Origin: Sphaerobacter sp.
GTDB lineage: Bacteria > Chloroflexota > Chloroflexia > Thermomicrobiales > Thermomicrobiaceae
NCBI RefSeq assembly: GCF_019683595.1
Contig: NZ_JADGHZ010000017.1
Span: 1-37,108, forward strand
Length of the DNA stretch: 37,108 nucleotides
Reading direction: 5' to 3'
This document shows, piece by piece, positions 1 to 37,108 of the stretch. Under the pieces are notes generated by a model, which saw only the letters and a program-made list of their open reading frames with translations, did not search any database and had not been told where the DNA came from. Made by a program: the position numbers and the translations under genes. Numbering within the stretch: the first letter of the stretch is position 1; each line of letters opens with the position of its first letter.

Positions 1-389
1 GGGCCGCCGCGGCGGGCCGGCCGGCCCCCCGCCGCCCCCCCCCCCGGCGCCGCCCGGCTCCGCTCAGGATGACATGTGCACGGGAGCGGCTTGCTGGCGG
101 GTAGACCAGGTTAGTTCGTCAAACTCCATAAGCCCCGGGCTGACAACGAAAGCCGGCTGAAGCCGGCTGGGCGATGCAGGGTTGGCGCCTCGGCATGTTG
201 GATCTTGCCGGAAGGCCTGTGCCCGGGCGGCGGGATCTTCTCTCCACCAGATCCACGGTATTTCGTCAAACCCCAATGGCCCCGAGCACGGGCTGATCGC
301 GTGCATCCATGGAATGCGTCAAACTCCATGAGAGCGCGAAGCTTCCTGCCCGGGGACGGGCGAGACGCCCGCGTTCGTGGTCGGCACCT
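1..389. other. GC-rich intergenic edge with short repeats
   Basis: No supported gene. Bases 1-60 are almost pure G/C. Bases 61-75 (CGCTCAGGATGACA-type) look like the right end of the TGTCATCC element found elsewhere in the window. The motif CGTCAAACTCCAT occurs at 117-129 and 317-329, exactly 200 bp apart, with a related CGTCAAACCCCAAT at 264-277. Open frames here on either strand are short, lack a ribosome binding site and only translate these repeats. Confidence 0.6.
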
Positions 390-1031
390 TCAGCGGCGGC
401 GTCGGCGGGGGGTGGAGCGGCGACCGGGAGCGCGGTTCGATCGCCGGGCAGGACGGCGGCCGCCGCGGCGCGCCTCGGCACGGGCGCGCTCCAGCGCCGC
501 GATCGCCTCGGGTACGCGCGCGGTCAGAGTCTCGTCGGACAGGTCGTCCCCGGTGTTTGCCAGCAGCCAGCGGGTGATTTCCCCGACGCTGCGCGGATCG
601 AGCGGCCCCTGGTTCGCCGCGACTTCGAGCGCCACACGGAGAATGAGCGCGTCGCTCCCCTCCCCCGCCGCGGCCCGCGCGCGGCCGACGAAGGCCCGCT
701 GGGCCTCCGGGTCGCTCGGCTTTCCGTGCACGGCGAGCTGCGCGCCGAGCAGTCGCCAGAGGTCGGCGTGCCGACGCTGCCGCTGGCTCCGCTCGCCGCG
801 CGACGCGGCCGCGACCCGCGCCACCCGCTCCGGCGTCGGCGTGCCCCCGGAGGTCTCGATCGCCTCAACGGCGGCGGCGACCTCGCGGGGCGACACCCGC
901 CACCCGGCGGCGCGCCGCACCGCGTCCAGGAAGGCGCGAGACGACGGGTCAACGTTCTCTGCCGTGGGCGACTCATTGGGCGGCACGGGTTGGCCGGCCT
1001 CGGGTCGGTCCTGCTCGGGCTCCTGGCTCAC
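390..1031 (-). CDS. hypothetical protein with Arg-rich C-terminal tail
   Basis: This is a 213-residue protein of unknown function. The GTG start at 1031 follows a good GGAGAGGAG ribosome binding site, which supports a real gene. The first ~30 residues are acidic, Pro/Glu-rich and probably disordered. Residues ~30-180 look helical (Ala, Leu, Arg and Glu rich) with no motif I recognise. The last ~30 residues are strongly basic with Arg runs such as GGRRPARR and end in five Arg, which could bind nucleic acid or simply be disordered. No signal peptide or membrane segment is seen. It is divergent from the FAD oxidoreductase gene and shares a ~180 bp intergenic region with it. GC-rich DNA gives spurious frames, and a + strand frame overlaps most of it, but only this frame has a convincing start signal. 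Confidence 0.6.
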   Translation of the reverse strand: MSQEPEQDRPEAGQPVPPNESPTAENVDPSSRAFLDAVRRAAGWRVSPREVAAAVEAIETSGGTPTPERVARVAAASRGERSQRQRRHADLWRLLGAQLAVHGKPSDPEAQRAFVGRARAAAGEGSDALILRVALEVAANQGPLDPRSVGEITRWLLANTGDDLSDETLTARVPEAIAALERARAEARRGGRRPARRSNRAPGRRSTPRRRRR

Positions 1032-1140
1032 TGACGCTCCTCTCCTACACGTCTCTGGTGCTTTACCGCCGCACCGCCGCGGGCGTCCTGCCCGCGTACA
1101 CGCGCACGGATCATACCCCGTCTCACTCGCACCTGGCTGT

Positions 1141-1169
1141 TGCCCCGGTCCCGGGGGCGCGGTACGATC
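1141..1169 (+). promoter_or_regulatory. putative sigma70-type promoter for the FAD oxidoreductase
   Basis: A -35-like TTGCCC (1141-1146) and a -10-like TACGAT (1164-1169) are separated by 17 bp, about 45 bp before the GTG start at 1213. Each box matches 4 of 6 consensus bases, so support is moderate. Confidence 0.4.
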
Positions 1170-1212
1170 CGCCTCACCGCGTGACCGATCCGGTGCAGGG
1201 GGAGAGAGCCTG

Positions 1213-2613
1213 GTGAAGAACTACGCGCGCTATAGCTTCTGGCTGGAGACATGTGGCGACGATCTGACGCCGCGCGCGCCGCTCGACGGCTCGATCGACG
1301 TCGACGTGGCGATCCTGGGCGCCGGTTACACCGGCCTCTGGACCGCGTATTACCTGCTCAAGCGCCAGCCGTCGCTGCGCGTCGCGGTCGTCGAGGCCGA
1401 GATCGCCGGCTTCGGCGCCTCCGGCCGGAACGGGGGCTGGTGCAGCGCGGGCTTCCCGGTCACCGCCGGGGAGCTGGCTCGGCGCTACGGCCCGGAGCGG
1501 ACGCGGGCGCTCCTGGCGGCAATGCGGGAGTCGGTCGACGAGGTCGGCCGGGTCGCGGAGGCCGAGGGGCTCGATATTGATTATGTCAAAGGTGGCACGC
1601 TGCGGATCGCGCGCGGCCCGCACCAGGAGCCGATGCTGGACCAGGCGCTGAAGACGTACGAGCGGCTGGGTATCGCCGAACAGTACACCCGGCTCGACGC
1701 GGCGCAGGTGGCCGAGCGGGTGCGGATCACGAACGTGCGGGGTGCGCTCTACTCCCCCGACTGCGCCGTAATCCATCCCGGCAAGCTGGTTCGCGGGCTG
1801 GCGCGGGTAGTCGAGCGGCTGGGCGGGACGATCTACGAGCAGACGCGAGTGACCGCGTTCGAGCCGCGCCAGGCGGGCGTGCCGGGCAGCCGGCCGCGGC
1901 TGATCACGGAGCGCGGCGATGTCCGCGCTGAGGTGGTGGTGCTGTGCGGGGAGGCGTACCTCTCGCGGCTCCCCGGCCTACGCCGCCAGTTGATCCCAGT
2001 CTATTCCCTGATCGTGTTGACCGAGCCGCTAAGCGACGCGCAGTGGGCTGAGATCGGCTGGGAGAACCGCGAGACGATCGGCTCGCACCGGTTCAGCGTC
2101 GACTACCTCTCCCGGACGCGCGACGGGCGCATCGTCTTCGGCGGGCGCGGCGCGCCGTACCACTTCGGCTCGCGCATCGAGGACGCCTACGATCGCCACG
2201 AGCCGACGCATCAGATGCTGCGGCGCATGACGCTGGAGTGGTTCCCGATGCTGCGCGGAATTCGCTTCACCCACCACTGGGGCGGGCCGCTCGGCATGCC
2301 GCGTGACTGGATGCCGACCATGTCGTACGACCGCGCGACGGGCATCGCGACGGCCCGGGGATACACTGGCCAGGGGGTGGCGACCTCCAACCTCTCCGGG
2401 CGCGTGCTGGCCGACCTGATCTGCGACACCCCGTCGCCCCTGCGGGTGCTGCCGGTCATCGGGCACCGCTCGCCCGACTGGGAGCCGGAGCCGCTGCGCT
2501 GGCTCGGCGTGCGTTACGTGCAGCGCGGCTTCGCCCGCCTGGATGAGCAGGCCGAGCGCACCGGCCGGCCGCCCAGCGGCCGCTCTCTGGTCGAGCGTCT
2601 AGGGCGGCACTGA
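1213..2613 (+). CDS. FAD-dependent oxidoreductase (DAO family, amine/amino-acid oxidase-like)
   Basis: A 466-residue DAO-family flavoenzyme, expected to oxidise a C-N bond of an amine or amino acid using FAD. The dinucleotide-binding GAGYTG motif is at residues ~36-41, followed by the beta2 segment VAVVEAE. Next comes FGASGRNGG (~66-74), typical of the gamma-glutamylputrescine oxidase/glycine oxidase-like group. The C-terminal GYTGQGVATSNLSGRVLADLI segment closes the FAD site. The N-terminal YSFWLE resembles the S-Y-W start of puuB-type proteins. The frame stays open far upstream (to 205), but that extension lies opposite another gene and is low complexity. GTG 1213, preceded by GGGGGAGAG, begins just before the conserved region. 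Family assignment is firm; the substrate is unknown. It stands alone, divergent from the hypothetical gene on its left. Confidence 0.88.
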   Translation: MKNYARYSFWLETCGDDLTPRAPLDGSIDVDVAILGAGYTGLWTAYYLLKRQPSLRVAVVEAEIAGFGASGRNGGWCSAGFPVTAGELARRYGPERTRALLAAMRESVDEVGRVAEAEGLDIDYVKGGTLRIARGPHQEPMLDQALKTYERLGIAEQYTRLDAAQVAERVRITNVRGALYSPDCAVIHPGKLVRGLARVVERLGGTIYEQTRVTAFEPRQAGVPGSRPRLITERGDVRAEVVVLCGEAYLSRLPGLRRQLIPVYSLIVLTEPLSDAQWAEIGWENRETIGSHRFSVDYLSRTRDGRIVFGGRGAPYHFGSRIEDAYDRHEPTHQMLRRMTLEWFPMLRGIRFTHHWGGPLGMPRDWMPTMSYDRATGIATARGYTGQGVATSNLSGRVLADLICDTPSPLRVLPVIGHRSPDWEPEPLRWLGVRYVQRGFARLDEQAERTGRPPSGRSLVERLGRH

Positions 2614-2677
2614 GTGCGACGGCCGCCCCAAGCACGGGGTTGGCTCATACCCATTGCCGGGCACGCCTCGCCATTCC

Positions 2678-2787
2678 TGTCATCCTGAGCGGAGCCGGTC
2701 GCCGCGGAGCGGCGGGCGGCGGAGCGAAGGATCTCGCGTCGGAGCCACCGAGCGGCGGAGAGTTCCTTCGCTTCGCTGAGGATGACA
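2678..2787. repeat. TGTCATCC-type inverted-repeat intergenic element, copy 1
   Basis: About 110 bp bounded by imperfect terminal inverted repeats, TGTCATCCTGAGCG on the left and CGCTGAGGATGACA on the right. The interior carries GGAGCGAAGGATCTC, also found at 18361-18379. Related copies are at 18322-18462 and 27078-27137, and a right-end fragment is at 61-75. It lies between the oxidoreductase and the convergent CoA-transferase, has no coding capacity and is MITE-like in size and shape. Confidence 0.7.
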
Positions 2788-2816
2788 TTGGTTCAAGCAT
2801 GTAGGCGAGATAGGTA

Positions 2817-4007
2817 CTACACCACGCCCTCGGCGCGGAGCTGGGCGATCTGCTCGTCCGTGTAGCCCAGGCGTTCGCGGAGGACGAGGTCGGTGTGCTC
2901 GCCGAGCAGCGGCGGGTGCGAGCGCACCGTCGCGGGCGTCTCGGAGAAGATGTAGGGTGGCCCGGCCATCCGCAGCGTGCCGATGGTCGGATGGGGTACC
3001 TCGACCACCATCTTCCGGTGCTGGATCTGCGGGTGGGCGAAGACCCGATCGACCGTGTTGATCGGCCCGCAGGGGATGCCGGCGGCGGAGAGTTCTTCCA
3101 GCCAGTCGTCGGCATCGCGCGTGGCGAACGCCTCCTGCAGGATGGGGATGAGCTCGTCGCGGTTGGCGACACGGGCCGGGTTGGTGGCGAAGCGCTCGTC
3201 GGTCGCCAGGTGCTCCATCCCGAGGATGCGGCAGAGGATCTGGAACTGCCGGTCGTTCCCGACGCCGACGGTCATCCAGCGGTCGCGGGCCTTGAAGGTC
3301 TGGTAGGGCACCAGGTTGGCGTGGGCGTTGCCGTAGCGCTTCGGCAGCTCGCCGGTGACGAGATAGGCGCTGCCGACGTTGGCGAGCCAGGCGACGGCGG
3401 ACGCAAGAAGCGCCATGTCGATCTTCTGCCCCTTGCCGGTCTGGTCGCGCACGCGGAGCGCGGCGAGGATGGCGTTGCAGGCGAACATGCCGGTGGTGAT
3501 GTCGACGATGGCGATGCCGACCTTCATCGGCTCACCGTCGGGCTCGCCGGTGACGCTCATGATGCCGCCCTCACCCTGGGCGATGACATCGTACCCGGCG
3601 CGGTCGGCATAGGGGCCGTCCTGGCCGTAGCCGGTGATCGAGCACCAGACCAGCCCTGGGTTGAGGGCGCTCAGCGCCTCGTAGCCCAGGCCCATGCGGT
3701 CGAGCGCGCCGACCTTGAAGTTCTCGACCACCACGTCGCTCTGCCGCGCCAGCTCGCGGATGATCTCCTTGCCGCGCTCGTCCTTGAGGTTGACGGTGAT
3801 GCCCTTTTTGTTGCGGTTGCAGGCCATGTAGTAGGCGCTCTCGCCGCCGACCCACGGCGGGCCCCAGTGGCGGGTGTCGTCGCCCCGACCCGGCTGCTCG
3901 ACCTTGATCACCTCGGCTCCCAGGTCGCCCAGCATCATCGTGCAGTACGGCCCGGCGAGCACGCGCGACAGGTCCAGCACGCGGATACCATCGAGCGGAT
4001 GGCGCAT
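2817..4007 (-). CDS. CaiB/BaiF family CoA-transferase (class III)
   Basis: A 396-residue class III CoA-transferase, which moves CoA between carboxylic acids through an aspartyl-CoA thioester; formyl-CoA transferase is the best-known member. The family pattern runs from LDGIRVLDLSRVLAGP (residues 5-20) through AEVIKVE and YDVIAQGEGGIMSVTG. The catalytic Asp is residue 169 in VDITTG, the same number as in formyl-CoA transferase. The length is normal for the family. ATG 4007 overlaps the end of a GAGGAG, with AAAGGG further upstream. It is last in a minus-strand series, 133 nt after the D-aminopeptidase gene and separated from it by a perfect 26-nt palindrome at 4099-4124, so it may be only partly co-transcribed. 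The acyl substrate cannot be told from sequence. Confidence 0.9.
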   Translation of the reverse strand: MRHPLDGIRVLDLSRVLAGPYCTMMLGDLGAEVIKVEQPGRGDDTRHWGPPWVGGESAYYMACNRNKKGITVNLKDERGKEIIRELARQSDVVVENFKVGALDRMGLGYEALSALNPGLVWCSITGYGQDGPYADRAGYDVIAQGEGGIMSVTGEPDGEPMKVGIAIVDITTGMFACNAILAALRVRDQTGKGQKIDMALLASAVAWLANVGSAYLVTGELPKRYGNAHANLVPYQTFKARDRWMTVGVGNDRQFQILCRILGMEHLATDERFATNPARVANRDELIPILQEAFATRDADDWLEELSAAGIPCGPINTVDRVFAHPQIQHRKMVVEVPHPTIGTLRMAGPPYIFSETPATVRSHPPLLGEHTDLVLRERLGYTDEQIAQLRAEGVV

Positions 4008-4098
4008 CTCCTCAAACCCTTTCCCCAGGGCCTCGCCTTGCGATCTCTCGGGCGTAGCCTACCACACCCCGCCGGGGTACGGGCGGTGGTCCAGCCCG

Positions 4099-4124
4099 TG
4101 GCTCGCCCCGCGCGGGGCGAGCCA
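4099..4124. terminator. perfect palindrome, terminator or processing hairpin
   Basis: Arms of 13 bp (TGGCTCGCCCCGC and its exact complement) form an uninterrupted palindrome between the D-aminopeptidase stop and the CoA-transferase start. There is no T-run, so it is either a factor-assisted terminator or an mRNA-stability hairpin splitting the operon. Confidence 0.55.
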
Positions 4125-4140
4125 GGGACGTCATGGGACG

Positions 4141-4998
4141 CTAGACGGCGAAGCGGGTCATCATGGCGTTCAGCACGGCGCGCCAGATGGTGACCAACTG
4201 CACGCCGTCCTCCGCGGTGAAGACGAAGCCGCGCTCGCCGTTCCGGGACACGCCCGGGACGATGGTCGCGAGGTCCGCCTGCACCTGGTGGTCGACATCG
4301 ACCTCCACGCGGCACGGCCACCCCGGGCTGTACGGCTTGAGCTCCGGAATGCGCCGCACAGCCTCCGCGGCCCCCTCGCGAATCAGCTCGCGGGCCTTGG
4401 CGGGGTGCAGGTGGATGGCGGAGTTCGTCCCGATCCCGCGCTTGACGACGACGCCGACCACGCGCTCTCCGAGGAGCTCCTGGGTCTGGCGCACGGTGTG
4501 GTCGTCGCCCGTGACCATGATGACCGGGACGCCGAAGTGGCCGGCGACGGCCGCGTTGATGCCGTACTCGCCGACCGAGACGCCGTTCAGGCGGACATCC
4601 CGGATGAACCCCACATAGGTGTGTGCCAGGACCCCGTTGGGGGTGCCGGCCTTGGCGTGGTAGCCGGTGTAGATCAGCCCGGCCACGCCCGGCTCATCGA
4701 CCCCCTGGGCCATGCTCAGCGGCTTGTGCGCGCCGCTGATGAGGAGCGCCTCGCGGTGCAGCTCCTCCGGCAGCAGGTTGCGCATGCCGTCGTGCGACTC
4801 GTTGACGATGACCTGCTCGGCCCCGGCTTCCAGCGCGCCCTCAATGGCGGCGTTGACCTCCCGCGTCATGGTGAGGCGCGCCCAGCCGTACTCCGCGGCG
4901 CTCGACCCGGCCGGGTTCGCCTGGTCGGGCGGCCGGACGTGGATGCCCTCCACCACCCCGGTCGTGCCTTCCATGTCCGCGGAAATCACGATCTTCAT
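4141..4998 (-). CDS. dppA: M55 family D-aminopeptidase (DppA-like)
   Basis: A 285-residue zinc D-aminopeptidase of family M55, which removes N-terminal D-amino acids such as D-Ala from short peptides. The N-terminus MKIVISADMEGTTGV has the two metal-binding acidic residues D8 and E10. VNESHDGMRN, YTGYHAKA and AHTYVG supply the conserved histidines, and SVGEYGINA holds another metal-site Glu. The start chosen is ATG 4998 with AAGGGA upstream; an 11-residue extension to 5031 has no family support. It follows dppC by 42 nt. In Bacillus subtilis dppA likewise sits with dppBC and the binding protein, so this enzyme probably processes peptidoglycan-type or D-amino-acid dipeptides brought in by the adjacent transporter. 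It is expected to be cytoplasmic. Confidence 0.93.
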   Translation of the reverse strand: MKIVISADMEGTTGVVEGIHVRPPDQANPAGSSAAEYGWARLTMTREVNAAIEGALEAGAEQVIVNESHDGMRNLLPEELHREALLISGAHKPLSMAQGVDEPGVAGLIYTGYHAKAGTPNGVLAHTYVGFIRDVRLNGVSVGEYGINAAVAGHFGVPVIMVTGDDHTVRQTQELLGERVVGVVVKRGIGTNSAIHLHPAKARELIREGAAEAVRRIPELKPYSPGWPCRVEVDVDHQVQADLATIVPGVSRNGERGFVFTAEDGVQLVTIWRAVLNAMMTRFAV

Positions 4999-5040
4999 TA
5001 CCTGTGTTCCCTTCTGCGAGCGTGCGAGCACTCCCCTCCC

Positions 5041-5916
5041 CTACCGCGCTGGGCGCAGGAGATCCGCGAGCCCATCGCCGAGGAGGCTGAACCCTGTACC
5101 GACCACGAGGATGGCAAGCCCCGGAATCGTGGTGAGCTGCCAGGACCGCAGGAAGAAGTCGCGTCCCTCGGCGATCATCAGCCCCCACTCCGGATTGGGC
5201 GGCTGGGTCCCCAGGCCGAGGAACGAGAGCGAGGCGGCCACCAGGATGTTGAGCACCATGTCGGCCATGGCGAAGACCACGACGGGCGTGATGACGTTCG
5301 GCGCGATGTGCCGCAGGATGATGGCCCGGTCCGTCAGTCCGACGACGCGCGCCGCCTCGACGTACTCGAGGCGCTTCACGACGAGGATCTCGCCGCGCAC
5401 GATCCGGGCGTAGGCGATCCACCCGACGAGCCAGATGGCGACGAAGATGTTGTTCTGGCTGGGGCCGAGCATGGCGACGATCGCGATCACCAGCACCAGG
5501 AAGGGGAAGGCGATGGCGATGTCGACGATGCGCATGATGATGGTGTCCCACCACTTCCCGTAGAAGCCGGCGATGGCGCCCAGGATGCCGCCGACGACGA
5601 CGGTGACGGAGGTGGCGAGGAAGGCGATCATCAGGTCGACTCGCCCGCCGTAGAGGATGCGGGTGAGGATGTCGCGACCGAAGTTGTCCGTCCCCAGGGG
5701 ATGGCGCATGCTGGGGCCGGCGAAGGTCTCGGTGAGCACCGGCTCCGTCGGGTCGTAGGGCGAGATCATCGGCCCTACGATGACCGCGACCAGCACGACC
5801 CCGAGGATCGCCACGCCCGCGATCAGGGATGGGCTGATCCGACGGCGGGACCGCGGCGCCAGTGGCTCCGCCGCGCCGAGCCCGGCGCGGCCGACGACGT
5901 TTGTGGATGCGTTCAC
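5041..5916 (-). CDS. dppC: peptide/nickel ABC transporter permease DppC-like
   Basis: A 291-residue inner-membrane permease of the DppC/OppC type. After a basic N-terminus come a first membrane helix (~residues 31-51), the DppC signature DPTEPVL..RHPLGTDNFGRDILTRILYGGR, then five further helices. The cytoplasmic EAA loop that contacts the ATPase is EAARVVGLTDRAIILRHIAPN. The C-terminus has SFLGLGTQPPNPEWG, a hallmark of DppC proteins. The GTG start at 5916 lies just after GGGGGGAGGGGAT and 16 nt after the dppB stop, showing tight coupling. It pairs with DppB to form the translocation pore. Confidence 0.94.
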   Translation of the reverse strand: MNASTNVVGRAGLGAAEPLAPRSRRRISPSLIAGVAILGVVLVAVIVGPMISPYDPTEPVLTETFAGPSMRHPLGTDNFGRDILTRILYGGRVDLMIAFLATSVTVVVGGILGAIAGFYGKWWDTIIMRIVDIAIAFPFLVLVIAIVAMLGPSQNNIFVAIWLVGWIAYARIVRGEILVVKRLEYVEAARVVGLTDRAIILRHIAPNVITPVVVFAMADMVLNILVAASLSFLGLGTQPPNPEWGLMIAEGRDFFLRSWQLTTIPGLAILVVGTGFSLLGDGLADLLRPAR

Positions 5917-5932
5917 ATCCCCTCCCCCCTGC

Positions 5933-6868
5933 TTAGTCCAGGCTCACGCGCGGATCGAGCGCCGCGTAGACGAGATCCGTGATGAGGTTCACCAGGATGA
6001 CCAGGACGGCGTAGACCAGGGTGATCCCCTGCACGACCGGGTAGTCGCGCCCGAAGATCGAAGTCAGCAGCAGTTGCCCCAGCCCCGGCAGCGCGAAGAC
6101 CTGCTCGATGATCACGGTGCCGCCCATCAGATAGCCGAGGTTCAGCCCGAGGATGGTCACCGTGGACATGGCCGAGTTGCGGAGCACGTGCCAGATGAAG
6201 ACCGCGCGGCTCGACAACCCCTTGGCCCGGGCCGTCCGGACGTGATCTGCCGTCAGTGTGTCGATCAGACTGCTGCGGAGGTTCCGGACCAGCACGGCCG
6301 AGATCGACAGGGCGACCGTCAGGGCCGGCAGGAAGAGGTGGCGGAGCTGATCGAAGAAACCCTCACCGATACCTCCCGGCGGAAAGATGCGGAACCGGAC
6401 GGTCAGCAGCAGCAGGAGATTGATCCCGACCCAGAACGACGGCATGGCGAGCCCGACGAGCAAGAAGGCGCGCACCAACTGATCGGCCAGCCGGTCCCGT
6501 TTCAGGGCGGCCAGTGTGGCCAGCGGCACGGTGATGATGACGGCGAGGATGATGGTACTGGTGGCCAGCATCAGCGTCGTCGGCAGGTGGTCGAGGATGA
6601 GGCCGAGCACGGGCTCGCGGTAGAAGATCGAGTCGCCGAGGCTGCCCGTGGCGAGGTTGCGCAGGAAGATCATGTACTGAACGAGGAGCGGCTCGTCGAG
6701 TCCGAGATTTCTCCGCAGTTGCGCCACGTTCTCGGGCGTGGCGCGGGTCCCGAGCATGATCGCCGCCGGGTCGCCGGGGACCAGGTGGATCATGAAGAAG
6801 ATGACCGCCGTGAGTCCGAAGACGACCGGGACCATCTGGATCAGACGGCGGAGTACAAACCTACTCAT
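5933..6868 (-). CDS. dppB: peptide/nickel ABC transporter permease DppB-like
   Basis: A 311-residue DppB/OppB permease. The N-terminal MSRFVLRRLIQMVPVVFGLT helix, the FFMIHLVPGDPA signature and the LRRNLGLDEPLLVQY motif are diagnostic. The EAA-like loop HVRTARAKGLSSRAVFIWHVLRN and the terminal LGQLLLTSIFGRDYPVVQG segment complete the family pattern. Six membrane helices are visible. The ATG at 6868 is preceded by GGGAG. The gene lies 108 nt after the binding-protein gene, and the gap holds a two-level hairpin (6920-6962). It would work with DppC and an ATPase that is not encoded nearby. Confidence 0.95.
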   Translation of the reverse strand: MSRFVLRRLIQMVPVVFGLTAVIFFMIHLVPGDPAAIMLGTRATPENVAQLRRNLGLDEPLLVQYMIFLRNLATGSLGDSIFYREPVLGLILDHLPTTLMLATSTIILAVIITVPLATLAALKRDRLADQLVRAFLLVGLAMPSFWVGINLLLLLTVRFRIFPPGGIGEGFFDQLRHLFLPALTVALSISAVLVRNLRSSLIDTLTADHVRTARAKGLSSRAVFIWHVLRNSAMSTVTILGLNLGYLMGGTVIIEQVFALPGLGQLLLTSIFGRDYPVVQGITLVYAVLVILVNLITDLVYAALDPRVSLD

Positions 6869-6919
6869 GCGGCGGAGCTCCCGTCGTGTCCCCCGATCGG
6901 TAGTCCGGTGGGCCGGCGT

Positions 6920-6962
6920 GGGCCGCCGGGCGGCGCGCTACGGCACGCCGCCCGCACGGCCC
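6920..6962 (-). terminator. intercistronic hairpin between binding protein and dppB
   Basis: The inner stem GGGCGGCG/CGCCGCCC (6928-6935 with 6946-6953) is flanked by the outer stem GGGCCG/CGGCCC (6920-6925 with 6957-6962). Such hairpins after a binding-protein gene commonly protect its mRNA or attenuate read-through, raising binding protein over permease; that role is inferred. Confidence 0.5.
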
Positions 6963-6976
6963 CTCTGGGTCGGACC

Positions 6977-8632
6977 TCACTCCGACCGCCACACGTCCCA
7001 CAAACGGTAGTTACCGGTCGGCAGGATGCGGAAGCCGTGGATGTACTTTTGCACCGCGGTGCGTCCGGTCGGGTAGTAGAGCAGGATGACCGGCGCGTCC
7101 TCGGTAGTGAGCTCCTGAATCCGGTGGTACATCTCCTGGCGACGGGCGGGGTCGGTCTCCGCGGCCGCATCGCGGGCGAGTTGATCGACCTCCTCGTTCT
7201 TGTACCCAGTCCAGACCGCCTTGGTGCCGCCGTCGCTCACCATGCCGAACGTGACCAGCTCGTCGGGGTCGATGATGTCGGTGGTGTAGTAGGACTTGGA
7301 CCAGTCGTAGTTGAGCGCCCGGATGTCGTCGGTCGCGCTCCCCGGCTCGACCAGCCGGATGTTGATCGTGCCGCCGATCTCGGCGAGCTGGGACTGGACG
7401 AGCTGCGCGACCTGCTGCGCCACGGGGTCGCCGGAGGAGATGATCAGCTCGGCGGTGAACCCGTCGGGGGCGCTGGATTGGGCCATCAGCTCCTTGGCCT
7501 TCTCCAGGTTGAAGGGGTATCCCTCGATGTCGTCGGCGTGATAGAGCATCTTCGGCAGCATGGTGTTGGCCATCTCGCCGTAGCCGAAGAGGACGGACTG
7601 GATGATGGCCTCTTTGTCGATGGCATAGTTGATCGCCTGGCGCACCAGCTTGTCGTCGAACGGCTTGCGCGTGTGGTTCATGCCGATGTAGTCGAACCGC
7701 GCGGCGCCGTCGGTCAGGATGGTGTAGTTCGGGTTCGCCTCGAGCGCCTCAAGCTGGCTGAAGGGGACATCGGTAGCGATGTCGAGCTCACCCGCCTGGA
7801 ACTTGAGCATTCGGGTGTTGGCGTCGGTTAGGACGAGGAACTCGAGCTCATCGAGGTAGGGCCGCTCCGGATCCCAGTAGTTCTCCCACTTCTTCAGCTT
7901 GATGCTGGTGTTCTTCTCCCAGGAGACGAACTGGAACGGCCCCGACCCGATCGGGGAGTCGAAGAGCGCCGCGCCCCGCTCCTCGTGCAACTTCTTAGGG
8001 ATGATGGAGGAGGAGAACAGGGCCACGTCGGCCAGGAACGGCGCCCAGGTATGGCTCATCTTGACCGTGACGGTCCGCTCGTCGGTGGCCTCGACGCTGT
8101 CCACTCCCTGGTAGATCCAGCCCCACTGGGAGTCCTCCTCCTGCACCGCGCGCAGCAGGGAGTAGGCCGCGTCCTCGGCCGTGACGGTTGAGCCGTCGTG
8201 GAACTTCGCCTCGCGCAGGTTGAAGGTGTAGGTCAGACCGTCGTCGCTCACCTCCCACGTCTCGGCCAGACCCGGCTCGACCGACTGCCCATCGGGCGCG
8301 TTGCGGACGAGCTGGTCGTAGATGAGGACCATGGTCCAGATCGACATGTTGTCCGTGGGGATGATCGGGTCGAAGCTGGTGACATCCCGGTCGGCGAGGC
8401 TCATCGTCAGCTTGCCGCCGTACTTCGGCTCGCCCTCGCCCCCGCTGTCGCCCGACGTGCCGGGGGTGCCCTGCGTGGAGTCGGCCGACGTGCCGCCGTC
8501 GCCACTGCTCTCGCTGCCCCCGCCACCGCAGGCTGCCAGCAGCGGCATCGCGGCGACGGTGGCGCCGAGCCCCAACCCGGCCGCGAGCAGCCGGCGTCGT
8601 GTGGTTCGTTTGCCTTCGAGCTCCAGATCCAT
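6977..8632 (-). CDS. ABC transporter substrate-binding lipoprotein (SBP_bac_5, DppE/OppA-like)
   Basis: A 551-residue extracytoplasmic peptide-binding protein of the SBP_bac_5 family. From ATG 8632 the N-terminus has RRR at 12-14, a hydrophobic stretch and the lipobox LLAAC with Cys35. This makes it a membrane-anchored lipoprotein, possibly exported by Tat because of the twin arginines. A Gly/Ser/Asp-rich linker follows, then the mature domain with GKLTMSLADRDVTSFDP, LAETWEVSDDGLTYTFNLREAKFHDGSTVTAEDAAYS and AINYAIDKEAI, all characteristic of the family. The start was chosen for AGAGGAG ~8 nt upstream and the signal peptide; the longer frame to 8755 has neither. It probably binds di- or oligopeptides, perhaps containing D-residues given the downstream D-aminopeptidase. 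The ligand is not provable from sequence. Confidence 0.93.
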   Translation of the reverse strand: MDLELEGKRTTRRRLLAAGLGLGATVAAMPLLAACGGGGSESSGDGGTSADSTQGTPGTSGDSGGEGEPKYGGKLTMSLADRDVTSFDPIIPTDNMSIWTMVLIYDQLVRNAPDGQSVEPGLAETWEVSDDGLTYTFNLREAKFHDGSTVTAEDAAYSLLRAVQEEDSQWGWIYQGVDSVEATDERTVTVKMSHTWAPFLADVALFSSSIIPKKLHEERGAALFDSPIGSGPFQFVSWEKNTSIKLKKWENYWDPERPYLDELEFLVLTDANTRMLKFQAGELDIATDVPFSQLEALEANPNYTILTDGAARFDYIGMNHTRKPFDDKLVRQAINYAIDKEAIIQSVLFGYGEMANTMLPKMLYHADDIEGYPFNLEKAKELMAQSSAPDGFTAELIISSGDPVAQQVAQLVQSQLAEIGGTINIRLVEPGSATDDIRALNYDWSKSYYTTDIIDPDELVTFGMVSDGGTKAVWTGYKNEEVDQLARDAAAETDPARRQEMYHRIQELTTEDAPVILLYYPTGRTAVQKYIHGFRILPTGNYRLWDVWRSE

Positions 8633-8767
8633 CCTCACCCATCTCCTCTCTCCATGCGCCGCTGGATCGGCGCTACCTGACCGGCGCACCACGCCGGTGC
8701 GCCATCCATCGCAGCCCGGGGCCGCATCTCCCCGGGCAGTACCCGCTTTCAGCACGCGGCCCGCTCA

Positions 8768-8808
8768 GTCGCAGGGGCGGAGTCACTGCCGCCTCCGCCC
8801 CTTGCGAC
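8768..8808 (-). terminator. strong hairpin upstream of the binding-protein gene
   Basis: GTCGCAGGGGCGGAG (8768-8782) pairs with CTCCGCCCCTTGCGAC (8793-8808), a 15-bp stem with one bulge. It lies in the 210 nt gap after the CocE-like hydrolase stop. With no T-run it may be an attenuator or mRNA-processing site dividing the operon, rather than a classical terminator. Confidence 0.5.
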
Positions 8809-8842
8809 CGGGCACATCGGCCTACGTACTCGTGATTTCGCC

Positions 8843-10570
8843 CTACCGTGCCTTCCCGCCTGAGCCGACCGAACCGCGGACAACGGGCAGGTGGAGCCGC
8901 GACGGGTACGCCGGTGCGTGGTGCACGGTGTTGTGCGCAACACGCGGGTTCGCGGCCCACTTGATCGGCCCGAAGCGGTTCATGTTCCGCGCGAACCAGG
9001 GGAAGTCGCTGCTGGTGATCGACACCCGAATGCGGTGGCCGGGCAGGAAGGCGTGGTGCGTGGGCCACAGCTCGACGGTGAAGCGCGTGGGCTCGCCCGG
9101 CGTGAGCGGCGTGGGCGATTCCAGCGAATCGCGGTACGAAGCGCGCAGGCAGCCCTGAGTCACCTTGATGGACCGTCCATCCGGGTGGACGTCGGTGATC
9201 TTCACATGCCAGTCGGTGTCGTCACAGTCGCTGGACGCAAAGAGCTCAAGCCGCGGCCAGCCGGAAATGACCACCGGCTCGGTCAGGACCTCGCTGGTGT
9301 AGACGATGACGTCGTCCCGCGCTTCGACCGCGGTCTGATCCAGCGGGATCTCCTCGATGGGGTAGCGGCGGACGTCCATCTGCGTCGGCGCCGGGTCCAT
9401 CGGGTCGTACCGGTAGGTCCGGTCCGGATCCGCAGCGGCCGGCGGATCGGTCGTGAGGGTGCCTTCCGCGCCGTCGAAACGGAGGTGGAGGACCTCCTCC
9501 CGCTCGGCGAGCGGCCAGTGGTCCGCCTCGACCCAGACGTTGGTGCCGGGCTCGAACAGGCGGACGGGTGCCGTATCGAGGATGCCGTTGTCGATGCCTT
9601 TGAGCCAGTAGTCAAACCACTGGAGGTGCAACTGGTCCATGTCCAGCGCGGCCTCAGGGCCGAAGTCGATGTCGAGGTAGCGGGAGTGGGGATAGCGCGA
9701 ACCGAGGTGGCTCCACGGGCCGACCACGAGGCGCTGTGCATCGCGCGCGGGCGAGTAGCGCACCATGTGTTCGTAGTGATGGAAGGCGCCGAGGAGATCC
9801 TCCAGGTCGTACCAGCCGGTCACGTGGAGACACGGGACGTCGATGCCGGCGTAGCGATCGTCGAAGCGGATGGCCCTCCAGAAGTCGTCGAGCGTGTCGT
9901 GGTCCATCATGTCGCGCCAGGTCTGGCCGGTCGGGTTGATGAACTCCCCGATCGCTTCCAGCGGCAGGCGCCGGAGTACCTCATCCCAGTCCGTGTGCGC
10001 GAGGCTGTAGGACTCGTTGATGCGCCGGCGCACCATGTGGACCCACCACCCGAAGTAGAGCTGGAAGACGCCGGACGTGTAGGGGATCTCCTGCTGCCAC
10101 CGCCCCGCGGCCGAGGTCGACACCATGCAGGTCAGGTGCGGCGGGCGCTCGGACGCGGCCGCCCACTGGGTCCAGCCCATGTAGCTCAGGCCGGTGGTGC
10201 CGACCTTGCCGGTGCACCAGTCCTGCGCCGCGACCCACTCGATGATGTCGTAGCCATCCTGCGGGTCGTTGACGAACGCACGCCACTCGCCCTCGGACTT
10301 GCCGCGCCCCCGGACATCTACGACGACGAACGCATACCCGTGCTCCTGGTAGAACCGGCCTTCGGCCGGGAAGAAGGTCGGGTTGCTCTTGTCGTATGGC
10401 GTGATCTGGACGATGGCCGGAGCCGGGAGGGCGGATGCGTCCGGCAGGTAGATGTCGGCCGCCAGTTCCACACCATCCCGCATCGGGATTCCGACCTCAA
10501 CGACCGCCCCGACATCCCCGGCGGCCGCCAGGCGTGCCTCGAACCGCTGGCGCGGTGTCATCTCGGACAT
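8843..10570 (-). CDS. CocE/NonD family hydrolase (S15 X-Pro dipeptidyl-peptidase-like)
   Basis: A 575-residue serine hydrolase of the CocE/X-prolyl dipeptidyl aminopeptidase family, which cleaves esters or peptides after proline. The N-terminal alpha/beta domain has VEVGIPMRDGVELAADIYLP, the oxyanion-region VVVDVRGRGKSEG and the nucleophile Ser129 in GLSYMGW. Asp follows in HVTGWYDL and His in GPWSHLGS, completing the triad. The C-terminal jelly-roll domain carries TGWPRLELFASSD-type and GHRIRVSITSSDFPWFARN motifs. The ATG at 10570 has AGGGGC upstream. It is the first gene after the 10617-10645 promoter and precedes the peptide transporter genes, which suggests peptide breakdown, though cocaine-esterase-like ester hydrolysis is possible. 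No signal peptide is visible, so it is likely cytoplasmic. Confidence 0.9.
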   Translation of the reverse strand: MSEMTPRQRFEARLAAAGDVGAVVEVGIPMRDGVELAADIYLPDASALPAPAIVQITPYDKSNPTFFPAEGRFYQEHGYAFVVVDVRGRGKSEGEWRAFVNDPQDGYDIIEWVAAQDWCTGKVGTTGLSYMGWTQWAAASERPPHLTCMVSTSAAGRWQQEIPYTSGVFQLYFGWWVHMVRRRINESYSLAHTDWDEVLRRLPLEAIGEFINPTGQTWRDMMDHDTLDDFWRAIRFDDRYAGIDVPCLHVTGWYDLEDLLGAFHHYEHMVRYSPARDAQRLVVGPWSHLGSRYPHSRYLDIDFGPEAALDMDQLHLQWFDYWLKGIDNGILDTAPVRLFEPGTNVWVEADHWPLAEREEVLHLRFDGAEGTLTTDPPAAADPDRTYRYDPMDPAPTQMDVRRYPIEEIPLDQTAVEARDDVIVYTSEVLTEPVVISGWPRLELFASSDCDDTDWHVKITDVHPDGRSIKVTQGCLRASYRDSLESPTPLTPGEPTRFTVELWPTHHAFLPGHRIRVSITSSDFPWFARNMNRFGPIKWAANPRVAHNTVHHAPAYPSRLHLPVVRGSVGSGGKAR

Positions 10571-10616
10571 GCTGCCCCTACACCAATCACACGGTAGCCG
10601 GTTCCAAACGTGGCGC

Positions 10617-10645
10617 ACTATATCAGACGATGCCAGGGATGTCCA
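10617..10645 (-). promoter_or_regulatory. promoter of the hydrolase-dpp operon
   Basis: On the minus strand a -35 TGGACA (10645-10640) and a -10 TATAGT (10622-10617) are separated by 17 bp. Each matches 5 of 6 sigma70 consensus bases. Transcription would begin near 10610, about 40 nt before the ATG at 10570. This is among the clearest promoters in the window. Confidence 0.7.
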
Positions 10646-10775
10646 TTCAACCCGTGCCGCGCAGCCGATCATGGCCGCGATTTTCCCCCGGAGTGTCGGA
10701 CGCGCAAGGTGCTACGCGCTGCGTATACGGAGGAGGTGCGGCGGTCAGGCGGGTGGTGGGACGCCGATTCCCGCA

Positions 10776-11528
10776 CTACGGCGAACGATAGCCGCCGTAG
10801 AGGGCATGACCGGCGCGGAGCCAGAAGCAATCGACGGCGGCGAAACCCGCCTCGCGCAGCCAGATCAACTGCTCGAACAGCCCCGAGGGCTTGTCGACCT
10901 CGATGTCGGGGTCGGCGAAGTGGTTCCAGCCGTTCTGGAAGAAGGCGTAGACCTCCGCGCCCTCGGGGAGGCCCGTGGTCTGTTCCCGCACCACCGCGTC
11001 CCACGCCGCGGCGTAGGCGGCCTGGGCGATGGGGTTGACCGGCTCGACCAGATCCAGGATCAACAGTGCACCACCTGGTTCCAATCGCTCGTAGAGGTCG
11101 CGGAAGAGCCGCTGCTTGCCCGGTCCGTCGAGGTGATGGATCGCTAGCGAGGAGACGAAGCAGCGGGCCGGACCGGGGAGTGCGTCGAGCCAGTCGCGCG
11201 CGAACAGGTCGAAGTGGCGGAAGTCGACGCGATCGGCGTATGGGGCCAGCCGCCGGCGCGCTTCGTCCAGCATGCGGTGGGAGCCGTCGAGTGCGACGAC
11301 GCGGCTAGCGGGGAAACGCTCCAGGATTGCGGCGCTCAACCCACCGGCGCCGCAGGCGAGGTCGATCGCCAGGAACGACTCATCCGGCCGCGCCGGGATC
11401 AGCGCGGTGAGCAGGGCGACGTGCTCGGCGCGTGAGGGGGTGATCGCGTCCCCGTAGCGGATGAACGCTGTCGAGTCGTCCTCCTGCCAGGCGGGTTGGT
11501 TGCCGGGCGACGGCTTGGAGTCGGTCAT
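10776..11528 (-). CDS. class I SAM-dependent methyltransferase
   Basis: A 250-residue methyltransferase with a Rossmann fold. Motif I is AIDLACGAGGLS (~54-65), the acidic end of beta2 is VVALDGSHRML (~78-88), and PGPARCFVSSLAIHHLDG holds the post-motif region typical of the Methyltransf_25/UbiE-like group. LEPGGALLILDLVEP is the motif III strand. It should transfer a methyl group from S-adenosylmethionine to an unknown small molecule. ATG 11528 has AAAGGG upstream. It ends 205 nt before the hydrolase gene, and an independent promoter lies in that gap, so the two are probably separate units. It is divergent from the DedA gene. A link to the nearby pterin-like cluster is possible but not shown. 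Confidence 0.85.
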   Translation of the reverse strand: MTDSKPSPGNQPAWQEDDSTAFIRYGDAITPSRAEHVALLTALIPARPDESFLAIDLACGAGGLSAAILERFPASRVVALDGSHRMLDEARRRLAPYADRVDFRHFDLFARDWLDALPGPARCFVSSLAIHHLDGPGKQRLFRDLYERLEPGGALLILDLVEPVNPIAQAAYAAAWDAVVREQTTGLPEGAEVYAFFQNGWNHFADPDIEVDKPSGLFEQLIWLREAGFAAVDCFWLRAGHALYGGYRSP

Positions 11529-11596
11529 GATCAGACCCTTTCGCGTTCGTTAGTGTCGGGATGCCGACCGTGCGTGCATACTACGTCCCGGCGTGC

Positions 11597-11634
11597 CTGC
11601 TCGTCGAGCAGCCGGGTGCCGCGACCGCGGCACC
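11597..11634. other. two adjacent hairpins in the methyltransferase/DedA intergenic region
   Basis: CTGCTCGtCGAGCAG (11597-11611) and GGTGCCGCG-AC-CGCGGCACC (11615-11634) are near-perfect short stem-loops 40-77 nt before the DedA start. They could be leader structures or operator palindromes. No metabolite riboswitch is recognised. Confidence 0.4.
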
Positions 11635-11673
11635 GGAGCCGACCGCGAAGGACGTGAATGGGAAGGGAACGGC

Positions 11674-12288
11674 ATGAGTGAGTGGACGACACAGGTCTTG
11701 GAGTCGCTGGGCTACCTCGGGCTCTGGCTGGTGCTCGTCGTGGAGAATCTCTTCCCGCCGATCCCTTCCGAGCTGGTGCTCCCGCTGGCCGGGTTCTTCG
11801 TCGGTCGTGGGCAGATGAACCTCGGGTTTGCCGTCCTGGCGGCGACCGCCGGGTCGTACACCGGCGCGCTCGTCCTCTACGCGCTGGGGCGGTGGGGCGG
11901 CCGTCCGCTGGTCCTGCGCTACGGGCACATCCTGCGGATCGACGAGGCGCTACTGGGCCGGGCCGAGCGCTGGTTCGGGAGTTGGGGTGACTGGGTGGTG
12001 CTCGGCGCGCGGGTGGTGCCGATCGCGCGGAGCGTCGTGTCGGTCCCCGCGGGGACGATGCGGATGCCGCTCCTGCGGTTCAGCGTGCTGACGGTGATCG
12101 GCAGCAGCATCTGGAACCTGGTCCTGATCGGCGCGGGGGTGCTGCTGGGCCGGAACTGGGAGCGGGTGAGCCACTGGGTTGAAACCTACTCCAACGTGGT
12201 GCTCGTCCTGCTGGTGCTGGCCGTGATCGTCGGCGGCGCGTACGGGCTCTACCGCTTCCGGATGAAGCCGGGCGACTCGCGCCGCTAA
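11674..12288 (+). CDS. DedA family membrane protein
   Basis: A 204-residue DedA/SNARE-associated (VTT-domain) protein. These inner-membrane proteins help move polyprenyl-phosphate or phospholipid carriers across the membrane and affect envelope stress resistance. The diagnostic ENLFPPIPSELVLPLAG stretch is near residues 24-40. The second hallmark ARVVPIARSVVSVPAGTMRM, with its conserved arginines, is near 110-130. Several hydrophobic helices follow, with a final helix near 175-195 and a basic tail. ATG 11674 follows GGGAAGGGA by a few bases. A clear terminator follows at 12373-12404. The specific lipid substrate is unknown. Confidence 0.93.
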   Translation: MSEWTTQVLESLGYLGLWLVLVVENLFPPIPSELVLPLAGFFVGRGQMNLGFAVLAATAGSYTGALVLYALGRWGGRPLVLRYGHILRIDEALLGRAERWFGSWGDWVVLGARVVPIARSVVSVPAGTMRMPLLRFSVLTVIGSSIWNLVLIGAGVLLGRNWERVSHWVETYSNVVLVLLVLAVIVGGAYGLYRFRMKPGDSRR

Positions 12289-12372
12289 GTGCCCTGGCGG
12301 CGCACGCTCCTTGCACGGTGTGCGGGGTGCTACCCTTCCCTACCCCACCATCCCCATGACACGCGAAGGATC

Positions 12373-12404
12373 ACCCGCTGCGGAGGTGCAGCGGGTTTGT
12401 TATT
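12373..12404 (+). terminator. intrinsic terminator after the DedA gene
   Basis: The 9-bp stem ACCCGCTGC/GCAGCGGGT (12373-12381 with 12388-12396) has a 6-nt loop and is followed by TTTGTTATT. It is the most canonical Rho-independent terminator in the window and separates the DedA gene from the convergent reductase gene. Confidence 0.8.
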
Positions 12405-12445
12405 GAGTCGTGAGTTATGTCCACTTAAACGCGAGGCGCATCTCC

Positions 12446-13219
12446 TCAGCGGTGTGGCGCATCGCCGCGCTCCGGGCAAGTGTCGCCGATGAGGAGGAGA
12501 TCGTCGCCAGCGAGGAGGATCCGGCGGCGTCGGAGTGGCAGGGCGTCGGCCAGGCGGTCGATGCCCAAGTCGCCGACTGCCTCGATCCCGGAGCCGAGGA
12601 TCTTGGGAGCGATGCAGACGGCCAGCCGGTCCACGACTCCCGCGCGGAAGGCGGCGGTGATCGTCCGCGCCCCGCCCTCGATCAACAGGGTTCGGATCCC
12701 CAGCCCGCGGAGCCGGCGCAAGGCGTCGGCGAGATCGACCCCTCCACCCGGGTGGCCTGTGACGATCAGCACGCGGGCCCCGGTGTCGCGGATGCATGCC
12801 AGCCGATCCGGCGGGGCCTGTGCGGTGGTGACGACGAGCGTCTGATCCGCCGCGCCGTCGCGCAGCACCGCGGCGTCCAGGGGTAGGCGCAGTCGCGAGT
12901 CGAGGATGACCCGCCGCGGGCTGGGACCTGCGACCAGGCGGGTGGTCAGGCGTGGGTCGTCGGCCAGGACGGTACCGATGCCGACGAGGATGGCGTCGTG
13001 CTCCGCACGCAGGCAGTGGGCGAAGGTGAGCGAGTCGGGACAACTCACCCAGCGGGAGTCGCCGCTGCGGGTGGCGATGCGCCCGTCGAGCGTCTGCGCA
13101 TAGGCGACGGTCACCCAGGGACGGTCTGCCGGCGCCGCGCCCTCGGGCGGGCGGGCAAGTTCCCGCAGCACATCCTCGGTGACGGCATCCCTGAGCGCGG
13201 GCAGGCGCGGTGGCTCCAC
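12446..13219 (-). CDS. RibD C-terminal-type reductase (DHFR-fold, pyrimidine/pterin reductase)
   Basis: A 257-residue stand-alone reductase of the RibD_C family, related in fold to dihydrofolate reductase. The classic member reduces the ribosyl group of the 5-amino-6-ribosylaminouracil phosphate intermediate of riboflavin synthesis with NADPH. Seen here are VTVAYAQTLDGRIA, SRWVSCPDSLTFAHCLRAEHDAILVGIGTVLADDPRLTTR, PRRVILDSRLRLPL and LLIEGGARTITAAFRAGVVDRL, the standard substrate- and NADPH-binding segments. No deaminase domain is attached. GTG 13219 was chosen because AAGGAGG lies 7 nt upstream; an ATG frame to 13315 lacks such a site. It is divergent from the glycosyltransferase-dehydrogenase-PTPS genes, sharing a ~145 bp control region, so it may serve a pterin-like pathway rather than riboflavin. 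Fold certain, substrate open. Confidence 0.88.
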   Translation of the reverse strand: MEPPRLPALRDAVTEDVLRELARPPEGAAPADRPWVTVAYAQTLDGRIATRSGDSRWVSCPDSLTFAHCLRAEHDAILVGIGTVLADDPRLTTRLVAGPSPRRVILDSRLRLPLDAAVLRDGAADQTLVVTTAQAPPDRLACIRDTGARVLIVTGHPGGGVDLADALRRLRGLGIRTLLIEGGARTITAAFRAGVVDRLAVCIAPKILGSGIEAVGDLGIDRLADALPLRRRRILLAGDDLLLIGDTCPERGDAPHR

Positions 13220-13364
13220 GCGATCCCTCCTTCGCCGGTGTGTCCGGTGTTGGTACCGCACGTCGCGGGCCGCGCGTGGCCGGTTGGCACGCCGCTTGCC
13301 GAGCTGCGTCGGCACTCACCCGCCGCGGCACGTGCCACCCGAACGCCTGAAGGAGGACGAGACG

Positions 13365-14441
13365 CTGCGCCTCGTGCTGGTCACTGCTGGCGATCCGCAG
13401 CGGCTGACCGGGGGTCATCTGTACCACCGGCGCATCGCGGAGACGGCGCCGCGCCACGGCGCCTGCCTGCGCTTCGCCGTGATCCCGGAGCGGCCGCTCG
13501 GGCTGGCCGCTGCCGCGGGCGCGGCGACACTCGCCCGGCTGCGGACGGAGCGGCCCGATGCGCTGCTGGTCGACAGCATCGCGACGGCGGCGCTGGCGCT
13601 GCCGCTCCGGGTCGTGCACGTGGGCGTGCCGGTGATCGGAGTCCTCCACCAGCCGCCGGGCGGCGTGCGGCGCGAGGGCGACGGCGGCCGTGACGGGCTG
13701 CGCGTCCGGCTCGACCGGGCCTTCGCCGAGCGGGCCGACCGGGTGATCGTGCCGAGCGCGACGCTGGCGACCATGCTGCGGCAGGCGGGGATCTCGGAGG
13801 AACGGTTGCGCGTCGTTCCACCGGGGCACGACCTGCCGGAGCCGGTCGGGCCGGTGCCGGACCTCCGCCGCGGCAGCGGGCCGGCGGTCCTCTGCGTGGC
13901 GAACTGGCTACCGGCCAAGGGGATCGACCTGCTGCTCGAGGCGTTCGCGCGGCTGCCGGACGAGCGCGCGACGTTGCATCTGGTCGGGGAGACGACGGCC
14001 GATCCGGCCTATGCCAGGACGCTGCGCGCGCGGCTGGCGGCACCGGACCTACAGGATCGGGTGGTGGTCCACGGACCGCGTCCGCCGGAGGTGGTCGCCG
14101 CGTATCTCCGAGGGGCCGACGTCTTCGTGCTGGCGAGCTGGTCGGAGTCGTACGGCATGGCGGTCGCGGAGGCGATGGCGGCGGGGCTGCCGGTCGTCGC
14201 GACGCGAGTCGGTCACCTCCCCTGCCTGGTGACGGACGGCGTTACCGGGCTGCTCGTGCCGCCGGGCGATGCCGACGCGCTGGGTGCGGCTCTGGGCCGC
14301 CTGGTGGCCGACGCGGGGCTCCGGCGCGCGATGGGGGCCGCCGCGGCGCGTCGCGCGGCGTCCTTCCCCCGCTGGGACGACACCGCGGCCGGAGTGCTGG
14401 CCGTCGTGCGCGAGGCCATCGCGGGCGAACGCGGAGCGTGA
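13365..14441 (+). CDS. GT4-family glycosyltransferase, possibly CTG-initiated
   Basis: A ~358-residue retaining GT-B glycosyltransferase of family 4. The C-terminal domain has VLCVANWLPAKGIDLLLEAF, HLVGET and the nucleotide-sugar EX7E motif ESYGMAVAE (E261-E269), then AMAAGLPVVATRVG. The N-terminal domain starts with RLVLVTAGDPQRLTGGHLYHRR, containing the donor/acceptor Gly loop. The start is unusual: a perfect AAGGAGG (13350-13356) lies 8 nt before CTG 13365 but 17 nt before the next conventional codon, GTG 13374. CTG initiation would give the whole first beta strand. It overlaps the dehydrogenase reading frame end-to-start region and is clearly co-transcribed with it. Cyanobacterial pterin glucosyltransferase also belongs to GT4, which fits the PTPS-like neighbour. 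The acceptor is unknown. Confidence 0.87.
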   Translation: MRLVLVTAGDPQRLTGGHLYHRRIAETAPRHGACLRFAVIPERPLGLAAAAGAATLARLRTERPDALLVDSIATAALALPLRVVHVGVPVIGVLHQPPGGVRREGDGGRDGLRVRLDRAFAERADRVIVPSATLATMLRQAGISEERLRVVPPGHDLPEPVGPVPDLRRGSGPAVLCVANWLPAKGIDLLLEAFARLPDERATLHLVGETTADPAYARTLRARLAAPDLQDRVVVHGPRPPEVVAAYLRGADVFVLASWSESYGMAVAEAMAAGLPVVATRVGHLPCLVTDGVTGLLVPPGDADALGAALGRLVADAGLRRAMGAAAARRAASFPRWDDTAAGVLAVVREAIAGERGA

Positions 14442-14455
14442 GAGAGGAGCGCGGG

Positions 14456-15466
14456 ATGGAGGCACGGGCCGTGTGGCTCACCGGTCCCCGGCAGGTCGAG
14501 ATCCGAACCGAGCCGTTGCCGCCGGTTGGGCCGGACCACGTCCTCGTCCGCGCACGCCTCTCGGCGATCAGCCACGGCACGGAGATGCTGGTCTACCGGG
14601 GCGAGGTGCCGGCGCACCTGCCGCTAGACCTGCCGACGTTGGCGGGCAGCTTCGCCTACCCCATCAAGTACGGCTACGCCAGCGTCGGCGAGATCGAAGC
14701 GGCCGGGCCGGAGGTGGAGACGCTCCGGCCGGGCGATCTGGTCTTCGCCCTGCACCCGCACCAGGACCGTTACGTCATCCCCGCGCGGCTGGCTGTCCCG
14801 CTCCCCGCCGGTCTGGACCCGGCCGCCGGCGTCTTCGTTGCGAACCTGGAGACGGCGGTCAACGTGCTGCTCGACACGCCCCTGCGCTTCGGTGAAACGG
14901 CGGTGGTGTTCGGGCAGGGTGTGGTCGGCCTGCTCATCACGATGCTCTTGCGCCGGGCGGGGGCGCGCGACATCATCGCCGTCGATCCGGTGCCCGCGCG
15001 GCGCGAGCGCGCGCTGGCCGCCGGAGCGGGCGTGGCGCTCGCGCCGGACGACGACCTGGCGCAGCGCGTCCGCGAGCGGACGGGCGGCCGGGGTGCGGAC
15101 GTCGCGATCGAGGCCAGCGGCGCGCCCGCGGCGTTGGGACAGGCGTTGGCGGTCCTCGCGGTGCAAGGCACAGCGGTCGTGGCCTCCTGGTACGGCACGA
15201 AGCCGGTGGCCCTGGATCTCGGTTCGGATTTCCACCGGCGCCGACTGCGGATCATCAGCTCGCAGGTCGGCACGATCGATCCGGCGCTCAGCCCACGCTG
15301 GACGCACGAGCGGCGGCGCGACCTGGTGTGCGCGCTGCTGGAGGAACTCCTACTACCCGGCCTCGTCACCCACCGGGTGCCGTTCATCCGTGCGGCCGAG
15401 GCCTACCGCCTGATCGACACGCGTCCGGCGGAGGTGCTGCAGGTGGTGCTGGAGTATGAGGAATGA
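14456..15466 (+). CDS. medium-chain dehydrogenase, BchC-like, lacking zinc ligands
   Basis: A 336-residue MDR-superfamily oxidoreductase. The nucleotide motif GQGVVG (153-158) and VDPVPARRERALAAGA define the Rossmann domain. The N-terminal catalytic domain has SAISHGTEMLVYRGE at 36-50, where zinc enzymes have a Cys ligand before G-T/S-D. Here Ser39-His40 replace it, and the usual GHE is YGYAS. This ISHGTE pattern is that of the BchC-like subgroup, whose named member oxidises a hydroxyethyl side chain of bacteriochlorophyllide. ATG 14456 has GAGAGGAG 6 nt upstream and lies 14 nt after the glycosyltransferase stop. No bacteriochlorophyll genes are visible here, so a side-chain ketone/alcohol of another ring compound is the likely substrate; that is inference. 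Confidence 0.88.
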   Translation: MEARAVWLTGPRQVEIRTEPLPPVGPDHVLVRARLSAISHGTEMLVYRGEVPAHLPLDLPTLAGSFAYPIKYGYASVGEIEAAGPEVETLRPGDLVFALHPHQDRYVIPARLAVPLPAGLDPAAGVFVANLETAVNVLLDTPLRFGETAVVFGQGVVGLLITMLLRRAGARDIIAVDPVPARRERALAAGAGVALAPDDDLAQRVRERTGGRGADVAIEASGAPAALGQALAVLAVQGTAVVASWYGTKPVALDLGSDFHRRRLRIISSQVGTIDPALSPRWTHERRRDLVCALLEELLLPGLVTHRVPFIRAAEAYRLIDTRPAEVLQVVLEYEE

Positions 15467-15469
15467 GGC

Positions 15470-15590
15470 GTGATGCGTCATGCGTCAATCGTCCCCCTCA
15501 CCCCCGGCCCCTCTCGGACGGAGTCCACCAGGGGAGAGGGGGCTTTACGCCTTACGCAGTACGGATGACGCATGACGTATGACGCATCAC
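15470..15590. repeat. ATGCGTC-heptamer inverted-repeat element, copy 1
   Basis: A 121-bp element beginning 4 nt after the dehydrogenase stop. Its ends are GTGATGCGTCAT (15470-15481) and the exact complement ATGACGCATCAC (15579-15590). The left arm has two ATGCGTC units. The core CCCCCTCACCCCCGGCCCCTCTC is shared with copy 2 at 35779-35903. It interrupts the interval between the dehydrogenase and the PTPS-like gene. Confidence 0.75.
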
Positions 15591-15621
15591 GAATAACTCA
15601 TGAACAACGAAAGGCGGCTCC

Positions 15622-15999
15622 ATGTTCGCAATCGGGGTGGTGGCGCAGTTTGAGGCGGCGCACCGGCTGCGGGGCGACTTCGGCCCGGCGAGCCGGCTGC
15701 ATGGGCACACCTACCGGGTCGAGGTCGAAGTCGCCGGGCCGCAGCTCAACGACGACGGCACGCTCTTCGATCTCGGGCTGCTGAGGGCCTGGGTCGATGA
15801 GGCCGTGGGTGAGTTGCACTACCAGAATCTGGACGATCTCCCGGCATTCGCCCAGCGCAACTCGACGGCCGAGGAGGTGGCCCGGTTCCTCCGTGAGACG
15901 CTCGCACCCCGGCTGCACGGCAAAGGGTTGCGGATGCTGACCGTCCGGGTCTGGGAGTCACCCCAGGCCTACGCCGCCTGCCAGTGGGAGCTGCTCTGA
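15622..15999 (+). CDS. 6-pyruvoyl-tetrahydropterin synthase/QueD-fold protein with altered active site
   Basis: A 125-residue T-fold protein of COG0720. The zinc ligands are present: His14 in EAAHRL and His27/His29 in LHGHTY. The conserved substrate-anchoring Glu is in VWESP (Glu112). The catalytic Cys, found four residues before HGH in QueD and six in mammalian PTPS, is missing: the segment reads GPASRLHGH. The Asp-His pair of the LDHxNLD motif reads LHYQNLD. It therefore keeps the pterin-binding, zinc-binding scaffold but probably not PTPS or QueD chemistry. ATG 15622 has AAAGGCGG upstream. It lies 155 nt after the dehydrogenase, separated by a repeat element, and likely belongs to the same pathway. 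Family membership is firm; activity is unknown. Confidence 0.87.
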   Translation: MFAIGVVAQFEAAHRLRGDFGPASRLHGHTYRVEVEVAGPQLNDDGTLFDLGLLRAWVDEAVGELHYQNLDDLPAFAQRNSTAEEVARFLRETLAPRLHGKGLRMLTVRVWESPQAYAACQWELL

Positions 16000-16006
16000 G
16001 GCGGAT

Positions 16007-16055
16007 GTGCCCCGCTCGACCGCCTGCGGCACACTGCACCGGTCGAGCGGGGCAC
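16007..16055. terminator. bidirectional hairpin between convergent genes
   Basis: A perfect 16-bp inverted repeat, GTGCCCCGCTCGACCG (16007-16022) with its complement (16040-16055), has a 17-nt loop. It sits between the PTPS-like stop and the Yip1-family stop, where a terminator serving both strands is expected. There is no T-run. Confidence 0.65.
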
Positions 16056-16060
16056 GCGGG

Positions 16061-16579
16061 CTAGAAGCTCAAGGCACCCAGGATAAGTGCGTTCACGATG
16101 ATATAGATGATCCAGGCGATCACCGCGGTACCGATCGCGCGCCCGGTCGTGAGCTCCATTGACTGCCGGATGGCGATGATCGTGGCGACCAACACCCAGA
16201 TGCCCACCACGAACGCGAGGATCAAGCCGAGGATCGGGATCCAGGCGAGGACCAGAAGCAGACGCGGAGCCTGGGCGAAGCCGAGCGTGCGCAGGACTTC
16301 CCCATAGGTGGCGCGTGTCTCGGCCGTTGCCAGCAGGCGGGTGCCGATGAGGTAGGCCAGACCCGAGTAGATGATCCAGCCCACGAGCGCCCCGATCAGG
16401 CCGGTCACGAAGCTGGTGATACCGTCGACGCCGAGGCTGCCGATCCCGGAGGCGATTGCGGCCAGAACGACGACGACTAGGGCCTGAGTGTTGGCGTTGA
16501 CGTCCCGCTCGACCGCCTCGTATGTGGCGACGTCGAGTCTCGCGGCGCCGACTACTCGGTCGGTGATCGTTTTCTCCAT
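16061..16579 (-). CDS. Yip1-family multi-pass membrane protein
   Basis: A 172-residue integral membrane protein resembling the YIP1/DUF1282 group. After ~40 soluble residues come about five hydrophobic helices, including ALVVVVLAAIASGIGSLG, FVTGLIGALVGWIIYSGLAYLIG, LLLVLAWIPILGLILAFVVGIWVLVATIIAI and the final AWIIYIIVNALILGAL. The pattern GEVLRTLGFAQAPRLL between helices is typical of the family. The ATG at 16579 follows GGGGGG; a longer frame to 16669 has no better start. The function of bacterial members is not established. A GTCCACC-type palindrome lies upstream at 16772-16787. Confidence 0.75.
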   Translation of the reverse strand: MEKTITDRVVGAARLDVATYEAVERDVNANTQALVVVVLAAIASGIGSLGVDGITSFVTGLIGALVGWIIYSGLAYLIGTRLLATAETRATYGEVLRTLGFAQAPRLLLVLAWIPILGLILAFVVGIWVLVATIIAIRQSMELTTGRAIGTAVIAWIIYIIVNALILGALSF

Positions 16580-16771
16580 TGGACCCCCCACTTCGTCGCA
16601 GCGACATACCGATCGACTTGATGGTCCGGATGTCCCCTCATCATCGGCGGAAGCGGGCCCTTTCGTCAAGCGGTTTTCGACACGACTTGCGCGAACATTA
16701 CGTCGAGCACAGAAAAGCGCGAACGAACGACGGGGCGTGCGTTATCCGGCGCGGTGTGACCGCCTGCGAGT

Positions 16772-16787
16772 GTCCACCCAGGTGGAC
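16772..16787. promoter_or_regulatory. GTCCACCnnGGTGGAC palindrome, site 1
   Basis: GTCCACCCAGGTGGAC has perfect 7-bp arms about a 2-bp centre. It lies ~190 bp upstream of the Yip1-family start and 78 bp after the hydrolase stop. Sister sites occur at 18068-18083, 18168-18183 and 37027-37042. A dimeric regulator site is inferred. Confidence 0.5.
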
Positions 16788-16865
16788 GAGGTCGTGTGCG
16801 GTCGGTGTACCGAAGCGGGCCGGACTCCCCTACCCCGCGTCAGGAGGGCCACGTTGGTCGGTGCC

Positions 16866-18011
16866 CTAAGCGCCCGCAACGCTCGAGAGAAAATCGGCTG
16901 CGGCGGCGGTCCACTGCGGCAAGTGCGAGAAGCCCACGTGGTTCGCCTGCCGGATGAAGTGCAGGTGCTTCGGCCCACCGGCCGCGCGGTAGAGGTTCCA
17001 CGCCTCCTGCGGCGGCACGACGAGGTCGCGTCCGGCGCCGACGACCAGCAACGGCGCGCGAAGGCGCGGAGCTATGTCGAGCAAGGACATCTTCTCGACA
17101 ATGGCATCGAGTTCACCGTCGCGTGCGCCCGTAACAAGGGCAATTTCCTGCCGAACCACCGCGTTGAGATGACGGAAGTATGGAGACGGATGGAAAGGCG
17201 GCGTCAAGGCGACCACCGCGAGGATGTCGGGTGTGGCCTGCGCGAGCCTTACGGCGACCGCGCCGCCGAGACTGGCGCCAAGGAGTGCCACGCGACGCGG
17301 ATCGAGCTTGTTGTGCTCTTCGGCGAATCGGATTAGGGCCTCACCGATGTCGACTTGATCCGGGTGCCCGCTCACGTGCTCGCGGAGCTCGCCGCTACCC
17401 GGCGTGTCGATCGCCAGCGTGGCGAAGTTGCGACGGAGGAACGGATCGGACCAGTGCCCGGTCTCTTCCTTGACCGTGCTGGCGCCGTTGAGCAGGACGA
17501 CGACCGGATAGGGACCGCCGTCGCGATCGGGCACGCGCAGGTAGCCCGGGAGGCTCGTGTCGCGCCAGGGGATGTCGACCCGCAGCGCGGGCGGATCGAG
17601 CCGCGGGGCGGCGCGGCGAAACAGGTCGGCCGCCCGGCGGTAGAGGTAGTTGCGGCGGTCGAGGTTGTCGAGCTCGAAGACCTGGGCGTAGTGATAGCAG
17701 AGTGCTGCCGAGGCTTCGCACCGTGTGGCTTCAGCGTGCTCGCCGCGCGTGTGGGCGGCCCGCGCCGCGCTGAGGTACTGGCGTGCGGTTCGTACCCACG
17801 AAAGCGACCAGCCGCGGAGCCCGCGCGCACGCCGGAGGGTCGCATCGACCTGGCGCGCGCCGATGCCGCCGTAGATGAAGCGCAGGCGCGAGACGGGCGA
17901 GATGATCCCGGCACTGGCCACGCGAAAGGCCAGGTCCATGGTGCGTGGTGTGATCCGGTTCGCGATCCAGAAATGCGGCGTTATCACTGAACTGTATCCA
18001 AGCGCTGCCAT
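16866..18011 (-). CDS. alpha/beta hydrolase (FrsA/dienelactone-hydrolase-like)
   Basis: A 381-residue serine hydrolase. Residues ~50-140 form a helical N-terminal region (many Ala/Arg, YLSAARAAHTRGEHAEA), as in two-domain FrsA/2,6-dihydroxypseudooxynicotine-hydrolase-type enzymes. The alpha/beta core follows: PVVVLLNGASTVKEE (oxyanion region), LAIDTPGSGE, the nucleophile Ser247 in GASLGG, Asp329 in GRDLVVPP and His358 in NHVGF, giving a full triad. ATG 18011 lies directly after GAGGAAGGG. The open frame continues to 18524, but that part translates intergenic repeats and is unlikely to be made. Two GTCCACC palindromes lie 57 and 157 bp upstream. The substrate (ester, C-C bond or peptide) is unknown; no signal peptide is seen. 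Confidence 0.88.
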   Translation of the reverse strand: MAALGYSSVITPHFWIANRITPRTMDLAFRVASAGIISPVSRLRFIYGGIGARQVDATLRRARGLRGWSLSWVRTARQYLSAARAAHTRGEHAEATRCEASAALCYHYAQVFELDNLDRRNYLYRRAADLFRRAAPRLDPPALRVDIPWRDTSLPGYLRVPDRDGGPYPVVVLLNGASTVKEETGHWSDPFLRRNFATLAIDTPGSGELREHVSGHPDQVDIGEALIRFAEEHNKLDPRRVALLGASLGGAVAVRLAQATPDILAVVALTPPFHPSPYFRHLNAVVRQEIALVTGARDGELDAIVEKMSLLDIAPRLRAPLLVVGAGRDLVVPPQEAWNLYRAAGGPKHLHFIRQANHVGFSHLPQWTAAAADFLSSVAGA

Positions 18012-18067
18012 CCCTTCCTCGGTGTCAGGATAGCACGCGCGGCAAGGGAAGCAGGCGGGACGGTGAG

Positions 18068-18083
18068 GTCTACCCGGGTGGAC
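18068..18083. promoter_or_regulatory. GTCCACCnnGGTGGAC palindrome, site 2
   Basis: GTCTACCCGGGTGGAC has one mismatch to the palindrome. It lies 57 bp upstream of the hydrolase ATG, centred about 55 bp before the likely transcription start given by a minus-strand TATCCT at 18032-18027. That spacing suits an activator or a co-operative repressor pair with site 3. Confidence 0.5.
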
Positions 18084-18167
18084 TCGTCGGCGGGCTGTCG
18101 TGCGTGCGGAGTAGCCACCGCTCAGGAAATACGCAACTCCGGGGCCGCCGGTGCGCCAACGGGCTGC

Positions 18168-18183
18168 GTCCACCCGGGTGGAC
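18168..18183. promoter_or_regulatory. GTCCACCnnGGTGGAC palindrome, site 3
   Basis: GTCCACCCGGGTGGAC is a perfect 16-bp palindrome exactly 100 bp from site 2, upstream of the same hydrolase gene. Confidence 0.55.
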
Positions 18184-18321
18184 GCCGGACGCCGGCGCGG
18201 CGAGGGTGCACAACTCAGCGAAGGTCGCGAACAGGTAGGGCACGGGCGAGGCGGCCGTCCATGGTGGCGATGAACTTCGACGGAGGAGGAGCGTCTCGTC
18301 GTTAGCCGCTCCCATGGTGCT

Positions 18322-18462
18322 GGCATCCTGAGCGGAGCCTGTCGGCGCGGGCGCGGCGGCCGTCGGAGCGAAGGATCTCCCACGGGTGCGCGCTCCGACG
18401 CGAGATCCTTCGCTGCGCCGGGGCGGCTGGCCGCCGCCCGCGGCTCCGTCATCCTGAGCGGA
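18322..18462. repeat. TGTCATCC-type intergenic element, copy 2
   Basis: It begins with GGCATCCTGAGCGGAGCC and ends with GTCATCCTGAGCGGA in the same orientation. Inside, AGCGAAGGATCTC (18367-18379) pairs with GAGATCCTTCGCT (18402-18414), and CGTCGGAGCG (18361) pairs alternatively with CGCTCCGACG (18391), allowing competing hairpins. It may be two nested or tandem element copies. Confidence 0.6.
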
Positions 18463-18723
18463 ACCGCGACGGCGGTGGCGGCGCTGCTCTGGATGCCACG
18501 GACATGACATCCGTGGCGGCTCAAGTCAGGCAGGTAGGCGCGCGACGACGGTGGCTGCTCCCCACAACATGGTAGGGGTGCTCCGGTGGTGACGGGTCAG
18601 GTGGATGCCCTTCCATCCGGACGCGACAGAAGAGTACGGATTCGGACTTGGCCGCGGGCGAGAAAACCCACTGCCAGGCGGGAAGCGTGTTTGGACGCAT
18701 GTAGGACGATTGGCACAGAGCGC

Positions 18724-18752
18724 TTGGCGGTCGGGCAGGGGCGCGGTATACT
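18724..18752 (+). promoter_or_regulatory. promoter of the CopZ-like gene
   Basis: TTGGCG (18724-18729) and TATACT (18747-18752) are separated by exactly 17 bp. Transcription would start near 18759, immediately before the copper-type operator at 18763-18779. Confidence 0.75.
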
Positions 18753-18762
18753 GTGGGATGGA

Positions 18763-18779
18763 ATACCCCATGGGGGTAT
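18763..18779 (+). promoter_or_regulatory. CsoR-type copper operator
   Basis: ATACCCCATGGGGGTAT is an inverted repeat of the ATACCCC/GGGGTAT kind bound by the copper-sensing repressor CsoR in known bacteria. It begins about 4 nt after the predicted transcription start, so a bound repressor would block initiation or early elongation. No csoR gene lies in the window. Confidence 0.7.
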
Positions 18780-18826
18780 CGATTGGACAGTGGATCGCAG
18801 CGGTTGCTGCTGATGGAGGCGGTTGC

Positions 18827-19033
18827 ATGGTCGAACGGGTGTATCGCGTACCGGACGTAAGTTGCATGCATTGCGTGAACGCCATCACGCAGGCGCTGAG
18901 CCGCATCCCGGGCGTGGAGGCGGTGCAGGTCGACCTCGAGACGAAGCTCGTGACGGTGCAGGCCGGTGAGAGCGTGTCCGACGCGGATATCCGCGCCGGG
19001 ATCGAAGAGGCCGGATACGACATCGCGGCGTAG
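18827..19033 (+). CDS. copZ: CopZ-like heavy-metal-associated (HMA) metallochaperone
   Basis: A 68-residue single HMA-domain protein. The metal-binding site is VSCMHC near residues 10-15, where two Cys would bind Cu(I). The fold continues through VNAITQALSRIPGVEAVQVDLETKLVTV to EEAGYDIAA, the usual beta-alpha-beta-beta-alpha-beta pattern, and the length is normal for CopZ. ATG 18827 has GGAGG 7 nt upstream; longer in-frame starts lie inside the operator and leader. The promoter and CsoR-type operator directly upstream support a copper role. It is monocistronic here: no copper ATPase or csoR follows, and a hairpin at 19044-19085 ends the unit. It presumably hands copper to an exporter encoded elsewhere. 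Confidence 0.9.
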   Translation: MVERVYRVPDVSCMHCVNAITQALSRIPGVEAVQVDLETKLVTVQAGESVSDADIRAGIEEAGYDIAA

Positions 19034-19043
19034 CTACCATCGC

Positions 19044-19085
19044 GGAGGGGCGGCGCAGCGGGGCAGCGGCCCCCCGCCACCCTCC
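19044..19085 (+). terminator. hairpin after copZ
   Basis: GGAGGG (19044-19049) pairs with CCCTCC (19080-19085) around an inner GC-rich stem (GGGGC/GCCCC region near 19060-19075). It starts 10 nt after the copZ stop and lacks a T-run. Confidence 0.5.
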
Positions 19086-19176
19086 GATCCCCGTCGTCTC
19101 TCACACATTCTTCCACCCAGATCCTATCATATTGCCCCGGTGGCCCGGAGATTCAGTCGTCATTCTAGATGCAACG

Positions 19177-19185
19177 TGGTACAAT
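19177..19185 (+). promoter_or_regulatory. extended -10 promoter of the GGDEF-STAND gene
   Basis: TGG-TACAAT gives an extended -10 (TGn plus a 5-of-6 -10 box) with no good -35 at 16-18 bp, as expected for extended -10 promoters. The start would be near 19192, giving a ~57-nt leader. Confidence 0.5.
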
Positions 19186-19225
19186 GCTGTCACGGTTTGA
19201 CTGAGATGAAGGCGTGCGTGTCGCG

Positions 19226-19246
19226 CTGGACCTCCGGGGAGTCCAG
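19226..19246 (+). promoter_or_regulatory. hairpin overlapping the ribosome binding site
   Basis: CTGGAC (19226-19231) pairs with GTCCAG (19241-19246) around a 9-nt loop. The likely ribosome binding site GGGGAG (19236-19241) lies in the loop and stem, 7 nt before ATG 19249. The structure could limit translation of the diguanylate cyclase. Confidence 0.45.
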
Positions 19247-19248
19247 TG

Positions 19249-21978
19249 ATGCCATCTGTCAGCGACGATCGGGCCAGGCCAGAGGGAACCGACCGGGATC
19301 CGCTGACCGGAGCGGTCTCCCGCGCGTTGCTCGACGACGTCCTGGCGCAGCAGGTTGCGACCTCGCGAGCGACAGGGCGGCCGCTCTCGGTGGCTGTCCT
19401 CGATCTGGACTACTTCAAGAGCGTCAACGATGCCTACGGTCACCTGCGGGGAGACCGTGTCCTCCGGGCGCTGGTTGAACGGCTGCAGGCCGGTATCCGG
19501 AAGACGGATCGGCTGTTCCGCTTCGGTGGGGATGAGTTCGTGCTGGTGCTCCCCGGGACGTCAGCGGAGGAGGCCGCCGCGATCGCATCACGGCTCCTCG
19601 CGTTGGTGGAGACGAAGCCCTTTGGCGGGGATCCGCCGCTGACGCTCAGTCTCTCGCTGGGAATCGCCACCTTCCCCCATGACGCCGAGACGCCGGATGC
19701 ACTGCTCGATGTGGCCGACCGCCGCCGGTTCGGCGCGAAGCGAGCCGGGCGCGGCCGCGCGCTGACGGGGCGGGGAGTGGTGCTGCCCGCCCGCGTGCCC
19801 CGCGCCCTCCTACCGGCGGCAGCGCCCGTTGTATGGAGCGATTCGGATCTGATCGGCCGGGAAACCGAGGTCAACGAGATCCTGGAACGGCTCGGGCGTG
19901 CCCGGCTGCTGACACTGACCGGCCCGGCCGGAATTGGGAAGACGCGGCTGGCGCGGCACATCCTGGCGCTGCTGCGCGGCGCGTTCGCCGACGGGGTCGT
20001 CTACGTGCCGGTCGCACACGTCGTCGAGCCGTCGATGGTGCCGGCTGTCCTCTCCGCGGCGCTGGGGTTCGCCGTCCCGACCGGGCAGAGCGGCCGGGAA
20101 CCGTCGGCCGAGGCGCTGCGAGCGCGCGAGCAACTGGTGGTCATCGACCACTTCGACCGGCTGCGGGACGCCGCACCGTTACTGACGGAGCTCCTGGCTG
20201 CCGCGCCCGGTCTCAAGATCCTGGTCACGTGCCGGCGCCCGCTGCGCCTCTACGGCGAGCATGTCTACCCGGTGCCGCCGCTGGTGGTCGGCGACTCGGA
20301 GGCGGCGCCCGCTGTAGCCCTGTTCCGCGCCCGCGCCCGCTTCCGCTCCGATGATCATCCTCCGGTAGGGGAGGGGGAGGCCGTGGCGGCGCTCTGCGCC
20401 CGGCTGGGCGGGTTGCCACTGGCGATCGAGCTCGCGGCGGCGTGGACGGCACGCTTCCCGGTCGAGCACCTGCTGGCATCGCTGCCGGGTGGCGGCGAGC
20501 CGGGGGAGGAGGTGAGCCCCGGCGACGCGCTCCGCGTCCTGCTTGATTGGAGCTACCGGGAGTTGACCCCTGAGCAGCGGCGGCGCTGGGCTCGGCTGGC
20601 GGTCTTCGCGGGCGGCTGGTCGGTCGAGGCCGCGCGGGCGGTCGTGGAGGCGCCATCCGCGGGGATCGCGGAGGTCGCAGCCGCCCTGGATGCGCTGGCC
20701 GAGGTCGGTTTGATCCGGCCGGTCACCGACGCGGCGCACTCGCCCCGGTTCATCATGCCGCAGGCGATCCGGGAGGAGGCGCTGGCACGGCTGGAGGCGA
20801 CCGGGGAGGCGGACGGGATCCGCAACCGGCACGCGGCGTGGTATCTGGCGCTCGCCGAAATTGCTGCCGCGCAGCACCGTGGCGCGGACCACAAGCGCTG
20901 GCTCGATCGGCTCGACGAGGAGTACGCGAACCTGCGCGCCGGGCTCCGACATGCGCTCACGCAAGGCGACATCAATACTGCCGCGCGACTCGCAGCGGCC
21001 CTGTGGCGCTTCTGGGAGCGCCGCGGCTGGGCGGCCGAGGGTCGGGCCTGGATCGCCGCGATCCTGGAGCACCGGGAGTCGCTCCCACCGGAGGTCGAGG
21101 CGGAGGTGCTCAACGGAGCCGGAGTGCTGGCCTGGTTCCAGGGGGATCTGGCGGAGGCGCGCGACCGGCTGGAAGCCAGCCTGGCGATCTCAACGCGCCT
21201 GGGCGACGCCGCGGCGCTGTCGCGGGATCTGAACAACCTCGGGCTGGTGCTCCGGCAGCAGGGGGACTATGCCGCTGCCGAGGCGCATTTTACCCGCTGC
21301 CTCGAGGTGCAGCGTGCAGCGGAAGATGCCTGGGGGCAGTCGATTACGCTCGGGAATCTCGCCGAGCTGGCGGTGCTGCGCGGCGACGGCCCTGCCGCCC
21401 GCCGGATGGCGGCGGAGTGCCTCGCCATCGCCCGCAATGCGGACGATCAGCGGCTGCGTGCGCTGGCGCTCTGTACGACCGGCGTCGTCCTGCTCGACCA
21501 GGGCGAACCGGAGCGGGCGCGGGCGGCGCTCGACGAGAGCCTGGCACTGGCTGAGAGCCTTGCCGATCCGCGGACGACCGCGCGCTGCCTGACCGGCCTC
21601 GGTGTGGTGGCGCTGATGCAAGGGCGGAGCGCCGCGGCGGCGGACCTGCTCGGCCGCGCGCTGGATCTGTGGTCACAGATCGGGGATCGCCTCGGTCTCT
21701 TGGAGGCCCTCGGCTGCCTCGCCGGGGTGGCCGGTACCGTTGGCGACGTACTGGATGCCGCCAGGCTCTACGGGGCCGTCGAAGCCGTGCACCGGGGAGC
21801 GGGCGCGCCCGGGCCGCTCCTGCTGCGCAGCGCGTTGGCGCGGGTCGAGGCGGGCATCAAGGAGCGAGTCGACCCCGAGGCGTGGTCCACGGCCTGGCGT
21901 GAGGGGCAGTCCCTGACACTGGAGCATGCGCTGGCGGTCGCGCGCACGGTGGCACGCGGGGCCGCGCCGGCTGCTTGA
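19249..21978 (+). CDS. GGDEF diguanylate cyclase fused to STAND NTPase and TPR domains
   Basis: A 909-residue fusion. Residues ~15-170 are a GGDEF domain expected to make c-di-GMP from two GTP: LDLDYFKSVND (metal/substrate site), RFGGDEF with the signature at 93-97, and an RxxD inhibitory I-site (RKTD, ~84-87). Residues ~200-540 are a STAND/NB-ARC-like NTPase: Walker A GPAGIGKTR (~225-233), Walker B LVVIDHFD, sensor-like ILVTCR, GLPLAIELAAA and a winged-helix-like region with LDWSYRELTPEQRR. Residues ~590-850 are TPR-like helical repeats (LNNLGLVLRQQGDYAAAEAHF and relatives). No membrane helix or HTH is seen. ATG 19249 fits GGGGAG. The usual relatives carry a class III nucleotide cyclase in front of this NTPase-TPR unit; here a diguanylate cyclase takes that place. 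A longer paralogue is at 32304-35774. Confidence 0.9.
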   Translation: MPSVSDDRARPEGTDRDPLTGAVSRALLDDVLAQQVATSRATGRPLSVAVLDLDYFKSVNDAYGHLRGDRVLRALVERLQAGIRKTDRLFRFGGDEFVLVLPGTSAEEAAAIASRLLALVETKPFGGDPPLTLSLSLGIATFPHDAETPDALLDVADRRRFGAKRAGRGRALTGRGVVLPARVPRALLPAAAPVVWSDSDLIGRETEVNEILERLGRARLLTLTGPAGIGKTRLARHILALLRGAFADGVVYVPVAHVVEPSMVPAVLSAALGFAVPTGQSGREPSAEALRAREQLVVIDHFDRLRDAAPLLTELLAAAPGLKILVTCRRPLRLYGEHVYPVPPLVVGDSEAAPAVALFRARARFRSDDHPPVGEGEAVAALCARLGGLPLAIELAAAWTARFPVEHLLASLPGGGEPGEEVSPGDALRVLLDWSYRELTPEQRRRWARLAVFAGGWSVEAARAVVEAPSAGIAEVAAALDALAEVGLIRPVTDAAHSPRFIMPQAIREEALARLEATGEADGIRNRHAAWYLALAEIAAAQHRGADHKRWLDRLDEEYANLRAGLRHALTQGDINTAARLAAALWRFWERRGWAAEGRAWIAAILEHRESLPPEVEAEVLNGAGVLAWFQGDLAEARDRLEASLAISTRLGDAAALSRDLNNLGLVLRQQGDYAAAEAHFTRCLEVQRAAEDAWGQSITLGNLAELAVLRGDGPAARRMAAECLAIARNADDQRLRALALCTTGVVLLDQGEPERARAALDESLALAESLADPRTTARCLTGLGVVALMQGRSAAAADLLGRALDLWSQIGDRLGLLEALGCLAGVAGTVGDVLDAARLYGAVEAVHRGAGAPGPLLLRSALARVEAGIKERVDPEAWSTAWREGQSLTLEHALAVARTVARGAAPAA

Positions 21979-22006
21979 GTCGCCCCGCCCGTGCATAGGT
22001 GCGTGG

Positions 22007-22249
22007 CTAGCGTTGGATGTCCTGGCCCGGCTCGCCGTAGCCCGGTTCGCGCGACCCTTCGGCCGGTTGCACCGGCGGGTGTCCTCGATCCTCCTGGCCC
22101 TCGACGGCATCCGGAGCGTGCGACTCGCCCTGCACCGGGCCGGGGATGCCGCGGCCGGAGCTGTGAGTCTTCGAGGAGGGGAAGACGCCCGAGTCGCGCT
22201 TCGGGGGTCCGTTCCGCTCGCCCTCTGCATCACGCCGGTGTTCGCTCAT
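22007..22249 (-). CDS. small disordered protein downstream of the YihY gene
   Basis: An 80-residue Gly/Pro/Glu/Arg-rich, highly polar protein with no hydrophobic core, signal or known motif; it is probably disordered. It begins MSEHRRDAEGERNG and ends GEPGQDIQR. ATG 22249 has a strong AAAGGAG about 7 nt upstream, the main reason to call it. It starts 50 nt after the YihY-family stop on the same strand, so the two are likely one transcript. The open frame continues upstream through the YihY gene in another frame, but only this start has a ribosome binding site. Function unknown. Confidence 0.6.
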   Translation of the reverse strand: MSEHRRDAEGERNGPPKRDSGVFPSSKTHSSGRGIPGPVQGESHAPDAVEGQEDRGHPPVQPAEGSREPGYGEPGQDIQR

Positions 22250-22299
22250 CCCGTGCTCCTTTCCGACGTGCCGCTCCAGCGCGGCACGCGCTGATTCGA

Positions 22300-23409
22300 T
22301 CATGCTCGCCCGAGCGGCCGACGGCTGAACATGCGGCTGAACGCGCCGAGGATTGCCGCCACGAACAGCGACGCCAGCGAGATCACGACCGCCACCACCG
22401 CGCCGCGCGAGGGTGCCGGCATCCGCGGTTCCTCCCGTGCCGGGTCGCCGGACAGCCCGACTTCCGCGGGTGACTTGCCTTCGCGCTGCGCCAGCTCTCG
22501 TGCCCGCCGTTGTGCCATTTCCGGGTCTTCCTGTCGCTCGGGGTGCGCTGCCTTGTCGCGAATGACCTTCGGGTCGTAGCGCTTGTCGATGACCGCGTTC
22601 ACCTCGCACCCGAGGAGGAGGACGATACTCGACACGTAGAGGAACAAGAGCAGGACGACGAGCCCGCCGAGGATGCCGTACGCGCTCCCCGGATCGGAGA
22701 AGTTCAGGTACAGGCTGAAGCCGAAAGTGGCGACCAGCCACAGGAGCGTGGCGAAGATGGCGCCTGGAGAGATCCAGCGGAAGGTCTGCTGAATCGCGGG
22801 CCCGGCCCAGTACAGGATGGCCAGGGCCAGCATCATGAAGATGACAATGGCCGGCCAGCGGACGATGTTCCAGACCAGGGTGAACGCGTTGCCGAGACCC
22901 GCGGAGTTCGCGATCCAGAGGCCGATCCGCTGCCCGAAGACGAACAGGACAAAGGCGCCGATGACGAGTACTGCCAGGCCAATCGTCAGCCCAATGGATA
23001 ACAGACGCTTCTTGACGAACCCCCGGGTGTCCGCGACATCGTAGGCGCGGTTGAACAGGGAGATCATCGTGTTGAGCGCGCCCGAGGCGGACCAGATGGC
23101 CAGCACGAATCCGAAGGACAGCAGCCCGGCGCTGCTCTGGTCCTGGATACCGCCGAGGATGATCTCGACCGTGTCGTACACCGAGGCCGGGAGACCCTCC
23201 TGCGCGAGCGACAGCAGTTGAGCGAAGACGTCCACCCCGGTGTACCGTGCGACGAGCCCTGAAAGCGCTGCAAAGAAGATCAGCAACGGGGGCAGCGAGA
23301 AAACGATCTGGTAGGCGGCCTGGGCGGCCATTCCGGTGACGTCGTCGTCCGAGAATTCATGGACGACCTCCTTGCCCACTGCCTTGTAATCGACCTCCCG
23401 GAGCTGCAT
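22300..23409 (-). CDS. YihY/BrkB family inner-membrane protein
   Basis: A 369-residue YihY/virulence-factor BrkB family protein, once mistaken for RNase BN. The family N-terminus is present: EFSDDDVTGMAAQAAYQIVFSLPPLLIFFAAL near residues 18-50. GLLSFGFVLAIWSASGALNTMISLFNRAYD follows, then four further membrane helices. The core ends with GSAYGILGGLVVLLLFLYVSSIVLLLGCEVNAVI, a hallmark. Unusually, a ~70-residue charged linker follows and then one more helix (GAVVAVVISLASLFVAAILGAF) with a basic end. ATG 23409 has AGAGGAGG 8 nt upstream. The molecular role of the family is unsettled. A small disordered gene follows. Confidence 0.9.
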   Translation of the reverse strand: MQLREVDYKAVGKEVVHEFSDDDVTGMAAQAAYQIVFSLPPLLIFFAALSGLVARYTGVDVFAQLLSLAQEGLPASVYDTVEIILGGIQDQSSAGLLSFGFVLAIWSASGALNTMISLFNRAYDVADTRGFVKKRLLSIGLTIGLAVLVIGAFVLFVFGQRIGLWIANSAGLGNAFTLVWNIVRWPAIVIFMMLALAILYWAGPAIQQTFRWISPGAIFATLLWLVATFGFSLYLNFSDPGSAYGILGGLVVLLLFLYVSSIVLLLGCEVNAVIDKRYDPKVIRDKAAHPERQEDPEMAQRRARELAQREGKSPAEVGLSGDPAREEPRMPAPSRGAVVAVVISLASLFVAAILGAFSRMFSRRPLGRA

Positions 23410-23479
23410 GCCGCTCACCTCCTCTCCGGTGATTGCTGGAGGGAGTGCAAGGGTCGTTCCAGGGCGGCGGGGTGAGGCG

Positions 23480-24835
23480 TCAGGAACGGCTCTCGTAGGC
23501 GATGGCGGCGACCTCGCGGGCCAATTCCATCACGGCCCACTCGTCCTTGGCATCTTCGCTGAGGACGGCCACGATGACCGGCCCGGCCGGGGCGTAGATC
23601 ACCCCGGCGTCGTGGACGATCCCGGGGAGGTTGCCGGTCTTATGCGCCACCCGCGTGCCCGGGGGCAGCAGGACGGGCAGCCGGTCGGTGATCGTCTGTT
23701 GCGCCAGGAGGTCGAGCATCTCCTGGCTCGCCTCGGGACTGACGACCGCGCCGTCGAGGAGGAGGTGGAACAGCCGAGCCATGTCGGCCGGCGTGGTGAC
23801 GTTGTATGCCGAGTCGGCATCGGCGAGCTGCGGCGGCGCCGGGATCGGACCGGGAGCCAGGGCGGCGAGCCGTGGCGTCGATGGGGTGCGTCCGGCTCGG
23901 GGTCGTGCGCTGGCGAGGTTGCTCGTCGCATCCAACGGATCGACCGATCCCCGGGACCCATCCTCGGCCGGCTCATCGGACTGGTCATCGGGCGGGATTG
24001 GCTCGGCCGTCGGCATGTTGTCCGGCTCCGTGGAGCTTACACCGGGGGGCGAGGGGGTGTCTCGCTGCGATTCCGGCGCAGGTGTCGGCTCCGGTGTCGA
24101 TTCCGGCTCCGGCTTCGGAGGCGAGACATAACCTGGACGCCAGCGGATTTCGGTGTGCACCAGACCCAGATCCGCCATCGTGGCGTTGACGGCCTCGTTT
24201 CCGACCCGATCCAGGAGGGCGTGCGCGGCGACGTTGCTGCTGACCGCGATCATGGCCCACAGGAGGTCGTCGATCGGGACGGCCGTCCCGATGGCGTCGT
24301 AGACATCCGCGCCCTCTTCGAAGTAGGCGGGCAGGAGGGTAATCGTCTCGTCGAACGAGAGCCAGCCAGCTTCCCGCTGCCGATAGAGCTCGACCATGAT
24401 TCCCAGCTTGTAGAGGCTGGCCGCTTCAAAGAGGCGGTCCGGCTGGTGCTCGTAGAGCCGCGTGCCGTCCGGCAGCGCGACTACGATGCCCACCTCGGCC
24501 GGGATGTCCGCCACCAGCGGGTCGATGCGCTCGGCCAGCGAGCCGGCCAGGTGTTCGTGCGGAGATTCCGGTTGTGGGGTGGGCGTCGAGGGCGGGGTCG
24601 GCGTCGGCTGGGGTGTCTGCTCCGCCTGTGGCGTCGGTGTCGGCGCTGCCTCCCTCGTGGCTACGACGGGCGGCGGGATCGGCGAGCTCCCGATCTCCGT
24701 TCCCGGCCCCTGCGTGGGGATTCCCCGTGCGGAGATGGCGAGACCGCCCACCGACAGGAGTAACGTGCCACCGAGCAGCAAGCGCAGGCGCCGCCCACGC
24801 GAACGAGCCCACCGCTGGTTATCCACTCGAGGCAT
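23480..24835 (-). CDS. serine hydrolase of the class A beta-lactamase fold with Pro-rich insertion
   Basis: A 451-residue exported protein. A basic start and one hydrophobic helix (~18-35) form a signal or anchor, then a Thr/Pro-rich linker (~60-92) leads to the catalytic domain. Active-site motifs are S140-x-x-K143 (ASLYK), S199-S200-N201 (SxN) and K399-T400-G401 (HKTG). In class A enzymes the omega loop carries Glu166 and Asn170; the matching segment, IRWRPGYV, has Arg and Val there. Immediately after it (~237-340) is a ~100-residue Pro/Ser/Glu-rich insertion. The protein likely acylates but may not hydrolyse beta-lactams efficiently; a cell-wall DD-peptidase or other role is possible. ATG 24835 begins the signal peptide. 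It is divergent from the ABC export genes. Confidence 0.82.
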   Translation of the reverse strand: MPRVDNQRWARSRGRRLRLLLGGTLLLSVGGLAISARGIPTQGPGTEIGSSPIPPPVVATREAAPTPTPQAEQTPQPTPTPPSTPTPQPESPHEHLAGSLAERIDPLVADIPAEVGIVVALPDGTRLYEHQPDRLFEAASLYKLGIMVELYRQREAGWLSFDETITLLPAYFEEGADVYDAIGTAVPIDDLLWAMIAVSSNVAAHALLDRVGNEAVNATMADLGLVHTEIRWRPGYVSPPKPEPESTPEPTPAPESQRDTPSPPGVSSTEPDNMPTAEPIPPDDQSDEPAEDGSRGSVDPLDATSNLASARPRAGRTPSTPRLAALAPGPIPAPPQLADADSAYNVTTPADMARLFHLLLDGAVVSPEASQEMLDLLAQQTITDRLPVLLPPGTRVAHKTGNLPGIVHDAGVIYAPAGPVIVAVLSEDAKDEWAVMELAREVAAIAYESRS

Positions 24836-24974
24836 CCGGACGTGTCCCCTCGCCGGGCGAGGCGACGGCTTGCCGCGCTCCCCTCCGCGGTGCCGTTCCC
24901 TGGTATCCTAACATCCCGAAGCGGCATGCTGCAGCGCGGCCGCTCCGGCCCGGGGACCGCGGGAAGGGTAGGGG

Positions 24975-25754
24975 ATGGCCAGCCAGGCCGTCGAGATCAT
25001 CCAGTATCGCAGTCTGCTCCGAAACCTGGTCGCCAAGGATCTGAAGGTTCGCTACAAGAACTCGGCGCTGGGGTTCGTCTGGTCGCTACTCCATCCACTG
25101 TTGCTGATGGTGGTCTTCACCTTCGTCTTCACGCAACTCCTCGACCAGGACACCCCAGCCTTCCCGGTCTTCGTCCTGACCGCGCTGCTTCCCTGGCACT
25201 GGACCTCGACCGCGGTGACCGCCGGGACGGCGTCGCTGGTGGACAACGCCCCGCTGATCAACAAGGTCTACTTCCCGCGCATCCTGCTGCCGATCTCGAC
25301 CGTGCTCTCAACCGGCGCCAACTACGTGCTGGGGCTGCCCGCCCTGTTCCTGTTCATGGCGTTGTTCGACCGCGCGTTCACTCCATGGCTGGTCTTTGTG
25401 CCGGTCCTGGTAGTGATCCAGGCGATCTTCCTCACCGCAGTGGTGCTGATCCTGGCGCCGCTGAACGTCTACTTCCGAGACACGACGGTGCTGGTCGACG
25501 TGGGGCTGACCGCCTGGTTCTTTATGACGCCGATCTTCTACTCGATCGAGTGGGTGGTCCCGCACCTGGCAGCCTGGATGTACCGCATCAACCCGATGGC
25601 TGCCATCGTCTCCGAGTACCGCGTCATCATGTACAGCGGCGGCGTGCCCGACCCGCTCTTCACCGGCCGGACGGGGGTGACCGCGCTGGTGCTGCTAGCG
25701 ATCGGCTACCTGGTCTTCACCCGGCTCAACCGCAACCTCGGGGAGCACCTGTGA
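24975..25754 (+). CDS. ABC-2 type polysaccharide export permease (Wzm/TagG-like)
   Basis: A 259-residue inner-membrane permease of the ABC-2 family that exports cell-surface polysaccharides. The cytoplasmic N-terminus has LLRNLVAKDLKVRYKNSALGFVWSLLHPLLLMVVFTFVF, the typical Wzm/TagG start. Six membrane helices follow, with NAPLINKVYFPRILLPIST and FFMTPIFYSIEWV, both conserved. ATG 24975 follows GGGAAGGGTAGGGG. Its stop overlaps the start of the ATPase gene (TGATG), so the two are co-translated. Confidence 0.93.
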   Translation: MASQAVEIIQYRSLLRNLVAKDLKVRYKNSALGFVWSLLHPLLLMVVFTFVFTQLLDQDTPAFPVFVLTALLPWHWTSTAVTAGTASLVDNAPLINKVYFPRILLPISTVLSTGANYVLGLPALFLFMALFDRAFTPWLVFVPVLVVIQAIFLTAVVLILAPLNVYFRDTTVLVDVGLTAWFFMTPIFYSIEWVVPHLAAWMYRINPMAAIVSEYRVIMYSGGVPDPLFTGRTGVTALVLLAIGYLVFTRLNRNLGEHL

Positions 25755-27007
25755 TGTGGCGCATGGCTGGGACCGGCGACCGGGGAGAGATCGCGGTTGA
25801 GTTGCGCGGGGTATCACGCCGCTTCCGCCTGCACCATGAGACCCGCACGTCGTTCCAGGACTGGTTCGTCGGGCTGTTGCGGCCCCGCGGGAAGGGCGAG
25901 GAGTTCTGGGCGCTGCGCGACGTGAGCTTCACGCTGCGCCGGGGCGAGTCGCTCGGCGTGCTCGGGCGCAACGGTGCCGGCAAGAGCACGCTGCTCAAGC
26001 TCGTCACACGCGTGCTGGAGCCCACCAGCGGCGAGATCATCGTCAACGGTCGTACCCACGCGATGCTGGAGCTGGGTGCCGGGTTCCATCCCGAACTGTC
26101 CGGCCGGGACAACGTCTACCTGAACGGCAGCATCTACGGCTTCTCGCGCCGCCAGATGGCCGAGCGCTTCGACCGGATCGTCCAGTTCGCCGAACTGGAA
26201 CGCTTCATCGACACGCCGGTCAAGCACTACTCGCTCGGCATGTTCATGCGGCTCGGCTTTTCGATCGCCGTGCATCTGGATCCCGACATCCTGGTGATCG
26301 ACGAGGTGCTCTCGGTCGGCGACGCCGCCTTCCAGCGCAAGGGCTACCAGGCGCTGCGCGACCTGAAGGCGCGGGGGACGACCATCCTCTTCGTCTCCCA
26401 CTGGCCCGAGCTGGTCCGGGAGTTCTGCGACCGCGCCATCCTCCTGCAAGACGGGCGGCTGATCGACAACGGCCCGGTGGACGCGGTCGCGGCGCACTAC
26501 GAGCGGATGCTGCAAGAGCAGCCGACTGACGCCGAGATCCTGCGGCTGAGGGCCGTCGACGAGGCCGGCACGGTGCTGGAAGCGGTGCCCTCGGGCAGCG
26601 ATCTGCGCATCGAGGCGCTGCTCCGGGTGCCGCCCAATGGAGCCGAAGGGCTCCTGCTGGCGCTCGACCTCTACGACCGGGAGGGAACCCACCTCTTCGG
26701 CAACACCGGCCGCCTGGCGGACATCATGTCGCATACCTCCCAGGGCGACGCGGCGGCGCAGCGCGTGCAGGCGGTCATCCGGGGCCTGCCGGTGGCGCCG
26801 ACAACCCTGACCGTGGCGGCGACGTTGCAGCGTCCCTCCGAGGCGGGGCTGGCGGTGGTCGATCGGCAGGAGACGGAGATCGAGGTGTTCGCGCCCTGGT
26901 CGGCGCAGGAGCGTGGCCTGCTGCGCCTGGAGCACATCTGGGAATCGGAGCCGGGCGCGGCAGCGCGCCGCGAGCGCACCGGCCCGCGAGTCGAGATCGA
27001 GCGGTGA
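25754..27007 (+). CDS. ABC polysaccharide export ATPase (Wzt/TagH-like) with C-terminal domain
   Basis: A 417-residue ATPase. Walker A is GRNGAGKST (71-79), the Q-loop region is near LELGAGFHPELSGRDNVY, the signature is YSLGM (159-163, the non-LSGGQ form usual in polysaccharide exporters) and Walker B is DILVIDE (178-184). Residues ~265-400 form a beta-rich C-terminal domain like Wzt-C, which in E. coli O8/O9a binds the capped end of the O-antigen. ATG 25754 overlaps the permease stop; the frame is open far upstream, but that part is the permease gene in another frame. No glycosyltransferase or capping enzyme is encoded alongside, so the exported glycan is unknown. Confidence 0.93.
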   Translation: MWRMAGTGDRGEIAVELRGVSRRFRLHHETRTSFQDWFVGLLRPRGKGEEFWALRDVSFTLRRGESLGVLGRNGAGKSTLLKLVTRVLEPTSGEIIVNGRTHAMLELGAGFHPELSGRDNVYLNGSIYGFSRRQMAERFDRIVQFAELERFIDTPVKHYSLGMFMRLGFSIAVHLDPDILVIDEVLSVGDAAFQRKGYQALRDLKARGTTILFVSHWPELVREFCDRAILLQDGRLIDNGPVDAVAAHYERMLQEQPTDAEILRLRAVDEAGTVLEAVPSGSDLRIEALLRVPPNGAEGLLLALDLYDREGTHLFGNTGRLADIMSHTSQGDAAAQRVQAVIRGLPVAPTTLTVAATLQRPSEAGLAVVDRQETEIEVFAPWSAQERGLLRLEHIWESEPGAAARRERTGPRVEIER

Positions 27008-27329
27008 CGAGCCGCGCGGCCGCTGTCCAACCACGCCCCACGACCTGATACCAGGTTCGAGTCATCCCTGGATTCCGTGTCATCCTGAGTGGAGGCGGCC
27101 GGCGCGGGCGCGCCGGGCGGCGCAGCAAAGGATGACATGGTTCCAGGCGTTTGGTCTCTCGATGAGCGTCGGTTGTCAGTCACCACCGGTGGGACGCAAT
27201 GCGCTGCGATAGCGACGGTAGGACGCCTACACCCCCGGCCGGTGGTCGTCGCGGGCGCACCCATCCACGGCGGTCGTCGCTGCCATCGGAATCGACATAA
27301 CGATCCCCGCATGCGCGGGATGAGCGACG
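27008..27329. other. intergenic region with a short repeat and a hairpin
   Basis: No gene is supported. It contains the small TGTCATCC element (27078-27137) and, near the HtrA-like stop, a CCCGC-ATGC-GCGGG hairpin (27306-27319) that may end the minus-strand transcript. Bases 27140-27300 show nothing I can assign. Confidence 0.6.
27078..27137. repeat. TGTCATCC-type element, short copy 3
   Basis: A 60-bp version bounded by TGTCATCCT and AGGATGACA, with a GC-rich interior (GGCGCGGGCGCGCC). It looks like an internally deleted form of the element at 2678-2787. Confidence 0.65.
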
Positions 27330-28496
27330 TCACCCGACGGGGCGCTGGGTGCGGGCGATCGAGCGGAGCACGGCTTCGAACAGCGCCTCGGCGCGGTCGG
27401 CGCGCGGGTCGTCGACGCCGGGACCGTAGCCGGAGGTCAGGCTGAGCGCGATCCGCCGGTTGTCGTGGAACAGGTACACCACATCCACCCGAGCGCCCTC
27501 CTGGTTTAGGACGACGCGGACGCCGGGCATGCCGCCGTACTCCACCGTGCCCCAGATCGTCGCGTCCCGGCGCTCACCGAACTCCTCTCGTGCGAAGTCC
27601 ATCGGGTCGCCGGGGTTGGCCGCACCCTCGATCGCCACCGAGAGACGCAGCGGCACGTCCGGATCGTTCGGCACGATCTCCGCGCGGTAGTCGCGGTCGC
27701 CGCCGCTCGCCTGCGCGACCGACCACCCCTCGGGGTAGCGGAGGGTGAGTGCCCCCGCCGCGTCGAGGACCGGCCAGCCGGCGCTCTCGTCGACGGCCGC
27801 GCGCTGCGCGGCGCGCCACTGCTCGAACCACTCGGCGAGGTAGGCTGCGGGCAGCGCGCCGCTCACCCGGCTGCCGTTCGAATCCATGGCGGGCACGAGG
27901 ATGCCGAGCACGGTACCGGCTGGGTCAGCCAGCGCACCCCCAGCAAAGCCGGCGACCAGCGGGATATCGGTCTGCAGCAGGGCGGGCTCGGTTCCCGGCG
28001 TGGCCGCCGCGGCCGCGGGCTCGGTGAGGTGTCCGCCAGCCTGGGCGAAAGCGCCGCGGGCCGCGTCGAAGCCGACCGCGATGACGGAGTCGCCGGTGGA
28101 CGATGCGTCGCGGTGCAGGCGCACCGGTGCCAGCCCTGTGGCCGGGATCTTGAGCAGGGTCAGCCCCGTCGCGTCATCGCGGGCGACCTCCACCGGGCGC
28201 AGCGCGGTACCGTCCGGGGTGACAACCTCGACCCCGTCGGTGCCGGTCGCTGCCGTGGTCAGCAGGAAGCCGTCGGCCGTTACGGTGACTGCCGCACCGA
28301 GCACCGCGCCGTCGCGTGCGCGGCGCAGCATGAGGATCGACTCCTCCAGCGGGGCAGGCTCCGCTTCCCCGATTGGGGCCTCGGTTGGGGTCGGCACGGC
28401 GTGCGTCGGTGAGATGGTGGGCGTGGGTGTCGGTGGGTCAGTGGTGGTGCCGAGGCAGCCGGCCAGCAGGAGGCCGGTGAGCATGAGCAGAACCAC
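27330..28496 (-). CDS. HtrA-like trypsin-fold lipoprotein lacking the catalytic triad
   Basis: About 388 residues. A short hydrophobic start ends in the lipobox LLLAGC (Cys14), then a Thr/Pro linker. Residues ~60-225 align with DegP/HtrA proteases, but all three catalytic positions are changed. LLTTAATGTDG replaces the TNNHV segment (His to Ala83), DDATGLTLLKI replaces D-x-x-x-D-IALL (Asp to Gly111), and VAGFAGGAL replaces GNSGGAL (Ser to Ala185). A C-terminal domain (~240-385, TLRYPEGWSVAQ.. to ..EAVLRSIARTQR) resembles lipoprotein domains of the PsbP/DUF1795 kind. The start is uncertain: GTG 28496 and ATG 28484 both give signal peptides without basic residues, while RRSLR lies just upstream in frame without a usable start codon. 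A non-enzymatic, envelope-binding role is inferred. Confidence 0.75.
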   Translation of the reverse strand: MVLLMLTGLLLAGCLGTTTDPPTPTPTISPTHAVPTPTEAPIGEAEPAPLEESILMLRRARDGAVLGAAVTVTADGFLLTTAATGTDGVEVVTPDGTALRPVEVARDDATGLTLLKIPATGLAPVRLHRDASSTGDSVIAVGFDAARGAFAQAGGHLTEPAAAAATPGTEPALLQTDIPLVAGFAGGALADPAGTVLGILVPAMDSNGSRVSGALPAAYLAEWFEQWRAAQRAAVDESAGWPVLDAAGALTLRYPEGWSVAQASGGDRDYRAEIVPNDPDVPLRLSVAIEGAANPGDPMDFAREEFGERRDATIWGTVEYGGMPGVRVVLNQEGARVDVVYLFHDNRRIALSLTSGYGPGVDDPRADRAEALFEAVLRSIARTQRPVG

Positions 28497-28862
28497 GCGC
28501 AGCGAACGCCGCGGCGGGTTCGATGAATGATCGTAGCGGGTCGTCGTTCCGTCCCCTTCCGCATGGTTTCGCCGCGGGAGACCATCCCCCTTCCCGCGGC
28601 GTCTCAGAAGTCTATGGTGCCTGAAAGTCACTCGCAACACCGGGCCAGTGGTCCCGCCCGACGCCGGTCCGTCCGCATGTACGGACAAGACTTGTGTATC
28701 TGCCTGGGAAAACCAGCCCGTTTGGCAGGGTAGAATGTCCCACGACGACCCCCTACTGATTTCTCTGTTCCCCGTTCGACGACAGCGAGTAGACTCGCTG
28801 TCAAGGGTCGCAACGGGCATCGCGGTCCCGTGGGCCGTCGACAGCGCGTCGAGGGAGCAGGC
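28497..28862. other. divergent intergenic region, HtrA-like gene / receiver gene
   Basis: No gene is supported. A small palindrome GTCCG-CATGTA-CGGAC (28671-28686) is followed by CAAGaCTTG (28686-28694). A TAGAAT at 28731-28736 could be a plus-strand -10 but has no good -35. Confidence 0.4.
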
Positions 28863-29261
28863 ATGGCAGGGACACGCATCCTCGTCATTGACGACGACCG
28901 GTCGTTCATCCGCCACATGCAAACGGCGCTGCGTGGACTCGGTGAAGTCCGGGCGACGACCTGTGGCGTGGACGGGCTCCGGACGGTTGACTACTGGGAG
29001 CCGGATGTCGTCATGCTGGACCTGCTGCTGCACGACGTCGACGGGTTCACGCTGCTGGAGCGGCTGACCGGCCCGGACCGTCGCCACCGTCCGGCTGTCC
29101 TCTGCCTGACCGACGGGCTGGGCGCCGGAACCCGGCACATTCGCGGCCCCTACTGGCCTGTCGGGACGGTCGAGCGAACGGCTCCCGCGCATCAACTCCG
29201 GAGAGTGGTGCTGCATGCCGCGTCCACGTGCGGTAGGCAACTCTCCGCAGCCACGGCCTGA
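28863..29261 (+). CDS. stand-alone response-regulator receiver domain, degenerate
   Basis: A 132-residue REC-domain protein with no output domain. ILVIDDDRS gives the acidic pocket (D10-D12), and Asp53 in VVMLDLLLHDVDGF is the expected phosphorylation site. The conserved Thr/Ser is T83 in CLTDG. The second half departs from the family: the invariant Lys before Pro is missing (RGPYWP), and the alpha5 region is short and Arg/Ala-rich. ATG 28863 follows GGGAGCAGGC. No histidine kinase lies nearby. It may be an orphan or phosphorylation-independent receiver, or a decaying gene. Confidence 0.72.
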   Translation: MAGTRILVIDDDRSFIRHMQTALRGLGEVRATTCGVDGLRTVDYWEPDVVMLDLLLHDVDGFTLLERLTGPDRRHRPAVLCLTDGLGAGTRHIRGPYWPVGTVERTAPAHQLRRVVLHAASTCGRQLSAATA

Positions 29262-29265
29262 CTCC

Positions 29266-29296
29266 GGCACGGCCGCCCGCGCCGGGCGGGCGTGCC
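29266..29296. terminator. hairpin between convergent receiver and nicotinamidase genes
   Basis: GGCACG-g-CCGCCCG (29266-29279) pairs with CGGGCGG-g-CGTGCC (29283-29296), with one internal mismatch and a 3-nt loop. It lies 5 nt after the receiver stop and 27 nt from the nicotinamidase stop. No T-run. Confidence 0.6.
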
Positions 29297-29322
29297 AGGT
29301 GTGTCGCAGCCTCACGGTTGAC

Positions 29323-29922
29323 TCAGGATGTGACCAGTTCGACCGTCTCTAGCGTCCCGAGCTTGACGCCATGCGCGGTCATTTCCTCGATGGCGCGCTC
29401 CGAGTCGCCCTTCTGAACGTCGACCCCGCGGCTGGCATCGATCAGCAGCGTGACCTCCAGCCCCAGGCGGCGCGCATCCAGGGCGCTGGCGCGCACGCAG
29501 TAGTCGGTGGCCAACCCGCCGATGTAGAGGTGCGTCACCCCGTCCCGCTGCAAGCGGTCGGCGAGAGACTCGCCCTCGTCCGTCGTGCCGTGGAAGGCTG
29601 AGTAGGCGTCCTCCTCCGGATCGGTCCCCTTGGTGATGAGCACGGTCGAGGGGGGTAGCTCGAGGTCGGGGTGGAACTCCGCGCCGCTCGTACCCTGGAC
29701 GCAGTGCGGGGGCCAGGGGCCGCCAAACTCCTGGAAGTGTGACGTCTCTTCCGGATGCCAGTCCCGTGAGGCGTAGATCGGAAGTCCGGCCTCGGCGAAG
29801 CGGCGCAGATACTCGTTGAGCACCGGGATGACGACGTGCCCCTCCGGCACGCCGAGCGCGCCACCCGGCAGGAAGTCGTTCTGGACATCGACGACGAGCA
29901 GGGCAGCCTTCTCGTTGGCCAT
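29323..29922 (-). CDS. pncA: nicotinamidase (PncA, isochorismatase-like hydrolase)
   Basis: A 199-residue cysteine hydrolase that turns nicotinamide into nicotinate for NAD salvage. The triad is Asp12 in LLVVDVQNDF, Lys98 in LITKGTD and Cys142 in GLATDYCVR. The metal site includes Asp54 and His56 in SRDWHP plus a downstream His. PWPPHCVQGTSGAEFHPDL is specific to the nicotinamidase branch. ATG 29922 has a strong AGGAGGAG 4 nt upstream. It follows the PAP2 gene on the same strand, but a 10-bp hairpin (29994-30018) lies between them, so it may have its own promoter. Cytoplasmic. Confidence 0.94.
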   Translation of the reverse strand: MANEKAALLVVDVQNDFLPGGALGVPEGHVVIPVLNEYLRRFAEAGLPIYASRDWHPEETSHFQEFGGPWPPHCVQGTSGAEFHPDLELPPSTVLITKGTDPEEDAYSAFHGTTDEGESLADRLQRDGVTHLYIGGLATDYCVRASALDARRLGLEVTLLIDASRGVDVQKGDSERAIEEMTAHGVKLGTLETVELVTS

Positions 29923-29993
29923 AGCTCTCCTCCTGTCCGTGATCCGGGGTGCAGGCGTGGGTGGAATGCCGGATCATGCGCCAAAAGTATAGC

Positions 29994-30018
29994 GCGGCGC
30001 GGAGAAGATCCGCGCCGC
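29994..30018 (-). terminator. hairpin after the PAP2 gene
   Basis: A perfect 10-bp stem, GCGGCGCGGA with TCCGCGCCGC, has a 5-nt loop. On the minus strand it follows the PAP2 stop by ~30 nt and is followed by GCTATACTTTT, a delayed T-run that also contains a possible -10 (TATACT) for pncA. Confidence 0.55.
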
Positions 30019-30046
30019 GACGGGTGAAGCAGGTTGGTGTGTCGGA

Positions 30047-30817
30047 TCAGGGTGCGACGGAGCCGGCAAGTCGCGCTCGGTAGCGGGCGAGCCCGGCGGT
30101 GATCCGCGGCACGAGGATGTAGGCGGCCACGGTCAGCGTCGAACCGGCGATGGCGTCGAGGATGTAGTGGTTGCCGGTTCCCACGACGGCGGTGATCATC
30201 AGCAGCGGGTAGAACGTACCGAGCACCCAGTGGGCAAGCGTGCGGCCGACCCGGATCACGCCGATGCCGCAGAAGAGTGCGAAGGAGACATGCAAGCTGG
30301 GCATGGCCGCGAACGGGTTGTAGAGCATGGCGACGCTCGGCTGGTCGTAGTTCACCTTCCCGTAGAGCGCCAGGGTATCGACGAACCCGCTGTACGGGAA
30401 GAAGCGCGGCGGCGCGAGGGGGTAGAGCGCATAGATCAGCAGCCCGATGGCCAGGATGCCCAGGAAGACGTTCCGGTACTCCCGGTAGCGGTCTGTGTGG
30501 CGCCAGAACAGCCAGATGCCGAACAGCACCAGACCGGCCATGTGGGTGTAGGTGTAGACCCAGTTCAAGAAGTGGACGATCCAGGGCTGCGCCAGCAGCC
30601 AGGCCTGGACCCCAATCTCGCGGAACAGACCAAGCCGCCGCTCAAGATGCATCACCTCGCGCGCGTTCTGGAACGCATCGATTTCTTTCCCGGCCGCAAG
30701 CCCGCGTGTGGCGTAGTACAGCCCGAAGAGCACGGACAGGATGCCGAACTCGATGAGGCCATGACGGGCGCGCTCAATCACGGTGTTCCGGGTGACGAGC
30801 TGCTCTCGTGGCTCCAC
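30047..30817 (-). CDS. PAP2-superfamily membrane enzyme (inositol-phosphotransferase/Aur1-like)
   Basis: A 256-residue integral membrane protein of the PAP2 superfamily. Motifs are LYPLAPPRFFP (~131-141), MPSLHVSFAL with PSLH at 173-176, and GTGNHYILDAIAG with the catalytic His217 and Asp221. The PSLH and NHYxxD forms, with VMHLERRLGLFRE near 55-68, are those of the IPC-synthase/Aur1-like branch, which transfers phospho-head groups between lipids, rather than of simple phosphatases. About six membrane helices are seen. GTG 30817 has GAGAGGAG 6 nt upstream, so the longer frame to 30997 is not used. The substrate is unknown. Confidence 0.85.
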   Translation of the reverse strand: MEPREQLVTRNTVIERARHGLIEFGILSVLFGLYYATRGLAAGKEIDAFQNAREVMHLERRLGLFREIGVQAWLLAQPWIVHFLNWVYTYTHMAGLVLFGIWLFWRHTDRYREYRNVFLGILAIGLLIYALYPLAPPRFFPYSGFVDTLALYGKVNYDQPSVAMLYNPFAAMPSLHVSFALFCGIGVIRVGRTLAHWVLGTFYPLLMITAVVGTGNHYILDAIAGSTLTVAAYILVPRITAGLARYRARLAGSVAP

Positions 30818-31030
30818 TCGCGACTCCTCTCGAGCCACCGGACCGCCGTGAAATGCGGCGAAGGCGATCCGGCACTCCGCTCGCACCCCTAAGCCTAACG
30901 CAGAGGGTATGGATTGGCTACGGCCCTCCGGCCCGGCCCCACCCTGTCCGGATGGACGGGGTGATGGTGGGGTGCGCCCGGCGCTGGCCTTATGCAACTT
31001 TCATACCATAGAGGACGTTGAACACGCCAC

Positions 31031-31059
31031 TTGCGTGCGTCCAACCCCCTGCGTATACT
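31031..31059 (+). promoter_or_regulatory. promoter of the tyrosine recombinase gene
   Basis: TTGCGT (31031-31036) and TATACT (31054-31059) are exactly 17 bp apart. The start would be near 31066, so coding cannot begin at the in-frame TTG at 31031. A perfect 10-bp palindrome TGTACGTACA (31068-31077) lies right at the transcript start and could be an operator. Confidence 0.7.
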
Positions 31060-31117
31060 CGGCATGGTGTACGTACATATGGCGCCGATGCCCACCGGCC
31101 AACCGGGAGCAGGACCG

Positions 31118-32125
31118 ATGACGAACGGGGCGGCCCCGACGATCGCCGACGCCATCGAGGACTTCTTCGACAACCTGCGGCTGTCGCCGCGGAGCAAGAA
31201 GACCTACCGCACCGCGGTGACGAAGTTCACCGAGCACCTGAAGGAGCGGTTTGATCTGGACCCGGCCACAAGCCCGGTCACGGCGCTCACCGAGGACCAT
31301 GTCACCGACTTCGTCGCCGCGCTGATGCCGGATGACGTCCGCTCGCCGGAAGAGGTGTCGCGCATGCGCACGGCGCAGACCAACCTGGCCGCCGTGCGGA
31401 AGCTGTACGCCTACCTCGTCTCCTACGACCTGCACCCAAACCTCTCGACTGAGAAACTGCGCACGCGGGTGGCGGCGATGATGCCGCGCTTCACCCCGCC
31501 GCCGCCCGATGTCCAGACCAACGACCTGGACCGCATCGTGGAGTACGTGCGCACGCTGCCGCATGAGGTCGATCCCGACAAGGAACTACGCCGGCTCAAG
31601 CTGCGCGCGATGATCCTCTTCCTCTATCGCACCGGCGTGCGGGTGTCGGAGCTGTGCGGCTTGCGTCGCCGGGATATTCAGTTGGCCGACGGCACGGCCA
31701 GCATCTACCGCGCGAAAGGGGGCAAGAGCCGCACCGTCCTCTTCGACAGCGAGACGGCCGAGGCGCTGGTGGCCTACTGGGCGGCGCGCGGCGACAGCGG
31801 CCGCGGCGTCGGGGCCTTCCCCGCCTTCAGCGGGCGGGACAAGGTCGGCGTCCCTGGGCGTGCCATCAGTCCACGCACGGTCGAGCACATCGTGGCGCAG
31901 CTCTGCGTCGCGGCGGGGGTGGAGAACCCGATCACGCCGCACTCGTTCCGTCACGGGCTGGCGACCGAGCTGGTGCGCCGCCGAGTGCGTGAGTCGACCG
32001 TGCAGACGATCCTCGGACACGCCTCGCCGACGACCACCCGCATCTACGTCCACAAGGTGGCGGCTGAGGTGGCTGAAGAGTATCAAGAAGCCTTCGGTCC
32101 GTACCGCCGGCCGCTCGGAGCATAG
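31118..32125 (+). CDS. XerC/XerD-like tyrosine recombinase
   Basis: A 335-residue site-specific recombinase. The N-terminal SAM-like DNA-binding domain spans ~10-105 (TIADAIEDFFDNLRLSPRSKKTYRTAVTKF). The catalytic domain keeps every key residue: Arg175 in TGVRVSELCGL, Lys200/203 in AKGGKSRTV, His275 and Arg278 in HSFRHG, His301 in LGHASPTTT and the nucleophile Tyr310 in RIYVH. ATG 31118, behind GGGAGCAGG, fits best; several earlier in-frame ATGs lie close to the transcript start. No phage, transposon or cassette genes surround it, so it may be a chromosome-dimer or orphan recombinase rather than a mobile-element integrase. It is followed 178 nt later by the second GGDEF-STAND gene. Confidence 0.9.
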   Translation: MTNGAAPTIADAIEDFFDNLRLSPRSKKTYRTAVTKFTEHLKERFDLDPATSPVTALTEDHVTDFVAALMPDDVRSPEEVSRMRTAQTNLAAVRKLYAYLVSYDLHPNLSTEKLRTRVAAMMPRFTPPPPDVQTNDLDRIVEYVRTLPHEVDPDKELRRLKLRAMILFLYRTGVRVSELCGLRRRDIQLADGTASIYRAKGGKSRTVLFDSETAEALVAYWAARGDSGRGVGAFPAFSGRDKVGVPGRAISPRTVEHIVAQLCVAAGVENPITPHSFRHGLATELVRRRVRESTVQTILGHASPTTTRIYVHKVAAEVAEEYQEAFGPYRRPLGA

Positions 32126-32303
32126 CCGCAGTCCCAATCAGCCCGCCATCAGTACCCCTACGGCATGAGACTACCGACTAGACACATCATTGCTGATGGG
32201 GGATAGCCCACGGTGGCGGCATCCCGTACAGTGCAAGCAGAGACGGAAGGGTATGGGTCCCCGTATCTGCGGGTCCGACCCGTGACGAGAGTGCAGGCAC
32301 GTG

Positions 32304-35300
32304 ATGTCGTCGATGCCGTCATCCCTTGACGTGCGGCACTGGCCCCGCGACCCACTCACCGGTGCGCTGTCCCGGGCATACCTCGATGACGCACTCCAGG
32401 CGACGCTCGACGCGGCGCGGCGGGAACGTCGCCGGGTGACGCTCTGCCTCCTCGATGTGGATCACTTCAAGAGCATCAATGATGCCTACGGCCACCGTCG
32501 CGGCGATGAGGCGTTGCGGGAGGTCGCCCGCCGCATCCAGCGCGAGATCCGCAGCAGTGACCTCATGATCCGGTACGGCGGGGACGAGTTCGTCCTCATC
32601 CTCCCGGACCTGACACGCTCGCAGTCCGTCGCGCTGGCGGAGCGCCTGCTCGCGCGGGTGCAAGCGACGCCATGCCCGGGCGTGCCGCCACTGCGCCTGT
32701 CGATCAGCGTGGGCGTCGCGACCTTCCCAGACGATGCGGACACGGCGGAGGCGTTGATCGAGCGCGCCGACCAGCGGCACGCCCAGGCCAAACGGCAGGG
32801 GCGCCGTTGCGTGGTCGGCGAGGACGTCGCCGTGGTGGACCCGGGCAGACTGCCGGAACCCGCCCGCCTGATCGAACGCGATACCGAGCTGGCGGCAATC
32901 CATGCGTTTCTGGCACGGCTCCCCGCGGCCAGGCGCGGGGCGCTGCTGATCACCGGGGCGCCCGGTACGGGGCGCTCGCGCCTGCTCGTCGCCGCGGTCG
33001 AAGCGGCGTTGCAGCAGGGCTACGCCATCCTCCCGCTCGAATCCCGGGAACCGGTGTCGCTCGCGCCGGGCCCGGGACGCCTGACCGTCTCGTGGCAGGA
33101 GCTTGCATCGCTGCCGGGCGACGGGGCAGAGGCACGGCTGCGACACCTCGCGGCCGCGGCCGGATGCCACGGGCTCCTCATCGTCTTCGATGGCTGGGAG
33201 GACCTCAACCCGGCTGCCCGCTCCTGGGTCGAGCGGGTGCTGGCCGGGGCGGGATCTATGCCGATCGGGGTGATGGTGACGGCTGGGGAGAATCCCTCCG
33301 TCCCGGTCGCGCCGTTCGTCGCTCGTGTGGTCGTGAATGCGCTCTCGCAGGAAGCGACGCGTGTCTGGGTGCGCGGCACGCTGCTGTGGGATCCGCCTGC
33401 GGACTTCGTCGTCTGGCTCCATCGCACCACTCAGGGGCGACCTGCCGAGATCCGAGCCACGCTTGACCGGCTGGTCGAGCAGGGAATGCTGCGCAGGGAG
33501 TCGCGCAACGGCTGGCGCCTTGCCGATGGCTATGCCGGGGTCATCCGCGATGGTGGGACGGCGCCGCTGGTGCAGCAGCATCCCCACAACCTCCCGGCGG
33601 CCTTGACCGAGTTCGTCGGCCGTACGGCCGAGGTGGCCCAGGCCCGGAGCCTCATCCTGGAGCACCGCCTGGTGACGCTCACCGGGCCGGGGGGCATTGG
33701 GAAGACGCGGTTGGCGCTCGAGGTCGCGGCCGCGGTGCGCGCGCACTTCCCCGACGGCGTCTGGTTCGTCCCGCTCGCGCCGATTCATGACACCCGGCTT
33801 GTGCCCGATGCGATCCTCGCCGCGCTCGGCGAGCAGCAGACTCCGGGCGAGACGGCGCTCGATTACCTGAAGGAGAAGCTCCAGGAAGCTCGCATGCTCC
33901 TGGTGCTGGACAACCTGGAGCAGCTTGCCGATGCGCCGGCGCTGGTCGCCGACCTGCTGGCGGCCTCGCGCCACCTGCGCGTCCTGGTCACCTCCCGTCA
34001 CCGGCTCACCCTGCCGGAGGAGGTGGTGTTCTCCGTTCCCCCGCTGCCGGTCCCGCGGTCGCGTGAGGGATGGTCGGCCGCAACGCTGACCGACTTCGCG
34101 GCCACGGCGCTGTTCGTGGCCCGCGCGCAGGCGGTGCGCCCCGACTTCCGGGTCACCGACGCAAACGCTGCCGACATCGCGGCCCTCTGCGCCCGGCTGG
34201 ACGGCCTGCCGCTGGCGATCGAGCTGGCCGCGGCGCGGGTGGATGAGTTCTCCCCCCGCGACCTGCTGGCCCAGATGCACCGGCGGCTGGCGTTTCTGGA
34301 CGACGGCCCGCGCGACCTCCCTGCCCGCCAGCGGACCCTCCGCGGCGCGATCGACTGGGGCTACCGCCTCCTGTCGCCCACGGAGCAGCGGCTCTTCCGG
34401 CGGCTCGCCGTCTTCGTGGGCGGCGCGACGCTGGAGGCGATCTCCGTCATCGTTGCTGGTGCTCCGAGCTACGGCGGCTCGGAGCAGTCGCCCCTGGCTG
34501 CTGTGGTGCGCTCCCTGCGCGACAAGAGCCTGCTGCTCACCGTGGGGGAGGGTCGCGTCGGGATGTTGGAGACGATCCGGGAGTACGCCCTGGAGCAGCT
34601 TGCGGCCAGCGGCGAGGAGGCGACGGTCCGTGACCGCCACGCGGCGTACATGCTGGATCTGGTAGAGCGATCCCAACCATACCTCCGAGGGTCCGACCAG
34701 ATGCGCTGGCGGCGCCGGCTGGAGGCGGAGCGCGACAACATCCGCGCGGCTATGGCGTGGCTAATCGGACAGCGCGACATGGAGCGGGCGGGTCGACTTG
34801 CCGCGGCGCTGTGGATCTACTGGGACAGCGTCGGGCGGACCGCTGAACTGCACCGCTGGTTGACGGCGGTGATCCAGGAGCGCGAGCGGCTCTCGGACCC
34901 GGTGCTCGCCGCTGTGCTACACACGCTCGGGTCCATCAACTGGATGCTGGGGAATTCGGACGACGCCGAGTCCTGCTTCACGGCGGCCCTGCAACTCTGG
35001 CGACGGTTGGGCAACCGCGAGCGGGAAGCCGCGGCGCTCAACAACCTCGGCCTCGTCGCCGGGGGGCGCGGCGAATATGACCGGGCCGAGGACTACTTCC
35101 ATGCCAGCCTTGCCATGACGCGTGAGACGGGCGATGCCTGGGCGGTGGCGATTACGCTCTCCAACCTGGGCTGGGTGGCCCTCGAACGTGGAGAGGTCGG
35201 TGAGGCAATCGACCGCCTGACCGAGGCGCTGGCGGCCCAGGAGGCGGCCGGTGACCGGAGCGGGCTCGCGCTCACGATGGCGAACCTGGGGGTGGCGACG

Positions 35301-35774
35301 CTGCAGCGTGGCGACTATGCGGCGGCGGCGCAGCACTTCGAGCAGAGCTGGGCGCTGGCGCACGAGTCCCGGGACGAGCGCACGGCGGTGCTGACGCTGG
35401 CGCGCCGGGCACTGCTGGCCCTGATCCAGGGCGATCTGGAAGCCAGCCGCCGCGACTGCTTCGAAGCGATCGCGCGCTGGCAGGAACTCGGCTACAAGGC
35501 GGACATGGTTGAGGGACTCCAGGTTCTGGCCGGGGTGGCCGCGGCGCAGCGGCGGCCCGATGTCGCTGCCCGCCTGCTCGGCGCCGTGGCGGCGGTTCGT
35601 GCCGCCACGCGCTCCCTCGGAGCCGCCTCCCTCCATCCCGAGTTCCGTCGCCTCATCGAGTCCGCCCGCGCCAGCCTATCCCCAGCCGCCTGGCAGGCCG
35701 CCTGGCAAGCCGGCCAGACCGTGGCCCTGCCCCAGCTCATCGATGATGTGCAGCGCGAGTTGGGGCAGGAGTGA
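32304..35774 (+). CDS. GGDEF diguanylate cyclase fused to tandem STAND NTPase modules and TPR domains
   Basis: An 1156-residue paralogue of the protein at 19249-21978. Residues ~15-172 are GGDEF: LLDVDHFKSIND, RSSD as the I-site and RYGGDEF (signature 92-96). A first NTPase module (~185-420) has a degenerate Walker A GAPGTGRSR (~218-226, Arg for the usual Lys) and Walker B LLIVFDGWED (~291-300). A second, canonical module (~430-780) has FVGRTAEV, Walker A GPGGIGKTR (~461-469), Walker B LLVLDNLEQ (~532-540), LVTSRHRL and GLPLAIELAAARVDEF, then the winged-helix-like LRGAIDWGYRLLSPTEQRLFRRL. TPR-like repeats (LNNLGLVAGGRGEYDRAEDYF and relatives) fill ~850-1110. There is no membrane helix, HTH or EAL domain. 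ATG 32304 follows a weak GCAGG. A repeat element starts 4 nt after the stop. Confidence 0.9.
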   Translation: MSSMPSSLDVRHWPRDPLTGALSRAYLDDALQATLDAARRERRRVTLCLLDVDHFKSINDAYGHRRGDEALREVARRIQREIRSSDLMIRYGGDEFVLILPDLTRSQSVALAERLLARVQATPCPGVPPLRLSISVGVATFPDDADTAEALIERADQRHAQAKRQGRRCVVGEDVAVVDPGRLPEPARLIERDTELAAIHAFLARLPAARRGALLITGAPGTGRSRLLVAAVEAALQQGYAILPLESREPVSLAPGPGRLTVSWQELASLPGDGAEARLRHLAAAAGCHGLLIVFDGWEDLNPAARSWVERVLAGAGSMPIGVMVTAGENPSVPVAPFVARVVVNALSQEATRVWVRGTLLWDPPADFVVWLHRTTQGRPAEIRATLDRLVEQGMLRRESRNGWRLADGYAGVIRDGGTAPLVQQHPHNLPAALTEFVGRTAEVAQARSLILEHRLVTLTGPGGIGKTRLALEVAAAVRAHFPDGVWFVPLAPIHDTRLVPDAILAALGEQQTPGETALDYLKEKLQEARMLLVLDNLEQLADAPALVADLLAASRHLRVLVTSRHRLTLPEEVVFSVPPLPVPRSREGWSAATLTDFAATALFVARAQAVRPDFRVTDANAADIAALCARLDGLPLAIELAAARVDEFSPRDLLAQMHRRLAFLDDGPRDLPARQRTLRGAIDWGYRLLSPTEQRLFRRLAVFVGGATLEAISVIVAGAPSYGGSEQSPLAAVVRSLRDKSLLLTVGEGRVGMLETIREYALEQLAASGEEATVRDRHAAYMLDLVERSQPYLRGSDQMRWRRRLEAERDNIRAAMAWLIGQRDMERAGRLAAALWIYWDSVGRTAELHRWLTAVIQERERLSDPVLAAVLHTLGSINWMLGNSDDAESCFTAALQLWRRLGNREREAAALNNLGLVAGGRGEYDRAEDYFHASLAMTRETGDAWAVAITLSNLGWVALERGEVGEAIDRLTEALAAQEAAGDRSGLALTMANLGVATLQRGDYAAAAQHFEQSWALAHESRDERTAVLTLARRALLALIQGDLEASRRDCFEAIARWQELGYKADMVEGLQVLAGVAAAQRRPDVAARLLGAVAAVRAATRSLGAASLHPEFRRLIESARASLSPAAWQAAWQAGQTVALPQLIDDVQRELGQE

Positions 35775-35778
35775 GGCG

Positions 35779-35903
35779 AGATGCGTCATGCGTCATGCGT
35801 CATGCGTCAACCGTCCCCCTCACCCCCGGCCCCTCTCCCAACCTTGGGAGAGGGGAGAAAGACGAAACACGCATCACGTGTGACGCATGACGTATGACGC
35901 GTG
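35779..35903. repeat. ATGCGTC-heptamer inverted-repeat element, copy 2
   Basis: The left arm has four tandem ATGCGTC units (35781-35808); the right arm TGACGCATGACGTATGACGC (35881-35900) matches copy 1. The core is shared with 15470-15590 and holds a perfect 12-bp hairpin, CCCCTCTCCCAA/TTGGGAGAGGGG (35830-35841 with 35844-35855). As with copy 1, it begins just after a stop codon. Confidence 0.75.
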
Positions 35904-35910
35904 AATCTCC

Positions 35911-36870
35911 CTACTCCACCGCCAGGTCGTTGACGATCTCGCGGGCGGCGTGGAGCCACTGTTCGTCGGTGTCGTCCGGCACGGAGCAGCCGTTGGCCAG
36001 GATGAACTTGCGCCCGCCGGTCTGGCGGATGGCGTCCTCGGCCTCCTCACGGATCTTCTCCACCGGCCCATTCGAGAGCGCGCCGAACTCGTGCCAGCCG
36101 CCCATCAGGCACTTGCTGGTCTTGGTGCGGGCCTCGCGCAGGCTCGGCCCGGCCATCCGGTCGCTCCAACTCAGCACCTGGACCGGATAGTCGAGCACGT
36201 CGTCGAAGAACAGGTCGCGCTCGCCGTGCACGTGGAGCACATTCAGCCAGCCGTCGATGGCGCCCTGCAGGGCCAGGAGGTCGTAGGGGCGGCCCACCTC
36301 ACGGTAGAGCTCGCGGCTCATGATGGCGCTGGTGCAGCCCTGCAGCGCGAAGAAGACGCCGTCGGCACCGGCGTCGATGCAGTCCTGGATGTGGGCGCGC
36401 AGGTTCTGGGCGAAGGTCGCCAGCGCCTGGTGGACGAAGGTCGGGTGCTCATGCAGGTGCCGCAGGAATAGTTCGCGCGATTCCGCGGCGTACATCGCCT
36501 CCGCCAGGGGGCTGAAGACCGTCATGATGATCGGCACATCGAAGCCGACCATGTCGCGGAGCGCGCGGATGGCCATGGCGCGCTGGGTGAAGTAGCGCGA
36601 GCGCTCCTGGTCGATCGGCTCGATCAGCAGCCAGTCATCCGGCTTGGTGACCGAGCGGCGCGGGAAGGGGTAGGGGATATCCGGCATGATCTTGAGGATG
36701 TCGAGGTCGAAGGTAGCTTCGAAGAAGTTGAAGGTGGCCTCGGCCAGCCGGCGCCCGGACCCCTCGGGGCGGAAGTGGTGCCAGAAACAGACGGGGACGC
36801 GGTCAACCTCGTCGCCGTTGACGGCGGCCATGACGCGCTCGGTCTTGGTCATCTCATCGACGAATGACAT
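35911..36870 (-). CDS. uroporphyrinogen decarboxylase (UroD) family protein
   Basis: A 319-residue TIM-barrel protein of the UroD superfamily, which includes heme-pathway decarboxylases and corrinoid methyltransferases such as MtaA. Seen are MTKTERVMAAVNGDEVDRVPVCFW at the start, VPIIMTVFSPLAEAMY, GADGVFFALQGC, LNVLHVHGERD and a C-terminal GGRKFILANGCSVPDDTDEQWLHAAREIV. The divergent N-terminus and LHVHG plus NGC elements fit the methyltransferase-like or unassigned branch better than true HemE. ATG 36870 has GGGAG 7 nt upstream. A possible -10 TAAGAT lies at 36998-36993 and a GTCCACC palindrome at 37027-37042. No corrinoid protein or hem gene adjoins it, so the reaction is unknown. Confidence 0.85.
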   Translation of the reverse strand: MSFVDEMTKTERVMAAVNGDEVDRVPVCFWHHFRPEGSGRRLAEATFNFFEATFDLDILKIMPDIPYPFPRRSVTKPDDWLLIEPIDQERSRYFTQRAMAIRALRDMVGFDVPIIMTVFSPLAEAMYAAESRELFLRHLHEHPTFVHQALATFAQNLRAHIQDCIDAGADGVFFALQGCTSAIMSRELYREVGRPYDLLALQGAIDGWLNVLHVHGERDLFFDDVLDYPVQVLSWSDRMAGPSLREARTKTSKCLMGGWHEFGALSNGPVEKIREEAEDAIRQTGGRKFILANGCSVPDDTDEQWLHAAREIVNDLAVE

Positions 36871-37026
36871 CACCGCACTCCCTTTCCCTGGTCCGTGCTG
36901 GCGGCCGGCCAGCGCGGTATGTAGCTGGTGTCATTGGCGGCAGCAGTCGTGGTGCGCGTCCCGAGGGCGGCGCACGCCGCTTCACGCGCCGCATCTTAGC
37001 ATGGGCACGGGAACCCCGCACCAGCC

Positions 37027-37042
37027 GTCCACCCGGGCGGAC
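37027..37042. promoter_or_regulatory. GTCCACCnnGGTGGAC palindrome, site 4
   Basis: GTCCACCCGGGCGGAC matches 15 of 16 positions of the site at 18168. It is centred about 48 bp before the likely transcription start of the UroD-family gene, much as site 2 is placed upstream of the hydrolase gene. Confidence 0.5.
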
Positions 37043-37064
37043 TGCACATACTGTACATAAGAAA

Positions 37065-37090
37065 ACGCCCCGGTCGGGGGGCCGGGGCGT
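37065..37090 (-). terminator. intrinsic terminator at the right edge (minus strand)
   Basis: ACGCCCCGG (37065-37073) pairs with CCGGGGCGT (37082-37090) around an 8-nt loop. Read on the minus strand the stem is followed by TTTTC, so it probably ends a minus-strand transcript entering from beyond the window. Confidence 0.65.
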
Positions 37091-37108
37091 CGTCAGGGGG
37101 AGGGCTGA

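Follow-up and report, generated by a model that had tools for sequence, protein, structure and literature searches.

The window analysed here, a 37,108-nucleotide stretch of a Sphaerobacter sp. contig, carries two genes, q1 and q2, whose products join an N-terminal GGDEF (diguanylate cyclase) domain to NTPase and TPR modules in a single chain (Table 1). By analogy with known STAND proteins, we consider it rather probable that both are soluble STAND-regulated diguanylate cyclases switched by multimerisation. The first gene was singled out by an earlier sequence-only reading of the window; q2, the second GGDEF-NTPase-TPR gene, was absent from its list.

Domain content and predicted fold

Counted from the GTG codon at 19246, q1 encodes 910 amino acids (909 from the ATG at 19249, where the sequence-only reading had placed the start), and no earlier ATG, GTG or TTG start is available, since a TGA at 19207 closes the frame upstream. 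The promoter candidate ahead of the gene, a consensus match only, was observed once against a mean of 0.1 in shuffled sequences.

Table 1. Coordinates of q1, q2 and their parts in the window
Feature	Position	Strand	Basis or remark
q1 sigma-70-like promoter candidate, TCGTCA-17-TACAAT, extended TG	19157..19185	+	consensus match only
Gene q1, 910-aa GGDEF-STAND NTPase-TPR protein	19246..21978	+	alternative ATG start 19249
q1 GGDEF (diguanylate cyclase) domain, residues 16-170	19291..19755	+	PF00990 3.3e-37, motifs, VIA
q1 I-site RKTD	19498-19509	+	motif
q1 GGDEF motif	19525-19539	+	motif
q1 flexible linker (predicted), residues 173-199	19762..19842	+	residues 183-196 pLDDT < 50; dN/dS 0.81
q1 STAND NTPase and winged-helix unit (NOD), residues about 200-520	19843..20805	+	AAA_16/NB-ARC/NACHT, AfsR, MalT, Apaf-1, PH0952
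q1 Walker A GPAGIGKT	19921-19944	+	motif
q1 arm/TPR superhelix, residues about 570-888, putative sensor	20953..21909	+	TPR_12; helical-hairpin repeats in model
Gene q2, 1157 aa, GGDEF - degenerate NTPase1 - NTPase2 - TPR	32301..35774	+	
q2 GGDEF domain, residues 16-169	32346..32807	+	PF00990 2.4e-42; VIA Z 26.4 to 3ign
q2 NTPase1 (pseudo-NTPase), residues about 189-425	32865..33575	+	AAA_16 match 189-310
q2 NTPase1 degenerate Walker A GAPGTGRS	32955-32978	+	
q2 NTPase2, residues 455-568, Walker A GPGGIGKT	33663..34004	+	AAA_22 5e-10, NB-ARC 1e-8
q2 TPR region, residues about 869-1100	34905..35600	+	TPR_12 3e-30

The GGDEF domain of q1 contains DPLTGxxSR at residue 18, DLDYFK..ND..GH..GD at residue 53, the I-site at residues 85-88, five residues ahead of the GGDEF signature (94-98), and AKRAGR at residue 164. 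Motif reading found the GG[DE]EF signature, the metal- and guanine-binding residues and an RxxD I-site, i.e., all the GTP-, metal- and I-site-binding residues expected. In an alignment of the N-terminal parts of nine members (q2, its orthologue and seven proteins from two other Chloroflexota groups, q1 not being included) nearly all these residues were invariant, the Arg and Asp of the I-site in 9/9.

The NTPase of q1 has its Walker A motif at residue 226, a Walker B-like LVVID at 297 and GLPLA at 389; its Walker B segment reads DHFD, as against the DNxE common among relatives, and therefore ATP hydrolysis may be weak. In Pfam, AAA_16 (residues 202-271, E 3e-7) fell 1 bit short of the cut-off, NB-ARC (206-397, E 1e-3) was under it, and NACHT and nSTAND matches within residues 200-400 were each slightly below it. 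Several TPR families matched the C-terminal part, TPR_12 at 619-690 and elsewhere with a best E of 7e-30, and TPR_MalT below the cut-off; in NCBIfam the NTPase-TPR part matched HaaT, FxSxx TPR proteins and AfsR. The identity of the NTPase is settled despite the sub-cut-off Pfam scores, because three other comparisons agree: full-length AfsR (8k60) matched residues 189-708 (phmmer, E 8e-10), the best Foldseek match of the q1 model was PH0952 (6mfv), a TPR-sensor STAND protein (E 1.6e-12), and VIA superimposed MalT (8bob_C) on residues 195-612 (Z 25.4, rmsd 4.0 over 353 residues) and Apaf-1 (3shf) on residues 187-667 (Z 24.4, rmsd 5.9 over 427 residues). Walker A, Walker B, a GLPL-type motif, a winged helix and C-terminal TPRs, by which STAND proteins are recognised, were all found. 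Solved GGDEF domains matched the N-terminal part with VIA Z up to 26.5.

The AlphaFold model of q1 (48 sequences in the input) has a mean pLDDT of 90.7 and a pTM of 0.78, with only residues 1-13 and 183-196 below pLDDT 50; the placement of the GGDEF domain relative to the NTPase is not reliable in it, and the GGDEF domain bears no stalk helix. No membrane segment is indicated, since the highest 19-residue hydropathy is only 1.67. Domain scans of q1 and q2 matched neither HTH, BTAD nor GerE families, nor did they find a second effector domain besides GGDEF. Taken together, the domain matches and the model support the assignment of q1 to soluble proteins of AfsR/MalT STAND kinship with an N-terminal GGDEF domain. 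The sequence-only reading had described just this architecture, with an intact GGDEF signature, metal site and RxxD I-site, an NB-ARC/STAND-like NTPase of the AfsR/MalT-like superfamily and TPRs, and with neither HTH nor membrane sensor, and on all these points it is borne out.

The additional NTPase1 of q2 lacks the Walker A lysine. The same lysine is lost in the homologues from genomes G148 and G442 (GEAGCGQT, GKKGVGHT and GAKASGYA) and retained in L104 (GLPNSGKS), L108 (GEAGVGKT) and L168 (GGEGTGKT), so the extra domain is, by its motifs, a pseudo-NTPase in most members. It is missing in q1; as the other clade members carry it, its loss along the q1 lineage is the simpler reading. The AlphaFold model of q2 covers residues 1-483 only (pLDDT 78.5, pTM 0.50), and a structure search with its pseudo-NTPase model returned a match list filled by GGDEF. 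A recent duplication giving rise to the two genes is not supported: in the trees their GGDEF domains fall into different weakly supported groups and their NTPases do not pair.

Conservation, distribution and origin of the family

An orthologue of q1 in genome G001 shares 83% identity with it across 902 residues, in a single frame and at full length, and that of q2 is 88% identical. The dN/dS values between the q1 orthologues were 0.22 for GGDEF, 0.81 for the linker, 0.24 for the NTPase and 0.25 for the TPR part; those for q2 were 0.11 (GGDEF), 0.19 (NTPase1), 0.21 (NTPase2) and 0.11 (TPR). By this measure every domain of q1 is under purifying selection and the linker drifts; the pseudo-NTPase of q2 is likewise maintained by purifying selection. 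The in-frame orthologue and the dN/dS of 0.22-0.25 exclude chance as the source of the q1 frame; a frame or assembly artefact is ruled out by the full-length copy in an independent genome, and a pseudogene or relic domain by dN/dS of 0.11-0.25 across all domains.

In G002, a third species of the genus, the gene order is retained and both genes are missing: the interval separating the metal-chaperone-like gene from the BrkB gene measures 634 bases, and that separating the integrase-like gene from the URO-D-like gene 44 bases. At the q2 site, homology with G002 ends at window position 32121 and restarts at 35922. Each gene being cleanly missing from this synteny, q1 and q2 represent separate single-gene gains or losses. 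No copies were seen elsewhere in the G002 genome, which is 91% complete.

Directly 5' of q2 lies a tyrosine recombinase-like gene (window 31031-32125; Phage_integrase 4e-34), kept in 3/3 genomes of the genus, even in that without q2. Just 3' of q2, at 35774-35905, there is a repeat made up of ATGCGTCA units, a palindrome of 26 bases (35830-35855) and TGACGCATGACG. The core of the palindrome is matched about 120 times per strand in the source genome, about 91 times in G001 and 70 times in G002, the reversed control giving no match; the repeat is described here as REP- or MITE-like.

A survey of Chloroflexota (roughly 600 different genomes) revealed GGDEF-NTPase fusions in G000 and G001 (at least two each), in G148 and G474 (at least three each) and in G442 (at least one, with a frame that ends early); the counts are lower bounds, because only the best candidates per genome were scored. 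Among the matches listed, fusions also occur in MAGs assigned to Anaerolineales (L104, L106), Actinomycetes (L105) and Deinococcota (L107); an Aminicenantes MAG (L168) and WOR-3 (L108, at a contig end) have GGDEF + AAA_16 proteins. Taxonomic assignments of the MAGs can be wrong. The rare architecture singled out by the sequence-only reading is therefore not a one-off fusion: its members occur in several lineages and form a small family with two to three copies per genome. In all of them no more than about 40 residues precede the GGDEF domain. The signature is altered in two homologues, to AGDEF in G148b and GGDEL in G148c, so not every member need be active.

In the GGDEF tree, 15/17 fusions cluster with L023/L024 (SH-aLRT 82), L108 and L168 falling outside. 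L023 and L024, the top GGDEF matches, were rejected as fusions, being cNMP-binding + GGDEF proteins. The GGDEF-linked NTPases all fall to the same side of a branch (86/89). As most of the GGDEF domains group together and the NTPases share a branch side, the GGDEF-STAND-TPR fusion probably goes back to one or a few events, albeit at weak support.

Effectors are interchangeable on one NTPase-TPR chassis

Ten relatives of the NTPase-TPR part were scanned for further domains. An N-terminal class III cyclase is carried by 2/10, a TIR domain by 1/10 and an HTH domain by 2/10; a LuxR domain at the C-terminus was found in 2/10, and 3/10 have no recognised effector. The nearest relatives thus carry the DNA-binding domains and class III cyclases that the sequence-only reading had named as familiar partners, and TIR as well. 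In L004 the cyclase occupies residues 6-158 and the NTPase aligns from residue 189; in q1 the corresponding figures are 16-170 and 186, hence GGDEF occupies the effector position. Judging from these arrangements, effectors are interchangeable on one NTPase-TPR chassis. A TIR-NTPase-TPR protein (L005:555-3467), close to the q1 chassis and with its domains in the same order, is a possible NLR-like receptor.

The class III cyclase-NTPase-TPR proteins (L004, L010), a kind to which mammalian soluble adenylyl cyclase also belongs, correspond to q1 position for position, with a nucleotide-messenger synthase at the N-terminus of the chassis; class III cyclases, however, make cyclic mononucleotides, whereas GGDEF domains yield a cyclic dinucleotide and differ in how they pair. 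Mycobacterial cyclase-LuxR proteins likewise have the synthase placed N-terminal to an NTPase-TPR chassis (PMC3466318). AfsR and the large SARP regulators of Streptomyces (8k60, 8jke) share with q1 the order of N-terminal effector (one that acts, or in q1 would act, as a dimer), STAND NTPase, winged helix/arm and TPR, but their effector is a DNA-binding SARP domain, and q1 has no SARP. MalT and PH0952, TPR-sensor STAND ATPases, have the NOD-arm-TPR fold in common with q1; the effector of MalT is a C-terminal LuxR-type DNA-binding domain. That of PH0952 is an N-terminal ArsR-like DNA-binding domain (PMC6468293). Apaf-1 is a STAND protein with a WD40 sensor in place of the TPR sensor of q1.

GGDEF has been joined to such modules before. 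The source genome itself encodes a 1773-aa Ser/Thr kinase-AAA_16-TPR-GAF-GGDEF protein (L073:5982-11300), with an orthologue in G001, which holds NTPase, TPR and GGDEF in a single chain as q1 does, and a 1826-aa kinase-TPR-GGDEF protein of Clostridium thermocellum, with TPR and GGDEF in a single chain, was reported in 2005 (PMC1262709). In both, GGDEF is C-terminal (in L073 behind GAF domains, with an N-terminal kinase ahead of the NTPase), unlike the N-terminal GGDEF of q1; q1 and q2 do not belong to the kinase-GAF-GGDEF family, having neither Pkinase nor GAF, both present in L073. The sequence-only reading did not name a c-di-GMP synthase among the familiar partners of NTPase-TPR units. Given these precedents, the mere combination of GGDEF with AAA_16 and TPR is no novelty; the N-terminal GGDEF-STAND-TPR arrangement, like its pseudo-NTPase version, was not found in the open literature searched (subscription papers lie mostly outside it).

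With the canonical diguanylate cyclases (PleD, WspR, DgcB, SiaD) q1 shares the GGDEF fold and residues (VIA Z 23-26). In those enzymes the regulatory domain is N-terminal and coupled through a stalk or coiled coil; in q1, in contrast, regulation would have to act from the C-terminal side via a flexible linker. Degenerate GGDEF domains are known c-di-GMP receptors, and the domain could be read as an input, c-di-GMP or GTP at the I-site or active site controlling a STAND hub that recruits a partner. The I-site invariant in the nine aligned members and present in q1, the ability of STAND hubs to work by partner recruitment, and the single effector domain found in q1 and q2 agree with such a role. 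We nevertheless consider it unlikely, as receptor-type GGDEF domains usually lose catalytic residues that are intact in q1 and q2, and relatives carry an output, an enzyme or a DNA-binding domain, at the GGDEF position.

Proposed switching mechanism and cellular setting

For q1 and q2 as STAND-regulated synthases, we infer catalysis, nucleotide exchange, oligomerisation, ligand binding and coupling to GGDEF dimerisation by analogy with AfsR, MalT and PH0952. The N-terminal effector of AfsR, which functions as a side-by-side dimer, is inhibited by the NTPase and TPR parts, an inhibition lifted by ATP (PMC10936776); MalT and PH0952 rest as monomers in which contacts between sensor and NOD hold the closed state, and inducer together with ATP causes head-to-tail multimerisation of MalT (PMC6468293). 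At rest, the NTPase-winged-helix unit of q1 and q2 would accordingly be closed on ADP, with the TPR sensor keeping the protein monomeric. Binding of a ligand or partner to the TPR array would open the unit and allow ATP to replace ADP, upon which the ATP-bound protomers would multimerise head to tail. The multimer would concentrate the GGDEF domains, tethered by flexible linkers of about 15-25 residues, so that they could pair into the active two-half-site dimer joining two GTP into c-di-GMP, and the conserved I-site would provide product inhibition of the synthesis. The sequence-only reading had already suggested c-di-GMP production gated by ligand-driven NTPase oligomerisation, which AfsR, MalT and PH0952 make plausible. 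Since the q1 linker is predicted to be flexible, coupling would proceed by proximity and not through a rigid stalk as in the usual diguanylate cyclases; the fit depends on linker freedom, because GGDEF needs a two-fold pair and STAND assemblies are head-to-tail. In q2 the pseudo-NTPase between GGDEF and the active NTPase, missing in q1, would probably serve as a scaffold or regulatory spacer. More tentatively, the family may represent cytosolic wheel-type c-di-GMP synthases, in which the GGDEF domains of neighbouring protomers pair only in ligand-induced STAND multimers and the pseudo-NTPase is a built-in regulator in most members.

On its own, with no partner to bring about dimerisation, a GGDEF domain usually shows weak activity, which speaks against a constitutive or passively attached synthase in which the NTPase-TPR part governs no more than localisation or partner binding, with no gating. 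This reading draws on the flexible and freely evolving linker, the start of GGDEF near the N-terminus in all members and the modelled domain without a stalk helix; we regard it as improbable, the NTPase being kept (dN/dS 0.24) and the equivalent part of AfsR inhibiting its effector (PMC10936776).

The genus also possesses the other components of a c-di-GMP system: its three genomes encode 9, 9 and 6 GGDEF domains, and each has one PilZ and three EAL matches, two of them full length, so synthesis, degradation and sensing of c-di-GMP probably all take place in the genus. A scan of genes around q1, q2 and the G148, G474, L105, L106 and L107 copies recognised no operon partner, PilZ or conserved functional neighbour, and the window has no Rfam match. 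A beta-lactamase-fold protein adjoining the BrkB gene (23480-24835; Beta-lactamase2 1e-49) is only 69% conserved in G001, compared with 83-97% for most neighbours. In both genomes of another genus (L051:3184-10028, L097:1755-8677), a glpX fructose-bisphosphatase gene is followed directly by two GGDEF-NTPase genes in tandem. In PADLOC a generic TPR model alone was clearly matched, the mad8 and TRIP13 matches being weak and local to the NTPase; this result, the mostly housekeeping or unrelated flanking genes examined, the resemblance of c-di-GMP to a house messenger in the genus and the lack of unusually fast change in the orthologues (dN/dS 0.11-0.25 per domain) make an anti-phage or conflict STAND receptor of the Avs or TIR-STAND-TPR style, with an effector making cyclic dinucleotides, very improbable, in spite of the closely related TIR-NTPase-TPR protein L005, the clean presence or absence of q1 and q2 between species as single genes and the reported, though rare, occurrence of GGDEF among the domains of NTP-dependent conflict systems (PMC7159879).

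In most of the diguanylate cyclases studied, control is exerted from the N-terminal side by way of a stalk. Wheel-type synthases, if they exist as outlined, would be switched in a way distinct from such stalk-coupled sensors and would be the c-di-GMP counterpart of the cyclase-NTPase-TPR proteins. Control of a diguanylate cyclase by a STAND unit would connect c-di-GMP with the assembly logic that AfsR, MalT and NLR proteins follow; it would also demonstrate that one NTPase-TPR chassis can exchange GGDEF, class III cyclase, TIR and DNA-binding outputs for one another. Compact, soluble and from a probably thermophilic genus, q1 would be a convenient test of STAND assembly driving a paired-half-site enzyme.

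Follow-up and report, generated by a model that had tools for sequence, protein, structure and literature searches.

A conserved, apparently inactive AAA_16-type module between the GGDEF and STAND domains of a Sphaerobacter protein

STAND proteins are known chiefly as activators of transcription and as receptors in immunity. In the stretch of Sphaerobacter sp. DNA analysed here (37,108 nucleotides, called the window), a STAND protein carries a GGDEF domain and two NTPase modules in tandem, the first of which lacks the Walker A lysine. Is this first module a broken duplicate, or is it a part that the protein has retained? The original prediction, GAPGTGRSR instead of a lysine-containing Walker A in the first module and a canonical P-loop in the second, is correct: Arg225 occupies the lysine position in the first (module 1), and the second (module 2) has GPGGIGKT, with Lys468. 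It also placed a GGDEF-STAND-TPR paralogue about 10 kb away, which we found upstream, separated from the window gene by a gap of 10.3 kb. The two genes and their features are as follows.

19246..21978, + strand: paralogue, GGDEF-STAND-TPR without module 1 (ORF of 910 aa; Pfam, BLASTP)
32301..35774, + strand: the window gene, GGDEF-module 1-STAND-TPR (uninterrupted ORF of 1157 aa; Pfam; 88% identical orthologue)
32346..32807, + strand: GGDEF domain (residues 16-169; Pfam 2.4e-42; GGDEF motif and RxxD I-site present)
32850..33536, + strand: module 1, AAA_16-type pseudo-NTPase (residues 184-412 as modelled; Pfam, fold)
32868..32882, + strand: LIERD, where controls have hhGRE (residues 190-194; family signature)
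32955..32981, + strand: degenerate Walker A GAPGTGRSR (residues 219-227; Arg225 in the Lys position)
33171..33194, + strand: altered Walker B GLLIVFDG (Asp297 kept; Gly298 replaces the second acid)
33435..33443, + strand: GxP motif of module 1 (Gly379-Arg-Pro381; 17 of 17 family members)
33588..34580, + strand: module 2, AfsR/NB-ARC-type STAND ATPase with winged-helix region (residues 430-760; match to AfsR, 8k60)
33684..33707, + strand: canonical Walker A GPGGIGKT of module 2 (Lys468)
34905..35600, + strand: TPR region (about residues 869-1100; Pfam TPR_12, TPR_MalT)

The window gene starts with GTG at 32301, and ATG at 32304, one codon inside, is also possible. The sister species (G001) has a full-length orthologue with 88% identity and no stops, and the ORFs flanking it match the window neighbours in size and strand, the two properties that were compared. 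The architecture is therefore more than a chance arrangement. Module 2 matched NB-ARC (residues 455-568, 1e-08) and AAA_22 (residues 455-560) in Pfam, and AfsR (8k60) was a sequence match to it. Its motifs are those of a predicted STAND ATPase: besides the Walker A lysine, it has a Walker B (LLVLDN), a sensor-1 arginine (VTSR) and a GxP motif (GLP). The TPR region is the probable sensor. Both the window protein and the paralogue have an intact GGDEF motif and an intact RxxD I-site, and the GGDEF domain of the window protein is predicted from its sequence and should be a diguanylate cyclase.

Module 1 of the window protein matched AAA_16 at 2.8e-11, with its best stretch at residues 189-310. 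When module 1 alone was searched against 101 relatives, strong matches came from G000, G001 and G070 and weaker ones from G073 and G076. Scans with module-1 profiles, at more than 130 bits, yielded at least 11 proteins from 10 genomes among the 158 of the class, matches in at least 4 of 400 genomes sampled from the phylum (two of them new) and matches in at least 4 of 396 genomes from the class of G497 (two new); together the three scans gave at least 15 proteins in 14 genomes. The next matches in the class and phylum scans, at about 60 bits or below, were ordinary AAA_16 domains, and no module 1 was found in G002, of the same genus, among the candidates scored in the class scan. A pattern search with alignment of GGDEF and module 1 added two members, L140 and L141, both from Anaerolineales (Chloroflexota). 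By profiles and pattern search together, the GGDEF-module 1-STAND arrangement occurs in at least 17 proteins from at least 16 genomes. The profile that recruited 15 of these 17 consisted of module 1 alone and was blind to GGDEF, and in all 17 a GGDEF precedes module 1 and a STAND follows it (in the G113 member the GGDEF lies just upstream of module 1 in another frame). All 17 matched PF13191 (AAA_16), and they formed one clade (100/100) in a module-1 tree against 16 AAA_16 rows. By sequence, the window protein is one of a small and old group of proteins that combine a GGDEF domain, a no longer catalytic AAA_16 module and a predicted active STAND-TPR. Inactive STANDs and STAND-TPR regulators are already known; the core of this family is new to the literature searched, which held no description of a GGDEF-pseudo-AAA_16-STAND family. 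The passages of PMC7159879 and PMC1592074 on which we drew likewise describe no GGDEF-pseudo-NTPase-STAND protein.

Degeneracy of module 1 extends throughout this family. The Walker A lysine is lost from 16 of the 17 copies, where His (7), Arg (4), Gln (3), Ile (1) or Ala (1) takes its place; the one copy with lysine is that of L140 (GLPNSGKSR), which speaks against a family that is dead throughout. All 19 sampled AAA_16 controls (17 ordinary AAA_16 domains and two from GGDEF-AAA_16-TPR proteins) kept the lysine, as did all 19 copies of module 2 (17 members and both paralogue-type proteins). The controls rule out that Arg is usual here in active homologues, one of the two findings that could have undone the original prediction. 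Directly behind the Walker B Asp/Glu, 5 of 17 members have a second acidic residue, whereas the window protein has Gly298; the 17 AAA_16 controls, compared by eye, have Asp at this second acid position. Also by eye, the sensor-1 arginine (of T-Y-R type in the controls) is missing at the aligned place in every member, two rows having an Arg two or three residues past it. The hhGRE box reads hh(E/D)R(D/E) in 17/17, so that its glycine is replaced by E or D. Comparison of these sequences indicates that loss of the lysine is a trait of the family rather than decay of the window copy, and that module 1 has lost catalysis, its ATPase being apparently dead.

The other challenge to the original prediction was that the first P-loop region might belong to an unrelated fold. 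Modelled alone from the 17-sequence alignment, module 1 gave a mean pLDDT of 90.5 and a pTM of 0.86. In VIA-align its best match was Drosophila Cdc6 in ORC (7jgr_G; Z 13.5, 204 aligned, 3.5 A), and it also matched the NRC2 resistosome (9fp6_A; Z 13.1, 186 aligned, 3.4 A) and Apaf-1 (1z6t_B; Z 12.2). These matches mark module 1 as a complete AAA+/STAND core with a helical lid, and the model together with the matches rules out another fold. As modelled, module 1 keeps the full AAA+/STAND fold. The 760-aa model from GGDEF to STAND (pLDDT 83, pTM 0.47) does not define domain packing.

A module with this fold might still bind a nucleotide (ATP, ADP, GTP or c-di-GMP) and act as an allosteric sensor, without hydrolysing it. 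The fold, the P-loop glycines, Asp297 of Walker B and GxP are all retained; an Arg or His could still touch phosphates; and since the window protein keeps Asp297, weak nucleotide binding by its module 1 may persist. The lysine of L140 means that at least one module 1 may bind nucleotide, and because of a polytomy in the module-1 tree this lysine could be ancestral or regained. However, five of the 17 members have Q, I or A in the lysine position, and neither the hhGRE glycine nor an aligned sensor-1 arginine is left in any of the 17. We therefore consider a nucleotide sensor rather unlikely.

Selection on module 1 was estimated by comparing the window gene with the orthologue in G001. The dN/dS of module 1 was 0.20 (bootstrap 0.13-0.31), compared with 0.115 for GGDEF, 0.22 for STAND and 0.126 for TPR; module 1 is thus under purifying selection about equal to that on the live STAND, which rules out an unconstrained decaying region. 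In the paralogue pair (the G001 orthologue lies at L138:2249-5008), the linker found in place of module 1 gave 0.86 (26 codons) and the domains 0.25. Could module 1 nevertheless be a passive relic, a spacer retained for folding only? The paralogue manages without it, and between G000 and G001 it is more variable than GGDEF (82% against 89% identity). Its low dN/dS, its retention across lineages and the residues invariant in 17/17 copies (R227, W356-x-R358 and GxP) point the other way, and such a spacer seems improbable. Rather than a duplicate that broke recently, module 1 appears to be an integral, conserved component of the protein. The suggestion that one of the modules became regulatory is compatible with this conservation and purifying selection.

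The origin of module 1 could be traced further by comparing profiles and trees. In profile-profile alignment, the match of module 1 to AAA_16 spanned 230 columns (E 3.2e-43), that to the AfsR-type STANDs, the relatives of module 2, only 128 (E 2.4e-7). This difference rules out a copy of module 2, and indicates from the profiles that the two modules are of different NTPase subfamilies. The description of one module as degenerate holds for module 1, but the two are not twins. It had also been proposed that duplication or acquisition within the window paralogue produced the tandem, with one copy decaying. Two P-loop NTPases do stand in tandem, and module 1 is present in the window protein but not in its paralogue. 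This explanation is nonetheless very improbable on account of the full-length match to AAA_16, the 17-member module-1 clade and the grouping of both paralogues in one GGDEF clade; module 1 is instead old, of AAA_16 type and common to at least 17 proteins.

Comparison of the window protein with the paralogue, domain by domain, gave two BLASTP HSPs, with 47% identity in GGDEF and 38% in STAND-TPR. The paralogue has a GGDEF match (PF00990) of 3.3e-37, contains a single NTPase module in Pfam and lacks module 1. As the original prediction suggested, the two proteins may respond to different signals or form hetero-oligomers. A GGDEF tree was built from 42 rows, including 16 readable family GGDEFs and two of paralogue type; these 18 formed one clade (98/94), in which the paralogue types were nested inside the family with the window protein, G236 and G555 (95/87). 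From this nesting, the paralogue probably lost module 1, although the AU test did not reject a tree that places the paralogue types outside the family (p 0.174). Two GGDEF-AAA_16-TPR proteins, L143 and L144, made up the nearest outgroup (93/87). A likely course is that an active GGDEF-AAA_16 came first, and that catalytic loss and joining to STAND-TPR came later.

The separate tree of the STAND modules gave a different picture. In a balanced set, which took in STANDs that lie outside the family but are encoded in the genomes of its members, one clade for the family and paralogue-type STANDs was rejected (AU p 2e-18). The window protein, the paralogue and G681 stood among ordinary STAND-TPR proteins (95/92 and 99/96), in a tree whose bootstrap is not fully settled and for which the program flagged composition bias and long branches. 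A single clade survived the test in an earlier STAND tree (p 0.313), whose outgroups, the best matches of the window protein, were biased. As far as these trees indicate, the STAND-TPR half and the front half differ in history, and exchange probably gave the GGDEF-module 1 cassette different STAND-TPR partners.

Several known systems share features with this family. MalT/AfsR-type STAND regulators resemble the window protein in having a STAND ATPase, a winged-helix region and a C-terminal TPR; unlike them, it has a GGDEF instead of a DNA-binding effector, plus the inactive AAA_16 module. L143 and L144 (Stahlbacteria and Aegiribacteria) share with the family a full-length AAA_16 alignment and the nearest GGDEF, but have a single NTPase with a canonical lysine, whereas the window family lost the lysine and added a STAND. 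The iSTAND of vWA-MoxR conflict systems is portrayed in passages of PMC7159879 as STAND-like and non-catalytic, sometimes with N-terminal second-messenger-generating domains. Module 1 resembles it as a STAND-like domain without catalysis; in the window family, however, the inactive domain sits on one chain with an active STAND. PF19995 (iSTAND) did not match module 1 of the window protein and matched 2 of 17 members weakly (best 5.7e-4), and among the 20 window ORFs scanned, on a contig that extends only 1.3 kb downstream, there was no vWA or MoxR. Clamp-loader stator subunits have degenerate nucleotide sites beside active ones. The same is reported of ABC transporters (PMC12038006, PMC7756269). 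In both, a dead and a live P-loop site work as a pair, as here, but they are unrelated, and in the window protein the two sites share one chain with a cyclase.

Diguanylate cyclases act as GGDEF dimers. The reading to which we give slightly better than even chances is that sensing by the TPR would let the ATP-loaded STAND oligomerise and pair the GGDEF domains, with module 1 serving as a non-hydrolysing adaptor in the GGDEF-STAND-TPR family. STANDs of MalT type pass from a closed ADP-bound to an open ATP-bound state and assemble once the sensor binds its inducer, according to PMC4381067, and by analogy inducer-driven oligomerisation would be expected of the window STAND as well. Following the MalT scheme, a ligand at the TPR arm would release the STAND from the ADP-bound state; the ATP-bound STAND would oligomerise; and the oligomer would bring the GGDEF domains together as dimers, so that c-di-GMP is made, with feedback through the RxxD I-site. 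Module 1 would hold the GGDEF on the oligomer and may set its threshold, without hydrolysis, which is the least directly supported step.

Signals might also flow in the reverse direction, the GGDEF serving, through its I-site, as a receptor of GTP or c-di-GMP and controlling the STAND, with protein assembly as the output. Typical receptor GGDEFs are degenerate. Here 17 of the 18 readable GGDEF domains retain the active-site motif, the exception being L114 (GGDEL), which makes this direction improbable, though a shade less so than the relic spacer; an RxxD I-site in 17/18, the GGDEL of L114 and a GGDEF-EAL unit in front of two family members would suit it.

Returning to the adaptor, we tentatively entertain a broader possibility, to which we give less than an even chance: that in this unnamed signalling family the conserved dead AAA_16 acts as a specialised adaptor, linking a diguanylate cyclase to STAND-TPR sensors that can be swapped. 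The whole would be a c-di-GMP switch resembling a resistosome, with the GGDEF-pseudo-NTPase cassette as its fixed output unit, to which various STAND-TPR halves were attached over evolutionary time. If ATP-driven oligomerisation switches the GGDEF, the STAND mechanism would be tied to c-di-GMP. The dead module 1 would then exemplify how an inactive AAA+ domain can be retained as a working part. Nature also offers a set of variants for studying the role of a pseudo-NTPase: the family members carry R, H, Q, I, A or K where the Walker A lysine would stand, and one paralogue lacks the module altogether.

Among the 20 window ORFs scanned, no operon or output gene pointed to c-di-GMP control, and PADLOC found no defence system, its matches being limited to TPR and a weak P-loop. 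The window genome contains nine GGDEF matches and one PilZ match, which makes c-di-GMP signalling plausible in this bacterium.

Proteins joining GGDEF, a Lys-containing AAA_16 domain and TPR were found in Stahlbacteria and Aegiribacteria. Each carries one NTPase, apparently active, and it is possible that the two at the following loci give a picture of the ancestral form.

L143:5974-9201, GGDEF-AAA_16(Lys)-TPR protein
L144:5291-8530, GGDEF-AAA_16(Lys)-TPR protein

In two members of the GGDEF-module 1-STAND family, this part of the protein is preceded by an N-terminal GGDEF-EAL unit, so that a maker and a breaker of c-di-GMP might be present on a single chain.

L111:3-4839, minus strand, family member with leading GGDEF-EAL
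L114:2740-5793, minus strand, family member with leading GGDEF-EAL

The genome of the window also encodes a 1770-aa protein (G000:C32; L256:979-6291, minus strand) composed of Pkinase, AAA_16, TPR-like, GAF and C-terminal GGDEF domains; here an AAA_16 ATPase and GGDEF are combined in a second way.

Apparent frameshifts were seen between GGDEF and module 1 in the member from genome G113 (L115:2233-2323) and within STAND in that from G109 (L114, near 2740-2790); they appear to represent either assembly error or real decay. In genome G236, the family gene shares 40 bases with the 3' end of an upstream ORF whose C-terminal sequence is TPR-like (L116:2-1549 and 1510-5031), and the pair is possibly translationally coupled.

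Two further genes lie near the GGDEF-STAND genes of the window.

31031-32125, plus strand, phage-integrase-family (tyrosine recombinase) gene
23480-24835, minus strand, Beta-lactamase2 family protein (PF13354, 1e-49)

The integrase-family gene ends 176 bases before the downstream GGDEF-STAND gene, and the sister-species genome (G001) has an ORF of close size at the same position. The Beta-lactamase2 gene sits between the two GGDEF-STAND genes and is adjoined by a BrkB-family gene (22300-23418).
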